64,000 nt of DNA from Zhongshania aquatica (GTDB taxonomy: Bacteria > Pseudomonadota > Gammaproteobacteria > Pseudomonadales > Spongiibacteraceae): positions 186,001 to 250,000 of the forward strand of contig NZ_JANZNQ010000001.1 of the NCBI RefSeq assembly GCF_027257955.1. The letters run 5' to 3'. The translations under genes and the position numbers were made by a program. Shown one piece after another: positions 1 through 64,000 of this stretch. Position 1 is the stretch's first letter; every line of letters begins with the position of its first letter. The notes beneath the pieces are model-generated. The model had not been told where the DNA came from and searched no databases. It saw only the letters and a list, made by a program, of their open reading frames with translations.

Positions 1-787
1 TGTAATCCACCGTGATATCTAAAATTTGCTGCATACCTCCCGCTTGCTCAGCAGCTAAGGCGACGGTGGCGAGGTCTAGTATTTTCGATAAGGCTTTTGC
101 GGCTGTACCGAAGTCACCCATGACACTTTCAGTGGGCAAGCGTAGATCAGTTAATTCAATCGCCGCTTGGCGCCGGCTTTGATCCATGGTCGGCAATAGA
201 CTGCGCTTAATGCCATCGGTATCTGCCGCACAGACAAATAGGCTAATACCTTCTGCGCCAATGCTACCCTCTTCACGGGCTGCAATAATTAAATAATCGG
301 CACTGTGCCCATCGAGTACATAGCGATACTGGCCGTTGAGAATGGCGGTGTCGCCGTCACGTTTATAGCTTGCGGTCACCGCATCCGCACTCCAAAGATT
401 GCTGCCGCCGTTAAAAGCGAGGGTGGCGGTTTTACCTTCAATAAGCTGGGGAAGAATCTCAGTTTTTTGATCGTCAGTACCGGCGATCAATAAGGCGTTG
501 GTAGCCATTGCCACGGTGGCAAGGTAGGGAGAGCACAGCAGATAGCGGCCCATTTGCTCCAGCACGGCGACCAGCTCGACATAGCCTAAGCCCATGCCGC
601 CGTATTCTTCTGGAATATGCAGGGCCTGCCAATACATATCAGTGCAGATGCGCTGCCAAAGATCGGGGGAGTAACCCAGATCACTTGCCATAGCACTGCG
701 AATAGCTGCGCTGGTGGAAGCGTCTTTAAGAAAAGACGCCGCCGTGTCGCGGATCATTTCTTGTTCTTGCGTAAATGCGAATTCCAT
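1..787 (-). CDS. acyl-CoA dehydrogenase, partial (C terminus beyond window)
   Basis: Flavin-dependent acyl-CoA dehydrogenase cut by the left edge; 262 residues are visible. The start is the ATG at 787 behind GGAG with 5-nt spacing. The N-terminal helical domain begins MEFAFTQEQEMIRDTA, the motif PEEYGGMGLG lies at residues 59-68, and the middle beta domain follows; the visible part ends at LDITVDY, where the C-terminal helical domain normally begins, so the catalytic base and the FAD-contact motif cannot be checked. It is the third acyl-CoA dehydrogenase of the steroid cluster and lies 77 nt below the YfaZ gene on the same strand. By context it probably oxidises a CoA-thioester from the steroid side chain or C/D rings, possibly as one half of a heterotetramer. 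The exact substrate is inference. Confidence 0.85.
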   Translation of the reverse strand, partial: MEFAFTQEQEMIRDTAASFLKDASTSAAIRSAMASDLGYSPDLWQRICTDMYWQALHIPEEYGGMGLGYVELVAVLEQMGRYLLCSPYLATVAMATNALLIAGTDDQKTEILPQLIEGKTATLAFNGGSNLWSADAVTASYKRDGDTAILNGQYRYVLDGHSADYLIIAAREEGSIGAEGISLFVCAADTDGIKRSLLPTMDQSRRQAAIELTDLRLPTESVMGDFGTAAKALSKILDLATVALAAEQAGGMQQILDITVDY

Positions 788-864
788 ACTGTCTCCGAAA
801 CCAGACAGCGACCTTTACATTTACGCAAGCTGCGACGCGTATAACGCCGCAGCTTAACAACTGT

Positions 865-1407
865 TTATAGACGCAGTTGCAAACGTATGAAGGCACCGTC
901 TTCAAATTCAAATTTGCCGCCAGTGTCAGCGTCAAATTCCATATCACCGTAACCAACTTGAATGGCGGAGTTTTGGAAAATAGTAAACTCCGCGCTCACC
1001 GACCATTCTTTATAACCGTCAATATCACCAAAGCCAGTTGCATCGGGGGCGTAGTACAAACCGCCGCGCAAACTGACGATTTCATTTAAAGGCAAACGCA
1101 AATCGCCACCAAAGGCGACCGCACCGCCATCCAGATCAGTTGTGTCATCACCGTCTAAGCCGATGGCTTTTGCGCCAACCCGTCCGCTCAAGGCGCCGCG
1201 CTGACCATTTGCATACAGTCCCAAAGCCACTAAATTAGCGCCATCTTCGTGGTGCAGCACATCGAGCTGAGCACTACTTTCCGGGCTCATGTCACCAGCA
1301 ACAGAAACACCGAAACTGTCGTCACCAAAACGAAAAGCAACACCGCCGGCAAAGGCCGAACTGCTTGTAATGGCTAACACGGCGGCTGCGATTAAAGGGG
1401 CTTTCAT
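865..1407 (-). CDS. yfaZ: YfaZ-family outer-membrane protein
   Basis: A 180-residue outer-membrane beta-barrel of the YfaZ family. It has a signal peptide (MKAPLIAAAVLAITSSSAFA, cleavage after residue 20), alternating-polarity beta strands throughout and a C terminus ending in aromatic/Leu alternation (FIRLQLRL) suited to BAM recognition. AGGAG lies about 10 nt before the ATG. It sits inside the steroid catabolic cluster between an SDR gene and an acyl-CoA dehydrogenase, co-oriented with both. A role in passage of hydrophobic substrate across the outer membrane is an attractive inference from position; the family itself has no established substrate. Confidence 0.75.
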   Translation of the reverse strand: MKAPLIAAAVLAITSSSAFAGGVAFRFGDDSFGVSVAGDMSPESSAQLDVLHHEDGANLVALGLYANGQRGALSGRVGAKAIGLDGDDTTDLDGGAVAFGGDLRLPLNEIVSLRGGLYYAPDATGFGDIDGYKEWSVSAEFTIFQNSAIQVGYGDMEFDADTGGKFEFEDGAFIRLQLRL

Positions 1408-1445
1408 GGTCGTGATTCTCCTGATGTAAACGTCAAAGGATAAAA

Positions 1446-2330
1446 TCAGCTACCATACACTTTTTGAGCCGGTACTGCCTCCGCCATGAGCGTTTTTACC
1501 GCTTCGCCAACCTCAGCAGGCTCCCAGCGCGCGCCCTTATCTACTTCGGGGCCCTTGCGCCAACCGTCAGCGAGGGAGATTTTTCCGCCCTCTGCCTCAA
1601 ACACACAACCAGTTACATGCGCTGATTCACTGCTGCCTAACCACACCAGTAGTGAAGACACATTTTCCGGTGCCCAAAAATCAAAGCTGCCATCGTCTGG
1701 CTTCGCCATGCGGGTGGCCATGGCCTCAACCGCCGTGGTCATATTGGTACGGGCTGCCGGTGCGACCGCATTCGCGGTAATACCGTAGCGGGCAAGCTCA
1801 GCGCCTTGGTTTAACGTCAGTGCAGCGATACCCGCTTTAGCAGCGGCATAATTTGATTGACCAATTGAGCCCTGCAAACCAGCACCCGAGGTTGTATTTA
1901 TAATGCGCGCATCGACAGGCTTACCCTCTTTGGATTTACCACGCCAGTAATGAACGGCGTGTGAAGTGATGCAAAAATGGCCTTTTAAATGCACGGCCAT
2001 GATGGTGTCCCATTCCGCCTCGGTCATCGACGCGAACATACGGTCGCGGTTAACACCGGCATTATTCAAAACAATATGGAGATCGCCAAAGGTGTCGATG
2101 GCCTGCTTCACCGCATTCAAGCTATCGTCGTAATTGGTAATATCAGAGGTATTCACCACAGCCTTACCACCGGCGGCAGTAATCTCATCCACCACTTTTT
2201 GCGCAGCCGCTTCGTTAATATCGTTGACTACAACCGAGGCGCCCTCAGCAGCAAATACTTTTGCATGTGCCGCACCAAGGCCGCCACCTGCACCGGTGAT
2301 AATCACCACTCTGTCATTACAAATTGCCAT
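1446..2330 (-). CDS. short-chain dehydrogenase/reductase of the HIP cluster
   Basis: NAD(P)-dependent SDR of 294 residues. The cofactor motif TGAGGGLG is at residues 12-19, NNAG at 89-92, and the catalytic Ser148, Tyr161 and Lys165 are all present with the standard 12-residue Ser-Tyr spacing. The C-terminal extension after about residue 250 resembles the 17-beta-HSD type 4 branch. Known steroid-degradation SDRs of similar style are IpdF and Rv3548c of Mycobacterium and ScdG of Comamonas, which act on hydroxyl/keto groups of HIP-CoA intermediates; which of these it equals cannot be settled by eye. GAGGA precedes the ATG. The 172-nt gap upstream to the thiolase stop carries two GTCNGAC-type heptamer arrays. 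Confidence 0.8.
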   Translation of the reverse strand: MAICNDRVVIITGAGGGLGAAHAKVFAAEGASVVVNDINEAAAQKVVDEITAAGGKAVVNTSDITNYDDSLNAVKQAIDTFGDLHIVLNNAGVNRDRMFASMTEAEWDTIMAVHLKGHFCITSHAVHYWRGKSKEGKPVDARIINTTSGAGLQGSIGQSNYAAAKAGIAALTLNQGAELARYGITANAVAPAARTNMTTAVEAMATRMAKPDDGSFDFWAPENVSSLLVWLGSSESAHVTGCVFEAEGGKISLADGWRKGPEVDKGARWEPAEVGEAVKTLMAEAVPAQKVYGS

Positions 2331-2357
2331 TACTGTTATTCCTCGTTTAAGTGATTG

Positions 2358-2378
2358 GTCAGACGTCTGATGTCTGAC
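2358..2378. repeat. GTCNGAC heptamer array 1 (3 units)
   Basis: Three abutting 7-bp units GTCAGAC, GTCTGAT and GTCTGAC, 28 nt upstream of the SDR start. The first two units hold the perfect palindrome TCAGACGTCTGA. It is the same unit family as the arrays at 2427, 3672, 3725, 6456 and 8343. Confidence 0.85.
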
Positions 2379-2426
2379 GAAAGGTCAAAAGCAGGCTTGA
2401 CAGTGCCTGGGAGTTGAATTTCCATT

Positions 2427-2503
2427 TTCCGACTTCCGACTTCCGACTTCCGACTTCCGACTTCCGACTTCCGACTTCCGACTTCCGACTTCTGACGTCC
2501 GAC
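2427..2503. repeat. Heptamer array 2 (11 units, mostly TTCCGAC)
   Basis: Nine perfect TTCCGAC copies (2427-2489) followed by TTCTGAC and GTCCGAC. The last base of the array is also the last base of the thiolase stop codon (TAG on the minus strand, 2503-2505), so the array lies directly 3' of that gene. The final two units join it to the GTCNGAC family seen in the other gaps of this cluster. Confidence 0.95.
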
Positions 2504-3651
2504 TAAAGTCTTTCAATTATCGTTACATTCGCCTGACCACCGCCTTCGCACATGGTCTGCAAACCATAGCGACCGCCGGTGCGCTCAAGCTCATGAAGCA
2601 AAGTCGTCATTAATTTTGTGCCTGTTGCGCCCAGTGGATGACCTAAGGCAATCGCACCACCATTCACATTGGTTTTAGCGTGGTCATAACCGGTTTCTTT
2701 CAACCACGCCATGACCACCGAGGCAAAGGCTTCGTTGATTTCGACAAGGTCAATATCCTGTAGAGACATGCCCGATTTTTTCAGTGCATATTCGGTGGCA
2801 GAAATCGGCGCCGTCAGCATCCAAATTGGATCGTCTGCACGCACACTCATATGATGAATACGAGCGCGGGGTGTTAAGTTATAGCGTTTAAGTGCCGCTT
2901 CACTAACAACAAGAACGGCACTAGACGCATCGCAGGTTTGGCTAGACACAGCCGCAGTCACTTTGTCGCAACCAAACAAAAAATCTAATTCCGCCATTTT
3001 TTCTAAGCTGGAATTACGCGGCGTTTCATCCATTTTCACGTCGCCAAAGGGAATAATTTCCTTATCGAAATGACCCGCGGCAATCGCTTTTAATGCGCGT
3101 TGATGCGACTCATAAGAAAACAGTTCTAAATCTTTACGCGATAAATTCCATTTATCGGCAATCATCTGTGCAGATTTAAACTGCGTCGGCGGCTCGGCAC
3201 CGTAGCGCTCAACCCAACCAGTCGATCCAGAGAAGGGGTCGCTAAAACCCAATGGCGCAGCCAGAGTCATCGCCGATGAAATAGGAATTTGCGTCATGGT
3301 CTGCACACCGCCCGCCACAATCACGTCCATACAACCAGACATAATTGCCTGCGCCGCAAAATGCACCGATTGCTGGGAAGAACCACACTGGCGATCAATA
3401 GTCGTACCCGGTACTTCTTGTGAAAGACCCGCCGCCAACCATGCGCTGCGTGCGATGTCGCCCGCGAGCGGGCCAACAGTATCTACACAACCAAAGATGA
3501 CATCGTCGTATTCATTATCAGGAATGCCATTGCGCTCAACGATAGCCTTTAAAACATGTGCACCCAAATCAGCACCGTGCACATGAGCAAGACCGCCTTT
3601 ACGGCGCCCTGTGGGGCTGCGAATTGCGTCTACGATATATGCTTCTGCCAT
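2503..3651 (-). CDS. fadA6: Thiolase, FadA6/ScdF-type
   Basis: A 382-residue thiolase-superfamily acetyl-CoA acyltransferase. The nucleophile Cys89 lies in DRQCGSS, the catalytic His338 in GHPLGATG, and the second Cys368 in the C-terminal CEGGGQ motif, so all catalytic residues are present. In HIP catabolism FadA6 cleaves the beta-ketoacyl-CoA formed after ring opening. Assignment to that step rests on neighbours (ipdABC, echA20-like hydrolase, ipdE genes) rather than on the thiolase sequence alone. Heptamer arrays lie on both sides: one ends in its stop codon and one lies 21 nt upstream of its start. Confidence 0.85.
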   Translation of the reverse strand: MAEAYIVDAIRSPTGRRKGGLAHVHGADLGAHVLKAIVERNGIPDNEYDDVIFGCVDTVGPLAGDIARSAWLAAGLSQEVPGTTIDRQCGSSQQSVHFAAQAIMSGCMDVIVAGGVQTMTQIPISSAMTLAAPLGFSDPFSGSTGWVERYGAEPPTQFKSAQMIADKWNLSRKDLELFSYESHQRALKAIAAGHFDKEIIPFGDVKMDETPRNSSLEKMAELDFLFGCDKVTAAVSSQTCDASSAVLVVSEAALKRYNLTPRARIHHMSVRADDPIWMLTAPISATEYALKKSGMSLQDIDLVEINEAFASVVMAWLKETGYDHAKTNVNGGAIALGHPLGATGTKLMTTLLHELERTGGRYGLQTMCEGGGQANVTIIERL

Positions 3652-3671
3652 GTTAAATCCTCGGTAATTTG

Positions 3672-3692
3672 GTCAGACGTCTGATGTCTGAT
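3672..3692. repeat. GTCNGAC heptamer array 3 (3 units)
   Basis: Units GTCAGAC, GTCTGAT and GTCTGAT just upstream of the thiolase start. It is identical to array 1 except for the last base, and holds the same TCAGACGTCTGA palindrome. Confidence 0.85.
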
Positions 3693-3724
3693 TCTTTATA
3701 AAAAATGCTCGGGCTGTGTTGGTC

Positions 3725-3752
3725 GTCCGACATCAGACACCTGACGTCAGAC
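3725..3752. repeat. GTCNGAC heptamer array 4 (4 units)
   Basis: Units GTCCGAC, ATCAGAC, ACCTGAC and GTCAGAC, ending 7 nt from the stop codon of the ipdE2-like gene. With array 3 it forms a pair within one 108-nt gap. Confidence 0.8.
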
Positions 3753-3759
3753 TAATAAG

Positions 3760-4815
3760 CTAAGCCGCAAATGTATTGCCCGCGCCTAATTTCGCTTCAT
3801 CACTAAACACAAACTCCGCAATGCGCTGCTTATGAAAACCGGCTGTGCCATAGCTGCTATTTAGCGCCCATGCGCGTTTCATGAAAATATGCAAATCCAC
3901 TTCCCAGGTGTAACCCATGGCGCCATGGACTTGAATGCTATTTTTAGCCGCTAAATCGGCTACTTCGCAGGCCACTACTTTGGCGTGGCTAACATTGTGC
4001 GAAGCACTAGATGCATTGTTTACCAGCGCGTAAGCGGCGCGATAAACCGGTGTTTTGGCGTACTCCAATTTGTAAGCGATATTTGCCATATGATGCTTAA
4101 CCGCTTGGAAGCTACCGATGGCGACACCAAACTGTTTGCGATCAGTGGTGTATTGCACAGAGATATCGATCATGCGCTGGGCAACACCAAGCGCCTGTGC
4201 TGCCGCTGCTAAAGCACCGCGATTAAGAGCAAACACAAGCAAGTCTTTTGCCTTTTGGCCGTCTGCTAATTTATGAGCCGCAGCGACATCAAATTCGACG
4301 GCAAACAATTTGCGCCCCAAATCAATGGACTCGTTGTAGCGAAGCTCAACTGCGCCCGCTTCCACCGCATACACCGCGCCGGCTTTTTCGAGAATCAACA
4401 GATCAGCGATATGCGCATCTTCAACTAAATTATTTACTTCCAGACCAACCACTACCTTGGCTTCGCCACTGGCGATTTTAGGAAGCCACTGCTCAGCAAA
4501 GGCAGAATCGCCAACCTCCATAATGGTTGGCACCGCAACCAGCGCGCTATGAACCAGCGGCTCAGCCAAAGCAACATAGCCCGCCTCCTGCGCTAGCAGA
4601 ACAAAATCCAACTCGTTCATACCCAAGCCACCATGAGCCTCGGGAACAGTAATGCCAGTAAGGCCCATCTCAACAAACTGCTGCCACAAAGCATCACTGC
4701 GACCAGACTCGGTTTGCCATGCCGCACGAATTGATTCCGGCGTAATTTCATTAACCAGAAAATCCCTTACCGACTCCTGAAACAACAACTGGTCTTCGCT
4801 AAATGTAAAATCCAT
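3760..4815 (-). CDS. ipdE2: Acyl-CoA dehydrogenase subunit, IpdE2-like
   Basis: A 351-residue acyl-CoA dehydrogenase-fold protein. The ATG at 4815 (MDFTFSEDQLL) follows GGAG and is preferred to a GTG 18 nt upstream. The N-terminal motif PEAHGGLGM is intact, but the C-terminal region lacks the usual GTNEIQ-type FAD motif and ends in a degenerate FHKQRIAEFVF stretch. That pattern fits the non-canonical subunit of the alpha2-beta2 acyl-CoA dehydrogenases of steroid degraders (ChsE and IpdE1-IpdE2 types). The probable partner is the canonical dehydrogenase encoded upstream (5241-6425); the two genes are separated by 425 nt of repeats. Subunit pairing is inference. Confidence 0.8.
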   Translation of the reverse strand: MDFTFSEDQLLFQESVRDFLVNEITPESIRAAWQTESGRSDALWQQFVEMGLTGITVPEAHGGLGMNELDFVLLAQEAGYVALAEPLVHSALVAVPTIMEVGDSAFAEQWLPKIASGEAKVVVGLEVNNLVEDAHIADLLILEKAGAVYAVEAGAVELRYNESIDLGRKLFAVEFDVAAAHKLADGQKAKDLLVFALNRGALAAAAQALGVAQRMIDISVQYTTDRKQFGVAIGSFQAVKHHMANIAYKLEYAKTPVYRAAYALVNNASSASHNVSHAKVVACEVADLAAKNSIQVHGAMGYTWEVDLHIFMKRAWALNSSYGTAGFHKQRIAEFVFSDEAKLGAGNTFAA

Positions 4816-5240
4816 AAATCTTTCTCCGAGCACTCGCCAACAAATCGAGAAAACTCAAAATTAATTTTTAATTTCCTAAAAACACCACCCAACCAAGCAG
4901 CGCAGATTTTTGTACGCTGGCAAGGCAAAAATGCGCGCAGGGCGGAAGCGTATATGCAATACGTAACCAACCGAGCACTTTTTTAACGCAGCCAGCGTGC
5001 AAAAAGATCGCTGCGAACCAAGGCCAAAATGCGTGCAGGGCGGGAGCGTATATGTAATACGTGACCAACCGAGCACTTTTTTAAACGCAGCCAGCGTGCA
5101 AAAAGATCGCTGCGTTTCCGACAAAATTGGAAATGAATATTTTCGCTGCATAGCGAGGCGAAATCGCGCGGAAGAAGGGAGCGTATAAATAATACGTGAC
5201 CGACTGAGCACGATTTCAACGCTGCTATGCGGTGAAAAGA
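4816..5240. other. 425-nt gap filled by intergenic repeats
   Basis: No gene is supported here. The short open frames in it are products of the repeat unit described at 4898-5243. This is the longest gap inside the otherwise compact catabolic cluster and separates two genes likely to encode subunits of one enzyme. Confidence 0.8.
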
Positions 5241-5243
5241 TCA
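4898..5243. repeat. 98-bp direct repeats with a diverged third copy
   Basis: Two near-identical tandem units lie at 4922-5019 and 5020-5113, with a 98-nt period. Each holds a GCGTATAT...AATACGT segment, the phrase CCAACCGAGCACTTTTTTA and the box CCAGCGTGCAAAAAGATCGC. A diverged third copy occupies 5155-5243, and its end supplies the DNA just after (and the stop codon of) the ipdE1-like gene. An inverted, degenerate copy of the CAGCGTGCAAAAAGATC box lies at 4898-4920, so transcripts could fold into long hairpins. I do not recognise the family. Confidence 0.85.
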
Positions 5244-6425
5244 TTTCCTCGGCATACCTAGTAGACGTTCGGCGATTATGTTTCGTTGTATCTCATTCGT
5301 TCCCGCATAAATCGGCCCCGACTGCGAGAACAACCAGCCATCTAACCAGCTACCTACTTCACCGGCGTCGGGTGCGTGGGGTACAAGCTCTGCCCGCGCG
5401 CCTAAAATTTTCAAGCCTAGACCGTGCATTTGCTGATCAAGCTCTGACCAAAATATTTTATTGGTTGAGGCTTCTGCGCCAATCTTGCCGCCCTGCATTA
5501 AGCGGCAGGCGGTTTGATAGGTGGTTAGTGCATAGGCTTCGGCATCCATGTAGGCACGCAACACCGCATCGCGTACGGCGGGGTCTTGGTCTGCACTTTC
5601 TTGATTGGCTTTGTATAAATTAACGAGGCGCTTTGCGGTTTCTTGAAAACGCGCAGGTGAACGGAGCATGAGGCCGCGCTCAAATCCGGCGGTGGCCATG
5701 GCCACACTCCAACCTTCGCCTTCACCACCTAAGCGGCAATCGACAGGTACTTTCACGTTGTCGAAAAATATTTCCGCAAAACCGGGCAAGCCATCGAGCT
5801 GGGGAATTGGACGAACGGTAATGCCCTCTGATTCCAGCGGCACCAAAATAAAGGTGAGTCCTTTGTGGCGCTCGGATGCCGGATCGGTTCTGAACATACC
5901 GAAACACCAGTCCGCCCACACTGCGCGGGTTGACCATGTTTTCTGGCCGTTGATTACGTAATGAGTACCGTCTTCGCTCAGCGTTGCAGTGGAGCGAATC
6001 GCCGCCATATCTGAACCGGCATTTGGCTCAGACCAGCCCTGACACCAGATATCTTTACCTGTTGCCATGCCGTTTAAAAATCGTTTTTTCTGCTCGTCGG
6101 TGCCGTATTCCATTAAGGTCGGACCGAGCAGGAATATGCCGTTTTGATTTACCCGCAGCGGTGCGCGTGCCGCGTAATACTCTTCTTCAAAAATAAGCCA
6201 TTGCAGAAGATCGGCGCCACGGCCGCCCATTTCCTCTGGCCAGGTAATCATGCCCCAACGGCCTTCGTAGAGTTTCGCTTCCCACTCGCGGTGCTGCTGA
6301 AAACCTTCTTCGGTATCGAAGGATTTTAGCGGTTCAGCAGGCACGTTAGCCGCAAGCCAAGCACGAATTTCAGCGCGGAAGGCGGTTTGTTCGGGTGTAT
6401 ATTCAAGTTGCATGTTGATATCCAA
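5241..6425 (-). CDS. ipdE1: Acyl-CoA dehydrogenase subunit, IpdE1-like
   Basis: A 394-residue canonical acyl-CoA dehydrogenase. The motif QGWSEPNAGSD is in the middle domain and YAGTNEIQRNIIAERLLG is at the C terminus, the FAD-binding signature that the ipdE2-like neighbour lacks. A second Met four residues in (MQLEYTPEQ) is an alternative start at 6413. IpdE1-IpdE2 heterotetramers carry out a dehydrogenation in HIP-CoA breakdown; this assignment follows from gene context and from the complementary subunit features. Heptamer array 5 lies 30 nt upstream of its start. The repeat array begins directly after its AAA TGA end. Confidence 0.8.
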   Translation of the reverse strand: MDINMQLEYTPEQTAFRAEIRAWLAANVPAEPLKSFDTEEGFQQHREWEAKLYEGRWGMITWPEEMGGRGADLLQWLIFEEEYYAARAPLRVNQNGIFLLGPTLMEYGTDEQKKRFLNGMATGKDIWCQGWSEPNAGSDMAAIRSTATLSEDGTHYVINGQKTWSTRAVWADWCFGMFRTDPASERHKGLTFILVPLESEGITVRPIPQLDGLPGFAEIFFDNVKVPVDCRLGGEGEGWSVAMATAGFERGLMLRSPARFQETAKRLVNLYKANQESADQDPAVRDAVLRAYMDAEAYALTTYQTACRLMQGGKIGAEASTNKIFWSELDQQMHGLGLKILGARAELVPHAPDAGEVGSWLDGWLFSQSGPIYAGTNEIQRNIIAERLLGMPRK

Positions 6426-6455
6426 TTACCGCGTTTATACTTTGTTACGGCGCGC

Positions 6456-6476
6456 GTCGGACGTCTGACGCCAGAC
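6456..6476. repeat. GTCNGAC heptamer array 5 (3 units)
   Basis: Units GTCGGAC, GTCTGAC and GCCAGAC in the 58-nt gap between the echA20-like stop (6484) and the ipdE1-like start. Confidence 0.8.
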
Positions 6477-6483
6477 GTGCCCT

Positions 6484-7236
6484 TTAAAATTTCGCATCGC
6501 GTTTTTCAACAAACGCGTCTTTGGCTTCCTGCGAATCAGGATCGGCATAAGCCTCCTGCGTGAAGCCCTGCTCCCAGCGGTATTTATCTTCTAAATTGCC
6601 GTCTTCAATACCGTTTAATGCTTCTTTGGCGAGCTGCACCATGCGAGGTGATTTAGCGGCCATTTTGCGAGCAATATCGCGGGCGGTATCTAATAGCTGA
6701 TCGCGAGGTACGACCCTTTCTACAGCACCTAAGCGGTAAGCTTCCTGCGCATCGATAGGCTCGCCAGTGAAATACATGTAGCGCACTTTTTGCACTGGGA
6801 ACATGCGCTGTAAATGTGCGCCGCCACCCATGGCACCGCGATCAACTTCTGGTACGGCGAAGGTGGCGCATTCAGAGGCAACTAACACATCGGCTGCGCC
6901 GCTAATGCCAATTCCGCCGCCCAGTACAAAACCGTGCACGGCAACAATCACCGGCTTGGGGTTACGGTGAATCGCTTTAAAGGTGTCGTAATTGCCTTTG
7001 TTTACTTTGGTGATCATGGCGCTATTGGCGGCAAGTTCTTTGATGTCGACACCGGCACAAAAACCACGACCTTCTGCCGCGATAATGATGGCGCGCACAT
7101 CGGGGTTTTCACCCAGTGCATTTAACTCGGCAGCAATCGCCAACCAGCCAGCGCTATTAAAGGCATTTACCGGCGGGTGATTAAAAATTACTTCGGCAAT
7201 ACCGCTGTCGATACGGGTAGAAAATGGCTGACTCAT
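6484..7236 (-). CDS. echA20: Crotonase-family ring hydrolase, EchA20-like
   Basis: A 250-residue crotonase-fold protein. The oxyanion-hole segments are CAGVD (60-64) and GGGIG (107-111), with acidic residues Glu130 and Asp132 in the catalytic stretch. EchA20 of Mycobacterium hydrolytically opens the last carbon ring of HIEC-CoA in the HIP pathway; ScdN of Comamonas is the proteobacterial counterpart. The assignment rests on position between ipdC and the ipdE genes. Its ATG follows GGGGAAATAATA, with the Shine-Dalgarno inside the end of ipdC; only 2 nt separate the two genes, so they are translationally linked. Confidence 0.8.
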   Translation of the reverse strand: MSQPFSTRIDSGIAEVIFNHPPVNAFNSAGWLAIAAELNALGENPDVRAIIIAAEGRGFCAGVDIKELAANSAMITKVNKGNYDTFKAIHRNPKPVIVAVHGFVLGGGIGISGAADVLVASECATFAVPEVDRGAMGGGAHLQRMFPVQKVRYMYFTGEPIDAQEAYRLGAVERVVPRDQLLDTARDIARKMAAKSPRMVQLAKEALNGIEDGNLEDKYRWEQGFTQEAYADPDSQEAKDAFVEKRDAKF

Positions 7237-7238
7237 TA

Positions 7239-8312
7239 TTATTTCCCCTGCGCTTGTAAACGCTGTAGTTGGGCTTCGGCCTCGGCAACCAGACCGCTAA
7301 TTAATTCTTCACAACTTAATAATTTATCGATAACACCGGCAACTTGGCCGGAAGGCAGCACGCCATCATCGGGACGTCCATCCACCATGGCTTTTTGAAT
7401 AATCATGGGCGCGTTGGCCGACATAATGGCTTGCGCTGGCGTCAGGTCGCCGTCTTTGCTCATCGCTAAGGCTGACTTAAGCAAACCGAAAATACTGGCA
7501 CCGGTAAACTTGCGGAAGGCCAAACCATTGCGCAGTGCAATCACTAATTTTTTAAGATTTCCCGCGCGCTCTAACTCACCTAAAAAGCGATTTAGAATCA
7601 TGCGCTGCTGAATACCGTCGAGTGCTTGGGAGACAATAATCTCGGCGGGATTTTTACAATCTAAGTAGCGCTGCTTAGTCGCCTCTGGGACGGGACTTTC
7701 CTTGGTCAATAAAAAGCGTGTTCCCATCGCGATGCCATCGGCACCAAAGGCCATGGCCGCAATTAAGCCGCGACCATCTTTAAAACCACCGGCGCCCAAC
7801 ACAGGAACCTGTGCGCCAACCGCGTCTACCACTTGTGGCAATAACAAGGTCGTTGGCACCGAGCCGGTGTGTCCACCGCCCTCGCCGCCCTGAACCGTGA
7901 CCGCATCGGCACCCATTTCCACCGCTTTAATCGCGTGTTTGGGCAAGCCGATGGTGGGCATACAGACCACGCCGGCATCTTTAAGCTTGGCGACCATGTC
8001 CTTGCCCGGTGAGCGCGAATAACTGACCGCCTTCACCTTGTGCTTAATGACCAGGTCGACAATCTCGGCAGCATTGGGCTGATACATATGAAAATTGACG
8101 CCGAAATTTGCCTCGGTTAATGACTTCACTTTGAGAATATCGGCTTCCATTTGCGCAGGCGGAATCGTTGCCCCCGCTAAAAAGCCAAAGCCACCGGCAT
8201 TGCCTGTGCCCGCCACCAACTGCGGATCGGCAACCCAGCCCATCGCGGTCTGGATGACAGGATAGCGGCAGCCGAGAAGTTCGGTAATTCGAGTATTAAG
8301 TAGCTTCGACAT
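7239..8312 (-). CDS. ipdC: FMN-dependent oxidoreductase IpdC (nitronate monooxygenase family)
   Basis: A 357-residue TIM-barrel flavoprotein of the NMO/2-nitropropane dioxygenase family. The N-terminal PVIQTAMGWVADP strand and the FMN phosphate-binding loop GGEGGGHTG (142-150) are clear. In steroid-degrading actinobacteria and proteobacteria the member next to ipdAB is IpdC (ScdK), which is needed for HIP-CoA catabolism and acts before ring opening. Neighbours on both sides (ipdB upstream, echA20-like downstream by 2 nt) make this the best reading rather than a detoxifying nitronate monooxygenase. Array 6 separates it from ipdB. Confidence 0.88.
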   Translation of the reverse strand: MSKLLNTRITELLGCRYPVIQTAMGWVADPQLVAGTGNAGGFGFLAGATIPPAQMEADILKVKSLTEANFGVNFHMYQPNAAEIVDLVIKHKVKAVSYSRSPGKDMVAKLKDAGVVCMPTIGLPKHAIKAVEMGADAVTVQGGEGGGHTGSVPTTLLLPQVVDAVGAQVPVLGAGGFKDGRGLIAAMAFGADGIAMGTRFLLTKESPVPEATKQRYLDCKNPAEIIVSQALDGIQQRMILNRFLGELERAGNLKKLVIALRNGLAFRKFTGASIFGLLKSALAMSKDGDLTPAQAIMSANAPMIIQKAMVDGRPDDGVLPSGQVAGVIDKLLSCEELISGLVAEAEAQLQRLQAQGK

Positions 8313-8342
8313 GATATTCAGCCTATAGCTTCATGGTTTGAG

Positions 8343-8402
8343 GACTGACGTCAGACGTCGGACGAAGCATCATCGTCAGACACCCGACTTCCAACGCCTG
8401 AC
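8343..8402. repeat. GTCNGAC heptamer array 6 (7 units in two blocks)
   Basis: Block one is GACTGAC, GTCAGAC, GTCGGAC (8343-8363). An 11-nt spacer follows, then GTCAGAC, ACCCGAC, TTCCAAC, GCCTGAC (8375-8402). The last unit abuts the ipdB stop codon (TGA on the minus strand, 8403-8405) with no spacer. Confidence 0.8.
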
Positions 8403-9206
8403 TCACAGCCGCACTCCCGCTGGATTATCCTTCAACTGCTTGCTGCGCAGATTGTGCGGATCAATCTGGCGAATAACCGCTAATTGCTCTTCGGTGGGCG
8501 CCGCTGTCGTCGCTATCGTGTCTGGTACATGCACTTCGAAACCCGTGTTAGCAACAACCTCTTCCACGGTCACACCGGGGTGCAAACTCACAATCTGCAT
8601 TTGGCGATTCGGGCCGTTAAAATCGAACACGCCTAAGTTGGTGTACACGCAGCGCAAATCAATTTCGTCAAAGCTGTAACCCTTGGGCAAACGATCTGGG
8701 TTAAAACCGATGGTGCACACCACATCGCACTCGCCTTCAATAAATACGCGGGGGCCATGGGCAGGCACCATGTAACTATTGGCGTGGCAAATGGAGTTAC
8801 CGGGAAAACCGCGCACGCCTAACATTTGCACTTTGGGCTTTTGGTAGTCGCCGCCCATGGCAGAAATATTGGCCTGACCAAAGCGGTCAATTTGGGTTGG
8901 ACCACCCGTAAGATGACGACGACCGCTCCAGACGTTGTCGAAAATACGGCTAAAGCCCATCCAGTTTTCATTCATTTGCACAAAGTCATCGGGACGTTTA
9001 CCGACTGGGTTCGGCGTCGACAAAATCCACGCCTCAGAATCGGTCATCATAATGCCGGGATTCGTGGTCAGCATCGCGAGGCTGGCAGCAATACGCTGCA
9101 ACACGCCAATACCTGTCACCAGCACTTCGCCATCGTGCTCGTAAGCCGCCGCGTTAGCGCAAATCATTAATTCTGCCAAACTGTAATCGCTTGCAGGTGT
9201 GCTCAT
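8403..9206 (-). CDS. ipdB: COCHEA-CoA hydrolase subunit IpdB
   Basis: A 267-residue family I CoA-transferase-fold protein, beta subunit of the IpdAB ring-cleaving hydrolase (ScdL2 in Comamonas). The start is the ATG at 9206 (MSTPASDYSL), preceded by CAGGAGATAAAACG; the frame runs 57 nt further upstream without a ribosome site and into ipdA. IpdAB looks like a CoA transferase but hydrolyses the last ring of steroid-derived COCHEA-CoA. The sequence shows the family stretches TDSEAWIL, GGPTQIDRFGQ and GNSICHANSY. The gene follows ipdA by 22 nt and is certainly co-transcribed with it. Confidence 0.9.
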   Translation of the reverse strand: MSTPASDYSLAELMICANAAAYEHDGEVLVTGIGVLQRIAASLAMLTTNPGIMMTDSEAWILSTPNPVGKRPDDFVQMNENWMGFSRIFDNVWSGRRHLTGGPTQIDRFGQANISAMGGDYQKPKVQMLGVRGFPGNSICHANSYMVPAHGPRVFIEGECDVVCTIGFNPDRLPKGYSFDEIDLRCVYTNLGVFDFNGPNRQMQIVSLHPGVTVEEVVANTGFEVHVPDTIATTAAPTEEQLAVIRQIDPHNLRSKQLKDNPAGVRL

Positions 9207-9228
9207 CGTTTTATCTCCTGTTAGCCGA

Positions 9229-10104
9229 TTAATAGACGGGTTGTGGCAATTTACGAATCGCATCTAGGCCGCCAACTTTGGCCTGATACTCTTCCTCGCT
9301 GCTGTCTTTGATGTATTTATCGAAGTACGCCGCAAATCCACCCTCTTTGGCAGACGCGTTGTATTCCTGAAAATGCGGTATATCAAAACCGTAATTAGGG
9401 CTGCATGACGAGGGATGCGCGCCACCCGGCACCAGTGCAACACCTGTGGTGTAGTTGCGCTCCCAAAACACCAAGCGCGCCTGCGCCGGATCGGCAAAGG
9501 CCTCAGCTTCAACAATTTCTTCGCTGGTCACGAAGGTCTTGTCAGCGGCGCGCACAAACCAGTCATCCATGTGATGATCTGGCGCCGTGATTTGACACAC
9601 ACCGCGCACATCAGCGCGATTGACGTGCACCAAGGCCACGTCTAATTTCAGCGCCGGCATCGCGACCCACTCTTTGTCATCGTAGGGGCTGTCGATCACT
9701 TTAATATCAGGATTGAACTTGATTACGTCGGTACCCAAACCCACCTTGGTAGGAATAAAGGGGCAACCCCATGCCGCGGCGCGCAAGCCCAGCAACATCA
9801 TGCCCTCATCAATTTCCATTACTTCTAAGTTGCCGCTCTGGCGGGTCGCACGGAAATAAGGCTCAAGGGGAATAAAATCTAGCGATACAAAGGCAAACAC
9901 CAATTTGCGCACCTTGCCCGCCGCGCACAACATGCCGACGTCAGCGCCGCCGTAGGCAACAATAGTCAGGTCTTTCAGATCTGACTTTAGGATCTCGCGA
10001 ATCAACGCCATCGGCTTGCGGCGTGGCCCCCAGCCACCAATACCAATCGTCATGCCATCACGTAGTTGGCCGACAATCTCCTGCAGACTCATTTGTTTGT
10101 TCAC
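9229..10104 (-). CDS. ipdA: COCHEA-CoA hydrolase subunit IpdA
   Basis: Alpha subunit of the IpdAB hydrolase, CoA-transferase fold, 291 residues from the GTG at 10104, which has AAGGAG 5 nt upstream. An in-frame ATG follows at 10092; the upstream TTG at 10125 lies before the ribosome site and is unlikely. The glycine-rich GIGGWGPRRKP stretch and the acidic LEVMEIDEGMM segment are visible; the latter lies where the catalytic Glu of characterised IpdA is expected (about residue 105), though the exact residue needs an alignment. This is the first gene of the catabolic cluster. A TTACG-N5-CGTAA palindrome lies about 70 nt upstream. Confidence 0.9.
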   Translation of the reverse strand: MNKQMSLQEIVGQLRDGMTIGIGGWGPRRKPMALIREILKSDLKDLTIVAYGGADVGMLCAAGKVRKLVFAFVSLDFIPLEPYFRATRQSGNLEVMEIDEGMMLLGLRAAAWGCPFIPTKVGLGTDVIKFNPDIKVIDSPYDDKEWVAMPALKLDVALVHVNRADVRGVCQITAPDHHMDDWFVRAADKTFVTSEEIVEAEAFADPAQARLVFWERNYTTGVALVPGGAHPSSCSPNYGFDIPHFQEYNASAKEGGFAAYFDKYIKDSSEEEYQAKVGGLDAIRKLPQPVY

Positions 10105-10480
10105 GAGCGCTCCTTGAATTTCCAAAATTACGTAGTGTGCAAATCACCAAAATGCAGCAATTAACACAGCATAGTTACGATATACGTAAATATAACACCA
10201 ATTAATTATGCAAAACATCACTTACCGATAATATTACTAATGGGTTAAGCCGTTTGGGGTAGATGCTCAGGCCGTAAGCGACCAGACCAGATAATTGGTA
10301 TAGGCAGCGGAAACAGCTCTTAGAGAATAGTTGCAAAATCAGTGGACGCTAGGACATATTCCTAGGCATTTTCTTGAGTTTTAACTAGGGGATATAGAGA
10401 ATGAACCGAGGGCGGAGATAGCAACGAGATAAATACAGCAAGAGACCAGACACGGATTACGCGCCCGATCTCTGAAAAGC
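10105..10480. other. Promoter region of the ipd cluster and gap to the RDD gene
   Basis: No gene is supported in these 376 nt. The half next to ipdA is AT-rich and carries the palindrome at 10175-10189. The rest has an imperfect hairpin, CTAGGA...TCCTAG at 10350-10366, and no other structure I can name. Confidence 0.6.
10175..10189. promoter_or_regulatory. Palindromic operator candidate TTACG-N5-CGTAA
   Basis: TTACGATATACGTAA has perfect 5-bp arms around a 5-bp centre, 71 nt upstream of the ipdA GTG. The same arms and spacing occur at 23934-23948 upstream of the fadD3-like ligase, the other HIP-pathway gene in the window. A TetR-type repressor would suit a palindrome of this size, but the regulator is not identified here. 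Confidence 0.5.
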
Positions 10481-10996
10481 CTAATTATTAAAGCGCACCG
10501 GCTCCTTACCCTTATTACCAATCACCACCGTGCCAGCAATCTTGTCGTGCCAGCCCTGCTTGCGCCTGTCCAGGCCAACCCAGATAAAGCCCAACATAAA
10601 GACCATCGCCGACAGGTAATAGCCCAAATAACGCACGATCCATTGCTTTACCGAGGGCTTTGCTCCGGTTTTCGCATCGACAATCGCGAGCGTTAAAATC
10701 AACTTACCAGGGGTTGCCGACTTATAGATCCAGAACAGCATGACGACAATGGCAGGCAGCACGTAGTTAATTACGACATTCCAAGTACCGGGTACCTGAA
10801 GGGTCTCGAAAGACATGGTAGACATATGCATACCTTGACCCTCCACACTGGACCACTGCGTGTTACCAAGGGTAAGTGCGAGAAGAGGTAATATAAGTAG
10901 ACCAAAAAGAAAGGTGTCGATGATAGACGCCCATACCCGAATCCAAAATCCGGCGTATTCAAGCTTCTGTTCTGACTCCTGCGGGGTATTATCCAT
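10481..10996 (-). CDS. RDD family membrane protein
   Basis: A 171-residue RDD-domain integral membrane protein. The start is the ATG at 10996 (MDNTPQESEQ) behind GGAG with 5-nt spacing; the 90-nt upstream extension is unlikely. The Arg/Asp pattern GFWIRVWASIIDTFL opens the first membrane segment. Two further hydrophobic segments follow, with the RDD-typical GLDRRKQGWHDKIAGTVVI near the C terminus. The function of the family is poorly known; some members are proposed Na+/H+ antiporters. It stands alone upstream of the ipd promoter region and has no visible link to steroid genes. Confidence 0.85.
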   Translation of the reverse strand: MDNTPQESEQKLEYAGFWIRVWASIIDTFLFGLLILPLLALTLGNTQWSSVEGQGMHMSTMSFETLQVPGTWNVVINYVLPAIVVMLFWIYKSATPGKLILTLAIVDAKTGAKPSVKQWIVRYLGYYLSAMVFMLGFIWVGLDRRKQGWHDKIAGTVVIGNKGKEPVRFNN

Positions 10997-11150
10997 ATCA
11001 GCTCCAAACTGGCTTTGTTTTGTCGTCAACAATACACTGTATTGACACGAATGACGCAGGCTAAGCAGAAATGCCCAACAGTGCAAATTTTAGGGATTGA
11101 TTAGTCATACCAAGCTCGGTAGCTAATCAGACACATAGGGAAGCCCCACA

Positions 11151-12359
11151 ATGCCACTATCTTCCGTACAAACCTACGACATTGAAAAGGCGCTCATAGG
11201 CAACCGAAAAATTGACGCCATTAAACTGTATCGCGAGGCAACGGGCTGCTCCTTAGTAGAAGCTAAGGACGAAATAGAAACAATGCTCACCAGTTTAAAA
11301 ACGCGGAAGCCTCGGCATTTTAAAGACATTGGCGTACAGGCCGAGCCAGAGCAGACAAAACCCACCAGCAAGAAAAAAACCTTTTTAGTGACCTTCTTCT
11401 TGGTAGATACCATTATATTCACCGGTCTTATTTATTACTTCCTACTTCGTGATCAAGACAGTGCCGACAAACCCTCAAGCCTTGCCAACCAAGCCGCACA
11501 AGTCATACAGCAAATAAAACCTGAATCACAAACCCAAGGTCGCCCCAAGTCAATCTCCCTACCCAATTCCGTAGCCGTGGATTCCTACACCGAGAGACTC
11601 AATCCCGACGACAATTTCGACTCGCTCTACCTCAGCAAAATAAACAGCAGCAGCTATATCAACAGAAAAAGCTCAGGTAATAGCAGCAGCTTTGACAGCA
11701 GCGAGATCGAGCGCAAAATTAAAACCGCCCGCAGCCAACTTGCTCAACTACGCGTGCCGCCAACAAATAGCTCGCTGACCCTAATTGAAATGAGCGCGGC
11801 ACCGGTAAGCTTAGACGGCATCATCAACAGTGAAGAATGGCAAGACGCCACCGCGATTGTCCTTGATGAAGAAAACCAAACCACCCTGTATTTCAAAACC
11901 GATGGCGAATGGCTCTTTATCGCCTGCGACGCGCCGAGTGAAAAAAGTCAGGGCGGCTACGATCAGTTACGGGTGTATTTTCACGCTGGACTCAACCCGA
12001 ATTTAGTCAATGAACGCATCCACATCGGCAAGGGTGCAGGTGTTACCAGCATTAGACAAACCACTTTCCGCTGGCAGGGCGACCCGCCAAAAAACGACAA
12101 CGAGCGCTGGAAGAAATACGCGATTAACGACTGGGGACTTTACAACTACGCCTACGGCAGCTCATCGATGAGCAGCGGCAACCGCCAATACGAAGCGGCT
12201 ATTCATATAGGTGAGGCAGGCCTACACAGCAAAGTACCCTTCACGGTATATGCAGAAGTTGAAACCGATCCGTTAAAAGATGAAAAAGGGAAGTTTGTCG
12301 AACGGCAGTATTTAGGTGAACTCGGCAATGAGCGGAATCCGGTTTGGATGGTGTTTTAG
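11151..12359 (+). CDS. Membrane protein with L7/L12-CTD-like N terminus and CBM9-like C terminus
   Basis: A 402-residue protein of unknown function. Residues about 8-50 (DIEKALIGNRKIDAIKLYRE and the following GCSLVEAKDEIE) resemble the C-terminal domain of ribosomal protein L7/L12, a fold found in some membrane proteins. A single membrane helix spans about 76-99 (TFLVTFFLVDTIIFTGLIYY). A Ser/Asn-rich linker and a short charged helix follow. The C-terminal half from about residue 215 looks like a CBM9-type beta-sandwich (VSLDGIINSEEWQDA, then YFKTDGEWLFIACDAP). The CBM9-like half should lie outside the cytoplasm. The last 135 bp are present again, diverged, at 13365-13499. Confidence 0.7.
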   Translation: MPLSSVQTYDIEKALIGNRKIDAIKLYREATGCSLVEAKDEIETMLTSLKTRKPRHFKDIGVQAEPEQTKPTSKKKTFLVTFFLVDTIIFTGLIYYFLLRDQDSADKPSSLANQAAQVIQQIKPESQTQGRPKSISLPNSVAVDSYTERLNPDDNFDSLYLSKINSSSYINRKSSGNSSSFDSSEIERKIKTARSQLAQLRVPPTNSSLTLIEMSAAPVSLDGIINSEEWQDATAIVLDEENQTTLYFKTDGEWLFIACDAPSEKSQGGYDQLRVYFHAGLNPNLVNERIHIGKGAGVTSIRQTTFRWQGDPPKNDNERWKKYAINDWGLYNYAYGSSSMSSGNRQYEAAIHIGEAGLHSKVPFTVYAEVETDPLKDEKGKFVERQYLGELGNERNPVWMVF

Positions 12360-12519
12360 GGCTGTTTTATTGCTGTGTTGATTGAGCTCCACTAACTCCA
12401 TGCTAGCCGGCTTACGATTATGTTTGCTTGGAATTTTCGAGAGAGACCTGATATCGACAATAAGCAAGCGACGGAATAGACATCTGCTTGACCACCTTGT
12501 TATGCGCCATTATACTTCC

Positions 12520-12537
12520 TGTACCATTTAACGTACA
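12520..12537. promoter_or_regulatory. YefM-type operator TGTAC-N8-GTACA
   Basis: An inverted repeat, TGTAC at 12520-12524 and GTACA at 12533-12537, lies 17 nt before the antitoxin start. TGTACA-type half sites are what YefM antitoxins bind, so the module is probably autorepressed by YefM and the YefM-YoeB complex. Confidence 0.6.
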
Positions 12538-12554
12538 TGTATAGGTGAGCCACT

Positions 12555-12806
12555 ATGGACGCGATTAGTTACACTGCGGCACGTGCCAATTTAGCGAAAA
12601 CGATGGAGAAGGTCTGTGATGACCATGCGCCAGTAATTATTACTAGAAAAAGCGAATCTCCAGTTGTGATGATTTCACTGGATGATTATCAAGCATTGGA
12701 GGAAACCGCCTACTTATTGCGATCTCCAGCAAACGCACGACACCTGCTTGAATCAATTGCCGAGCTAGAGGCGGGCAAAGGAACCGTGCGGGAACTTTTG
12801 GAATGA
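12555..12806 (+). CDS. yefM: Antitoxin YefM
   Basis: An 83-residue Phd/YefM-family antitoxin. The N-terminal DNA-binding half MDAISYTAARANLAKTM is followed by the family signature VIITRKSESPVVMISLDDYQALEET; the C-terminal third is acidic and would wrap the toxin. It overlaps the toxin gene by 4 nt (ATGA), giving translational coupling. A TGTAC inverted repeat lies just upstream. It neutralises the YoeB-type ribonuclease encoded next. Confidence 0.93.
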   Translation: MDAISYTAARANLAKTMEKVCDDHAPVIITRKSESPVVMISLDDYQALEETAYLLRSPANARHLLESIAELEAGKGTVRELLE

Positions 12807-13063
12807 CATTAACATTTTCGTCTAAAGCGTGGGAGAACTACCTTTATTGGCAAAAGACCGATAAAGCCATGCTAAAACGAGTAAACATGTTGATCAAAGA
12901 TATTCAGCGTGATCCCTTTGATGGTATTGGGAAACCGGAGCCATTAAAGCACGGCTTATCTGGATATTGGTCTCGACGAATCAATGACGAGCATCGAATT
13001 GTTTATAAAGTTGCTGGCGACAAGCTTTTTATTGCGCAACTTAGATACCACTACGAGTACTAG
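12803..13063 (+). CDS. yoeB: Toxin YoeB (ribosome-dependent mRNA endonuclease)
   Basis: An 86-residue RelE/YoeB-family toxin. The catalytic set of YoeB is intact at the positions used for the Escherichia coli protein: Glu46 (KPEPLK), Arg65 (DEHRIVY), His83 and Tyr84 (RYHYEY). It should cleave mRNA in the ribosomal A site unless bound by YefM. The stop codon runs straight into the cassette-end box GCACATAAC, a compactness typical of integron cassettes. TA pairs in cassettes are thought to stabilise arrays. Confidence 0.95.
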   Translation: MTLTFSSKAWENYLYWQKTDKAMLKRVNMLIKDIQRDPFDGIGKPEPLKHGLSGYWSRRINDEHRIVYKVAGDKLFIAQLRYHYEY

Positions 13064-13213
13064 CACATAACGAGGCTGTAGAATTTCTAATTTGTTGGTG
13101 TCGATATTGCCGAACACGGGCTCTACCACTGACATCCGATAGCTGTAGATCCTGATTTATTTTCACGCGGTTTCAAATCCAAAGTGCATCAAGGTTTAAA
13201 CAATAATTCAAAT

Positions 13214-13571
13214 AAAATAAATCTGCCCTCCTTATTCAAATCTAAATAGCCTAACCATCACAATCTCTTCTCATCCTTGAAATTTGAACAAACAGTCCAA
13301 TGAATTACTTTCTCAGCAAACAAGACTGAAAATCATAAATCAAAGACCTGACCCCATTAACTCCCACAGCAAAGTACCCTTCACGGTATATGCAGAAGTT
13401 GAAACCGATCCGTTAAAAGATGAAAAAGGGAAGTTTGTTGAACGGCAGTACTTAGGCGAACTGGGTGACGAGCGGAATCCGGTTTGGATGGTGTTTTAGT
13501 GTGACGTTGTTTCGGTTTTAATTAAACTATAAAAATCCAATTTTTCCGAGAAAAGGGGACAGATTTATTTT
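13214..13571. repeat. Inverted motifs flanking the duplicated gene fragment
   Basis: AAAATAAATCTGCCCTCCTT at 13214-13233 and AAAAGGGGACAGATTTATTT at 13551-13570 are imperfect inverted copies. Just outside or beyond each lies a similar direct phrase (CAAATCTAAATAGCCTA near 13238; CAAGTCTCAATAGCCTA near 13585). The bracketed 360 bp contains the duplicated 3' gene fragment. It is probably a short interspersed element, but the family is not identified. Confidence 0.45.
13365..13499 (+). pseudogene. Diverged duplicate of the 3' end of the 11151-12359 gene
   Basis: These 135 bp match 12225-12359 with 7 mismatches, up to and including the TAG stop. The mismatches change only one residue in about 44 (Asn to Asp near GERNPVWMVF), so the copy diverged mainly at silent sites. 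That suggests it came from a functional homologue rather than from recent copying and decay in place. An open frame reaches back to 13284 but the upstream part is unrelated. The fragment has no start and is not expected to be functional. Confidence 0.85.
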
Positions 13572-13625
13572 CATTCCTGCAAACTCAAGTCTCAATAGCC
13601 TACAATTCACTTTAAGGGCAGCCAA

Positions 13626-15461
13626 CTAAGGCTCGGCACTCTCTGTTATCAACCAGCTGCCGGCAGTTAACTCATCACGAGAGAAAGGCCGCAGCTGCAA
13701 GAAGTTCGAGGATATTCTTGGTAGCCACCCCACATAACTTTCGCTATCGTGGTGAAAAACTAGTAGCTGTTGTGTTCCGCTTGACACATTAGTAATCAGT
13801 GAGGAGTTAGAACGGAGCGTTAGATCCATGTTAACGGCGAAACTGTATAGGTCACTGACAGCACGATTGGAATCCCACAGAATATAAAACGTGTCGGCAT
13901 AGGTTATCGCCCGGAGCTTATACTTTTCATAGCGAATCCCCTTTTCACTTTTAGGCCCCAGTATCTTTGTGGGTACCGACTGCAAGGACTCCCCCAGCAA
14001 GCTGTACTGACGCCCCAATATCTGATCATCATATTTTCCCGAGCCGTCTATTGCTGTTCTTCGCTCCACCCAAAATACAGTCACAGTGGATCCAATAATG
14101 GCCACAGCGGGATCGCGTAGCCCAGCATCCGAACTACTCTGCACAACAATAGGAGCGCTGGCGAATTGCTGGCCGTCTGTATTCAGCAAACTCAATTGCG
14201 TATTCGAGGAGCTTGGGTCACCTGCCTTTGGAAAATTCCACACAAGTGCAATTGTGTCACCTGAGTGAGCTATCTCCAGACGTTGTGACTCCTGATCGTC
14301 GGTAACCACCAAGTCCGTTGCATAGGACTGAAGGTCGGAAGTATTGTAGTTGTTGTCTAACAGTAATCCTTCTAGTGAGTGCGCCTCACCATTACTTGCC
14401 TTATGCCGAAGCCACGTTAGGAAATAGCGCTCCCCCGTATAGACCGCTTTCAAATTACTCAACGTGCTGGTGTCCTCGAATACATTCACCGCGTCCAGAC
14501 TCTTTCCTTGGTCAACAGCCTCTCCCTGACTGTTAAGAAAACGCGCATAAAGCGTGTCTCCGCTACCCGACCTTGTGGCATACGCTAGCAAATAACCCGC
14601 CCCATCAAAGGTCAATGAAGTAGCTGAACACGCTGATGTTCCTGAAGGAAAGGTATCTAATGTTACAGGTGGGGTGATAATGCGTCCTGACGCCAACCCA
14701 ACCGTTTTAAGAGACAAAGTGTTACCAGATTCTAACTCGCAGTATGCAAACAGTGTCTGGTTTCCGCTGCTAGCGGTAGCAACATGACCAGAAATCTGAC
14801 TACTCTGAAGAGGTAAAAGAAGACCAAAACGCATAGTTTCGGCGAGAGAGTAAGCAACGGTTTCATAGCGCGTAAAGTAGTTAGCGTCGGCAGCATAGAG
14901 GAGCGTGTAAAATTTCTGCCCTACCTCAACGGTAGTGTGCAAGAATCGAAACGTATCTGGTATCCACATCGAACCATCAAGTTCACTATCATCTTCAACA
15001 TCAATGATACTTACTCTCTTATATATATCTTGGTGAGGATTTCCTTCATACACATATTGGTGGGCTGGATAACCATCAATGACAATGTCATGACTAGAGA
15101 GCAGGTTTACGTTGCGGATTTCCCGGATAAAGGATTCGTCGTTAGACTCGGTTCCGATGACGAGGAACAGAGCTCGCCATTTACCTTTAGATATATCAAG
15201 GGGTTCTATCTCAGGTTCCAAGACGGGATAGCCCGCGGACCCCGATTGAGGAGACTCCCAATACGGTAAGGTTACATTCACTGAATCCTGAACGAGGCTG
15301 TGGCGTACATACCGTAGAGTATCTGGATTCACCGGCGTTGCGACCGCCGAATCATTTGGGAGAGTGGCATTATTATTTCCACCGCCACCGCCACAACTAG
15401 GGAGAAGTAAACAGAATAAGATTATCTGAAAAAAATGCCGGACTGAGACTTTTAAAAACAT
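13626..15461 (-). CDS. Large lipoprotein of unknown function
   Basis: A 611-residue predicted lipoprotein. The signal segment SVRHFFQIILFCLLLPSC ends in a lipobox, followed by a Gly/Asn-rich linker (CGGGGGNNNAT). The rest is rich in beta-strand patterns with repeated short motifs such as YFLTWLRHKA, LVWNFPKAG and VFWVERRTA, spaced at about 60-70 residues; this suggests a beta-propeller of several blades. No catalytic motif was recognised. It lies between relic DNA on one side and the IS fragment/cassette array on the other, transcribed away from the array. It could be part of the accessory region. Confidence 0.7.
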   Translation of the reverse strand: MFLKVSVRHFFQIILFCLLLPSCGGGGGNNNATLPNDSAVATPVNPDTLRYVRHSLVQDSVNVTLPYWESPQSGSAGYPVLEPEIEPLDISKGKWRALFLVIGTESNDESFIREIRNVNLLSSHDIVIDGYPAHQYVYEGNPHQDIYKRVSIIDVEDDSELDGSMWIPDTFRFLHTTVEVGQKFYTLLYAADANYFTRYETVAYSLAETMRFGLLLPLQSSQISGHVATASSGNQTLFAYCELESGNTLSLKTVGLASGRIITPPVTLDTFPSGTSACSATSLTFDGAGYLLAYATRSGSGDTLYARFLNSQGEAVDQGKSLDAVNVFEDTSTLSNLKAVYTGERYFLTWLRHKASNGEAHSLEGLLLDNNYNTSDLQSYATDLVVTDDQESQRLEIAHSGDTIALVWNFPKAGDPSSSNTQLSLLNTDGQQFASAPIVVQSSSDAGLRDPAVAIIGSTVTVFWVERRTAIDGSGKYDDQILGRQYSLLGESLQSVPTKILGPKSEKGIRYEKYKLRAITYADTFYILWDSNRAVSDLYSFAVNMDLTLRSNSSLITNVSSGTQQLLVFHHDSESYVGWLPRISSNFLQLRPFSRDELTAGSWLITESAEP

Positions 15462-15608
15462 AATTGAATTCCATTTCTTTTACAGCATTTATTCACGTCT
15501 TATAATTTTTATCAACAAAATAATTTAATGTAGTTGAAGTTAATTTAACCGCCCCTCGACACCATAGACACCACTTTGTAGTATGACTATAGCGGTTACT
15601 TGTATTAT

Positions 15609-15862
15609 CTATTCATACGCCGGTCAACCACCGTCGTCGTTTTGATAGTGCACGTCAAATGCAGACAGGTCTACGCGTTTATCAATCAGATGATGTATGG
15701 CGTGTTCGAAGGTACCTGACTGGAGCTGGTCTTCGTAATTGATTACAATCATCGCGCTTTGATTGTAGTCGTAGGGTTTGAACTTGGGCATTCGCATTAC
15801 GCCTTAATGCTTTGGTCAATTTTAGCAAAACTTTATCAAAATAGGGGTTTTTATACAGCCTC
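15609..15862 (-). mobile_element. IS1182-like insertion-sequence fragment
   Basis: The presumed terminal repeat GAGGCTGTATAAAAACC (minus strand, 15862-15846) lies next to the attC site. It is followed by the transposase start at 15797 and its decayed N-terminal region ending near 15609. The remaining body and the other end are missing. The element appears inserted at the GTT of the attC R' box. Confidence 0.65.
15624..15797 (-). pseudogene. Truncated IS1182-like transposase (N-terminal 57 residues)
   Basis: The 57-residue reading frame begins MRMPKFKPYDYNQSAMIVIN and continues through YEDQLQSGTFEHAIHHLID and LSAFDVHYQNDD. This matches the well-known N terminus of IS1182-family transposases (KPYDYNQ, then GTxExAIxxLxD, then NDxxGxPAY). 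The frame stops at a TGA exactly where the family has a residue before PAY; reading past it gives PAYE and then TAG. So it carries at least two nonsense changes and the remaining 400 or so residues are gone. It is a dead remnant. Confidence 0.8.
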
Positions 15863-15863
15863 A

Positions 15864-15944
15864 ACGCCCGCAGCACGCGCGGCTTTTCTGTGAAGGCGAA
15901 GCCGTAACGGAAAAGCCGTCGCTGTGCCTGCGTTTGTTATATTC
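15864..15944 (-). other. attC recombination site C (3' of the DUF4238 cassette)
   Basis: On the minus strand the site runs from R'' GAATATAAC (15944-15936) to GGGCGTT at the R' side (about 15864). Inner arms GGCTTTTC and GAAAAGCC give a strong imperfect hairpin, as attC bottom strands require. R'' is the exact reverse complement of the first nine bases of its cassette (GTTATATTC at 16810-16802). The R' side is followed at once by the IS terminus, so this attC may be interrupted. Confidence 0.75.
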
Positions 15945-15945
15945 T

Positions 15946-16797
15946 TTAGCCATGGACAGACTCTTTAGTTGGCCCGATCACCCACCTTTCAGCATTGTTT
16001 TTTATTAATTCATTTATTGCCATCACCTGACTAGAATTAATGAATGCGTGTTTAATATCCGATTTAACTGACGATAGAGCCAGACATAACTGTCGAGACA
16101 GTGGGATAAGAATAATGTATTCATCCCCACCGCTGAATAATTGATCTATTACAATTGGGCCGTCTTTTATAATAAATGGTTGATCACAAAGAAGAACATC
16201 GGCTTCTAATGAATAAAGAAATAGCCAGCCCATGGAATCATGGATGTAAGCCGCATTTTCCTGCGCATTCTCAATCATCTTCACAAGCGTAATATTACGT
16301 GATTCTGAAAATGATAACCCTTCAAAAAGGCTGTCGTTATTCAGGTCTAAACCCTTTTCTTTCGCTTTTTCCTTGGCGGCTTCATCACCCCTTGCATGCT
16401 TTAAAATTTCTCTGATGAGCACCCGGTCAAACCCATCCTGATATTCATTGATGAGACTTGGATGCCTTGCAGATAAAAATCCGAAGAACCTTGATAGGTT
16501 ATATAAACTAACATCGGTTTTGTCGGGATCATCAGATATCAACTTTCCCACTTCAGTTGCGAACGCACCATCAATTGTTGATAGCATCGGATTTTCGATC
16601 AATGTTGGTGAGTCAGACGCTTTTGCCGTTTCTCCCGTTAGAGAGTAAAGAAAGTTTTCAGAACAAAAGTTCCTAGGGCCGGCAGGCCCGACAACTCTCG
16701 AGTCCGTTTTATCTAGATAAAACAGGTTCTTGCCATCTAGCGAGAATAGAAGTTGATAAGACTGGGGAACATAATGATGACTCTTGGGATTACTCAT
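15946..16797 (-). CDS. DUF4238 family protein (integron cassette gene 3)
   Basis: A 283-residue DUF4238 protein, with the family opening KSHHYVPQSYQLLF, a treble of conserved aromatic/His residues, and no membrane segment. DUF4238 proteins are found in many mobile regions and their biochemical role is unknown. The ATG lies 11 nt inside the cassette boundary with no Shine-Dalgarno, and the stop codon is 1 nt from the R'' box. Its base composition is visibly more AT-rich than the catabolic cluster. Two attC sites flank it (A upstream, C downstream on the minus strand), so it is a self-contained cassette. Confidence 0.85.
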   Translation of the reverse strand: MSNPKSHHYVPQSYQLLFSLDGKNLFYLDKTDSRVVGPAGPRNFCSENFLYSLTGETAKASDSPTLIENPMLSTIDGAFATEVGKLISDDPDKTDVSLYNLSRFFGFLSARHPSLINEYQDGFDRVLIREILKHARGDEAAKEKAKEKGLDLNNDSLFEGLSFSESRNITLVKMIENAQENAAYIHDSMGWLFLYSLEADVLLCDQPFIIKDGPIVIDQLFSGGDEYIILIPLSRQLCLALSSVKSDIKHAFINSSQVMAINELIKNNAERWVIGPTKESVHG

Positions 16798-16808
16798 AAT
16801 TGAATATA

Positions 16809-16876
16809 ACGCCCAAAGCAGCGGCGCGCGTTAGCGCGTCCAGCCCGCAGGGCGATGCTGCCTTTGCTTGTTATAT
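16809..16876 (-). other. attC recombination site A (between cassettes 2 and 3)
   Basis: On the minus strand: R'' ATATAAC (16876-16870), then an arm GGCAGC, a GC-rich centre, the partner arm GCTGCTTTGGGC, and R' GCGTTATA. R'' is the reverse complement of the first seven bases of cassette 2 (GTTATAT at 17203-17197). It is 68 bp long with clear imperfect dyad symmetry. Confidence 0.85.
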
Positions 16877-16878
16877 AC

Positions 16879-17190
16879 TTACTGCCTTGGTTTAACTGCA
16901 TACTTAAAAAAATAGTAAGGGTATGCAAAGCTGCCTATAAAAAGGAATAATGCATACCACTTACTACGTTCTCCTTTGTCACTAAATCTCTGGCGCACAT
17001 CTTTTAGACACAAAATGGCACCAAATAAAACTAAAGGCAGTGATACCCACCAAAATACATTGTATTGCTCTAAGGTCATGTAGGCCTCTTTACCTTGCAA
17101 GCTTGCTTGAACCTCCATGTGTGTTACGACAATAAAGATTAAAGCCCAGATTAGTGACAGAGAGGTCAGGGTTTTCTCGATCTTGTTCAT
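16879..17190 (-). CDS. Small polytopic membrane protein (integron cassette gene 2)
   Basis: A 103-residue protein with three predicted membrane helices: about residues 8-28 (SLSLIWALIFIVVTHM), 45-63 (VFWWVSLPLVLFGAILCL) and 81-98 (WYALFLFIGSFAYPYYFF). It ends in the basic tail KYAVKPRQ. I do not recognise a family. The ATG is 12 nt from the cassette boundary and the stop codon is 2 nt from the attC R'' box, leaving no room for its own promoter or a ribosome site. Small membrane proteins are common cassette cargo. Confidence 0.8.
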   Translation of the reverse strand: MNKIEKTLTSLSLIWALIFIVVTHMEVQASLQGKEAYMTLEQYNVFWWVSLPLVLFGAILCLKDVRQRFSDKGERSKWYALFLFIGSFAYPYYFFKYAVKPRQ

Positions 17191-17201
17191 AGTTGCATAT
17201 A

Positions 17202-17315
17202 ACGCCTACTGCAGCGGCAGACAAAATGGAGCGTGTTTTTGTGCAAAAATGAGCGGAGCGATTGCACAAAAAGGCGCGGAGTTTTGACTGTCCGACTGCC
17301 GGTACTTGTTAAGTG
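17202..17315 (-). other. attC recombination site B (between cassettes 1 and 2)
   Basis: On the minus strand: R'' CACTTAACA (17315-17307), arm CCGGCAGTCGG, an inner stem with GTGCAATCGC and GCACAAA-type arms, partner arm GTCTGCCGCTGC, and R' GGCGTTATAT. R'' is the exact reverse complement of the first bases of cassette 1 (TGTTAAGTG, ending near 17745). It is 114 bp, longer than site A but within the usual attC range. The stop codon of the cassette-1 gene lies inside R''. Confidence 0.85.
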
Positions 17316-17737
17316 TTTGTTATATTTTTGAACCATTTTTCATATTTCAACTTGTTTTTGTATTTGATATTCAGCCTGTTTGCACCTGATGTTGCTCGCT
17401 GTATCATCATGAATGCCTCACCAAATCGGTCTAGCTGAATAGATTCATCGTCACCTAAATCATGGTGCTTCACTTGATTTTTAGCTTCATTATATATTTT
17501 TCTGATTTCACCCTTTGAAATATGTTTGATACCAAGTATTGATCTAACTTTATTTGCTCTTGTCCATTCATGATTGAAAGGTTCGATCCCTTCCTTGCTG
17601 TGAATCAGTCCCTCAAATATTTCTGCAGCAGCGCCAAGCAGGGTTAAGCTAGAAACATATCGCTTTTCCAAAAATAATACGATGCCATCTTCTAGCTGCT
17701 CTTTTGCTACATTTTCCTTTCTAGACGGACGAGCCAT
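17309..17737 (-). CDS. Hypothetical soluble protein (integron cassette gene 1)
   Basis: A 142-residue basic, helical protein (MARPSRKENVAKEQLEDGI, then FLEKRYVSSLTLLGAAAEIF). I do not recognise a family; the repeated helical character and HEWTRANKVRSILG motif suggest an all-alpha fold. The ATG at 17737 is only about 8 nt from the cassette boundary GTTAAGTG, and a GTG two codons earlier is the alternative. There is no Shine-Dalgarno. The TAA stop lies within the attC B R'' box. As first cassette it would be expressed from outside promoters upstream of 17750. Confidence 0.8.
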   Translation of the reverse strand: MARPSRKENVAKEQLEDGIVLFLEKRYVSSLTLLGAAAEIFEGLIHSKEGIEPFNHEWTRANKVRSILGIKHISKGEIRKIYNEAKNQVKHHDLGDDESIQLDRFGEAFMMIQRATSGANRLNIKYKNKLKYEKWFKNITNT

Positions 17738-18050
17738 ATACACTTAACAGTTTTGTTATGACGACTCAGGCCACATATCACTTTGGCCCCCTTATCACGG
17801 AACTGGCTTTTACGTTGATTGAAAAAATTTGGGAATTCAATGGGATATCGACCTCGCTATTAGCGAGCGCCCGACAAACGAAGACTAGTTCCCTTTATTT
17901 CTGCCAAACATTCCTTTCCCCTGATCATATCCTGTTTTTTATGTTTTTCAATAAGTTATGTCATTCTAAAATGTGTTAATGAGAATGGCTCTACTGTTCA
18001 CAAGGGTTTAATCGTCGGGAACCGCTAATCTCAATAAAGACACAAACCCA
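17738..18050. other. Gap upstream of the cassette array
   Basis: No gene is supported in these 313 nt and no integrase or attI-linked promoter was recognised. The only notable signal is the cassette boundary, with CATAACAAAACTG next to TTAAGTG at 17744-17760. Confidence 0.55.
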
Positions 18051-19550
18051 CTACAACCGAGTAGCAGTCACCGGCTGCGCCAATATCCACAAACCAAAAC
18101 ACGTAAAAATAATCATCAAGACCAGCATGGGCAATTGACTCAGCGTTGCCTGCCGACGCTGCGGAAATAGCAGCAGCGCTTCTTTATGGGCTAAGTACAC
18201 GCTGAGCACGTGGCCAAAAAGGATTAAACCCACCTGCGTATGCCAAACCCAATCCATATTGGGGATAACTGATTCGGGTCGCCAATGGGCGCTGCCGAAT
18301 AAATTCCAAGACCAGCCGAAGGGATCTGAGATCAGTCGCCATATCATTACGCCTTGGGTGCTGATCAAAGTGTAGTAATGGGTGATGTGGTAGACCAAGG
18401 CGATGGGTAAAAGTGAGTAGGTGAAATGTAAGGCGAGTGAGGATAGCGATGCGTGATACTTTGTTAGCCGACGTACGATTGCCAGAAAGAAATACAGTAC
18501 GCCAAGGTAAAACAGCGGCGACAACACCAGCACGGTGGTTTCGAAAACGCCATGCGCCGCTTTTAATACCGGATAGGCCTGCACAATATTTTGGCTTTTG
18601 TATTCTCTGTATATTCCGGCGATGTCTTGCCAAAAGAACGTTGCCCAGATATTGGTGCTGTGCAAACCGTCGAATGCGGTTGACGATAATAGGAATAAGA
18701 CAAACAGCAGCTCACTCATTGAGGATGCTTTGCCAATTTGGAGACCAGAGAACGGCATGCGTAAAATCACCGCTGGGCGTGACTGGGATTCATCTCTTGC
18801 TTGAATAAAAACCGGCGCCATTTTAGAGATCAGCGCAAATAGAACTGCAAAGAACTCGCCATACTTAAACCAGCGCTCGCTGCCAAGCAACCACGCCGCT
18901 ACAAGGTTTAGTACGCTGTATGCCAGCAAGACGCTCGCTAGCCCTCGCGGGCCGCTTTCGCCAAATAGTTCAAACCAAACAAATCCGATGTAGAGCAATA
19001 AGGCTGGCCAATATTCTAGTTTTTCACCCCAGCGAGTACGCCCTGAAAAATCAATTTTAAACACCGCCGCCAAACAAAGCACCATGGTTTGCCAAGGGTT
19101 TACTAGCGGGTAAAGATTACCCACCAAGGCACTAAAATACGCGAAGCCTAAAACAAATATGATCCAAAAGAAGGTCATATTAAAATTTAAAAAGGCATTC
19201 GCCGTGCCCCACAAACCGGTGGCGATACACAACAGTAAAGCGAATAAACTCACTATGCGTAAAACGAGAATCGCGATGGGAGATATGACAAACAGGTTTT
19301 TTTCGTGCAGAGGCTGGGACGAATCTTGCGCGGCGCGCTGATCGCTGGCGAACCACGCCACCAATAAAAACGACAGCAGCAAGGCCGCCGCACTGCCCCA
19401 AGCGTATAACCAAAACGGCACAGGTAAGGTGTAAAGCGTACCAAAGGAATGCGACCACGCTGGCGCTGCAAATGCGGCTAGGCTAATGGCCAGCAGCCAA
19501 TACAGACTCCGTGTACTGGCGGTCTTTTGGCCGCTGCGCTTAAACACCAT
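18051..19550 (-). CDS. Polytopic membrane protein (often labelled fenitrothion hydrolase-like)
   Basis: A 499-residue integral membrane protein with about 11-13 hydrophobic segments and an N-terminal signal-like helix. The family phrase HSFGTLYTLPVPFWLYAWG follows the first segment. Similar proteins are often named fenitrothion hydrolase after one experimentally studied member; that name should not be taken as its function. Several intramembrane His and Trp residues (HITHYYTL, MDWVWHTQVGLILFGH) suggest a metal or heme ligand role, which is inference. It follows the LVIVD lipoprotein gene by 17 nt and is the last gene of the fadD3-lrp-lrp operon. Confidence 0.7.
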   Translation of the reverse strand: MVFKRSGQKTASTRSLYWLLAISLAAFAAPAWSHSFGTLYTLPVPFWLYAWGSAAALLLSFLLVAWFASDQRAAQDSSQPLHEKNLFVISPIAILVLRIVSLFALLLCIATGLWGTANAFLNFNMTFFWIIFVLGFAYFSALVGNLYPLVNPWQTMVLCLAAVFKIDFSGRTRWGEKLEYWPALLLYIGFVWFELFGESGPRGLASVLLAYSVLNLVAAWLLGSERWFKYGEFFAVLFALISKMAPVFIQARDESQSRPAVILRMPFSGLQIGKASSMSELLFVLFLLSSTAFDGLHSTNIWATFFWQDIAGIYREYKSQNIVQAYPVLKAAHGVFETTVLVLSPLFYLGVLYFFLAIVRRLTKYHASLSSLALHFTYSLLPIALVYHITHYYTLISTQGVMIWRLISDPFGWSWNLFGSAHWRPESVIPNMDWVWHTQVGLILFGHVLSVYLAHKEALLLFPQRRQATLSQLPMLVLMIIFTCFGLWILAQPVTATRL

Positions 19551-19567
19551 AGCGGCAACTACCTAAC

Positions 19568-21154
19568 TTAAAGCCCTGTCGGTTTAGGCGCAGTGGGCCC
19601 AGCACTGGGGGTAAATTCCAATATTTGAAAACCCGCACTGTAGCCTGCTATCCAGATATGGCCGGTTTCTGGTCGGTAGCGAATATAGGTGGCGACGGCG
19701 TCCCAGCGATCGGCTGAACTGCCGAAGCCTTCCGACAATAACACTGTTGGGGTATTTGGGTTTGGTGCCGGATGCCAATAGGCAATCTCGAAGGGGTTGG
19801 CAGGATCGTGAATGTCCCACACCCGCAGACCGCCGGTGTAGTAACTCATAAACAGGGTGGTGGCGTTGTTTACATCATCAAAGCCAACGTAGTGGGCCGA
19901 GTAGTTGGCGACGTCTATTTCAGTCTGTGGGCAGTTCTCTAATTTATTCACGTCGAGAATGATATCCGACACCCTGACCGGATTGGTCTCGTCGGTGATA
20001 TCAATAATACGGCTGCGTGCCCAGGGACAAACTCCCGCGGTTGGCCATTCATCGCTGGAGTAAACGTAGGTACGGCCGCCATTTTTGAACCAGCGCGCGG
20101 TGTGCGAACCCGCCGTTGGCGCCTCGCCATCCAGCAAATTACTCCAGCCCACAAAGCCAATCTCCGGCGGTTGTGTGCCAAACAGAAATGGTGATGGCGG
20201 CGTGGTACGATCTTGAAAACCGCTAACATCTAAGATCATCATTCCGTTCTGCCCCACCCCGGGCCCATTGGGAAGCCCAAGGCCTAAGGATACAAAACCA
20301 AAGTTGGCCTGATAAAGACGCGTGCCCTCTGGGTTTAAACCGCAGTCGTGCGAGGCGGGAGAATAGAGCTGAATCAATTTAGGGTCTTCTAGATCGGTCA
20401 AATCGATAACTGCATTGCTCTGCGCCGAACTGGTGGCATAGGCCGTAAAACCATCGTCGGTAATACACATGGCGTGGCCCATAAATGCCAGACCTTGGTC
20501 GATACTGCCAATACCACCGGGTAAATCGGGAAGCGGCGGCAGGGTAATTCCCACGCCTATATTTACCGACGCTTTTAAAATGGGTTTGCGACAATCAATC
20601 GCCTCGTAAACATCGAGCGCCGTGCCGCCGCCCCGCGTGGCAACAATAATATGGCGCGCCTGATTTGCCTGAATAGATTCGTGCGGGGCAATCATGGCGG
20701 GGCTTTGCAATATATCAACTAGCTCTGGATTTTCTGGGTCTGAGGCATCAATGACTGCCATGCCGTTTAGGGCGCTGAACTGCGGATCGACATAGGGAGA
20801 CGACGCCGGCCCAAATATCTGCCCCGGCGAGGTGGTGGTGACGTAGGCACAGTCATCTAGCCAGGCCATAGAGAAGTTGGCACCGCGATCCAAGATGGTA
20901 TTCTCGCCGACCAAGCGTAAACCTTTGCGATAGCCCTGCGCTGCGCGGCCACTTAATTGGTCAGCAATTGGCACTTGGCCCTGTAAACCGGTTTCGAGCA
21001 GGTCGTCATTTTCAATTTCTGAACCGCCACCGGAGTTTGAACCAGAACCAGACCGAGGCCCACTACTGCTACTTCCGCCACATGCGGATACGCACACAAG
21101 GCCTATGGCCAAAATAAGGGTCGTGGCGAGTCGACGGATTTGTCTTGGGGTCAT
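19568..21154 (-). CDS. LVIVD-repeat lipoprotein, predicted beta-propeller
   Basis: A 528-residue lipoprotein. The signal TTLILAIGLVCVSAC has a lipobox Cys, followed by a Ser/Gly linker. LVIVD-type propeller blades then recur, each with a D-x-S-DPENPELV-like phrase (MAVIDASDPENPELVDIL, AVIDLTDLEDPKLI, IIDITDETNPVRV, VWDIHDPANPFEIAYW). Propellers of this class sit at the cell surface or in the periplasm; no enzymatic motif is seen. It is tightly linked to the membrane protein downstream (17 nt) and to the Lrp gene upstream (50 nt), so the two envelope proteins are likely to work together, perhaps in substrate uptake or sensing (inference). Confidence 0.85.
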   Translation of the reverse strand: MTPRQIRRLATTLILAIGLVCVSACGGSSSSGPRSGSGSNSGGGSEIENDDLLETGLQGQVPIADQLSGRAAQGYRKGLRLVGENTILDRGANFSMAWLDDCAYVTTTSPGQIFGPASSPYVDPQFSALNGMAVIDASDPENPELVDILQSPAMIAPHESIQANQARHIIVATRGGGTALDVYEAIDCRKPILKASVNIGVGITLPPLPDLPGGIGSIDQGLAFMGHAMCITDDGFTAYATSSAQSNAVIDLTDLEDPKLIQLYSPASHDCGLNPEGTRLYQANFGFVSLGLGLPNGPGVGQNGMMILDVSGFQDRTTPPSPFLFGTQPPEIGFVGWSNLLDGEAPTAGSHTARWFKNGGRTYVYSSDEWPTAGVCPWARSRIIDITDETNPVRVSDIILDVNKLENCPQTEIDVANYSAHYVGFDDVNNATTLFMSYYTGGLRVWDIHDPANPFEIAYWHPAPNPNTPTVLLSEGFGSSADRWDAVATYIRYRPETGHIWIAGYSAGFQILEFTPSAGPTAPKPTGL

Positions 21155-21203
21155 ATGAATTCACTGCCTGTTATAATTATTATGCTTGCTCAAAAGATAG
21201 CAG

Positions 21204-21674
21204 TTACGCGTCGACAATACGACTCATGCGATAGTCATGCTTCACAAAATTAACACCCAGCGAACACTCGGTGCGACGCACCCCCGCAAGGCCGGTAATT
21301 TTACTGTGCAGAAAGCGTGCTAGCTCTGCATTGTCTTGCACTAGGGTGATTGCCAAGATATCGAAACGGCCCAGCATTTTACCAACGAAGCCGATCTCGG
21401 GCACGTCGGCGAGTTTTCGCGCTACGTCGTCGCACTGGGCGCTGCGCTCCACCTCTACCCAAATGTAAGCAAGGGTCGGATTGCGCAAACGGGCGATGTT
21501 GGTCATGGCGGTAATGCGCACCTGACCTTCGTTTTCCATACGTTTGATGCGACTGCGCACAGTGCCTTCGGTAATGCCTAAGTCCGCTGCAATTTTGCGA
21601 TTACTAATGCGCGCGTCTTTGGCGAGGCCATCTAGTATTTTACGGTCTTGGTCGTCTAACTGCTTTTTTGCCAC
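21204..21674 (-). CDS. Lrp/AsnC family transcriptional regulator (second of pair)
   Basis: A 156-residue Lrp/AsnC regulator: winged HTH at about 7-55 (LDDQDRKILDGLAKDARIS, then GITEGTVRSRIKRMENEG) and an alpha-beta RAM/AsnC ligand domain at about 65-145. It lies 26 nt downstream of a second, clearly paralogous Lrp gene. Two adjacent Lrp genes suggest a hetero-oligomer or diverged ligand specificities. By position it probably controls the ligase operon; nothing in the sequence gives the effector. Confidence 0.9.
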   Translation of the reverse strand: MAKKQLDDQDRKILDGLAKDARISNRKIAADLGITEGTVRSRIKRMENEGQVRITAMTNIARLRNPTLAYIWVEVERSAQCDDVARKLADVPEIGFVGKMLGRFDILAITLVQDNAELARFLHSKITGLAGVRRTECSLGVNFVKHDYRMSRIVDA

Positions 21675-21700
21675 GGCACTAATTCCTTTACCCGTTTTCC

Positions 21701-22204
21701 CTAAACACCGTACCCAAAGGGCACCCAGTTTGACTGATTTTTTAGCACATCAAGGGCGATAGACGGCTCTAGCTTGCGCACCCCCGGCACACTTCCCAAG
21801 CGCACCAGTAGTTCTGACAGATGTTCTTGATCACGGGCAACAGCAAGGGTTTCTATATCCAAGGTGCCCACCACCTGACACACCGAAAACACTTCGTCGA
21901 ACTTGGCCAAATCTTCTGCCACCACATCGGCTGGGCGGCCCTCAACCTGAATGCCCACGGCTAACATCATGGTGTAGCCAACGGCTTCGTAATCCGTCAC
22001 GGCGACCACCCGCAGACTATCGCCCTCTTCCAAGCGCTTTACTCTGGCGCGCACGGTGGCTTCGGTCAGACCTAATTCATTCGCCAAGGTTTTGTAGGGC
22101 ATACGACCGTCGCGGCGCAAATGCGCGACAATGCGGTGATCGATCTCGTCCATATGTTGGGATGACGCCGGGCGCAGGTGTTCGCCGTCGCTAAACTCTG
22201 TCAT
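21701..22204 (-). CDS. Lrp/AsnC family transcriptional regulator (first of pair)
   Basis: A 167-residue Lrp/AsnC regulator with an extended N terminus. The HTH is about 20-70 (MDEIDRRIV-like start, then GLTEATVRARVKRLEEGD) and the AsnC ligand domain is about 78-155. It begins 26 nt after the fadD3-like ligase stop and precedes its paralogue, so all three are co-transcribed. Ligand candidates include CoA esters or free steroid acids in view of the neighbour, but Lrp proteins usually bind amino acids; this is open. Confidence 0.9.
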   Translation of the reverse strand: MTEFSDGEHLRPASSQHMDEIDHRIVAHLRRDGRMPYKTLANELGLTEATVRARVKRLEEGDSLRVVAVTDYEAVGYTMMLAVGIQVEGRPADVVAEDLAKFDEVFSVCQVVGTLDIETLAVARDQEHLSELLVRLGSVPGVRKLEPSIALDVLKNQSNWVPFGYGV

Positions 22205-22229
22205 ATCACACTCCGAATTGGCGCAGGCA

Positions 22230-23834
22230 TCAGGCTAACTTTTGGGCCGCCAAGGCTTTCAGCTCTGGCTTGACGACTTTGCCAGAGGCATTGAGCGGCA
22301 GTGCGTCGATGAATTCCACATAAAAAGGCACTTTGTAAGACGCCAACTGCGCGGCGCAAAACTCACGCACGGCGGTGGCATCGATATCGCTACCTGACTT
22401 GCGCACCACAAAGGCCATACCCACTTCGCCCTGGGGTGCTTTGGGCACACCAATAACCGCCACCCCCGCTACGCCGCTCATGGCGTAGAGCGCTTTTTCA
22501 ATTTCAGCGGGATAGACGTTTTCACCGTTCATGATGTACATGTCTTTCAAACGGTCGGTGATTTTGAGGTAACCCGCCTCGTCCATCACGCCAATATCAC
22601 CGGTTTTTAACCAACCATCGGCGGTAATCGTCTCGGCGGTGGCTTCCGGCATATCGAAGTAGCCTTGCATGACGTTGTAACCGCGGAACCACACCTCGCC
22701 TTCGCTACCCCGCGCCACTTCGACGCCGGTTTGCGGGTCTGCGCATTTCAGCTCTACGCCGTCGATGGCGCGACCAGAGGTGGAGGCAATAATTTCCGCT
22801 TCGTCGTCTGGGCGACAGATTGTGACGACGCCACAGGACTCGGTAAGGCCATAAGCAGTGACTACGGTTTCAAAGCCCAGCTTGTCACGCATATCGTGGA
22901 CCAACTGCACCGGCACCGACGCCGCACCAGTCACACCCAAACGCAGACTGGAGAGATCGTAGTTGTGGCGAGTGTCATCTGCTAACAGCATTTCATACAA
23001 AGACGGCGCGCCCGGCAACATGGTGACTTTTTCGCGCTGGATGACTTCCATCACCGATTGCTTGTCGAATTTCGCCATTGGCAAAATAGTCGCGCCGCAA
23101 ATAATCGCTGCCAGCCAACCGGCTTTGTAGCCAAAGGAATGGAAGAAGGGATTAATAATTAAATAATTGTCGTCGCTGCGCAGGCCAACCGTGGCGCTCC
23201 AGGTTTGGAATACGCGAATGTTTTGCTCGTGGCTACACAGCACGCCCTTTGCTTTGCCCGTGGTGCCAGAGGTAAATAACATATCGGCGCTGTCGTGGGG
23301 ATTTACCGCGCGCTCTATGGCAATAAACTTGGCCTCGTCGACCTCTTCACCGTGGGTCAAAAAACTGCCCCAGCTTCTAGACTCATCCGCTACAGGAACA
23401 TTTGCCTGCGGCAGCAAGATACGGTGATGCAAACTCGGTAAGTTTTCACCCAATGACGGCGCCGCGTTTTCAAACTCGGCGGTGGTCAGCAATACCTTCA
23501 CGCCAGCACGGCGCAAAATATCGGTCGCTTCGTTTTCCTGTAGACGGGTATTTAAGGGCACAAGAATTGCGCCTAGCGATTGCAGCCCTGCCGCTGCAAC
23601 AATCCACTCCGCCATATTTGGCGCCCAAATCGCAACGCGGTCACCGTGGCATACACCCAGCGCAAAAAATGCCTTAGCCGCCTGCCGACGCTGCTCATTT
23701 AATTGCACATAAGATATTTCACACCCCAACTCACGAATAGCCGCTTTTGCGCCAAATTGCTGGGCTGCCCAGCCAATAAGACGGGGCAATGTGAGGGGCA
23801 TATCGGGAAAAGACGGAGTTGGTTCCAATAACAT
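22230..23834 (-). CDS. fadD3: Acyl-CoA ligase, FadD3-like (HIP-CoA synthetase candidate)
   Basis: A 534-residue ANL-superfamily adenylate-forming ligase from the ATG at 23834 (MLLEPTPSFPDM); a TTG 33 nt upstream is less likely. The P-loop TSGTTGKAKG is at residues 188-197. The aromatic stretch NPFFHSFGYKAGWL, the YGLTESCG adenine motif, the hinge TGDIGVMDEAGYLKITDRLKDM and the C-terminal catalytic lysine region NASGKVVKPEL are all intact. FadD3 activates the propionate side chain of HIP with CoA; the KAGWL phrase and the shared upstream palindrome with ipdA favour that role. A general medium-chain ligase remains possible. Confidence 0.75.
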   Translation of the reverse strand: MLLEPTPSFPDMPLTLPRLIGWAAQQFGAKAAIRELGCEISYVQLNEQRRQAAKAFFALGVCHGDRVAIWAPNMAEWIVAAAGLQSLGAILVPLNTRLQENEATDILRRAGVKVLLTTAEFENAAPSLGENLPSLHHRILLPQANVPVADESRSWGSFLTHGEEVDEAKFIAIERAVNPHDSADMLFTSGTTGKAKGVLCSHEQNIRVFQTWSATVGLRSDDNYLIINPFFHSFGYKAGWLAAIICGATILPMAKFDKQSVMEVIQREKVTMLPGAPSLYEMLLADDTRHNYDLSSLRLGVTGAASVPVQLVHDMRDKLGFETVVTAYGLTESCGVVTICRPDDEAEIIASTSGRAIDGVELKCADPQTGVEVARGSEGEVWFRGYNVMQGYFDMPEATAETITADGWLKTGDIGVMDEAGYLKITDRLKDMYIMNGENVYPAEIEKALYAMSGVAGVAVIGVPKAPQGEVGMAFVVRKSGSDIDATAVREFCAAQLASYKVPFYVEFIDALPLNASGKVVKPELKALAAQKLA

Positions 23835-23933
23835 AGCGCAGGCAGTCCTGTTCGAGGCTTTTATCAACAGCGCTAAGTCTAGAAGTTCACAGGCAACACA
23901 ACAAGCGAAATGCGTATTATTTTAGATTAATAT

Positions 23934-23948
23934 TTACGCGTTACGTAA
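23934..23948. promoter_or_regulatory. Palindromic operator candidate TTACG-N5-CGTAA
   Basis: TTACGCGTTACGTAA, with the same perfect arms and 5-bp centre as the site upstream of ipdA. It lies 100 nt upstream of the ligase ATG and next to the end of the ogt-type gene. On the minus strand TTACGT followed 18 nt later by TAAAAT could be a -35/-10 pair, so the palindrome would overlap the -35 box. Confidence 0.55.
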
Positions 23949-24809
23949 TTAGGCGGTGTAACCCGCATTTTCACTCTCCTTCAACAACATGGCCCGCTTG
24001 CGGCCAGCACCCCAGCGATATTGACTAAACTCGCCCGTGCCGCGAATAACCCGATGACAGGGAATCAAATACGCGATGTTATTTTTGGCAATGGCCGACG
24101 CCACCGCCCGCGTAGACGAGGGCATACCCAGTGACTCAGCTAATTGCTGGTAGGAGCAAACTTCACCACTCGGTATTGCAAGCAAGGCCTCCCACACCTT
24201 CATTTGAAACTCCGTGCCCTTTAACAGCACCTTGGTCGGTTCAAGTTTAGAATCTGAGCCAAATCCAAACATTTTTTCATAGAGCGCCAATGCGTGCTGA
24301 TCGTCGCGAACCAGCGTCGCCGCCGACCACTCTTGCGCCAGCTCTTCGCACAATATCGCCTCGCCGCGCGGATCATCAAAGAACGCCAACTTACATACAC
24401 CGCGATGATTAGCGGCAATAAAGCAGAAGCCAAAAGGCGATGGGCAACTGCCATACGTAATCTGCAGCCCCTGCCCCATATTGCGGTATTCGCCAGGCGT
24501 GACGCGCTCGATCTTGATCATAAGGTCGTGTAATCGGCCACTACCACTCAATCCACAAGCGAGGGCACTGTCCATGACCGAACTGGTGCGCAATAAGCGC
24601 TTGGCATTTTCCTTGGTTAAAAACTGTAAAAACTGCTTGGGTGACACACCGGCCCACTCGGTGAAAATACGCTGCAAATGGAATTCGCTAACGCCAACGT
24701 GATCCGCCAGTTCAGCTAAGCTTGGCTGGCTGTGCTGATGATCGCTCAAATACTGTATGGCGCTGGCAACCCGCTGATAGTTTGCATGCTGCTCTATCGC
24801 TGAACTCAT
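23949..24809 (-). CDS. AraC-type HTH fused to O6-methylguanine-DNA methyltransferase
   Basis: A 286-residue Ada-like protein without Ada's N-terminal zinc/methylphosphotriester domain. An AraC HTH spans about 12-110 (LAELADHVGVSEFHLQRIFT). The Ogt domain follows, with the methyl acceptor Cys251 in PCHRVI and the upstream GTEFQMKVWEALLAIPSGEVCSY helix. It repairs O6-alkylguanine by suicidal methyl transfer. Whether it still regulates is uncertain because the self-methylated Cys that converts Ada to an activator is missing. The last bases abut the palindrome of the ligase promoter. Confidence 0.92.
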   Translation of the reverse strand: MSSAIEQHANYQRVASAIQYLSDHQHSQPSLAELADHVGVSEFHLQRIFTEWAGVSPKQFLQFLTKENAKRLLRTSSVMDSALACGLSGSGRLHDLMIKIERVTPGEYRNMGQGLQITYGSCPSPFGFCFIAANHRGVCKLAFFDDPRGEAILCEELAQEWSAATLVRDDQHALALYEKMFGFGSDSKLEPTKVLLKGTEFQMKVWEALLAIPSGEVCSYQQLAESLGMPSSTRAVASAIAKNNIAYLIPCHRVIRGTGEFSQYRWGAGRKRAMLLKESENAGYTA

Positions 24810-25043
24810 TGTTATTCCTTAAATACGACGATCTCGATCACGTCTGAATAGCAAAATTGTGGCGCCGTCGAGAGATAAATACCACCCGATTCTTGCCAAC
24901 AACCGGCAGTGGGCGTTAGTTTTATAATAATGCCGAACTAAGTACCGCAAACCTGTCAAACTACTATGCTCACAATACCGCACATCCAGACTGAGGCAGT
25001 AGCTTTGCCAATGGAATGCCAATCAAATACCTAGGAGAAGATA

Positions 25044-27434
25044 ATGGGCCGCGCCATCAAGTATTTCGCCATCACCCTTGTCAGTATCGTACTTTTGATC
25101 GCAATAGCGGCGGCGTCGCTCGCGTTTTGGATCGATCCCAATATATTCAAAAATGACATCGAAAAGATTGCTAGCGAGCAAGGCCTGACACTCCATCTAA
25201 ACGGCGACTTGTCTTGGCAAGTTTTCCCAAATATACAAATCGTTATTAATGGTGCCACGGTCTCGCCTAAAAATGAGGCTGAGATAATGCGCTTTGATAA
25301 GGCGCAATTATCTGTTGCCCTAATGCCTTTATTGAAAAAAGACATTGTTGTGCAAGGTATCAGCCTTGATGGTGTGAAAGCCTCGTTAATTGTCGATGAG
25401 AACGGCGTGGGCAACTGGACCAAGATTGGTAAGCAAGATAGCAAGAGTGCCAGTGAGCCAGAAAAACCCAGCGACGAACCTCAAAAAGCGATGCAGCTGG
25501 CAATTGCCAAGCTAACATTAAGCAACAGCAATATTAGCTATACTGACAAGCAAACTGGCCAACACGTCGAGTTAAACGCGCTGTCACTCTCTGGCGAAAA
25601 CATTCAGCTAGACAACAAAGCCTTCCCGCTGAATTTGGAGAGCGACTTTAGTTTTATCGATGACACCCAATCTGTCAGCGGTAAAACCCAGATCAATAGT
25701 AATATCACGGTAAATAGTGAGATCAATCATTTTGTTATTGGCGATGGAAAACTGTCGCTGACTATAGATCACAAAAACGACCTCTCATCGATTTCACTCA
25801 GCACCGAATTGGCACTGGATGCAGAGGTCGATACAACCAAAGCCCTTGAATGGGCGGTGCCCAGACTCAGCTTTGCAGACACCAGCTTGCGCTATGCCGC
25901 CAAAGACGGCACAAACATCGACATTACTGCACTCAGCTTTGAGGGCGGCATTACCCCTGGCGGCGAAGCTAAGGCCATCAATATTCGCGGCGACGTACGC
26001 TATGGCACCGCAACGCAAAAACCCATAGAGACCAATTTAAGTCTTAGCAGCGTGGTCAGCATCGACGAGAAATTGAATTCGATTAAAGCTAAGGAAATTG
26101 CCATTAAAACTCGCATTGGCGACGAAGCCATCGCGATTACCGGCGATGCCAGCGCAAGCCTGAGTCCCTTGGACTATCAAGCAAAATTAAGTTTGGCGAA
26201 CGCTAACTTTAAAAAAATAGCTGACACGCTGGGTATCGAATTGCCTGACATGTCAGAACCCAGCGCACTCAATAAAGTCGGTGCCGCGTTTTCAGTAAAA
26301 GGTAATGACAAGCGTATTGTGATTTCTGAGCTGCGCACCACCCTCGATGACAGCACCATTACCGGGAATGCCAGTGTCGATATTGATAAAAATCAAGCTG
26401 TAAAACTTGCGCTTAACATCGACAAAATTAATGTTGATCACTACCTCGCACCTGTCGCCGAGGAAGAGAACAAACCCTCTGACGCAAAGAAGGCGGAGCC
26501 CAAAGCAGGGTCATCAGCTGACGCCGAAATACCGCTACCAAGAGAGCTGCTGAACAGCCTTGATATAGATGCGAAACTGCAAATCGGCGAACTCACCGCC
26601 AGTCAACTGCCGTTCAAAAACATATTATTGCAACTCATTGCAAAAAACGGCGTAAGCTCTGTGAGCCCGCTTAGCGGCATAGTTTACGACAGCCCATTCA
26701 CTGTAGACGCACAGCTCGACACCCGCCCCGCTGCGGCCCGAATGTTGATTAGAGGAAGCAGTAAACAACTACCGTTGGGCAAAGTTTTAAAAGACGCGGC
26801 AGCCATCGAAGAGCTATCTGGCATTAGCGATGTGAGCTTTAATTTGAGCACCAACGGCACCAGCGTCGCCGCCCTGAAGAAACACCTCGATGGCAATATC
26901 GACCTGAGCGCCCAGCAACTTCGTCTTAGCAATATGAATATTGAAAAGGCGTTTTGTCAGCTGGTGGCAAAATTTCAGCAAGAGACCTTCGACCCCACAA
27001 ACTGGCCAATTTACAGCGACTTAAAAGACACCACGACCAAGATTGTTATCAAGGATGGTATTGCGAGAATTGAGACTTTAAATTCTGGCGTGACGAAATT
27101 GGCACTTAGCGGTAACGGCAAAATTGATTTAAATGAAGATACCTTTGATATTGTTATTAAGACTCGCTTAGCGCAGGCGGATCAAGATGCCATGACCTGC
27201 AAAATTAATAATGACAAACTGCTAAACCGCGATATACCCATTCGCTGTAAAGCGGCATTCGACAAAGTTGGCGCCACTAGCTGTTTACCTGACTTTAGAG
27301 TGATAGAGGATATCGCCAAAGAAAAAGCCAAAGATAAAATTGATGAGAAAGCTAAAGAGTTTATCGATAAGAAAATGGGCGGCGAAAACGGCGAGGCCGC
27401 TAAACAAATTTTTAATCAGTTCTTTAAAAAATAG
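25044..27434 (+). CDS. AsmA family protein
   Basis: A 796-residue AsmA-family envelope protein. The N-terminal membrane helix is about residues 8-29 (FAITLVSIVLLIAIAAASLA), after which the chain is periplasmic with repeated beta-strand/helix segments. The conserved AsmA opening (FWIDPNIFKNDIEKIASEQ, then GDLSWQVFPNIQIVINGATV) and the C-terminal AsmA_2 region are present. AsmA-like proteins are implicated in outer-membrane lipid homeostasis and phospholipid transport. AGGAG lies 8 nt before the ATG. It is monocistronic; a hairpin follows the stop. Confidence 0.88.
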   Translation: MGRAIKYFAITLVSIVLLIAIAAASLAFWIDPNIFKNDIEKIASEQGLTLHLNGDLSWQVFPNIQIVINGATVSPKNEAEIMRFDKAQLSVALMPLLKKDIVVQGISLDGVKASLIVDENGVGNWTKIGKQDSKSASEPEKPSDEPQKAMQLAIAKLTLSNSNISYTDKQTGQHVELNALSLSGENIQLDNKAFPLNLESDFSFIDDTQSVSGKTQINSNITVNSEINHFVIGDGKLSLTIDHKNDLSSISLSTELALDAEVDTTKALEWAVPRLSFADTSLRYAAKDGTNIDITALSFEGGITPGGEAKAINIRGDVRYGTATQKPIETNLSLSSVVSIDEKLNSIKAKEIAIKTRIGDEAIAITGDASASLSPLDYQAKLSLANANFKKIADTLGIELPDMSEPSALNKVGAAFSVKGNDKRIVISELRTTLDDSTITGNASVDIDKNQAVKLALNIDKINVDHYLAPVAEEENKPSDAKKAEPKAGSSADAEIPLPRELLNSLDIDAKLQIGELTASQLPFKNILLQLIAKNGVSSVSPLSGIVYDSPFTVDAQLDTRPAAARMLIRGSSKQLPLGKVLKDAAAIEELSGISDVSFNLSTNGTSVAALKKHLDGNIDLSAQQLRLSNMNIEKAFCQLVAKFQQETFDPTNWPIYSDLKDTTTKIVIKDGIARIETLNSGVTKLALSGNGKIDLNEDTFDIVIKTRLAQADQDAMTCKINNDKLLNRDIPIRCKAAFDKVGATSCLPDFRVIEDIAKEKAKDKIDEKAKEFIDKKMGGENGEAAKQIFNQFFKK

Positions 27435-27447
27435 TCTTCAACATGTC

Positions 27448-27491
27448 CAATCTTGCGGCAGCTAGCAAAATAGCTTCTGCCGCAAAGATTG
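27448..27491. terminator. Strong hairpin after asmA (no clear T-tract)
   Basis: Arms CAATCTTGCGGCAG (27448-27461) and CTGCCGCAAAGATTG (27477-27491) pair over 14 bp with a single bulged A around an inner TAGC/GCTA stem. It lies between the convergent asmA and ald genes. It could end asmA transcription or be a dispersed repeat; the missing T-run makes intrinsic termination uncertain. Confidence 0.5.
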
Positions 27492-27558
27492 CTGTCGCGA
27501 CAGCCTTAATACTATTTAAAAACTAAAACTAAGATAATTATTTAAAAAATAATTTTGC

Positions 27559-28674
27559 TCAAAGAACCTCATCCCAAGGGGTTGCGCTCCGCCCTTGAGC
27601 GCTAGCAACCGCAGGGCAAGTTAATACCCCCTTAACTACGCTTATACCCGCAGCTAATCCCGCGTTATTCACACACACTTCTTTTATGTTTTGACTTGCT
27701 AACAAGTGCACATAAGGTAGCGTCGCTTGGCTTAGGGCCTGACTGGCTGTTCTCGCGACCGCACTGGGAATATTCGCCACGCAGTAATGCACAATTCCGT
27801 CTACCAGAAATGTTGGGGCCAAGTGCGTCGTTGGCTTGGTGGTCTCGAAGCACCCACCCTGATCGACAGACACGTCGACTAATACCGAGCCGGGCGCCAA
27901 GGCGGACAAGTCGGCCCTACTTAACAACTTAGGCGCCGCGGCGCCCGGCACCAAGGCTGCGCCGACAACCATATCGGTTTCGCTAAGAAGCGCATGCAAA
28001 TCTATCGTGGCAGCATCGCACACTGAAAATCGAGGAGAGTTAAATTGCTCAGAAAGGGTTGTTCTTCTTGGCGCGAAGGGTTCAATCATTGTCACGTTGG
28101 CGCCCATTCCCAAGGCGACATCCGCGGCATTACTACCGACCACACCGCCACCAAATATCAATACATGGCCGGGCTCAATGCCGGACACGCCACCGAGAAG
28201 AACGCCAGATCCGCCCTGCGCCTTCTCTAGACAATGCGCCCCCGCCTGCACGCTTAAGCGTCCTGCAATTTCGCTCATGGGTTTTAGTAAGGGAAGCCGT
28301 CCGTCCTGATCAGTTATGGTTTCATAGGCCACACACAGGGCGCCACTGCCAATTAAAGCGGTCGTTAATGTCGAGTCAGGGGCGAGATGTAAATAACAGA
28401 ACAGCCGATGCCTGGAGCCGAGCAGTGACACTTCACTCGCTTGCGGCTCTTTCACTTTTACGATTAATTCGGCGCTACGATGCAAAGCTTCGGCAGAGGG
28501 AGACAATTGCGCGCCTACAGAGAGATAGTCATCGTCGCTATAGCCTGAACCAAGCCCTGCGCCCGTTTCAATAAAGACGGCATGACCCGCCGCCACCAAA
28601 TCAGCGACAGCGGTGGGAATTAAACCGACACGGTACTCCTGCGCTTTAATTTCTTTGGGAATGCCAATTTGCAT
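27559..28674 (-). CDS. ald: Alanine dehydrogenase
   Basis: A 371-residue NAD-dependent L-alanine dehydrogenase interconverting alanine and pyruvate plus ammonia. The family opening MQIGIPKEIKAQEYRVGL is followed by the catalytic residues Lys75 (KVKEP) and His96 (LHLAPD) at the positions known from the Mycobacterium enzyme. The Rossmann motif GGGVVGSNAADVALGMGA leads the second domain. GGGGAA precedes the ATG. In many bacteria ald is controlled by an Lrp-type regulator; the Lrp pair at 21-22 kb is not adjacent, so a link is speculative. Confidence 0.93.
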   Translation of the reverse strand: MQIGIPKEIKAQEYRVGLIPTAVADLVAAGHAVFIETGAGLGSGYSDDDYLSVGAQLSPSAEALHRSAELIVKVKEPQASEVSLLGSRHRLFCYLHLAPDSTLTTALIGSGALCVAYETITDQDGRLPLLKPMSEIAGRLSVQAGAHCLEKAQGGSGVLLGGVSGIEPGHVLIFGGGVVGSNAADVALGMGANVTMIEPFAPRRTTLSEQFNSPRFSVCDAATIDLHALLSETDMVVGAALVPGAAAPKLLSRADLSALAPGSVLVDVSVDQGGCFETTKPTTHLAPTFLVDGIVHYCVANIPSAVARTASQALSQATLPYVHLLASQNIKEVCVNNAGLAAGISVVKGVLTCPAVASAQGRSATPWDEVL

Positions 28675-28709
28675 ACAGATGTTCCCCGCAGGTTAGTAAG
28701 TTTACATTG

Positions 28710-29546
28710 CTACGTCAGCAGCTCCCACTGACCGTCGCATTGACGCACCCGTGATTCTTTCTCTAATTTAAGCATATGCGCCCAAAGCGACAACTTAGCA
28801 ATAGGGTGTATCGACGCATCGACATCTTGGTAGGCAACAACCACCAAGTCGTCGAGATCGCCCTTGGTCACTTGTTGTATTGCCGCCCAAACTTTGTCCT
28901 CTCTCGACTGCCGATGCGCAATTAAATGCGCCACCTCCTGCTTTGGTGTGGAAATCAGCGTGCCATGGCCGGGTGCTAAATGTTCCAAGGGATAGTCGAG
29001 CAGTAAGCGCAGCGACGCAATGTAGTCGGCCATGTCACCGGCAGGGGGAATAATGACTACGGTCGAGCCCTGCATAATGTGGTCGCCGGTAAATACCGTG
29101 CCGGTGGCCTCATGGAAAAAGCAGAAATGATTACCGACGTGACCGGGGGTATATATTGCCCGCAGCACACTGCCGTCAACCTCAAAACAGTCATCATGTT
29201 CCACCGAATCCGTTGGGGCAAAACTGGGGTCTTGGTAGCCGTCGTCTTCAATGAGCGCACCAATCACCGGCACAGTGTAACGCGCCTGTAGCGCGGCGGC
29301 ACCGGGGGAATGATCAGGATGAGTGTGAGTGGTCACTATACGCTCTAGCTCGCCACCTAGCTGCTTGATACCTGCCTCTATTGCAGCAATGTGTTCAGGC
29401 ATATCTGGGCCAGGGTCCAGTACTGTTATTCGCTTGTTGCCCAATAAGTAAGTATTGGTGCCGGGGCCCGTTAAGACACTGGGATTTGGCGCAACAATAC
29501 GATGCACACCCGGTAAAAGTGTTTCTAACACACCCGCTACCAACAT
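28710..29546 (-). CDS. MBL-fold metallo-hydrolase
   Basis: A 278-residue metallo-beta-lactamase-fold hydrolase with the metal motif TTHTHPDHSPG and later His/Asp ligands (VGNHFCFFHEA, FTGDHIMQG, LAPGHGTLI). The C-terminal winged-helix-like region and the N-terminal PNPSVLTGPGTNTYLLG resemble LACTB2-type hydrolases. The substrate is unknown; this class contains RNA endonucleases and CoA- or glutathione-thioester hydrolases. It lies 35 nt upstream of ald and could be co-transcribed with it. Confidence 0.85.
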   Translation of the reverse strand: MLVAGVLETLLPGVHRIVAPNPSVLTGPGTNTYLLGNKRITVLDPGPDMPEHIAAIEAGIKQLGGELERIVTTHTHPDHSPGAAALQARYTVPVIGALIEDDGYQDPSFAPTDSVEHDDCFEVDGSVLRAIYTPGHVGNHFCFFHEATGTVFTGDHIMQGSTVVIIPPAGDMADYIASLRLLLDYPLEHLAPGHGTLISTPKQEVAHLIAHRQSREDKVWAAIQQVTKGDLDDLVVVAYQDVDASIHPIAKLSLWAHMLKLEKESRVRQCDGQWELLT

Positions 29547-29752
29547 AGATTCGCTCTCATCAAGATATTAGCTTGCAGGGTAAAAGTGCGAGCCCACATA
29601 AGCAAGCGACATCGGGTAAGGCACTTGTTTGCGGCAGTTCTCAAAATTGGCATGGGATTACCACTAAAACTCATTTTTGGTGTAGTGTGTCAAAGAAGAT
29701 GGGCACTAAAAAAACGTCGATTCAAGAGCGCCGCTACACAAAGGCAAAAGCG

Positions 29753-31093
29753 ATGAACAAGCTTTTACATTTGATATTTAACGCTGAAGTGCCCGACATT
29801 GGCGAGCGCTACCGGAAAACTGCGAGTGTGCTAGTCGTTTTCTTTATTGTTGGCTATAGCATCGGTTTTTTGCAGCTACTCCATATTGGCGCTTATCTAG
29901 GCCCAGGTCTTGGCGACAACGTCAGTTTTCAGCCCTTAGTTAACAGCCTCAGTGAACTTCATCAAGACAAGCCCACGCTCTGGCTTGCACTGCTAGCATT
30001 ACTCGGCTTCACCATTTTTTTTCGGCTCGTTGCCATGCTCGGCGGCTACTTTTTATTTGAGCGGGAAGAGGGGCAGCCCTATCCGATTAAATGGATCGTC
30101 GTTTTCTTTCTTAGCAATGTGCTAAGCACCCTAGCCATTCCTATATTGCTGCTGGCACTGGGCTCGTTATTTGTATTGTCAGGTTTAGACTTCGACATAG
30201 GTTGGCACTGGATTGACCACAATGTGAGACTGGCCAATCAATTAGTACTGGAATACGTCCCAACCTTAGTGGATGCCCCCGCGCCACTAGCAGTACTTAT
30301 GATCGCGGTCATTAGTGGCTTTTTTCACTATTGGTTTCACCGACTCGGACATACACAGCGCTTGTTGTGGCTATTGTTTCATCGCCCACACCACATGACG
30401 CCGGCACTCATTCAGTCAACAACCATGGCCGTATTTACCGCCCTGCCATTGTTTGTGTTCGTGATTCTGCCCTACAACCTTGTTTTTGGTGCCTGTACGA
30501 AACTGTTTAGCAGTGAGCCGCTGTACACCGAGGTCATTATTTATAACTGCTTAATTTTAATTCCGGAGATCTTTGGACATCAAACCGCACTCTATCGAAT
30601 AGCCTCAAGAAACAGATTCATTCGGTTAGCGAGTTTTATTTCTGGTGGTGGCGTGTATCACTATATGCACCACTCCTCTGAACCCGAACATTGCGGACGC
30701 AGCGGCGCGGTAAATTTAGTCAATATCGGCGGCGGGCCGCTATTCATTTGGGATATTATTTTTGGCACCTACTGCCCGCTGAGCGAGAAAACACCGCGCG
30801 CAGGGCTGAGTGGCCAACCCGAATTACATATGAACCCAGTGCGCCTGACCCTGGCTGGCGTCGCGCAACTTGGCAGCGAACTGCTGCACAACCCAAGCTG
30901 GCGCGACAAGTGGCGCATTCTTGTTGGCTCTTCATCTTATTCGCCAACAAAAAGCATCGACTTTGCAGTAAAATCGGCTTCCGGCGGCCCCAAGCAAATC
31001 ACCCCAAGCCCAGCAAACTACATGTATTCCTTTACAAGGGCTGACGCAATCGCCAACGCAGGCGCCAAGCCAACAGCAGAGCCGCAGAACTAA
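29753..31093 (+). CDS. Sterol desaturase / fatty acid hydroxylase family membrane protein
   Basis: A 446-residue membrane di-iron protein from the ATG at 29753 (MNKLLHLIFNAEV); an open frame extends 180 nt upstream and a Met at residue 43 of that extension is an alternative start. The histidine clusters HYWFHRLGH, FHRPHHM and YHYMHHSSEPEH, with another His in GHQ, form the di-iron binding pattern of the family. About five membrane helices precede and surround them. Despite the family name it need not act on sterols. Its 3' end overlaps the convergent MATE gene by 62 bp. Confidence 0.85.
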   Translation: MNKLLHLIFNAEVPDIGERYRKTASVLVVFFIVGYSIGFLQLLHIGAYLGPGLGDNVSFQPLVNSLSELHQDKPTLWLALLALLGFTIFFRLVAMLGGYFLFEREEGQPYPIKWIVVFFLSNVLSTLAIPILLLALGSLFVLSGLDFDIGWHWIDHNVRLANQLVLEYVPTLVDAPAPLAVLMIAVISGFFHYWFHRLGHTQRLLWLLFHRPHHMTPALIQSTTMAVFTALPLFVFVILPYNLVFGACTKLFSSEPLYTEVIIYNCLILIPEIFGHQTALYRIASRNRFIRLASFISGGGVYHYMHHSSEPEHCGRSGAVNLVNIGGGPLFIWDIIFGTYCPLSEKTPRAGLSGQPELHMNPVRLTLAGVAQLGSELLHNPSWRDKWRILVGSSSYSPTKSIDFAVKSASGGPKQITPSPANYMYSFTRADAIANAGAKPTAEPQN

Positions 31094-32378
31094 GCCCCGC
31101 AAACAAACCCAACCAAAACCCACTTGGCCCCATCGCAGGCACAAAATAGTCGCTTGTCGCCAACACATACCCTAGCGGTAAACCAACGCCCCAGTAGGCA
31201 AACAACGTTAAGACCATGGGAATAGTGGTGTCTTCAAAGCCTCTTAAACAGCCGTTCGCGGTGACCTGAATAGCATCAGACACTTGGTATAAGGCGGCGA
31301 ACAGCAGTAGGTAGCTGGCTAGCGCGATAACTTGGGTATTGTCAGTGTAAATCAGGGGTATCCAATGCCGGCAGGACACCAATAAGGTGACCATCAACGC
31401 GCCTATCACCACGGTTATTTTGAACGCTACAGCAATCGCAAGCCGCAAACCCGGCTCATCGCGCCGTCCTCGCGCATGGCCAACACGAGTTGTTGCCGCC
31501 AAGGCAAAACTAAGCGGTAGCATAAACACCAAAGATGTGAAGTTTAACGCGAGCTGATGACCGGCAACGATCTCTGCACCCGACTGACTAATCAACAGCG
31601 CGATAATACAAAACACGCTGACTTCAAAGAAAATGGTCAGACCGACCGGAAAACCAAGTCTAAGCAAATAAACGATGGTTTTCGGCTCAACATGCCAAGG
31701 ACGCAGGGATAAGCGAGCCATGCGATAAGCGCGATGACGATGCACATAGAGCAGCATCAATATCGCCATAATCCACATCACAATGGCCGTCGCCCAGCCA
31801 CAGCCCACACCACCCATGGCTGGGATGCCGAGTTTGCCGTAGATCAGCACATAGTTGATGGGGATATTCGCCAGCAAGCCGATCACGCTTATCAGCAACA
31901 CCGGCCGTGTATGACTAAGTGCTTCCGTATAGCTGCGTAGCGCCAACACAATAGCAATGGCTGGCATTCCCCAGCTTAGGCCAAATAAATAATCGACCAC
32001 CATGGGGCGGATCGCCGGATCAACATCCATCCAGGTCAGCAAAGGCGAGGTATTGCACAGCACCACCACGGACACCAAACCAATTGCCAATGCCAAAGCG
32101 ACGACCTGATGTACCAAAGGATTAAGTCGGTCTAACTGATTGGCGCCAACATGACGAGCTAATACTGAGGTAGCGCTCATCAACATACCCGTCATGAACA
32201 GAAACACCGGCACCCAAATACTGGCGCCGACGGCAACCGCGGCCAAGTCGAGCGCGGAGACCCTGCCTGCCATAACCGTATCCACAAAGCCATTTGCAGA
32301 TTGCGCGAGTTGACCGCCAAAAATAGGCAGCGCCAATTTTAGCTGGGTTCGCAATTCCTGACGGGCTGTAACAGACAT
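31032..32378 (-). CDS. MATE family efflux transporter
   Basis: A 448-residue MATE antiporter with 12 predicted membrane helices in two halves. The start is the ATG at 32378 (MSVTARQELRTQ); the upstream 27 nt are less likely coding. The opening LALPIFGGQLAQSANGFVDTVMAG is characteristic of the NorM branch. It probably exports cationic toxicants using Na+ or H+; in this genome bile acids or other amphipathic steroids are possible substrates, but that is speculation. Its end overlaps the convergent sterol-desaturase-family gene. Confidence 0.92.
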   Translation of the reverse strand: MSVTARQELRTQLKLALPIFGGQLAQSANGFVDTVMAGRVSALDLAAVAVGASIWVPVFLFMTGMLMSATSVLARHVGANQLDRLNPLVHQVVALALAIGLVSVVVLCNTSPLLTWMDVDPAIRPMVVDYLFGLSWGMPAIAIVLALRSYTEALSHTRPVLLISVIGLLANIPINYVLIYGKLGIPAMGGVGCGWATAIVMWIMAILMLLYVHRHRAYRMARLSLRPWHVEPKTIVYLLRLGFPVGLTIFFEVSVFCIIALLISQSGAEIVAGHQLALNFTSLVFMLPLSFALAATTRVGHARGRRDEPGLRLAIAVAFKITVVIGALMVTLLVSCRHWIPLIYTDNTQVIALASYLLLFAALYQVSDAIQVTANGCLRGFEDTTIPMVLTLFAYWGVGLPLGYVLATSDYFVPAMGPSGFWLGLFAGLSSAALLLAWRLRWRLRQPL

Positions 32379-33034
32379 GAATTTACCGATGCAAAAAACC
32401 GCCACACTCTAGCCTAGGGCGGCGCATGTCGCAAATAATTCAAAAACTTTACCTCAAGTAAATATAGCAAGCTTCGCACGAGCTGGTTTTGTTGATTGGC
32501 TAAGTGAAGACTCGCGAACCTAAATAGAAATCACGGACTTTATATGAGTGACCAACCAGAGCAGCGAACGAGGCGCGTTGACGTATAAATAACCAAAAGG
32601 ACTGGGATTAAAATACAGGGAATGGATGCATACCTCCGCGCCGACACCAAATCCATGCCGCATGCCAGCGGTGAGTTATTTCAAGTATTCTATTGGAAAT
32701 CGATCCATACTTAGCCCCATAAACCATGCCATTTTTGACAAAAAATTATGCCACATATGGCAATCGCAATTCACACCACCTTACCACCCCTCTCAACATT
32801 AAAAAATAATCCTTATAAAACAATGCATTAAAAATTTTCCGCAAAACTTTAGACGATGGTGCGGGACTTGCTAATTAAAGAGCACATAGTGACGAGTGAA
32901 AACGCGCCACACCTTACTATAGAGATACAAAGTATCGCCTCGGCGGTAAAACTATTTATCAATAACCTTATTTTCCAGAGCAGAATTATTTTTACCCTGC
33001 TTATCTTACGAAACGATCTTGGAGGATTACGCTC
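32379..33034. other. Long AT-rich gap upstream of the peroxiredoxin
   Basis: 656 nt with no supported gene; a 60-codon open frame at 32856-33038 overlaps the peroxiredoxin start and lacks a ribosome site. Notable pieces: TTTAC-N5-GTAAA at 32448-32462, a degenerate GTGACCAACC...GACGTATAAATAA stretch near 32545-32590 recalling the 98-bp repeats at 5 kb, and TGCCACATATGGCA at 32749-32762 after TTGACA, perhaps an operator. Confidence 0.5.
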
Positions 33035-33691
33035 ATGACAATTCGACTTAATGACACCGCACCCAATTTCACGGCGGACTCAACCGCTGGTGAACTTACA
33101 CTGCACGAATGGATTGGTGACTCTTATGCCATTCTATTTTCCCATCCGAAGGACTTCACTCCGGTTTGCACTACTGAGTTTGGCGCCGTCGCCCAACTCG
33201 TCCCTGAATTCGTCAAACGCAACACCAAAGTAATGGGCGTATCTGTAGACACTGTTGAAGAGCATAAAAAATGGAAACGCGATATTGAGGCTTTTGCGGG
33301 AGCGCCTGCGGACTTCCCAATAATCGACGACACATCACTGCACGTATCAAAGTTATACAATATGCTTCCGGCCGATGCGTACTTAACCGACGGCCGTACA
33401 CCGGCTGACAGCGCTACCGTAAGAACCGTTTTCATCATTGGCCCAGACAAAAAAGTCCGCCTCACTATGTCTTACCCCATGTCTGTGGGCCGCAACTTTG
33501 CTGAAATTTTGCGCGCTCTTGATGCCATCCAAATTACAGACGGCGCACCCATAGCAACGCCCGCCAACTGGGTAGCTGGGCAAGACGTGATTGTTGGCCT
33601 CAGCCTGAGCGATGAGCAAGCGAAAGAGAAGTTTGGCGAGGTTGACATTAAACTACCTTATTTACGCTTTGTATCAGCGTCGAAAAAATAA
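33035..33691 (+). CDS. 1-Cys peroxiredoxin (Prx6 type)
   Basis: A 218-residue peroxiredoxin with the peroxidatic Cys45 in FTPVCTTEFG. It lacks a resolving Cys in the usual C-terminal place, and its length with an extended C-terminal domain (WVAGQDVIVGLSLSDEQAK) places it in the 1-Cys Prx6 group. It reduces H2O2 and organic hydroperoxides with an outside thiol. GGAGGA precedes the ATG. It is monocistronic; a hairpin-rich stretch follows. Steroid oxidations by flavoproteins produce H2O2, which gives a plausible reason for its presence in the region. Confidence 0.95.
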   Translation: MTIRLNDTAPNFTADSTAGELTLHEWIGDSYAILFSHPKDFTPVCTTEFGAVAQLVPEFVKRNTKVMGVSVDTVEEHKKWKRDIEAFAGAPADFPIIDDTSLHVSKLYNMLPADAYLTDGRTPADSATVRTVFIIGPDKKVRLTMSYPMSVGRNFAEILRALDAIQITDGAPIATPANWVAGQDVIVGLSLSDEQAKEKFGEVDIKLPYLRFVSASKK

Positions 33692-33759
33692 TAAGGTTTT
33701 TTACACAAGCCGGCCTTGTTTTCTGGAGAAGGCGAAACGCACGAGCTGTAGTACTTCAG

Positions 33760-33799
33760 CAGCTTGGCCAACGACGCATTGCGCCCATCGGCCAAGCTG
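33760..33799. other. Intergenic hairpin downstream of the peroxiredoxin gene
   Basis: Ten perfect base pairs, CAGCTTGGCC (33760-33769) with GGCCAAGCTG (33790-33799), enclose a 20-nt loop. It lies between the peroxiredoxin and DUF2970 genes with no T-tract, so it is not a standard terminator. It could be part of a small RNA or an mRNA element. Confidence 0.45.
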
Positions 33800-33928
33800 T
33801 CACCACCAGCTGAGGACTCTCTAATGAGACGCATAGAAAATGAATTAAATAACGGAAAGCGTGTAAACTCTACACCTATGTAGACCTATACAGCCGCATG
33901 CACTCTATTGACTAAAGGTACAAATTTA

Positions 33929-34174
33929 ATGTCTGTATTAAATTCAGAAAAAGTAAGCAAAGAGAAAAAATCGCTGAGCCTTATTGAAACATTAGTGCAA
34001 TCCTTATCATTGCTCTTCGCCTTACAAAACAAAGAAGGCCGCAAAAAAATGATGGATTTAGCCGAAAAGAACCCCCTTTCCATTGTCATTTCTGGCGTGC
34101 TAGCCATGTCAATATTCTTTACCATCTGTTTTTTAAGCTCTCAAATCGTTCTTCATATTGTGATGAACAAATAA
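33929..34174 (+). CDS. DUF2970-like small membrane protein
   Basis: An 81-residue protein from the ATG at 33929 (MSVLNSEKV), with AAAGG upstream; the TTG 21 nt earlier is unlikely. The pattern LVQSLSLLFALQNKEGRKKMM, then NPLSIVISGVLAMSIFF followed by a hydrophobic tail matches the small DUF2970 family (a short amphipathic helix, charged stretch, then one membrane helix). The function is unknown. A bidirectional terminator follows directly. Confidence 0.65.
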   Translation: MSVLNSEKVSKEKKSLSLIETLVQSLSLLFALQNKEGRKKMMDLAEKNPLSIVISGVLAMSIFFTICFLSSQIVLHIVMNK

Positions 34175-34186
34175 TCCAGATATAAA

Positions 34187-34210
34187 AAAAGGAAGCCTGC
34201 GCTTCCTTTT
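34187..34210. terminator. Bidirectional intrinsic terminator
   Basis: AAAAGGAAGC (34187-34196), loop CTGC, GCTTCCTTTT (34201-34210). The stem has A- and T-runs on both sides, serving the DUF2970-like gene (+) and fabV (-), which converge on it. Confidence 0.85.
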
Positions 34211-34236
34211 AATGCTTTCATCTATCAACCTGACGA

Positions 34237-35427
34237 CTAAGCCATATTTTTTATTTCTACCACTGGATCAACATCGGCGTCGTAATCTACGCCGTCAATC
34301 TCAAAGCCAAACAAACGCAGGAATTCACGCTTGTAGCCGGCAAAATCCGTGGTGGTCAGCAGGTTTTCGGTAGTCACATCGTCCCACATTTGCGCAACAG
34401 CGGCTTGAATTTCAGGACGCATTTCTAAACCATCAGCGCGCAAACGACCCTCCTCATCCTTAATTGGCGCATCACCATAGAGGCTATTTTTGAATAGGCC
34501 GTAAACCTGTTCAATACAACCTTCGTGGCTGCCGTCTGCCTTCATCGCTTTGAACAACAACGCTAAATAAAGGGGCATAACCGGAATAGCCGAGCTAGCC
34601 TGAGTTACCACCGCTTTCAGCACAGAAACGCGCGCATCACCACCTTTAGCCGCCAATTTCTCGCGAATCTTGATAACGCGTTTATCGAGATCTTTCTTCG
34701 CTGCGCCAATGGTGCCGTGCCAGTAAATATCCCAGGTTAGCTTGTCGCCAAGGTAAGTGTAAGCTGTGGTTTTAGCACCATCAGCAAGCACGCCAGCGTC
34801 ATCTAGCGCGTCAATCCACATCTGCCAATCTTCGCCACCCATAACCGCGACGGTATTGTTAATCTCGTCTTCATTCGCAGCGACGAGAGTGAAATTTTCG
34901 ATGGTTTCTTTGTCGGTATTTACGCCACGCTGGGTGACCTCTTTACCAATAGGCTTGAGTGTAGAGTTAAACACCTCACCGGTTTTAGGATGCTGACGAC
35001 GTGGCGAGGCCAAGCTGTAAACAACCAAATCAACCTGACCCAGATCGGCCTTGATCTCTGCGATGGTCTTTTCTTTGATGGCGTCAGAGAAGGCGTCACC
35101 GTTAATGCTTTTGGCGTATATCCCCTCTGCTTCCGCAAACTTATGGAATGCAGCCGAGTTATACCAACCTGCGGTGCCTGGCTTTTTCTCGGTACCTTCT
35201 TTTTCAAAGAAAATACCCAGCGTGGACGCGCCAGCGCCAAAGGCGGCGCTGATACGTGACGCCAATCCGTAACCTGTCGAGGCACCGATTACCAGCACAC
35301 GTTTAGGGCCATTTGGGATAGGTCCCTGGGCTTTCACATAGTCAATTTGCTGACCGACATTGGCCTCACAACCAACTGGATGGGTTGTGACACACATAAA
35401 TCCGCGCACACGAGGCTTGATGATCAT
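34237..35427 (-). CDS. fabV: Enoyl-[ACP]/trans-2-enoyl-CoA reductase FabV
   Basis: A 396-residue NADH-dependent enoyl reductase of the FabV class, last step of the fatty-acid elongation cycle. The catalytic Tyr235-x8-Lys244 pair is in [13 protein letters not shown]. The NADH loop [11 protein letters not shown] is at 48-58 and the family opening [19 protein letters not shown] is intact. FabV enzymes are typically insensitive to triclosan. It is transcribed away from the divergent ketosteroid dehydrogenase gene; the 336-nt gap carries an inverted repeat. Confidence 0.96.
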
Positions 35428-35763
35428 AGGGAATCCCTGCTCCGATTAAATTACGAGTATTTTAAAGACAGGCATTATAACCACCCTAGCCTGTTGGCAC
35501 TAATACTCAGCGTCAACATTGCTAATTGGCCTATTCGCTTGCTATTGACTACCAGACTGGCCTTAAATTTGCTGTCAAAACAACATAATCCGTTTAACGG
35601 ATGCTACGAGCCTAACTATTAAAATAAAATCGAACACAATAAAAGCTAAAGCAATGCGGCACCTCAGTATCTAATCACATTTTTTCTAATCGGCCACGTT
35701 TGTCTCGAACAAGGCAAACGGTCGACGTGCGCTGCAACACAATCTAATAAACAAGGGTTAACC
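35428..35763. other. Divergent promoter region fabV / ketosteroid dehydrogenase
   Basis: 336 nt with no gene. An inverted repeat CGTTTG (35697-35702) and CAAACG (35715-35720), with inner TTGT/ACAA, lies about 43 nt before the dehydrogenase ATG and could be an operator. Confidence 0.45.
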
Positions 35764-37251
35764 ATGAGCCAAACCGACAAAACCACCGCGACAGCACCCC
35801 GCAACAGCAAAGATATTGAGCACTGGGACATCGACACGGATATCGCCATTATTGGTTTTGGGGGCGCTGGCGCCTCTGCTGCCATCGAAGCGGCGGACGC
35901 TGGTAGCAAGGTTTGCATTTTTGAGCTGGCAAGTGCCAGTGGTGGCTCTACCGCTCTTTCCAGCGCCGAGATATACATGGGCGGCAACGGCGGCACGCCG
36001 GTACAGCAAGCCTGTGGCTACCATGACGAAACAGAGAATATGGTGAACTATCTGAAAGCCTGCTTTGGTAATCAGGCCGACGACGAAAAAATTCGCCACT
36101 ACTGCGAAAACAGCATTAGCCACTACAATTGGCTTACCAGCCACGGCGTGCCTTTCAAAATGACTGAGTTGAAAGAGCGCGCCATTATGGCCCTCACCGA
36201 CGACTGTTTATTATTCACCGGCAATGAGAAGGCCTATCCCTTTACCGAGCACGCCACCCCCGTACCTCGTGGTCACAATCTGGAAGTGGAAGGCGACAAC
36301 GGCGGCCCTCTGTTAATGAAGCTTCTGACCGAGGCCGTCAATGCTCGCAATGTAGAAGTCCACTACGACAGCCGAGCACTCACCCTTGTTGTAAACGACG
36401 ATGGTGCAATTGAGGGGGTAGTAGTGCGGATTGATCAACAGGAAAAAGCCGTACGTGCGCGCAAGGGCGTTATTTTGTGTGCGGGCGGATTCTGTATGAA
36501 TGAAGACATGGTGAGAAAATACGCGCCGACTTTCGACCGCGGTCTCATTCCCATTGGCAATCCCGGCGACACAGGTAGCGGTATTCTAATGGGTATGGGC
36601 GTCGGTGCTGGCACAACAAATATGCATGAATGCTTTGTTAGCCTGCCTTATTACCCACCGGCATCTCTGACCTACGGCATTCTTGTTAATGACAAAGCCC
36701 AGCGCTTTATCAATGAAGACTGCTACCACGGTCGCGTCGGCTATAACGCGCTCATCCAGCAAAATAATTCTGCGCGGATTTATTTTATTACCGATGTAGA
36801 AGGTTATGGCGACTACGAAAAAATGAGCTACCTTGGCGCCACCGTTGCCGGCACCGGCGACAGCATTGCCGAATTAGAACAGGAATTAGGTCTGCCAGAA
36901 TCGAGTCTAGAACACACCGTCAACACCTACAATAAACATGCAGAAACCGGCGACGACCCCTACTTTCATAAAAGCAAAGCGTGGCTGCGCCCCATTGCAC
37001 CACCCTATGTTGCGCTGGACTGTACCCTAGGACGCGGCCCGTTTTATCCCTTCTTCACCTTAGGTGGATTAGACACTCTGCCCACTGGCGAGGTGCTTTC
37101 ACCAGAGCGCAAGGTGATAAAGGGCTTATACGCTGCTGGCCGCACGACGGCGGGAATTCCTCGCACTGCAGCGGGTTACGCCAGTGGTATGTCGGTGGGT
37201 GACGTAACCTATTTTGGTCGCCTAGCAGGCAAAACTGCGGCGCTGTCGTAA
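35764..37251 (+). CDS. FAD-dependent 3-ketosteroid Delta4-(5alpha)-dehydrogenase candidate
   Basis: A 495-residue flavoprotein of the fumarate reductase/ketosteroid dehydrogenase family. The FAD dinucleotide motif IIGFGGAGASAA is at about 29-40. Length and residue placement fit Delta4-(5alpha)-ketosteroid dehydrogenases: Tyr321 (EDCYHGR), Tyr472 and Ser474 (AAGYASGM) fall where the Rhodococcus enzyme uses Tyr319, Tyr466 and Ser468. It would introduce the 4,5 double bond into 5alpha-3-ketosteroids, the entry step for saturated bile-acid or sterol rings. A different flavoprotein reductase is the alternative. AAGGG precedes the ATG. Confidence 0.6.
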   Translation: MSQTDKTTATAPRNSKDIEHWDIDTDIAIIGFGGAGASAAIEAADAGSKVCIFELASASGGSTALSSAEIYMGGNGGTPVQQACGYHDETENMVNYLKACFGNQADDEKIRHYCENSISHYNWLTSHGVPFKMTELKERAIMALTDDCLLFTGNEKAYPFTEHATPVPRGHNLEVEGDNGGPLLMKLLTEAVNARNVEVHYDSRALTLVVNDDGAIEGVVVRIDQQEKAVRARKGVILCAGGFCMNEDMVRKYAPTFDRGLIPIGNPGDTGSGILMGMGVGAGTTNMHECFVSLPYYPPASLTYGILVNDKAQRFINEDCYHGRVGYNALIQQNNSARIYFITDVEGYGDYEKMSYLGATVAGTGDSIAELEQELGLPESSLEHTVNTYNKHAETGDDPYFHKSKAWLRPIAPPYVALDCTLGRGPFYPFFTLGGLDTLPTGEVLSPERKVIKGLYAAGRTTAGIPRTAAGYASGMSVGDVTYFGRLAGKTAALS

Positions 37252-37315
37252 GCACAGTCGGCCCGCCGATTTTACGATATTCAATGCTATAAAATTTAAA
37301 TTTTAAATATAAAAA

Positions 37316-37335
37316 AGCCCGCGCAAGCGCGGGCT
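37316..37335 (-). terminator. Intrinsic terminator of the collagen-like/phytase-like gene
   Basis: A 9-bp GC-rich stem, AGCCCGCGC and GCGCGGGCT around AA, followed on the minus strand by a T-run (complement of AAAAAA at 37311-37316). It lies 21 nt beyond the stop at 37357. Confidence 0.9.
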
Positions 37336-37356
37336 AGCGATAGCGAGCCGTCGCGC

Positions 37357-39846
37357 TTACAGTATGTTACCCAAATTCAAAAGCTGAGTTTCACCATTGC
37401 TGTCGTCAACGCCGTCATTATCGTTGACCATCAGCACATCGCCATTTTTCATTACGGCAATACCTTCGATTTTCTCTGTCACTAAACCATTAGTCGCCAT
37501 CATGTCGGGTAATACATCGCGTACCAAGGATTTGCCAACAATCGCACCGTCGGCTAAGCCAGAGGTATCGAACTTGTACAGACGTTTGATCGCCGCATCG
37601 GGACCACCTTGATTATCGCGCTCGATGACTAAGAATTTACCGTCACCAATCGCCGTGATTTCAGACAAACCAACCCAGCCGCCATTCTGCGATTCTGGCG
37701 CATCCAAAGGATAGAAGAGGAATGACCATATTCCAGCGGCAATATCATATATACCGATACGAACATTGGCTTCACCTTCCCATGCACGTTGGAAGGCAAC
37801 GTACAATTTGCCTTGATACTCAGCAACACCTTCAAATCCATTTTTGCGCTGCAAGGCGTTTACCGCTGGAGGTAAGGTCACCGCTTGCTGTATCACACCC
37901 GACGCATCGGTTTTGATAAGGAGGTTCATACTTTTTACGGGACCGTCAACGGCGTTACCCGAACCTTCAGATGCCACCCAAAGACTACCATCGGCTAGTT
38001 TAGCGACACCTTCTAGATCAATGTTCACGGTTTTATCGGCGTTAATTGCGTCAGCGGGCAATGTCCCTACCGGCAAGGCAGCTAAAACATCATTACTATC
38101 AGTAATGCGAGTTTCTTTGGTAATGACCGCAGGGTGATTACTCACATCCAAAGTGAAAATGCGGTTCTGCTTGTAAAAACTATCATCCACTGAGTAAACA
38201 AGATTGCTGTTTGCTGGGTCCGCCGACAGCCCAGACAATGCACTCCAGGATATCGGCGAACCATCCAAACGATCATTCGAAACGATGGTTGGATATGCCG
38301 CCGACGCGAAACCGTACTGATAGATATTTAACGACGAACGAATGACGTCGTCACGACTATCAGCCTCACTGGCAACCACTAACAGATTTCGAGATGGAAT
38401 CGCCAGCGCACCTTCGGGCGCAACGCCTGCGGGGAGTACTTGCTTGAGCATCGGCTTAGTAAAATCGGCAACGTCGTAAACAAAGACCACACTCGCCCGC
38501 TCCGAGTTTACAAACAGGTAACGCTCACTACCGAAGACGCCAAACTCTGCATTTTCTGGTTCATTCCCTTTATTCTCAGAACGAGATTCTGGATAGTGAC
38601 CATAGCGCGCCGTCAATTGATCTAAAGTATTGCCTGCTTCATATACCACTTCACCAGCAGTATTAAAGACGCTAAAGCTGCGGCTACCCCCATCGAGGTC
38701 GCCCTCGTTAGCCGTAACGAAGTACTCGGTAGACAACCAACTTACGCCATCTGGTTCACGTAATACGCCTGTTAAACTTTCGTTTTGGGTAATCACGTCA
38801 TCTTCGTTAGCGTCCACTCCTGTTAAATCAACTGTACCGGCGCTGAAATGATTGACGATGCTGCCATCCGACAATTTCACAAGCACGATATGGTTGTTTT
38901 CTTGCAAAGAAATTACGGCAATGTTGTCGCTGTTAATGTCGACAAATTCCGGCTCTGGGTCAGTCGGGTATAAATCAGCCAAACCTGTCATCGCAACGGT
39001 TTGGGTCGTCCAGGCTGCTGGCTCGCCGCTTAAATTTAGAATAACGATAGAACCTGCAGGCAACTGTGGTGGCGCACCATCGCCCAAGTCTTCGTCACGC
39101 TCGTTTTCAATAACAACAACCGCATAGTTGCCATCGGGACTAACTGCAACAGAATCTGGTTGACCGCCAATGTCGATACTGCGCACGATACTCCGCGTGG
39201 CAATATCAACTACATTCAACGTGCCAGATACGTTCACGTAATCTGCTGACGTATTCACACCGACCAAGGCGTAATTCCCCTTCACAGAAACCGAGGTAGG
39301 CTCGCCAGACAGCGGTAATACGCCCAATACGGTTGGCTTAGAGGGATCAGTAATATCTACAAAGCCGAGACGTTCAGCAGGGCTGTCGGTGTAAATAAGC
39401 GTCATACCGTCAGTGCTAGCCGCGACGATTTCAGCAGACGTCTCATCATCGGTATCGCAGCTCATGTCATCTTGTAAACAAACCGGAAGAGCAGCAATAC
39501 GATTAAAATTCTTTGCTTCATTCAATACAGTTGGCGCACAGATATAAGAGGTATCTGTCACTTCGCTATCAGACAGGACATCGTCGGCATCGGTATCTCT
39601 ACCAGACTCAACCATAAGGCCGCCACTGAAACACTGCTCATTTCCGGCGTTTAGACTTGTTTGGCGAATCAGGCTATTAAAGCCATTACTACCATCGGTG
39701 CCATTACTTCCATTGGCGCCATTGTTACCATCAACGCCATTTTGACCGTTAACACCATCCCGGCCATCATCACCGCCGCAAGCAGCGAGAAACAAAGGGG
39801 TAGCCAGAGCAATGCCCCACGCCAAAGCTGTCTTTTTAAATTGCAT
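37357..39846 (-). CDS. Large lipoprotein: collagen-like stalk, choice-of-anchor/phytase-like domains
   Basis: An 829-residue lipoprotein from the ATG at 39846 behind GGAGGAAAG; an extension of 39 nt is unlikely. The lipobox is LAAC (Cys23). A short collagen-like run of G-x-x triplets (GRDGVNGQNGVDGNNG and onward to about residue 50) is followed by an EF-hand-like acidic segment (DTDADDVLSDSEV). The main part has a propeller-like choice-of-anchor-I type region and, in the last 300 or so residues, an esterase-like/phytase-like domain (DLEGVAKLADGSLWVASEGSG, FEGVAEYQGKLYVAFQ, EGIAVMKNGDVLMVNDNDG). Phytase-like members act on phosphate esters; this one is not assigned. Confidence 0.8.
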   Translation of the reverse strand: MQFKKTALAWGIALATPLFLAACGGDDGRDGVNGQNGVDGNNGANGSNGTDGSNGFNSLIRQTSLNAGNEQCFSGGLMVESGRDTDADDVLSDSEVTDTSYICAPTVLNEAKNFNRIAALPVCLQDDMSCDTDDETSAEIVAASTDGMTLIYTDSPAERLGFVDITDPSKPTVLGVLPLSGEPTSVSVKGNYALVGVNTSADYVNVSGTLNVVDIATRSIVRSIDIGGQPDSVAVSPDGNYAVVVIENERDEDLGDGAPPQLPAGSIVILNLSGEPAAWTTQTVAMTGLADLYPTDPEPEFVDINSDNIAVISLQENNHIVLVKLSDGSIVNHFSAGTVDLTGVDANEDDVITQNESLTGVLREPDGVSWLSTEYFVTANEGDLDGGSRSFSVFNTAGEVVYEAGNTLDQLTARYGHYPESRSENKGNEPENAEFGVFGSERYLFVNSERASVVFVYDVADFTKPMLKQVLPAGVAPEGALAIPSRNLLVVASEADSRDDVIRSSLNIYQYGFASAAYPTIVSNDRLDGSPISWSALSGLSADPANSNLVYSVDDSFYKQNRIFTLDVSNHPAVITKETRITDSNDVLAALPVGTLPADAINADKTVNIDLEGVAKLADGSLWVASEGSGNAVDGPVKSMNLLIKTDASGVIQQAVTLPPAVNALQRKNGFEGVAEYQGKLYVAFQRAWEGEANVRIGIYDIAAGIWSFLFYPLDAPESQNGGWVGLSEITAIGDGKFLVIERDNQGGPDAAIKRLYKFDTSGLADGAIVGKSLVRDVLPDMMATNGLVTEKIEGIAVMKNGDVLMVNDNDGVDDSNGETQLLNLGNIL

Positions 39847-40009
39847 CTTTCCTCCAATAAATATACGCGAAATTTTAATCGCCAAAGTCTATCGAGGGAT
39901 TGCGACAAAACGCTGACAGTTAGATGTCAGATTGATGGAGTTTATGTGACAAAGGGAATTTACAATTGATATTAAAGAAAGGGGGGAAAAAATAAAAAAG
40001 TGGCTAAAC

Positions 40010-40034
40010 GCTCTGATGCCGAAGACATCAGAGC
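40010..40034 (-). terminator. Terminator hairpin of the kstD gene
   Basis: GCTCTGATG (40010-40018) pairs with CATCAGAGC (40026-40034) over 9 bp. It lies 10 nt past the kstD stop; on the minus strand a T-rich run follows after about 10 nt (complement of AAAAAATAAAAAAG). Confidence 0.7.
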
Positions 40035-40043
40035 CATAGTTTT

Positions 40044-41756
40044 TTAATCCCTATAAGCACAGATATGCTTGGCGGCTTGGTAGGCAAAAGTCATCGCTGG
40101 CCCCAAGGTTGAACCTGGGCCGGGGTATGTCGGCAATACCGCTGCACTGCAATTGCCAATAGCATACAAACCGTCGATAACCGAACCATCCTCTTTCAGT
40201 ACCTGGGCATTGGGGTTAGTTGCTAAGCCACCCTGGGTACCAAAATCCCCCGCTTCTAAACGCATGGCATAGAAAGGCGCTTCATCAATAGCACCCAAAC
40301 ATGGATTGGGCTCAAAACGTGGATCGCCGTAGTAGCGATCGTAGGCAGAATCCCCGCGTTGAAAATCTTCATCTTTACCCGTTTTAGCGTAGCCATTCAT
40401 TTTGCCAACGGTTTTTTCAAGATTATCTGCGTCAATGCCAAGTTGTTCAGCGAGTTCACGAATGGTTGCGGCCTTACCCACCAGTTTGGTATCAAACCAT
40501 TCTTTAGGGATACTCCAGTCCGGTTTCAATGAGGCCGTCATCAAGGGGCCAACAATATAGTCGCGACGGAAACGGGCATCGAATATTTGATACATCGGTG
40601 AACACGGCGTTTCGTCACTGTGCTTTTTATACAAGTCTTTCTGGAAGGCCATATAGTTTTGCGATTCATTGGCAAAACGCTCACCGCGCAAATTCACAAT
40701 ACAAGAGCCCGGATATGACTTTTCCATAATACTTAAGCGTGGCGCTGGCTCGCCCGGCACAGATACGGTGGTACACCACCACGCACCGTCCATTAACCTC
40801 GTTGCGGCTCCTAAGGCCAAACCCTGCTGAATGGCGTCGCCGGTATTGCCTTCTACACCACCACTCCAGTCGGTGCTGGTTGGCGCAGGCAGATACTTTT
40901 CACGCATTTCTTGGTTCCGCTCAAAACCGCCAGCAGCCAAGACAACCCCCTTACGCGCCTGCACACGTATCGATTTGCCATTGCGCTTCACTATCGCGCC
41001 GACAACACGACCGTCTTCATGGATTAAGTCTTCCATTGGAGAGCTTGCCCACAGTGGTATATTGCGTTTTTTGAGCGAGTACCAAAGCCGCGCCACACCA
41101 GCCGCGCCGGTACATACTTGTCGACTAAGGCCATTACCCTTAAACCACCAACCTAGATCGAAGGCCCATTGCGCCACCAGCTTCATGGTTAGCTTTATCC
41201 AACCCGGCCCCTGCAGCACCAAAAGCGCGGCTTCTACTTGGGTAAAATAGATTTTGCTGAACATGCGCATCATGTGATGACTCGGCCGCAGTCTTTGAAC
41301 ATCGTCACCGAGCAGGGATGAATCAAAGCGTTCGGGTTCCATCGACCTGTGGCCGGTGCGTGAGCCTTCAACATTGGTGTAGTAATCGGGATAGTGCTCT
41401 AAGGTTTCGTAGCGGACATCCGTACGTTCATGAAGAAAGTCGATCATCTTCGGGCCATTCGTTAAATAGGCATCGACCATTTCCTCCGGCACCGCGCCCT
41501 CCGGGGTGGTGCTTAACAAATATTGCTTCGCATCGTCAAAGCTATCCTTCGCACCAGCCGCCATTGCGTAACGGTTGCAGGGTATCCACACACCACCACC
41601 GGAGGTTGCACTGGTGCCGCCAATTTCTGCGGATTTTTCTATCACAAGGACATCTTTCACGCCCATTTCATAGCAGCTCAGAGCCGCCGTCAGCGCCCCA
41701 TTACCGCTGCCAACGACAAGTACATCGACGCTGTGATCCCACCTTGTTTCTGCCAT
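40044..41756 (-). CDS. kstD: 3-ketosteroid Delta1-dehydrogenase (KstD)-type flavoprotein
   Basis: A 570-residue FAD-dependent dehydrogenase. The dinucleotide motif VVGSGNGALTAA is at 15-26 with the second FAD segment EKSAEIGGTSATSGGG at 40-55. Active-site features of KstD are present: Tyr544 and Gly548 in TYPGPGSTLGPAMTF (Tyr487 and Gly491 in the Rhodococcus enzyme) and a Tyr-rich stretch HYPDYY at 121-126 where Tyr119 sits. It would desaturate C1-C2 of the A ring, feeding the 9,10-seco pathway whose C/D-ring product is degraded by the ipd cluster. The related fumarate-reductase-like clade cannot be fully excluded. It is divergent from the Tag-like gene across an inverted repeat. Confidence 0.75.
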   Translation of the reverse strand: MAETRWDHSVDVLVVGSGNGALTAALSCYEMGVKDVLVIEKSAEIGGTSATSGGGVWIPCNRYAMAAGAKDSFDDAKQYLLSTTPEGAVPEEMVDAYLTNGPKMIDFLHERTDVRYETLEHYPDYYTNVEGSRTGHRSMEPERFDSSLLGDDVQRLRPSHHMMRMFSKIYFTQVEAALLVLQGPGWIKLTMKLVAQWAFDLGWWFKGNGLSRQVCTGAAGVARLWYSLKKRNIPLWASSPMEDLIHEDGRVVGAIVKRNGKSIRVQARKGVVLAAGGFERNQEMREKYLPAPTSTDWSGGVEGNTGDAIQQGLALGAATRLMDGAWWCTTVSVPGEPAPRLSIMEKSYPGSCIVNLRGERFANESQNYMAFQKDLYKKHSDETPCSPMYQIFDARFRRDYIVGPLMTASLKPDWSIPKEWFDTKLVGKAATIRELAEQLGIDADNLEKTVGKMNGYAKTGKDEDFQRGDSAYDRYYGDPRFEPNPCLGAIDEAPFYAMRLEAGDFGTQGGLATNPNAQVLKEDGSVIDGLYAIGNCSAAVLPTYPGPGSTLGPAMTFAYQAAKHICAYRD

Positions 41757-42070
41757 TATTCTTATTCCCGCTTATATCTTGGTCTTAATAGTTTCAAACC
41801 TAGGCTATTATTTCACCTAGAGAAAGGCACTCAACTAGACTTGTGCTTAAAAGAGGGTAATCACCCAATCTAGCGCACTAAATATTGTTCAGCGCAAATT
41901 AGATCTAGCGACTATGATCCGCCGTATTACTTTGCGCTAATAATCCGCCATCATAAACTGCGCACACATTGATCCCTATCATCCGTCTGTATTAGCTATA
42001 TACAATAGGCATCTTCGGCTGGCGCTATGCAGTATCAAAGATAGCGTAAATTCCATAAACACACTGGGCT
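41757..42070. other. Divergent promoter region kstD / Tag-like gene
   Basis: 314 nt with no gene. It carries the 8-bp inverted repeat at 41891-41938 described separately and is otherwise AT-rich. Confidence 0.5.
41891..41938. promoter_or_regulatory. Inverted repeat AGCGCAAA ... TTTGCGCT upstream of kstD
   Basis: Perfect 8-bp arms at 41891-41898 and 41931-41938 with a 32-bp centre, 135-180 nt upstream of the kstD start. Each could be one half of a looped or dimeric regulator site. This differs from the TTACG palindrome of the ipd and ligase genes. Confidence 0.45.
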
Positions 42071-42787
42071 GTGACCATGACCCGCTCTAAAACCAAGACA
42101 TCAGCAGCAGCATCGCTCTACCAGCGATATTTAGAACGTGCCATCATTCAGCACGGCTCGTTAACGGCCGTAGAAGAAAGTCTACCGACATCCCGTAGCA
42201 ACAAGGCGCTCATGGCGATTAAAGATGATCGCTACCTAGCCGAAATGACGGCCTGTGTATTCAGAGCCGGCTTTGTATGGCGCATCATCGAACTAAAATG
42301 GGAAGGTTTCGAAACCGTATTCAATCATTTTCTACCCATCTGGGTCGCATCACGATCGCCGGAAGAAATTGAGGACATGGCTAGCGACACGCGCATCGTG
42401 CGCAATCTGACCAAGGTGAAGTCAGTCCAGGAAAACGCCTTATTTATTCTCGACGTACAGCGTGAATTTGGGTCCTTCGGCAAATTTCTGGCAAATTGGC
42501 CAGAGGATGATATCGTCGGATTGTGGGCCTACCTCAAAAAATACGGTAACCGTTTAGGCGGGAACTCGGGCCAATATTTTTTACGATTTATGGGCAAAGA
42601 TACCTTCGTACTCAGCCGGGATGTTTGCACCGCACTATGCGCCGAGGGAATAGTAGATAAGACCCAAATTAGCAGTCAGCGCGACCTTAAAGCCGTACAA
42701 ACCGCCTTTAACGAGATGCGCGCTGAAAGCGGCCGCTCGCTCGCCGAATTAAGTATGATACTTGCCTTATCGATTGGCCCCGCTTAA
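42071..42787 (+). CDS. DNA-3-methyladenine glycosylase I-like (Tag family) protein
   Basis: A 238-residue helix-hairpin-helix protein of the adenine glycosylase/Tag family. The stretch FRAGFVWRIIELKWEGFETVFNHF aligns with the Tag core GLSWITVLKKRENYRACF, and DTRIVRNLTKVKSVQENA with its GIIRHRGKI segment. The catalytic Glu of Tag (in LEGQQAGLSW) is not conserved (about ACVFRAGFVW here), and the Cys/His zinc snap is missing, so it may be a divergent, possibly inactive or differently acting member. A Met at residue 3 is an alternative start. It stands apart from the AraC-Ogt gene but both concern alkylation damage. Confidence 0.7.
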   Translation: MTMTRSKTKTSAAASLYQRYLERAIIQHGSLTAVEESLPTSRSNKALMAIKDDRYLAEMTACVFRAGFVWRIIELKWEGFETVFNHFLPIWVASRSPEEIEDMASDTRIVRNLTKVKSVQENALFILDVQREFGSFGKFLANWPEDDIVGLWAYLKKYGNRLGGNSGQYFLRFMGKDTFVLSRDVCTALCAEGIVDKTQISSQRDLKAVQTAFNEMRAESGRSLAELSMILALSIGPA

Positions 42788-42878
42788 GCAACTCTAATTC
42801 ACTTCGACGGTAATACTAGCGTCATACTCTGATGGCAGGATGACGGCCTCGCTAAGCTGCATCTAAAGAGGCTACAAC

Positions 42879-44633
42879 GTGGTGCATGCCATCAGCACTA
42901 ACAACCTTTCAAATATTCAAGATATTGTTCAAAACCGACAGGTTTACAGTGTCTATCAAGCTATTGTCGACACACAAACAATGTCCGTTACCGCCTACGA
43001 AGCCTTAAGCCGCGGACCCGATGGGCTTCTGCACAATCCATTAGCTCTCTTTGATCACGCCCACTGCGCCGGCATAACAGCCGAACTGGAATTTTTATGC
43101 GTTGAACTGGCCTGCACGAGTTTCGACGCCTCGCTTAAACAGCGACTATTTCTAAATATACATCCGCAGATATTGCTCCATCCTAGCTGCAAATCAAAAC
43201 TGCTAGAAAGTATCAAAACCAACCCTGCGCTCTGTCCGAAAAATATTGTACTTGAACTTAGTGAGCGTGAATCTATTGAGGATTTTGATTCATTTCGAGC
43301 AGTGTTAGCCGACTATCGAGATATGGGTTTCGGCATTGCCATCGACGATTTAGGTGCCGCCTATTGCGGTTTACAACGCTGGCTAGAATTAAAACCCGAG
43401 TTTATAAAAATCGATCGGCACTTTATTCAAAACATCCACGTTAATAAGGAAAAAGCCGATTTTATGCGCGGGCTAGTGTCGCTTGCCGCTACCACACAGT
43501 CCGAACTTATTGTCGAGGGCGTTGAGCTTCGCGATGAGGCAGAACTACTTCACAATTTGGGCGTTCGACTCATGCAGGGCTACTATTTCCATCGCCCTGG
43601 AAAAACAGTCGGTAGTCATATTGATAAATACCGCTTCGGTGAGCTAAATCTGGTGCCAAGTGAGCACGATTTAGCAAAGAACCACAACATTGCCGATCTT
43701 ATCATTCCCTGTAATGCCTTGGACTGTAATACCCGCCTAGATCAGGTCATCGAACATTTCCACACCCATAAGAACCTCAACGCCATTCCACTGATTGATG
43801 GCAATGGACTGGCACTAGGCATTATTACTCGACGACAGGCGCTAGACGTGTATACCCGGGAATTTGGCAGGGAGCTAAACAGCCGTAAACCGGTCCGCCA
43901 TTTTATGGATCACACACCCCTGATAATTGACGCAGCAACATCATTCGAAGCGGCGAGCCACCAATTAACCAACAACAGCGAAGAAGATCTCATACAAGAG
44001 TTTATTGTTAGCAATGACCGTCGATACGTAGGCATAGTCAAAACCATCGATTTATTAAGAACGATTACCGAGCAGCAGATTCGCAGTGCGCGCTACGCCA
44101 ATCCGCTCACCTTGCTTCCAGGCAACGTGCCCATCGATGAAACCATTTCTAAACTATTGCGACAACGAGCGGATTTTTGGGTCGCTTATTGCGACATCAA
44201 TAATTTTAAAGCCTTTAACGATGCCTACGGATATAGCCAAGGGGACATTGCGATTACTGTGTTAGCAGACGTTATCAAAGCGCATTGCGATTCAGCGGTC
44301 GACTTTGTCGGCCACGTTGGCGGCGATGATTTCATTATTGTATTTCAAATCCGCGTGCCAGAGGACGAGTGCGCCGCTATCTGCTTCGATTTTCAGAGTA
44401 AGGTCTTGGCGCTCTACGATGATACCGCAATTCAGAATGGCGGGATTTCCACCCTTGATCGGCAAGGCCATTCTACTTTCTACGCCACCATGAGCCTTTC
44501 CATTGGACTCGTTCATCCAGATGCCATGACAGTGACTTCTGCCCATGCAGTGAGCGCCTTGGCTAGCGATGCAAAAAAAGAAGCAAAAAAATTAAGTGAC
44601 GGCGGTGTATACCGCTCTCGTCGCCGTCACTAA
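42879..44633 (+). CDS. EAL-CBS-GGDEF cyclic-di-GMP signalling protein
   Basis: A 584-residue cytoplasmic protein with no membrane segment. An N-terminal EAL phosphodiesterase domain carries YEALSRG at 40-46 and later EAL motifs (LELSERES, IAIDDLGAAYCGL, IKIDRHFI, VEGVE). A CBS pair spans about 270-395 and a C-terminal GGDEF domain has GGDDF at about 482-486. The domain order EAL-CBS-GGDEF matches the regulator type where CBS pairs sense adenyl nucleotides. The start is a GTG with GAGG upstream. Whether net activity is hydrolysis or synthesis cannot be told. Confidence 0.92.
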   Translation: MVHAISTNNLSNIQDIVQNRQVYSVYQAIVDTQTMSVTAYEALSRGPDGLLHNPLALFDHAHCAGITAELEFLCVELACTSFDASLKQRLFLNIHPQILLHPSCKSKLLESIKTNPALCPKNIVLELSERESIEDFDSFRAVLADYRDMGFGIAIDDLGAAYCGLQRWLELKPEFIKIDRHFIQNIHVNKEKADFMRGLVSLAATTQSELIVEGVELRDEAELLHNLGVRLMQGYYFHRPGKTVGSHIDKYRFGELNLVPSEHDLAKNHNIADLIIPCNALDCNTRLDQVIEHFHTHKNLNAIPLIDGNGLALGIITRRQALDVYTREFGRELNSRKPVRHFMDHTPLIIDAATSFEAASHQLTNNSEEDLIQEFIVSNDRRYVGIVKTIDLLRTITEQQIRSARYANPLTLLPGNVPIDETISKLLRQRADFWVAYCDINNFKAFNDAYGYSQGDIAITVLADVIKAHCDSAVDFVGHVGGDDFIIVFQIRVPEDECAAICFDFQSKVLALYDDTAIQNGGISTLDRQGHSTFYATMSLSIGLVHPDAMTVTSAHAVSALASDAKKEAKKLSDGGVYRSRRRH

Positions 44634-44641
44634 AAAGTCTG

Positions 44642-46489
44642 TTAATGCGCGTGGGCAACCACGCCCACTTGCGGCATATTCGCCAGACCAATGTCGCGAG
44701 CATGCTCTTCAAAATCCTTATTCTTCCAAAAGAACGCACCGGGCATAGTGGTGGGAATAACCAAAACATAAAACAGTGTGCGACCGATTATTGCAGTCAC
44801 CAAGGCCGACAGACATAGCAGTAATGCGAGCCCAAACGTGGTGACACTTGGCGCGACGAATATAAGCGATATAGCAATCACTACATTGGCTGCCAGCACC
44901 GTATTACGCAACACATAGCTTTTGCCAAACACCGTAGACTGGATGTAGTGGGACACGCTGCCTTCGTTATTCGCCTTATCCATAGCGCCCGCATGAAACC
45001 ACAAGCCCAGCCCTTCCATCATACTACCCAGCGCAATACCTCCCAGTGCAATAGTAAATAACTGCGCCACATTCCCACCAAAGGCTATGAGTGTTGGTAT
45101 ACCCACAACGCCAAGCAATACGCTACCGAGAGTGATTGCGGTACCTAGAAATGAAGTGGCGGTCTGCCAGTGATTCCAAAATGGCCGCGCGGGAATTCGG
45201 TAGCAGCGATACATATAGTAAAGCCCGACAGAGCCGGACATTAAAGCCAAATAACCGCATGCGGCGGCGAATCCATTTAAATGCCCCCAATCGCCAACAA
45301 CCTTAATAAACACCTCATTCGCCGGCAGCATTGCCAATAAGTGCACACCTGCAAACACCATATAAAGCAGCATTCCCAGACCTTCGCGGCAGACGGGCGA
45401 ATGCCGAAGGTTATTGAAGCCGCGATAAAAACGCCAAGGTTTTCCTAAGTGGGTTGCTGACATCAACATCCCTAGCCCTGCAAGACCGACAGTAAGCGCC
45501 ATCAAAGGCACATACATCACCGAGTTACGCATTGCCGCCAAGCTGTCAATACCGAGCTGCGCCCCTAAGAATGCAATTAAAAATGCGCCCAGTGAGGCTT
45601 GGCTTACCAAGGTGAAGATCACCAAAGGATTTTCCCGTGAGTTTAATTTAGATAGGCTCCACTTTTTCTCAACGCCTTTTTTCTGATCGACCACTGGGCG
45701 GTACTGTCCGTCGTCACCCTTGTGATATTTCACTGCCATGCCATCTGTCCGCGTCACTTCATCAGGCATATTTTTAATTTGCTGGAAGCGAATATTGGGA
45801 TGGGTAATCTCGGGATCGGGAAAACCGGGAATGCTGAGCTTGCCTTGCTCACGATTATCAGGGAGATCATCCACCACCCCGAAATTCAGAGCGTTACCCA
45901 AGCAGGCAGTCACGCAAGCAGGTTTAAGATTCACCTCAAGTCGATCAACACACATATTACACTTAGACACCTGCCCCTTAATCGGGTCTAACTGCGGCGC
46001 ATTGTAGGGACATACCCACGTGCAATAGCCGCAGCCAAAGCAGGTCTCTGGATCTTGCAGAACCGCACCGTATTCAACGTGTTTGGTGTAGGCGCGCGTA
46101 GGGCAGCCCTTTAAACAAACAGGATCGTCGCAATGGTTGCAGGCCATGGAGATATTCATGCGCTTAAAGTCTGGGTAGGTGCCACCCTCAACATAACCCA
46201 CAGAACGAAAACTAATGTGCGCTGGGTTGTCATTCTTTTCACTACAGGCAGCCTCGCAGGCATGGCAACCTATGCAATTATCGGCAGTAAAATGAAAGGC
46301 ATGTTGTTTATTTCTATTTGGATTCGCACCTACGCCGGGCTCTTCGTTAATAAACATTTCTCGACCCGCGGGAAGCGAGCCACCAGTGCGAGCAATTAGA
46401 TCGATAGGGGCTTCATAATAATTGACCGCCGGCGCGGTAGACTCCTTAAGAAAAGCATACCCAGGTTCATCGTCTCGTACTTTCCACAT
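44642..46489 (-). CDS. Fused iron-sulfur and membrane-anchor subunit (DmsB-DmsC fusion)
   Basis: A 615-residue fusion. The N-terminal third is a DmsB/NrfC-type ferredoxin with four [4Fe-4S] Cys clusters (CIGCHACEAAC, CNHCDDPVCLKGC, CFGCGYCTWVC, CNMCVDR with a later CVTAC). After a linker (GVEKKWSLSKLNSRENPL) the rest is a DmsC-type anchor with eight predicted membrane helices, the usual quinol-oxidising subunit of DMSO reductase-like enzymes. It lies 112 nt downstream of the molybdopterin catalytic subunit on the same strand, with a perfect hairpin between. It should move electrons from the quinone pool to that subunit. Confidence 0.88.
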   Translation of the reverse strand: MWKVRDDEPGYAFLKESTAPAVNYYEAPIDLIARTGGSLPAGREMFINEEPGVGANPNRNKQHAFHFTADNCIGCHACEAACSEKNDNPAHISFRSVGYVEGGTYPDFKRMNISMACNHCDDPVCLKGCPTRAYTKHVEYGAVLQDPETCFGCGYCTWVCPYNAPQLDPIKGQVSKCNMCVDRLEVNLKPACVTACLGNALNFGVVDDLPDNREQGKLSIPGFPDPEITHPNIRFQQIKNMPDEVTRTDGMAVKYHKGDDGQYRPVVDQKKGVEKKWSLSKLNSRENPLVIFTLVSQASLGAFLIAFLGAQLGIDSLAAMRNSVMYVPLMALTVGLAGLGMLMSATHLGKPWRFYRGFNNLRHSPVCREGLGMLLYMVFAGVHLLAMLPANEVFIKVVGDWGHLNGFAAACGYLALMSGSVGLYYMYRCYRIPARPFWNHWQTATSFLGTAITLGSVLLGVVGIPTLIAFGGNVAQLFTIALGGIALGSMMEGLGLWFHAGAMDKANNEGSVSHYIQSTVFGKSYVLRNTVLAANVVIAISLIFVAPSVTTFGLALLLCLSALVTAIIGRTLFYVLVIPTTMPGAFFWKNKDFEEHARDIGLANMPQVGVVAHAH

Positions 46490-46507
46490 AGTTACTGCCC
46501 TTTATCG

Positions 46508-46534
46508 GGTGACTGAATAAATGATTCAGTCACC
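46508..46534 (-). other. Intercistronic hairpin in the molybdoenzyme operon
   Basis: GGTGACTGAAT (46508-46518) and ATTCAGTCACC (46524-46534) form 11 perfect base pairs with a 5-nt loop, between the catalytic and the iron-sulfur/anchor genes. There is no T-tract. It is probably an mRNA stability element or a regulator site. Confidence 0.6.
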
Positions 46535-46601
46535 ACAGAGTTTTTAAAATCCCACGTCATCGTATGCGCCTACCTAATGTCATCCCCGACAATAAGCCAT
46601 A

Positions 46602-48785
46602 TCAATATGCGCGGCGCTCAACATTTAATCGTCCAGCTTCTTTCTGATCTATTTGCTCAATCCGCACAGCACACTGCTTAAACGCCGGTTGACGAGAGTA
46701 TGGGTCGAGTAAGCCGAGGGATAAGCGATTAACACAATCGTGGTAATGCATCGGGATAAAGACCATATTGTGAGGCACGCGCTGAGTAAGCTGTACCATC
46801 ACTATTGCATCGCCACGCTTGGACACCAGCCTTACATAGCTTTGATGCTTCACGCCCTGCTCGCGCGCAGAGTCAGGATTCATTTCCATATAGGCCGTTG
46901 GGCTGAATTTATTCAGATTGCCAATTTTTCCCGTCTTCGTTCTGGTATGAAAATGCTCTACAACCCGGCCACTGTTTAACCAAAAGGGATAGCTTTCGTC
47001 CGGCACTTCGTTGTCTTCTATATAAGCCATGGCTAGGAGATTGGCCTTGCCATTAGGCGTTGGAAAAATGCCGTCGGAATACAATCGAGGATTACCGGTA
47101 GCCTCTCCCTCTCGCATAGGCCATTGAATGCCCCGTTGCGCCTCGATCAGGTCATGGCTCATACCGGAAATATCTAAATTCCGCTTATCACCCTTTGACA
47201 ATAATTTCATTTCGTCGAAGATATCAGAGGATAATTCAGGGAAGGTCATGGCACGGCCACGCTCAAAGCGCTTGGCCAGTTCACTGAATATCCAATGATC
47301 CGGTTTAGCCTGCCCCGGCGGTTCAACAAATTTGCGTACTAGATTTACGCGACGCTCAGTATTGGTTTGCACCCCCTCCTTCTCACCCCAGAGCGCACCC
47401 GGCAAATAAACATGGGCGAAGTTAACGGTTTCACAATCTTTATAGCCGTCTTGAACGACCATAAACTCAAGTTTCTCCAATGCTTTTTTGATACGTGGTT
47501 GATTGGGCATAGAGGTCAGGGGGTTTGTTGCCACAATCCACAAAGCCTTAATTTCGCCTGATTCGATAGCGGGAAAGATATCTGTCTGCTGAAGACCACG
47601 TTTGGCTGGGAAAAAATCGGCATCGACTCCCCAAAATTTAGCCACCTCGTCGCGATGCTCTTGCTTTTCCAGCATACGGTAGCCCGGCAAACCCGAACAG
47701 GATGACCATTCACGGGTACCCATGGCATTGCACTGACCGGTAATAGACAAACTGGTACCGCCCGGCACACCAATATTACCGGTGATCAAATTTAGATTAT
47801 TAATACCGCAAACACCGTCCGTACCGTGGGTACTCTGATTAATCCCCATTGTCCAAATACTCATGGCCGAAGGAGCCTTGGCGTAAATGCGTGCGACGTT
47901 TTTGATCATATCGGCGTCGATACCGCAAATACGCGACGCGGTCACTGGATCATACTTAGCGACAGTCGCCTTTAACTCCTCAAAGCCATTACAGTGCGCC
48001 TCGATATAGGCCTCGTCCTGTAGGCCTTCGGCCAAAATTACATGGGCAAGTGCGTTTAGCAGCACTAAATCTGTTCCCGGAGTGATGGGAAGATGAATAT
48101 CAGCAAACTGGGCAAACATCGTTACTCGCGGATCGACCACGATTAAGGGGAATTTTCGTTTTTCTAGCGCTTCTTTGAGACGCCAATAGATAATCGGATG
48201 CTGCTCAGGTAGGTTTGAACCAAACGCCATCAAACAGTGTGTATTTTCAAAGTCGTCGTAACATCCCGGCGGACCGTCAGCGCCAAAAGACCGCTTATAG
48301 CCAGAGACCGCCGACGCCATACATAGCGTGGTATTGCCATCGTAATTGTTTGTACCAAGAACACCGCGCACGAGCTTGCCTAAAGTGTAAAACTCTTCGG
48401 TCAAGAGCTGGCCTGTGGACACAACGGCAACGCTATCGCGACCATATTTCTCTTGGATACGCGTAAATTCTTCAGCGGTTTTATCCAATGCGGCATCCCA
48501 GCTCGCAGGCTGAAAGGTATCGTATATTTTATTGCGCATTAACGGTTCGGTGCCACGACCTGCGGTGCCACTTAACTCGTGCTCAAAAATACCTTTAATA
48601 CATAGCTTGCCCTGATTTACAGGCGCATTACCCTTTCCGCGACTGGCGACTGGCTTACCTTCGACATTCAAACCAACCTCAATGGAGCAGCCTGTTGAGC
48701 AGTAACCGCAGACGGCGTACTTCCACTCCACCACCTTCTTATCTGTAATTGCAATTGGCTTGCGATTTTTCCGGCCAAATATCAT
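46602..48785 (-). CDS. Molybdopterin oxidoreductase catalytic subunit, NasA-like
   Basis: A 727-residue bis-MGD oxidoreductase. An N-terminal [4Fe-4S] site is CGYCSTGCSIEVG. The Mo-ligand region reads NTTLCMASAVSGYKRSFGADGPP, and the body follows assimilatory nitrate reductase closely (MGINQSTHGTDGVCGINNLN, TGNIGVPGGTSLSITGQCNA, GTREWSSCSGLPGYR). No twin-arginine signal is present, so it acts in the cytoplasm. Nitrate is the likeliest substrate by family. Its pairing with a DmsB-DmsC fusion rather than NADH- or ferredoxin-linked partners is unusual, and another substrate is possible. GGGAGA precedes the ATG. Confidence 0.85.
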   Translation of the reverse strand: MIFGRKNRKPIAITDKKVVEWKYAVCGYCSTGCSIEVGLNVEGKPVASRGKGNAPVNQGKLCIKGIFEHELSGTAGRGTEPLMRNKIYDTFQPASWDAALDKTAEEFTRIQEKYGRDSVAVVSTGQLLTEEFYTLGKLVRGVLGTNNYDGNTTLCMASAVSGYKRSFGADGPPGCYDDFENTHCLMAFGSNLPEQHPIIYWRLKEALEKRKFPLIVVDPRVTMFAQFADIHLPITPGTDLVLLNALAHVILAEGLQDEAYIEAHCNGFEELKATVAKYDPVTASRICGIDADMIKNVARIYAKAPSAMSIWTMGINQSTHGTDGVCGINNLNLITGNIGVPGGTSLSITGQCNAMGTREWSSCSGLPGYRMLEKQEHRDEVAKFWGVDADFFPAKRGLQQTDIFPAIESGEIKALWIVATNPLTSMPNQPRIKKALEKLEFMVVQDGYKDCETVNFAHVYLPGALWGEKEGVQTNTERRVNLVRKFVEPPGQAKPDHWIFSELAKRFERGRAMTFPELSSDIFDEMKLLSKGDKRNLDISGMSHDLIEAQRGIQWPMREGEATGNPRLYSDGIFPTPNGKANLLAMAYIEDNEVPDESYPFWLNSGRVVEHFHTRTKTGKIGNLNKFSPTAYMEMNPDSAREQGVKHQSYVRLVSKRGDAIVMVQLTQRVPHNMVFIPMHYHDCVNRLSLGLLDPYSRQPAFKQCAVRIEQIDQKEAGRLNVERRAY

Positions 48786-49085
48786 CTATTTCTCTCCCTT
48801 GCCGACGCGCACCAATTTAAAGCACTAGTTCAGCAGCATACCGTTTCGAAGCGCACCATTATGGTGAAAACACACCTGTTTATGGCCTCTATACGCCGGA
48901 AGTAACAAGATCCATGCCATATAAACACAAGGATAAATAAAGTAGCGAATGGCTAAAAAATAGCGTGCGCGCTATGGCTTGCTGAAGACTAAGGGGGATA
49001 AAACAAAGAGCGGAAAACAAAAAACGCAGACAAAAAAAAAGAGGCCCGAAGGCCTCTTCTACTGACTCACAAGGTGAATCTGATC
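48786..49085. other. Gap with promoter of the molybdoenzyme operon and ompA terminator
   Basis: 300 nt with no gene. The side next to 49085 holds the terminator at 49039-49058; the rest is presumed promoter of the minus-strand molybdoenzyme operon. I see no FNR- or NarL-like box I can support. Confidence 0.5.
49039..49058 (-). terminator. Intrinsic terminator of the OprF-like porin gene
   Basis: AAGAGGCC (49039-49046), loop CGAA, GGCCTCTT (49051-49058), followed on the minus strand by a T-run (complement of the nine-A tract at 49032-49040). It lies 27 nt after the stop. Confidence 0.9.
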
Positions 49086-50195
49086 TTACTCAACTACTTC
49101 CGCCTGCATTACGGCAATAACGCGACGGTTGGCACGACGACCATCCGCAGTTTTATTGTCAGCAATCGGACGCTCTTCACCATAACCCACTGCGCTCAGA
49201 CGATTAGCAGCGATACCGTAATCACGGATCAAAGCATTCCGAACAGCATCAGCACGGCGCTGAGAAAGCTGTTTGTTGTAAGCTGCTGCGCCATTGCTAT
49301 CAGCGTGACCTTCAACAACAGTGCTCACTCCAGCAAACTGGTTCATGAAGTCAGCAACTTTCTTCAGCTCAGCTGCATAGGCAACCGGAATAGCATCAGA
49401 GTTGTTAGCAAAGTTAATTTCTAACTTGATGCTTTCTGAGTGCTTAAGGACAAACTTACAACCAAACTTGTCTACTTGACGACCAGCTGGTGTGTTAGGG
49501 CACTTATCACGGTAGTTCGGCACGCCGTCACCGTCTTTGTCTAAAGCACAACCTTTAGCATCAACAGCAACACCGGCAGGTGTACCTGGGCACTGGTCAA
49601 CACCATCTTCAACACCATCAGCATCCGAATCGCCAACAACTACCGGCGCAGGAGCTGGCATTGGAGCAGCGCTGCCGCCTAGCGCGTAGCTCAAACCAAC
49701 AGATACAATACCATCTGCTGTTTCACGGTCAGTACCGTAAACATAACGCGCATCACCGCGCACAGACCAAGCACTGTCGATCAGGTAACGTAGACCACCA
49801 CCCGCATTCAACTGGGTTTGAGAATCATAAGCACCGTTATTGAAGTCTGATTCCACAACACCAATACCACCCGCTAGATAAGGGGTAACTTTTGAGCTGT
49901 TGCTAAAATAGCGCAATACATCAAGGCTAGTACCCATCACATCTTGATCGACAGAACTAAAGCCTTGATCATTGTCTGCTTCACTGTAAAACCCGCGAAG
50001 TTCAAGACCCCAATCTTTGTTAAATTTGCGCTCAGCACCGAGAAGAACTACGGCAGCTGGGTCTAGGTTACGGCTTCCATCATAAACCATGTAACCAATT
50101 GCTGGATTTAAATACCACTTACCGTCTTCAGCAGCTGATGCTAATGAAGGGCAAATCGCCGCCGCTATTGCAGCACCTAATAGGACTTTACGCAT
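49086..50195 (-). CDS. OmpA/OprF-type outer-membrane protein
   Basis: A 369-residue outer-membrane protein: signal peptide MRKVLLGAAIAAAICPSLASA, an N-terminal eight-stranded barrel (about 25-185), a Pro/Ala hinge, thrombospondin type-3 Ca-binding repeats (DSDADGVEDGVDQCPGTPAG and DKDGDGVPNYRDKCPNTPAG), and a C-terminal OmpA peptidoglycan-binding domain (VVEGHADSNGAAAYN and LSQRRADAV). This is the OprF architecture, a major structural porin linking outer membrane and cell wall. GGGGGAGAG precedes the ATG. It stands alone with its own terminator. Confidence 0.95.
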   Translation of the reverse strand: MRKVLLGAAIAAAICPSLASAAEDGKWYLNPAIGYMVYDGSRNLDPAAVVLLGAERKFNKDWGLELRGFYSEADNDQGFSSVDQDVMGTSLDVLRYFSNSSKVTPYLAGGIGVVESDFNNGAYDSQTQLNAGGGLRYLIDSAWSVRGDARYVYGTDRETADGIVSVGLSYALGGSAAPMPAPAPVVVGDSDADGVEDGVDQCPGTPAGVAVDAKGCALDKDGDGVPNYRDKCPNTPAGRQVDKFGCKFVLKHSESIKLEINFANNSDAIPVAYAAELKKVADFMNQFAGVSTVVEGHADSNGAAAYNKQLSQRRADAVRNALIRDYGIAANRLSAVGYGEERPIADNKTADGRRANRRVIAVMQAEVVE

Positions 50196-50454
50196 AACTC
50201 TCCCCCTAATTTTTTTAAACTTCCTTTATCAATGCCGTGAAAGCACGTCATTGGTTCAGAATAACACGAGCAACACTGCTTGCACGTCTGAATTTGAGTA
50301 ATTTTACCAAGGCAATCCGTAATTTCACCATAAAAAAGTAAAAAACGATTTTACAATGATATCAGGCGCTAAGAGGTTTGAATCTCATGTGAGTTCCCTC
50401 TATCCGACTAAAAATAGCCGTATTTACACTTATTAACAATAATATTGATAAAAA
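50196..50454. other. Upstream region of the OprF-like gene
   Basis: 259 nt of promoter DNA; AT-rich, with several T-runs and no other gene. No distinct operator was seen. Confidence 0.4.
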
Positions 50455-51153
50455 TCACCAGCTCATTGCCTGCTTTATAAAAGGAATGGTGAGCTTGCGC
50501 TGCTCGACCATACTCAAGCGATCTAAAACATTAAGCAAATCAAATAGGCTCTTAGCATCACGCTGGCAACGCGCATAAATGTATTCTGCCACTGCATCAG
50601 ACACTAAAATGCCACGCATTTTAGCCTTGAACTGCAGAGCTGCCATGCGCTCAGCCTCGTCTAACGACGTCAACTTATAGCTACTCAAGCTCTGCAAGCG
50701 CGAAAGCAAATCTGGTAATCCAAGCTGCAACTGAGAATGAGGTAGGGATGATGAAACAAGTAAACTAGTCTCTGACTGCAAAATACTATTGTAGCAATTA
50801 AAGACCGCACGCTCCCAAGACTCATTCCCCGCGATTAGCTGAATATCATCGAAGCAGAGCAGATCCAAATACGCCGCGCCATCAAGAACAGCCTCAGGAT
50901 CGAATTCCAACACTTCCGCAACAGGTATATACCGAGCGTAACGCCCCACTGCTTCAGCCTGATGACAGCAAGCCTGCAACAAGTGACTAAGCCCGCCCCC
51001 GCCATAAAGGTAAATCCACTTTTCACCCTCGCCAGTCGCCTGCTGTCTAAGCTGATTCACAAGTAGGCGATGATGCTCTGATGTATAGAAATTATCGAAG
51101 GTGGCTTCGGTATCTAACTTAAGCGCCAAAGGAAGCTGGGGACTGGCCATCAT
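50455..51153 (-). CDS. hda: DnaA regulatory inactivator Hda
   Basis: A 232-residue Hda homologue that, with the beta clamp, triggers hydrolysis of DnaA-ATP after initiation. The sequence matches Hda across its length, for example GLPDLLSRLQSLSSYKLTSL, AALQFKAKMRGI and RKLTIPFIKQAMSW. The N-terminal clamp-binding motif is QLPLALKL. The Walker A loop is degenerate, GGGGLSHLL at 51-59, lacking the Lys or Arg found in other Hda proteins. The start overlaps the end of the AI-2E-family gene by 4 nt (ATGA), so translation is coupled. Confidence 0.93.
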   Translation of the reverse strand: MMASPQLPLALKLDTEATFDNFYTSEHHRLLVNQLRQQATGEGEKWIYLYGGGGLSHLLQACCHQAEAVGRYARYIPVAEVLEFDPEAVLDGAAYLDLLCFDDIQLIAGNESWERAVFNCYNSILQSETSLLVSSSLPHSQLQLGLPDLLSRLQSLSSYKLTSLDEAERMAALQFKAKMRGILVSDAVAEYIYARCQRDAKSLFDLLNVLDRLSMVEQRKLTIPFIKQAMSW

Positions 51154-52259
51154 TGTTCTGTCGTTTCCGAATCGTCAATATCGACAGCCGCCCCATAGAG
51201 TCCGCTGAGCTTATAATAGTCGTGCAGGTGGTTAATCATAACCTTGATCACCGCCGCGACGGGCAAGGCGAGCAAAATACCAACAAAACCAAACAACTGC
51301 CCGCCGGCCAGAATAGCAAAAATAACAACCACCGGATGCAAACCAATCTTGTCACCAACCAAGATGGGAGTAAGCACCATCGACTCTAGCATTTGACCAA
51401 TGCCAAACACCGCCGCGACACCGGCAAGTGGTAACAGACTGTCAAATTGAAAGAACGCGGCGACCCCAGCAGCAGAAATACCAATAATGACACCCAAGTA
51501 AGGCACAATGCTTGCCAGTCCCGCCAGCAATCCCAGCACCAGTGCCAATTCAAGCCCCACCAACCATAGCCCCAGCGTGTACACCAATGACAAGGCCAGC
51601 ATGACCAGTAGTTGACCTCTCGCAAATGCACCCAAAATCTCATCGCACTGTTGCGCAATTTCTACCGTACGCAGTTCTACCGACCGCGGCAGAAAATTCC
51701 GGATGGCGGCCATCAACACATCCCAATCCCGCAGTAAATAAAAGGTAACCACGGGCACCAAGGTGACATTGGCTATCCAAGTTAGTAGCGCCATGCTGGA
51801 GCCACTGACCTTGCCCCACAAATAAAACAAGATACCGCCAGCACTCTCCCAATGTTTACTCAATGCTTCACGAGCTGCATCCATCGGTTTTGTCTGCTCA
51901 GGTAAATCAAGATACTGACGTAAGGTTGGCAACCCCGTCTGCTGAAGCCAGGCCAAGCCTTCATATATGCGTTCAACCAACAACTGAATCTGATCGATTA
52001 GCAAGGGCACACTGACCAAAAACAGCAATCCGCCGAGCAGCGTCAATCCCACAAACACTGTCACCACTGACATGGTTCGCGACATTCCGCGCGCCTCAAG
52101 CCTATCTGCCAAAGGATCACCGATATAGGCTAAGACCGCTGCCAGCAAAAATGGCATTAATATAGGCGCCAATAAATGTACCAGCAACACGAAGGCAATC
52201 GCGGCGAGCAAACCCCAAACCGGCTTGGATATACTAATCACAGATGACGGCCCGACCAC
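51150..52259 (-). CDS. AI-2E family transporter (PerM-like permease)
   Basis: A 369-residue membrane protein with about eight helices and the family features MPFLLAAVLAYIGDPLADRL, FLVSVPLLIDQIQLLVER and FGFVGILLALPVAAVIKV. Members are variously annotated as autoinducer-2 exporters or PerM-type permeases, and the substrate is unknown for most. It begins with GTG, overlaps the DUF2066 gene by 22 nt upstream and hda by 4 nt downstream. The DUF2066-permease-hda order is a common gammaproteobacterial arrangement next to purM. Confidence 0.9.
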   Translation of the reverse strand: MVGPSSVISISKPVWGLLAAIAFVLLVHLLAPILMPFLLAAVLAYIGDPLADRLEARGMSRTMSVVTVFVGLTLLGGLLFLVSVPLLIDQIQLLVERIYEGLAWLQQTGLPTLRQYLDLPEQTKPMDAAREALSKHWESAGGILFYLWGKVSGSSMALLTWIANVTLVPVVTFYLLRDWDVLMAAIRNFLPRSVELRTVEIAQQCDEILGAFARGQLLVMLALSLVYTLGLWLVGLELALVLGLLAGLASIVPYLGVIIGISAAGVAAFFQFDSLLPLAGVAAVFGIGQMLESMVLTPILVGDKIGLHPVVVIFAILAGGQLFGFVGILLALPVAAVIKVMINHLHDYYKLSGLYGAAVDIDDSETTEQ

Positions 52260-53356
52260 TGATAATAACCGCGCACTGGTCTTGGTACGGCCTTAGCGCC
52301 ATCAGCAGTCGTTTCGAGCAATCGGCCGTCAAGACTCAAAAAGCGCTTCACTTTTTCCATGTCATCTTTCAACACCAATTCCAAAATTAATTCATCCTTA
52401 TCTAACCAGACCGTATTGGCATGCTGAATAACAGCCAAACCCTCTAGATAAGTAACTAAACTTGCGTAGCTCGCGAAGTCATTAATACCCGAAACATGAA
52501 TTAAGGTATTTGAACTACTACCAGCGACCGCTGACACCGAGTAACTCGCCGCCTGCATATCGGCGAGATAATCTATAGGTGGGGCAAACACATCCGAATC
52601 CGTCAAGCCATCACTATCTATGCGTAGCGACTGATCACCTTGCAACACCACCCAGCTCCCCACCCACTGCCCGGTAGAAAATTGGGTCACGCGGCCCATC
52701 AAAATAAAAGGTGTCGAGTATCGAGCGGAAGCCAAGCGAACATCTTCTTCCGACATTTGCCATAACTGATTCACACTTAAATTTGAGGAATCAGCAAGAT
52801 CAAACAAGGGCATTTGCACAACCACGCCACGTCGTTCCGCCTCAGCCTGCAATGCAGCCATTATGTCTGCACTCGCCTCGGCGCCCACAAATTGTCGACC
52901 ATCTACGGTATCTGCAACCAACCACACGAGCACCGCCGGTCGATTTGCGGACCATATCGGTAATCCACCCGACTGCAGCGTTGCATTCACCTGACGTGGA
53001 GAAAAGCTTAACTTCAACACCAACTCATCGGCACCATCAGCACTTCTATTTCGCTGATAGCGAAACTGGGTCATATAAGGCTCAGGATCGGCAAGTGCCG
53101 CCGATACGATGGGATTATCGCGCACTTGCCGCCTACCCGACACCCGAATAAACACGCGCTCTAAGGCCTTGGCAGCACCTTGCTTAAGAACGTCCCGGGA
53201 TTGCGATTCAACCACCAGCTCCTCATCGTATAGGTTGCCAACGATTGCTGCCGCAACGTGACCAGACAATGCAGCTGAAATAGCAAAGGCTGCCACCAAC
53301 ACCCGAATAATTTGTATCACTATATATACGCCCTTTCCCCTACCGCGATTGGCCAT
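52238..53356 (-). CDS. DUF2066 domain protein
   Basis: A 372-residue exported protein of the DUF2066 family, function unknown. The start is placed at the ATG at 53356 (MANRGRGKGVYIVI), which opens a signal-like segment (IIRVLVAAFAISAALSGHVAAA); the ribosome site is weak, and the open frame continuing to 53482 would overlap purM. The core LKQGAAKALERVFIRVSGRRQV is typical. It overlaps the AI-2E-family gene by 22 nt and is divergent from purM, 115 nt away. Confidence 0.82.
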   Translation of the reverse strand: MANRGRGKGVYIVIQIIRVLVAAFAISAALSGHVAAAIVGNLYDEELVVESQSRDVLKQGAAKALERVFIRVSGRRQVRDNPIVSAALADPEPYMTQFRYQRNRSADGADELVLKLSFSPRQVNATLQSGGLPIWSANRPAVLVWLVADTVDGRQFVGAEASADIMAALQAEAERRGVVVQMPLFDLADSSNLSVNQLWQMSEEDVRLASARYSTPFILMGRVTQFSTGQWVGSWVVLQGDQSLRIDSDGLTDSDVFAPPIDYLADMQAASYSVSAVAGSSSNTLIHVSGINDFASYASLVTYLEGLAVIQHANTVWLDKDELILELVLKDDMEKVKRFLSLDGRLLETTADGAKAVPRPVRGYYQWSGRHL

Positions 53357-53471
53357 TGTAGCAAGCCACCAAGTGCTCGTCGTGACTAGTGGCAAAAAGT
53401 CACCTTTTTGCTGCTGAATTAAACTTTCAATCAAGCTAGAATAGCGCCCTCTTAGAGGACAGCCAACGATT

Positions 53472-54521
53472 ATGACTGACACCAGTAAGCCAAGCTTAAG
53501 TTACAAAGACGCCGGCGTAGACATTGATGCCGGTGATGCGCTAGTAGAACGCATTAAAGATGTCGCCAAACGCACCCGCCGCCCAGAGGTCATGAGTGGC
53601 CTTGGTGGTTTCGGAGCACTGTGCCAAATTCCAACAGGTTATAAAGAACCTGTACTGGTTTCAGGCACTGACGGCGTCGGCACCAAATTAAAACTTGCGA
53701 TGGAAGTCGGAATTCACGACACCATCGGTATTGATCTTGTCGCCATGTGCGTCAACGATCTGCTAGTCACAGGCGCAGAGCCCCTGTTCTTTCTCGACTA
53801 TTACGCCACCGGCGCACTAAATGTCGACATTGCAGCAAACGTCGTGAGCGGCATTGGCAATGGCTGCGAGCAAGCGGGTTGCGCATTGGTCGGCGGCGAA
53901 ACGGCCGAAATGCCGGGCATGTACGAAGGCGATGACTACGATCTTGCTGGTTTTTGTGTCGGCATCGTTGAAAAAGCCAACATCATTGATGGCAGTTCAG
54001 TTCGTATTGGCGACAAATTAATTGGCGTCACCTCATCTGGCCCCCACTCCAATGGCTACTCGCTGATTCGTAAAATCATAGAACACAGCGGCGCCAAACT
54101 TGATCAAGCCTTTGGCGACAGCACGCTGGGTGAAACCCTGCTTGCGCCCACAAAAATTTACATTAAACCAATGCTTCGCGTGATTAAGCAGTATCGCGTT
54201 AACGCACTGGCCCACATTACCGGCGGCGGTCTATTAGAAAATATTCCCCGCGTGCTGCCCCGTAATACCAAAGCAGTTATCGACGGCAACAGCTGGGAAC
54301 GCCCTGCTATATTTAACTGGCTTCAAGAACAGGGCAATGTTGAAGCACGGGAAATGTATCGCACGTTTAACTGTGGTATCGGCATGGTACTGGCCGTTGC
54401 GAGTGATGATGCAGAAAGGGTTATCGACATGCTAAATCAACAGGGCGAAACCGCCATGCTGATTGGCAGCATCGAAGCTGCTGGAGAAGACGAGCCAAAA
54501 GTCATTATTGAAGGCTTGTAA
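53472..54521 (+). CDS. purM: Phosphoribosylformylglycinamidine cyclo-ligase PurM (AIR synthetase)
   Basis: A 349-residue AIR synthetase, fifth step of de novo purine synthesis. It carries the conserved segments [57 protein letters not shown] and [16 protein letters not shown]. It is followed by purN after only 4 nt, the widespread purMN operon. Divergent DUF2066 is 115 nt upstream. Confidence 0.98.
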
Positions 54522-54525
54522 TTCC

Positions 54526-55176
54526 ATGCCATGCAAGTTGGTCATTCTTTTGTCTGGAAGCGGCTCTAATTTGCAGGCATTTATTGATGCCTGCAAAAGC
54601 AAAGAATTGCCCAACACGGAAATACGCGCTGTTATCAGCAACAAGGCCGATGCTCTCGGCCTTGTTCGCGCAGAACAAGCAGGAATAACCACCGCCTGTA
54701 TTGATCACAAACAGTTTTCGAGCCGTGAAGAATTTGACGCCGTCCTGCAAAACACCATAGACCAATTCGATGCAGATCTTGTCGTACTCGCAGGGTTTAT
54801 GCGCATCCTCACACCCGGCTTTGTTCGCCATTATTTAGGTCGCTTGATTAATATTCACCCATCACTGCTTCCCAAATATCCCGGTTTACACACCCATCAG
54901 CGTGCCTTAGACGCAGGCGATACCGAAGCTGGCGCAACCGTTCACTTTGTCACCGAAGAGCTTGATGGCGGCCCACCTATAATTCAGGCAAAAATACCGA
55001 TATTTGATGGTGATGATGCTGCAACACTTGCCGACAGGGTATTGTCGAAAGAACACACAATCTACCCTTTGGCGGCAAGATGGTTTGCCGAAGGACGTTT
55101 GAGTTTGCAGAATTCTAAGGCGGTACTCGATGATAAAAATCTTCCCGAAAACGGTGTGCTCTTTCAGCCGAACTAG
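54526..55176 (+). CDS. purN: Phosphoribosylglycinamide formyltransferase PurN (GART)
   Basis: A 216-residue GAR transformylase, third step of purine synthesis using 10-formyltetrahydrofolate. The ATG at 54526 (MPCKLVILLSGSGSNLQ) lies 4 nt after the purM stop; the reading frame extends 63 nt back into purM and is unlikely. It carries the phosphate loop LSGSGSN, the catalytic Asn/His/Asp core (LINIHPSLLPKYPGLHT, GATVHFVTEELDGGP) and the usual C terminus. The last 47 nt overlap the DUF3108 gene. Confidence 0.97.
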   Translation: MPCKLVILLSGSGSNLQAFIDACKSKELPNTEIRAVISNKADALGLVRAEQAGITTACIDHKQFSSREEFDAVLQNTIDQFDADLVVLAGFMRILTPGFVRHYLGRLINIHPSLLPKYPGLHTHQRALDAGDTEAGATVHFVTEELDGGPPIIQAKIPIFDGDDAATLADRVLSKEHTIYPLAARWFAEGRLSLQNSKAVLDDKNLPENGVLFQPN

Positions 55177-56005
55177 CCTGCTTACATTGCTTTTTTGCGC
55201 TATACCCAGTCTTGGCCACGCCAGTGGCGGTATTAGCCTAGATCCCAATGCTAGCCCAACGATGGTAACCCAAGTACAAGCCATTGAACCCATCAAGACC
55301 GCAGCTCCTGTAAAACCCGCAAATAGTGCTACACCTACAATCAAATCCGGCGTCAAAGAAAGCATTCTACCTTATCAAGCCGAGTACAAAATCAGCAGCA
55401 ACAGCTTAACGACTACCGCCACGCGCACCTTAATCAAACAGGGGAATAAGTGGTTACTATCCCAACATGCCAAACTCATGTTTATAAAAGTAAAAGAAGA
55501 AAGCGTCATTGAAAGTACCGATGAAGGCTTACGTCCGCTGCACTATGAATATGAAAACAATATGAGCAGTAAGCAAGATCAAAGTATTAATTTCGACTGG
55601 GCTACAAGCTCTGCCAGCGACAACAAATATCGCAAGCCATGGTCCTCAAAAATCAGTGACGACACCTTCGACCAGCTAGGCGCGCAACTGAAAATGCGGG
55701 AATCACTAATTAGCCATCGCCTCGGTAAAGAAATGAGCCAAACCGTGGTAAATCGAGGCAAGCACAAAACCTACACCATCAAAAAGATTGGCGAAGAAAC
55801 CATCGACAGCGCAGTCGGCAAATTAAATACCGTCAAATTATTACGTTCACGCCCGGGCAGCAGCAGCGAAACCACCGTGTGGATGGCAAAAGACTGGAAT
55901 TACTTAATCGTGAGATTAGAACAACGAGAAGATGATGAGGTTTATTCGTTGGAATTGATTAATGCCACCCTAGACGGCACTGCAATCAAAGGTCTGAGCC
56001 AGTAA
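55130..56005 (+). CDS. DUF3108 domain protein, exported
   Basis: A 291-residue protein. A signal peptide (SRTSLLTLLFCAIPSLGHAS) is followed by a Pro/Ala linker and a DUF3108 beta-rich domain (YQAEYKISSNSLTTTATRTL, then LRPLHYEYEN, DTFDQLGAQLKMRESL and VWMAKDWNYLIVRLEQRE). The family is widespread next to purMN in this lineage and resembles lipocalin-like envelope proteins, but its role is unknown. It begins inside the end of purN by 47 nt, so it depends on purMN transcription. Confidence 0.85.
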   Translation: MIKIFPKTVCSFSRTSLLTLLFCAIPSLGHASGGISLDPNASPTMVTQVQAIEPIKTAAPVKPANSATPTIKSGVKESILPYQAEYKISSNSLTTTATRTLIKQGNKWLLSQHAKLMFIKVKEESVIESTDEGLRPLHYEYENNMSSKQDQSINFDWATSSASDNKYRKPWSSKISDDTFDQLGAQLKMRESLISHRLGKEMSQTVVNRGKHKTYTIKKIGEETIDSAVGKLNTVKLLRSRPGSSSETTVWMAKDWNYLIVRLEQREDDEVYSLELINATLDGTAIKGLSQ

Positions 56006-56148
56006 ATAGAATAAAACCAATAAAATCGAGTATGACTATATGCGGAACAATAACCACTAAAAGTGAGATACGCCCGCAGTCTTAAGTGAAATTATGCTTG
56101 AAAACAGACGCGCCCACACCGCTAGCGACACAGACGCCTTTCTATCGA

Positions 56149-56715
56149 TCAAGTCTTAGGAAGGGTCACACCCGTCTGGCCCTGATACTTGCCACCGCGG
56201 TCTTTATAGCTGACGTCGCAAATCTCGTCGGACTCAAAAAACAGCATCTGCGCCACGCCTTCATTGGCATAGATTTTTGCAGGTAAGGTTGTGGTGTTTG
56301 AAAACTCCAAAGTCACGTGACCTTCCCATTCAGGCTCTAGCGGCGTGACGTTAACAATAATCCCACAGCGCGCGTAGGTCGATTTACCCAAACACATTGT
56401 CAACACGCTACGCGGAATACGGAAGTATTCTACGGTACGGGCCAGCGCAAATGAGTTAGGAGGAATAATGCAGTAGTCGGCGGTGATGTCGACAAAGCTT
56501 TTCTCGTCGAAGGCTTTCGGATCAACCGTCGCAGAATAGGTATTGGTGAACACCTTGAATTCATTAGAACAGCGAACATCGTAACCGTAGCTAGATGTGC
56601 CATAAGATATAATTTTAGCGTCGTCACGCACGCGCACCTGACCCGGCTCAAAAGGCTCAATCATGCCCTCATTTTCAGCCATACGACGAATCCACTTATC
56701 GGCCTTAATACTCAT
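56149..56715 (-). CDS. dcd: dCTP deaminase
   Basis: A 188-residue homotrimeric dCTP deaminase producing dUTP for thymidylate synthesis. The family start [20 protein letters not shown], the substrate region [33 protein letters not shown] (catalytic Glu in the LEPEWEGH strand) and the C-terminal [13 protein letters not shown] are intact. AGGGAG precedes the ATG. It lies 52 nt downstream of mrp on the same strand, a common pair. Confidence 0.97.
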
Positions 56716-56767
56716 TGCGCTCCCTCTAGCTGTTTATTCATACCATCTGCCAATCTACGCATACGAC

Positions 56768-57865
56768 TTAATCGTCGCTGATCGAAATATTTGGAAATGC
56801 ATTACTTTGTACTCGCTGGCGTTTGGCCAACTCCGCAGTCATACCAATCGCCACCTGCCGATACAACATGGCCGCATCGCCCTCAGGATCAGCTGCCAAC
56901 ACTGGCTTACCACAATCCGCCTGCTCCCTAATTTGCAGCGACAAAGGCAAAGCACCCAGCATGGGCACATTATAAGATTGCGCCATGCGTTCGCCACCAC
57001 CTTGACCAAAAACATGCTCTTGGTGACCACATTCACTACAAATATGCACGGCCATGTTTTCGATAATACCCAATACGGGAACTGACACCTTGCGGAACAT
57101 TTCAATGCCTTTCTTGGCATCTAATAAAGCAATATCTTGCGGTGTAGTGACAACAACTGCACCGGATACCGGTACTTTCTGGGACAGCGTTAATTGAATA
57201 TCACCTGTGCCCGGCGGCATATCAATAATCAGATAATCTAAATCCTGCCAATAGGTTTGATTCAGCAGCTGCTGCAAGGCACCTGTTGCCATCGGTCCGC
57301 GCCACACCATCGGTGTATCAGCTGTGACTAAATAGCCCATAGACATAGATTGAACGCCGTAGGCCTCAATCGGCAACAAGTAATGGGTGCCGTATTGCTT
57401 TGGACGCTGGCCCTCAGGAATACCGAGCATCATTTGCACGCTAGGTCCGTATATATCTGCGTCTAACAAACCTACCCGCGCACCCTCAGCCGCCAAAGCC
57501 AACGCCAAATTTACCGACGTAGTGGATTTACCCACCCCGCCCTTACCCGACGCGACCGCAATAATATTACGAACATTTTCCATGCTCTTAATATTCTGCT
57601 GTGCCGCATAAGGCGCAACCTTCCAGCTCACTTTAACGGTGCCAGAGGCAACGCCGGCAATGTTCTTCAGCGTGTCACCAAGCAACTGCTCATATTGTTG
57701 CTGTACACTTTTTGCTGGGAAACCAAGTTCAATAGTGACATCAACACGGTCGCCGCTCACGGCGAGAGACACCATATCAGCAAGCTCCACCAGCGGCGAA
57801 GACAAACCGGGCAACACCACGGCCATCAACTCTTCGCGGACTCTGGATTCCAGCGCTGCTGTCAT
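56768..57865 (-). CDS. apbC: Mrp/ApbC family Fe-S cluster carrier ATPase
   Basis: A 365-residue P-loop NTPase of the Mrp/NBP35 family, a carrier that loads [4Fe-4S] clusters on to apoproteins. A small N-terminal DUF59-like region (about 1-95) precedes the deviant Walker A ASGKGGVGKST, the ADIYGPS and PPGTGDIQLTLSQ motifs, and a CxxC-type motif CSECGHQEHVFG near residue 280 that binds the transferred cluster. Given the many Fe-S proteins nearby (RsxB, RsxC, molybdoenzyme) its role is broad. It diverges from metG. Confidence 0.95.
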   Translation of the reverse strand: MTAALESRVREELMAVVLPGLSSPLVELADMVSLAVSGDRVDVTIELGFPAKSVQQQYEQLLGDTLKNIAGVASGTVKVSWKVAPYAAQQNIKSMENVRNIIAVASGKGGVGKSTTSVNLALALAAEGARVGLLDADIYGPSVQMMLGIPEGQRPKQYGTHYLLPIEAYGVQSMSMGYLVTADTPMVWRGPMATGALQQLLNQTYWQDLDYLIIDMPPGTGDIQLTLSQKVPVSGAVVVTTPQDIALLDAKKGIEMFRKVSVPVLGIIENMAVHICSECGHQEHVFGQGGGERMAQSYNVPMLGALPLSLQIREQADCGKPVLAADPEGDAAMLYRQVAIGMTAELAKRQRVQSNAFPNISISDD

Positions 57866-58045
57866 ATCTTTCCCCTGCTTTTAGTAAATATTGAATTAGC
57901 CGGCGAGTATACGCGCCACGCCCATATCGAACAACGCCGAGACAGATGCGCCAGACAGTCAAAAACGCTATAATCTCGCGCCTTTAAGTCCATTCAAGCC
58001 GCGACCACATACTGTCTCGGCTAGCACCACTAAACAAGGAAACCC

Positions 58046-60076
58046 ATGTCGCGCAAGATTCTGGTCACCAGTGCCCTGCCCTACGCCAACGGCCCACTCC
58101 ATCTCGGTCATTTACTGGAATCTATCCAGACTGACATTTGGGTTCGTTACCAGAAATTACGCGGCAATGACTGCATTTATTTATGCGCCGACGATGCCCA
58201 CGGCACTGCCATTATGTTAACGGCCGAGAAACTGGGCATTACGCCAGAAGAGCAAATTGCGCGGGTAAAAGCCGAGCATGAACGTGATTTGGCGGGTTTT
58301 CATATCCGCTTCGACAATTACCACTCCACCCATTCACCTGAGTGCCAACATTACTCAGAAGAAATTTATCGCCGCCTCGATGCCAACGGCCATATCGAGC
58401 GCCGCGACGTTACCCAGCTTTTCGACCCGGAAAAGAATTTATTTTTAGCCGACCGCTACATCAAAGGCACTTGCCCCAAGTGTAAAACCGACGACCAATA
58501 CGGCGATAACTGCGAAGCCTGCGGCGCGACCTACACGCCAGCGGAATTAATAAATCCGCGCTCCGCCATTTCTGGCGCGACACCTATTGAGAAAAGCTCC
58601 ACCCATTTTTTCTTTAAACTCGGTGACTTTGAAAACTTGCTGCGCAACTGGACCGGCAGCGAAGCGCTACAGCCACAAATCGCCAACAAGCTACGCGAAT
58701 GGCTAGATGCTGGCCTGCAAAGCTGGGACATTTCACGGGACGCCCCCTACTTCGGTTTTGAGATTCCCGGCGCACCGGGTAAATATTTCTACGTTTGGCT
58801 AGACGCACCCATCGGCTACATGGCCAGCTGCGCTAACTGGTGCGAAAAAAACGGTCGCGATTTCAATGAATACTGGGGCCTAGACTCCAAGGCTGAGCTT
58901 TACCATTTTATTGGCAAAGACATTATCAATTTCCACGGATTGTTCTGGCCAGCCATGCTCGACTCAGCGGGTTTCCGCCAGCCCACTGCCATTTACGCCC
59001 ACGGCTTTTTAACCGTCAATGGCAAGAAAATGTCTAAGTCTCGGGGTACGTTCATTAAAGCCGAAACCTACCTAAAGCACCTGCCAGCTGAATATTTACG
59101 CTATTACTTTGCCGCCAAATTGTCTGGTGCAGTAGATGACATCGACCTTAATCTGGAAGATTTCGTCAACCGTGTAAATTCTGATCTCGTCGGCAAGCTG
59201 GTCAATATCGCCAGCCGCAGCGCCAAATTTGTTCAAAAAGGCAATGATGGCAAGCTGAGTGGCAGCCAACACAATGCAGCACTATGGCAGCAAGTTACCG
59301 GCGCCAGTGAAAATATCGCCCAGCTTTTTGAACAGCGTGAATACAGCAAAGCCGTGCGTGAAATAATGGCTCTCGCTGACGCGACCAACGAATACTTTGA
59401 TTCTTGCGAACCATGGAAGCTGGCTAAATCAGATGATACTGTCGCACTTGCCGCAGACGTCGCGTCGCAGTGCATCGACATTTTCCGCGTACTCGCTACC
59501 TACCTTTCTCCCGTATTACCCGAGTTGGCCAAGCAAGCTGAACAATTTTTAAATTGCTCACTCACCTGGCAAGGCGAGTTCACACCGCTGCACAACCACG
59601 CCATCGAGCCATTCAAAGCGATGATGAGCCGGGTGGATGCCGACAAAGTCGCCGCAATGGTTGAGGAGAGCAGTGACAATACTCCCGCACCTGCACCTGT
59701 CGTCAAACCGAAAAAGGCGGCAAAAGACAAAGACACCGGTATCACCGACACAATCGCCTACCCAGACTTTGCTAAAATCGATCTACGAGTGGCGGAAATC
59801 ATTGCCGCAGAAGCTGTAGAAGGCGCAGACAAACTACTTAAATTGACCCTCAGCCTTGGTGATTTAGGCACACGCCAAGTCTTTGCGGGTATTAAAACTG
59901 CCTATAATGCCGAACAGTTGGTGGGCAAGCTCACCGTCATGGTTGCCAATCTCGAAGCGCGTAAAATGCGCTTTGGTATGTCAGAGGGTATGGTGCTCGC
60001 GGCCGGCCCAGGCGACCAGGAAATTTGGTTGCTCAGCCCTGACAGCGGCGCCAAAGCGGGAATGAAAATTCAGTAA
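58046..60076 (+). CDS. metG: Methionyl-tRNA synthetase
   Basis: A 676-residue class I MetRS. The signature [14 protein letters not shown] (HIGH-type) is near residue 14, the zinc-knuckle Cys set [18 protein letters not shown] near 145-162, and KMSKSRGTF near 333. The anticodon-binding helical domain and a C-terminal tRNA-binding domain (from about 570, [18 protein letters not shown]) are complete. AAGGAAA lies before the ATG. The divergent mrp gene is a conserved neighbour. Confidence 0.98.
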
Positions 60077-60268
60077 ATGCATTAGTCTGCTCATAATCGG
60101 CAGACTGAGAGCATTACCGTATTTTAAATTGAACGCTTGATCGAAATAAACTAAGATCGCCCGATAATGACGGTCTGGCCCGCAATATACTTATTGCCAA
60201 GCCAGCCTTACTTCGCATTGTCGACGCAAGGGTGATGCAAAGGTGAAGAAAAAGGTGAGGCAAACATC

Positions 60269-60847
60269 GTGTTAGCAGACTATTCGCTATTGTTAATCAG
60301 TGCCATTCTGGTTAACAACTTCGTACTGGTGCAGTTTCTAGGCCTTTGCCCCTTCATGGGCGTGTCTAACAAACTCGAAACTGCCATCGGCATGTCTAGC
60401 GCCACCACCTTTGTACTGACACTGGCGTCTATTTGCAGTTGGCTCACCTACGAGTGGTTGCTCATACCCCTTGGTTTGGAGTATCTGCGCACCATTACCT
60501 TCATTCTGGTAATTGCCGTTGTTGTGCAGTTCACCGAAATGGTAGTTCGCAAAACCAGCCCCATGCTCTACAAAGTCCTCGGCGTATTTTTACCCTTGAT
60601 CACCACCAACTGCGCAGTGTTAGGCGTGGCGTTGCTCAACATCAATAAAGACCACAGCTTTGTTGAATCCACTCTATATGGCTTTGGTGCCGCCGCTGGT
60701 TTCTCGATGGTATTGGTTCTTTTTGCCGCGATGCGCGAGCGTATTACCGCTGCCGATGTGCCCGTTCCGTTTAAAGGCCCTGCCGTAGGCATGATTACCG
60801 CTGGCCTTATGTCCCTCGCCTTTATGGGCTTTGCCGGACTGGTATAG
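60269..60847 (+). CDS. rsxA: RsxA/RnfA electron transport complex membrane subunit
   Basis: A 192-residue membrane protein with six helices, subunit A of the Rsx/Rnf Na+- or H+-coupled ferredoxin:NAD oxidoreductase family. The opening [26 protein letters not shown] and the central [12 protein letters not shown] are diagnostic. It starts with GTG behind GGTGAGG. RsxB follows after 9 nt. In Escherichia coli the Rsx complex keeps SoxR reduced. Confidence 0.97.
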
Positions 60848-60856
60848 GCTAGACAT

Positions 60857-61465
60857 ATGATCGAACTCATTGCCCAAAACCCCTTTATTGCATCATTAGT
60901 TGCACTGGTCGGACTCGGCCTCGTCTTTGGTGCCCTGCTAGGATTTGCCGCGGTAAAATTTAAAACCGAAGGCGACCCGATCGCGGATCAAATCGAATCA
61001 CTATTGCCCCAAACCCAATGCGGCCAATGCGGCTATCCCGGCTGCCGCCCCTATGCGGCGGCTATTGCCGACGGCGACGACATCAACAAATGCCCGCCCG
61101 GCGGCGAAGCGACCATTGCCGCGTTGGCAGATTTACTCGGTGTTGAAGCAAAGCCCTTAGATGCAGCTGAAGCCGCGGTTCCCTCGGTTGCGTTTATTCG
61201 CGAAGACGAATGCATTGGCTGCACTAAATGTATTCAAGCCTGTCCAGTAGACGCTATTCTCGGTTCAGCCAAACACATGCACACGGTTATCGCCAGTGAA
61301 TGTACTGGCTGCGACCTATGCGTAGAGCCCTGTCCGGTAGATTGTATCGACATGCGACCAATTGAAACAAACCTGCAAACCTGGCACTGGGACAAGCCCA
61401 AACCCGTTGAAGACCTCATCGCCTCAGACCGCGGCACTGCTGCGAAAAGTGGAGCTGCAGCATGA
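60857..61465 (+). CDS. rsxB: RsxB/RnfB ferredoxin-type subunit
   Basis: A 202-residue protein with an N-terminal membrane helix, a [4Fe-4S] motif [16 protein letters not shown] with a later Cys, and two classical 4Fe-4S clusters ([12 protein letters not shown] and [12 protein letters not shown]). It passes electrons within the Rsx complex. It lies between rsxA and rsxC and overlaps rsxC by 4 nt (ATGA). Confidence 0.97.
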
Positions 61466-63819
61466 GAAAAATATGGGACATCCACGGCGGCATTCACCCC
61501 GCTGAAAATAAAAGCCAATCTCTGCACAAGCCGATTGAGAATGCAGGTATTCCAAAACAACTCATTCTACCGCTGGCCCAGCACATTGGCGCGCCAGCGA
61601 GCCCCATTGTTAACGTGGGTGACCGAGTCCTTAAGGGACAAATGATTGCCGAAGCAAAAGGCTTTGTCAGCGCGCCTGTTCACGCTCCAACGTCTGGGAT
61701 CGTCTCGGCAATTGAATCGCGGGTTATTCCTCATCCCTCTGGCATGAGCGCAAGCTGTATTGTCATCGACACCGACGGCGCAGATGAATGGATAGCCCAC
61801 AGGGGTACCGATGATTACACGACCCTCAGCAAGCTGGAATTAGTTGACCTGATTCGCCAAGCTGGCATTGCCGGTATGGGCGGCGCGGGATTTCCATCCG
61901 CGGTAAAACTCAGCACCCGCGACGACAAGCCGATAGAAACGCTTATTCTCAATGGCACCGAGTGTGAGCCTTATATAACAGCAGATGACATCCTTATGCG
62001 TGAACGCGCAGAGGAAATTATCGCAGGCGCAAAGATTCTGCGGCATATCATTAAACCGAACAAAGAAACCCTAATCGGTGTAGAAGACAATAAGCCAGAA
62101 GGCATTGCCGCACTTGAAAAGGCCGCGGAAGGCACCGGCATTGAGATCGTCACTTTTCCGACCAAGTACCCCTCTGGCGGCGAAAAGCAGCTAATTCAAA
62201 TCTTAACCGGCAAAGAAGTTCCCACTGGCGGGCTTCCTTCTGATGTCGGTATTGTGTGTCAAAACATCGGCACAGCAACGGCAATTTACCGCGCCATTCA
62301 ATTTGGCGAGCCACTGATTTCCCGCATCACCACGGTGACCGGCGATGCATGCGAACAACCGCAAAATTACGAGACCTTACTGGGCACGCCGGTTCAGTAT
62401 TTATTAGACAAAAGCGGCTTCAAAAAAGATGCCTGTATTCGTTTAATTATGGGCGGCCCCATGATGGGCTACACACTGCAAGACACCGCCGTGCCCATCG
62501 TAAAAACAAGCAACTGCGTACTAGCGCCAACCGTAGCGGAATTGCCGCCACCGCCACCGGCTCAGGCCTGCATCCGCTGCGGCATGTGTGCAGAAGCCTG
62601 CCCCGTTTCGCTTTTGCCTCAGCAAATGTACTGGTTCTCTCGTGCCCAAGAACACGAGAAGCTCGAAGATCATAAGTTGTTCGACTGCATCGAATGCGGC
62701 GCCTGCTCCTTCGCCTGCCCGAGTAATATTCCATTAGTTCAGTACTACCGTGCATCAAAAGCTGAGATTCGCCAAGCGCAGCAAGACAAGATGAAAGCCG
62801 AGCGCTCTAAAGAACGCTTTGAAGCGCGCACTGCAAGACTAGAACAAGAAGAAGCAGAGAAGGAAGCCAAACGCGCCGCGCGGATGGAAGCCGCGAAGGC
62901 CAAAGCGGCTGCCGCCGCAAATGCACCGGACTCGAGCAAAGCCGATATTATTCAAGCCGCGATAGAACGCAGCAAAGCGAAAAAAGCCGAATCGGCTGAC
63001 CCCGCTCAAGCAGCCATCGCCCGTGCGCAGGCCAAACGTGATGGCAATGCCGAGGAAGAAAGTCCGCAGGAAAAAACCGAGCGCTTGCAAAAATTATTCG
63101 CCAGCGCCGAAAAACGTCTGACGGCGGCGAAAGAAAAACTCGCCCTTGCTCAAGAGCAACAAAGTGACAATGCAGATGCATTCGCCACAGCGGTGAGCAA
63201 AACCGAAGAAAAGCTCGCGGCAATTCAGCAAGAGCTGACTGAGCATCGAGCAAGCTTGACTCCGCCACCTGCAGACGCGACATCCGCAGACCCCGCCCAA
63301 GCGGCCATTGCCAGAGCCCTCGCAAAACGAGCCGGAACAACTGCGGACGAAAGCAAAGAAGACAAAACCGCGCGTTTGAAAAATACCGTAAGTACCACTG
63401 AAAAACGGCTTGCCGCAGCCCAAGAAAAGCTAGCACTGGCGCAAGAGCAGAATGACGCCAATGTCGCCGCCTTTGCCACCGGGGTTGAAAAAACCCAGGC
63501 TAAACTCGATACAGCAAAAAAAGAACTTAGCGATCATCTAGCCACGCTTGCCCCCAGTGATACAGCCAAGCAAATAGCGAGCGACGACCCTGTTCAAGCC
63601 GCCATTGAGCGCGCCAAGGCCGCACGCGAAGCGCAGGCTTCAATGAGTGATGCGGACAAGGTCAAACAAAATATCGAGTCGTTAGAAAATCGCATTGCCC
63701 GCACGAAAGAAAAGCTAGACGCCGCCCGCGCAGAGGGCAGCGACACAGCAGATATCTTGGCCGATTCATTAGCAAAACTAGAAGCCAAATTGGCCGCCGC
63801 TCAGCAACAACTGAGCTAA
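61462..63819 (+). CDS. rsxC: RsxC/RnfC subunit with long repetitive C-terminal extension
   Basis: A 785-residue RnfC. The N-terminal half has the NADH/FMN-binding barrel and the SLBB-type region ([19 protein letters not shown]) and two ferredoxin motifs, [12 protein letters not shown] and [12 protein letters not shown]. From about residue 430 the chain is Ala/Lys/Glu-rich, predicted coiled coil, with a [18 protein letters not shown] block repeated four times, each of the last three followed by a helix with [16 protein letters not shown]-like sequence. Long variable C-terminal tails are usual in gammaproteobacterial RsxC. It overlaps rsxB by 4 nt. Confidence 0.97.
62926..63819 (+). repeat. Repeat blocks in the RsxC C-terminal tail
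   Basis: Four blocks start near 62947 ([13 protein letters not shown]), 62998, 63289 (both [14 protein letters not shown]) and 63586 ([14 protein letters not shown]). Blocks two to four are about 97-99 codons apart and are each followed by an [21 protein letters not shown] helix. This is protein-level internal duplication. Confidence 0.75.
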
Positions 63820-63846
63820 ACCCAGATTACGAGCACCAGTGACATT

Positions 63847-64000
63847 ATGGGATTTTTAAAAGTCAGTTCACCACATGCCCACGGCCCCATGAGCACCGCG
63901 AGAGTGATGCGCTTGGTGCTACTGGCGACCATTCCCGGCGTGTTTTCGCTGACCTTTTTCTTCGGTTTTGGCACGCTCATGAATGTACTCTGGGCGAGCA
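63847..64000 (+). CDS. rsxD: RsxD/RnfD membrane subunit, partial (cut at right edge)
   Basis: The first 51 residues of RsxD begin MGFLKVSSPHAHGPMSTARV and run into a first membrane helix (LVLLATIPGVFSLTFFFGFG). RnfD carries a covalent FMN in other organisms; that part lies outside the window. The start is 27 nt after the rsxC stop. Confidence 0.93.
   Translation, partial: MGFLKVSSPHAHGPMSTARVMRLVLLATIPGVFSLTFFFGFGTLMNVLWAS

Follow-up and report, generated by a model that had tools for sequence, protein, structure and literature searches.

The window, i.e. the whole stretch of 64,000 nucleotides that was analyzed, is G000:C19:186001-250000; the draft assembly to which it belongs totals 4.49 Mb in 107 contigs, contig C19 measuring 440 kb. 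The minus strand of the window carries three genes coding for 142, 103 and 283 amino acids, each of them ending at a palindrome of 73-118 bp (Table 1); they are flanked by genes for 499 aa (18051-19550) and 611 aa (13626-15461). The first-pass annotation had described three minus-strand genes, each with an attC-like palindrome at its end, and we found them at the positions it gave; its DUF4238 cargo also agrees with the match of the 283-aa gene to PF14022. The genes of cassettes 1 and 2 gave no Pfam or NCBIfam model over its cut-off, none of the three genes matched PADLOC at E <= 0.01, and the gene of cassette 1 (searched as 17309-17734, i.e. without the first Met) gave no useful match in PDB. 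Searches with Rfam returned nothing over threshold in the 64-kb window and nothing up to E 1 in 15500-18050. Elsewhere in the window, a YoeB-type toxin gene was found at 12803-13063 (PF06769, E 6.8e-39).

Table 1. Features of the cassette array and its head, in window coordinates.
Feature	Position	Strand	Basis
attI module (promoter-like sequence, leader, attI)	17742..18003	-	86.6% to C33 leader; 97% in Z. aquimaris
Promoter-like TTGAAA (17946-17951), 16 bp, TATGAT (17924-17929)	17924..17951	-	sequence only, points at cassettes
Conserved attI core	17745..17804	-	43-copy alignment; R2 71.8 bits
Crossover point G|TT	between 17748 and 17747	-	in attI module
Cassette 1	17203..17747	-	bounded by G|TT points
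Cassette 1 gene, 142 aa, no family found	17309..17737	-	ORF list, profile searches
attC 1	17197..17314	-	R1 43.3 bits, E 1.4e-7; 81% to C33:6596-6715
Cassette 2	16810..17202	-	bounded by G|TT points
Cassette 2 gene, 103 aa, probable small membrane protein (by eye)	16879..17190	-	no family over cut-off
attC 2	16804..16876	-	R1 47.7 bits, E 1.5e-8; 97% over 71 bp to C33:2048-2118
Cassette 3	15865..16809	-	bounded by G|TT points
Cassette 3 gene, DUF4238 protein, 283 aa	15946..16797	-	PF14022 E 3.9e-29
attC 3; R' box part of right flank	15859..15942	-	R1 30.7 bits, E 1.1e-4; Z. aquimaris has same junction
Right flank, 57-aa fragment like DDE transposase start	15624..15797	-	likeness to L331 protein judged by eye

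A covariance model of 90 positions and 16 pairs, R1, was trained on 12 attC sites, all from contig C33 of the same genome and none from the window; a thirteenth C33 site was excluded for its decayed L' arm. The alignment was made with masked middles, MAFFT on whole attC sites having misaligned the left arms. In the training set 81.3% of the cells were paired, versus 61.4% after shuffling and 32-43% when slid by 1-3 columns, and the covariation score was 0.550 versus 0.169. Failure of such a model at the three palindromes had been named beforehand as the result that would speak against the array; R1 matched all three, and its sole further match up to E 10 in the 64 kb was the attI simple site (17742-17761, 12.8 bits). 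The bottom strands of the three sites also fold better than their dinucleotide shuffles, a check proposed together with the former, with z values of -5.3, -2.9 and -5.0, and 0, 2 and 0 of 200 shuffles equalling the natural sites.

Moreover, the first-pass annotation had read a trace of recombination in three pairs of complementary bases, those leading each cassette and those of the R'' box at its own 3' end. The three pairs are present in the sequence, and the traces are real: of 95 cassettes in the retrieved arrays, 67 have four variable R'' bases that all pair with the R box before them, whereas 5000 shuffles gave 3.9 such cassettes on average and 12 at most. Identical rows were dropped from this count, among them the third cassette of the window, which has the same seven-base pair as the second; where the script misread a pair, as with the first one of C33, a miss was scored. 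A scan that required R'' and R' of a single site to be complementary did not work, since in an integrated site the R' is part of the following cassette. When the array DNA was compared with the 18 genomes of the genus, one of the 60 matches listed was the array itself and the other 59 all fell on the three attC sites (overhang of at most 16 bases), none lying within the genes; recombination sites that are shared while the genes differ are the signature of cassettes. In a genome-wide attC search, where 150 of 1100 candidates were scored and one of the window sites is absent from the list, at least 22 matches were obtained.

The array is headed by a module homologous to DNA that lies beside an integrase gene. 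Bases 17735-18003 share 86.6% identity over 269 bp with C33:7266-7534. This part of C33 is the leader that separates a divergently oriented intI from its cassette array; thus the window array starts at an attI of its own. The attI that belongs to a complete integron appears to be present here, as judged by homology to this intI-adjacent attI. At its end the module has a core of the form GGCC-AAAGTGATAT-..-GGCC-TGAGTCGTCAT-AACAAAACTG|TTA, whose two GGCC blocks we infer to be direct-repeat integrase sites as in other attI sites. The promoter-like sequence, to which the name Pc was given by its position only, is conserved as TTGAAA-16-TATGAT in most of 22 aligned copies of the module; as a candidate promoter it would express the first cassettes.

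No intI was found in the 64-kb window with TIGR02249, in agreement with the earlier statement that the window holds no integrase; the nearest match on the contig is a decayed fragment at C19:173139-173691, 28 kb from the array. A second decayed fragment is located at C39:953-1421, and a nearly whole intI, scoring 418.8 bits with TIGR02249 (over cut-off), on C33, where R1 finds 13 attC sites, 12 of them being its own training set. This intI carries a single in-frame TGA at a position where a relative has a sense codon; because of this stop in the strain's own intI, the array may be static in this strain. A box at C33:7565-7580, before the C33 intI, is LexA-like; it was not seen in two related aligned leaders.

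We then turn to the genus, represented by 18 Zhongshania genomes, among them the one under study (G000), Z. aquimaris CAU 1632 (G008), Z. aliphaticivorans BC9_2A (G017) and a record titled Spongiibacter thalassae KMU-166 (G001), which is counted within the set. BLAST located nine copies of the module in the strain's own genome (window and C33 counted) and detected it in 13 of the 18 genomes. R2, a sequence-only model of the 60-bp attI core made from 43 copies including that of the window, gave 79 matches in 16 of the 18 genomes; the maximum per genome was nine with the core model or ten with BLAST. Of the 79 cores, 5 lie within 500 bp of an intI match (E <= 1e-60). Most copies run up to CTGTTA and differ in sequence beyond it, and a second subfamily, having the leader of G007's own intI, follows the same plan. 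One array of the strain's own genome (C38, L091:5217-6545) contains a second attI module, which an IS110-type transposase gene (PF01548, PF02371) interrupts close to the end of the module.

The position of attC sites around the modules is strongly polar. In equal flanks of 1.4 kb, same-strand attC matches were found downstream of 32 of 63 BLAST copies, other-strand matches downstream of none, and upstream matches at one, which is the second of the two modules in the C38 array; the remaining 11 of the 74 copies had too little room and were excluded. This count replaces an earlier one with unequal flanks, which had given 46 downstream versus 1 upstream of 74. Counting against our main reading, the other 31 of the 63 countable copies had no attC within 1.4 kb. 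Among the core-model matches, a subset of 13 loci new to the analysis showed same-strand attC downstream in 13/13, up to 2.5 kb off, and in 10/12 within 1.4 kb; one of these loci has a second core, which lies at a contig end and lacks room. Some of the attC matches used are weak (16-22 bits, and 19-22 bits among these 13 loci).

Cassettes differ at the same module between two species. At the window locus the module and flanks of Z. aquimaris are 96-97% identical to those of the strain's own genome, which has three cassettes there versus one different cassette, with a 332-aa gene, in Z. aquimaris; in both genomes the cassettes lie between ...AAAACTG|TTA and ...GCG|TTGAGGCTGTATAAAAACC. A second pair, the solo attI of own contig C63 and that at C1:1897k of Z. 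aquimaris, differs by a clean 684-bp cassette insertion, ...AAAACTG|TTAGGCGGCC versus ...AAAACTG|TT[684 bp with an attC]...GGGCG|TTAGGCGGCC. The same cassette was also found on two platforms in three instances: own C33 and C28 (96% over 449 bp), G017 C11 and G015 C3 (99.5% over 367 bp), and G008 C1:922k and G007 C1:844k (95% over 1575 bp). Regarding cargo, a solo platform of Z. aquimaris (L106:4760-6306) carries a 184-aa gene together with a gene for a GmrSD_N protein (PF03235 E 3e-22; PADLOC NsnA E 4.1e-32), possibly a defence pair.

The first-pass annotation had interpreted the locus as an integrase-less cassette array of the CALIN type. This stands by definition, as there are at least two attC sites without a neighbouring intI and the recombination traces are real; what it did not include is that the array is headed by a dispersed attI module. 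Since the module lies upstream of the cassettes and is dispersed in the genus, the array is better called an integrase-less attI platform than a set of attC sites without a platform. We consider it probable, from the comparison of module homology, attC polarity, G|TT junctions, cassette differences in two species and shared cassettes, that this is an attI-headed cassette array without an integrase of its own, one solo platform of a dispersed family that is loaded in trans. Many of the modules head a small array of their own. An IntI provided in trans, whose most likely source is the integron that now lies on C33, a chromosomal one, or the ancestor of that integron, would recombine the attC sites of cassettes with a solo attI and insert them at its G|TT point; a single enzyme may thus serve, or have served, many scattered landing sites.

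Three genomes without an intI match at E <= 1e-60, G002, G008 and G017, have 4, 9 and 7 cores, and G013 has neither; G006, with three intI matches and no core match, counts against platforms loaded in trans. The reading is also weakened by the stop in the strain's own intI and by the lack of an intI match at E <= 1e-60 in Z. aquimaris, which leave a present supply of IntI in these two genomes unproven.

Alternatively, each solo attI could be the remnant of a complete integron that lost its intI in place, the window array then being a degraded one. In line with such decay, the homology of the window module to C33 ends about 65 bp short of the intI start codon, decayed intI fragments exist elsewhere in the genome, and two solo-looking copies (G003 C14 and G008 C10) share partial intI-region DNA upstream. 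Random loss would not leave a common boundary, whereas the 22 aligned copies, taken from different loci, share roughly one starting point, GTGAACA..., and the DNA above it is common only to copies at the same locus, to three intI-type copies, or over short stretches; furthermore, the module is present at the window locus in five genomes (own, Z. aquimaris, G005, G017 and G003), none of them with an intI match at E <= 1e-60 there. We therefore regard decay in place as unlikely. Off-target insertion, in which cassettes enter the genome at a non-att site (attG type), is a known route to CALINs (PMC8618304); it seems very improbable to us here, since the insertion point reproduces the attI found beside intI, leader included, and is not an unrelated site. 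A misjoined or split integron is hardly credible: several other arrays of the draft do lie at contig ends, whereas that of the window is inside its 440-kb contig, and Z. aquimaris has the corresponding locus, complete with module, cassette and right flank, inside a contig of 1.93 Mb.

How the platforms might have reached so many loci was approached through their ends. A 24-bp end, TGTYGATTYMYCCATAAHYTGRCC, allowing at most one mismatch, occurs 14 times in the 18 genomes versus 0 times for the reversed pattern, and in 5 of the 14 occurrences an attI core lies 323-502 bp inside it. Two platforms of G001 have inverted 24-bp ends on both sides (L326 reverse 2412-7867 and L327 reverse 1494-4172), forming units of 5.5 kb and 2.7 kb in which attI and cassettes are enclosed by TGTYGATTCMCCCATAAA-type inverted ends; these ends show 1-3 mismatches to the pattern used, the best of twenty shuffles of one locus having 5. 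They may resemble IS21-type ends. None of the listed ORFs of the 5.5-kb unit looked like an integrase or a transposase, no target-site duplication was seen by eye at the two units, inverted 24-bp ends were not found at the window locus, and a 63-nt query from an inverted end gave one short, chance-like plasmid match. Spread of the platforms by transposition is a lead that these repeats suggest. More tentatively, with the balance of our judgement somewhat on the side of doubt, the whole might form a distributed integron, in which one IntI fills in trans many short transposable units made of a promoter and attI and devoid of integrase and transposase.

For seven copies, the flanking DNA was set against that of relatives: similarity is lost some 25-250 bp above the module, and a clean empty site including both sides was not obtained. 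The C1:922k locus of Z. aquimaris was considered as an empty site in the strain's own genome and discarded, other genes being present there. At the other end of the window array (15624-15864), TTGAGGCTGTATAAAAACC begins directly after the last attC, with the fragment resembling the start of a DDE transposase, a full 520-aa copy of which is encoded at L331:3042-4604. A similar R' box with the motif follows 21 of 151 attC matches examined, so that elements of this kind might be preferentially located at the ends of arrays. The motif GTTGAGGCTGTA behind arrays resembled a native right arm; in one locus, however, a complete DDE-transposase element begins with it.

Among known systems, CALINs share with the window an attC array without a neighbouring intI (PMC9024848, PMC8618304); they have been proposed to arise by off-target insertion, by loss of intI or degradation of integrons, and by rearrangement (PMC8618304, PMC9024848), and a large survey counted 2961 of them versus 2760 complete integrons (PMC9024848, PMC8618304). 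What sets the window array apart is the attI module at its head, which includes a promoter-like sequence and is dispersed. IntegronFinder 2, as described, does not detect attI outside class 1 (PMC9024848). A sedentary chromosomal integron has in common an attI, a promoter-like sequence and an attC array, and C33 carries such an integron; unlike it, the window locus lacks intI and the genome offers many landing sites instead of one. The nearest case is that of the Xanthomonas CALINs, where genomes that may retain intI have several arrays without integrase at recurrent loci; these CALINs are said to be mobilisable in trans, and, unlike for the window array, no attI is described in the portion of that account available to us (PMC12444791). 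The MITE-flanked class 1 integrons of Acinetobacter likewise lie between inverted-repeat elements, although they carry intI1, and in our case the inverted ends belong to two other platforms, not to the window locus (PMC10969869). In the Delta-attI-type gene cassettes an attI is found away from its usual place and is recombined there by IntI1; as reported, a partial attI replaces the attC of the cassette, whereas here a whole module heads the array (PMC12901181). No published dispersed, attI-headed, integrase-less platform was found among titles and abstract openings, mostly of papers outside subscription.

The array family is a new variant of the integron. It adds a route by which CALINs could originate, the dispersal of a landing site with its promoter-like leader followed by loading in trans. 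If true, a single integrase could supply many loci with cassettes next to a promoter, and CALINs would be read differently; part of those in other bacteria could be such platforms, overlooked as their attI was not searched for. Outside the genus, R2 gave five weak matches in one of 39 genomes, G021, which belongs to another family of the order (L321-L325). All five are followed by same-strand attC and one lies beside the intI of that genome; thus dispersed platforms may not necessarily be confined to Zhongshania.
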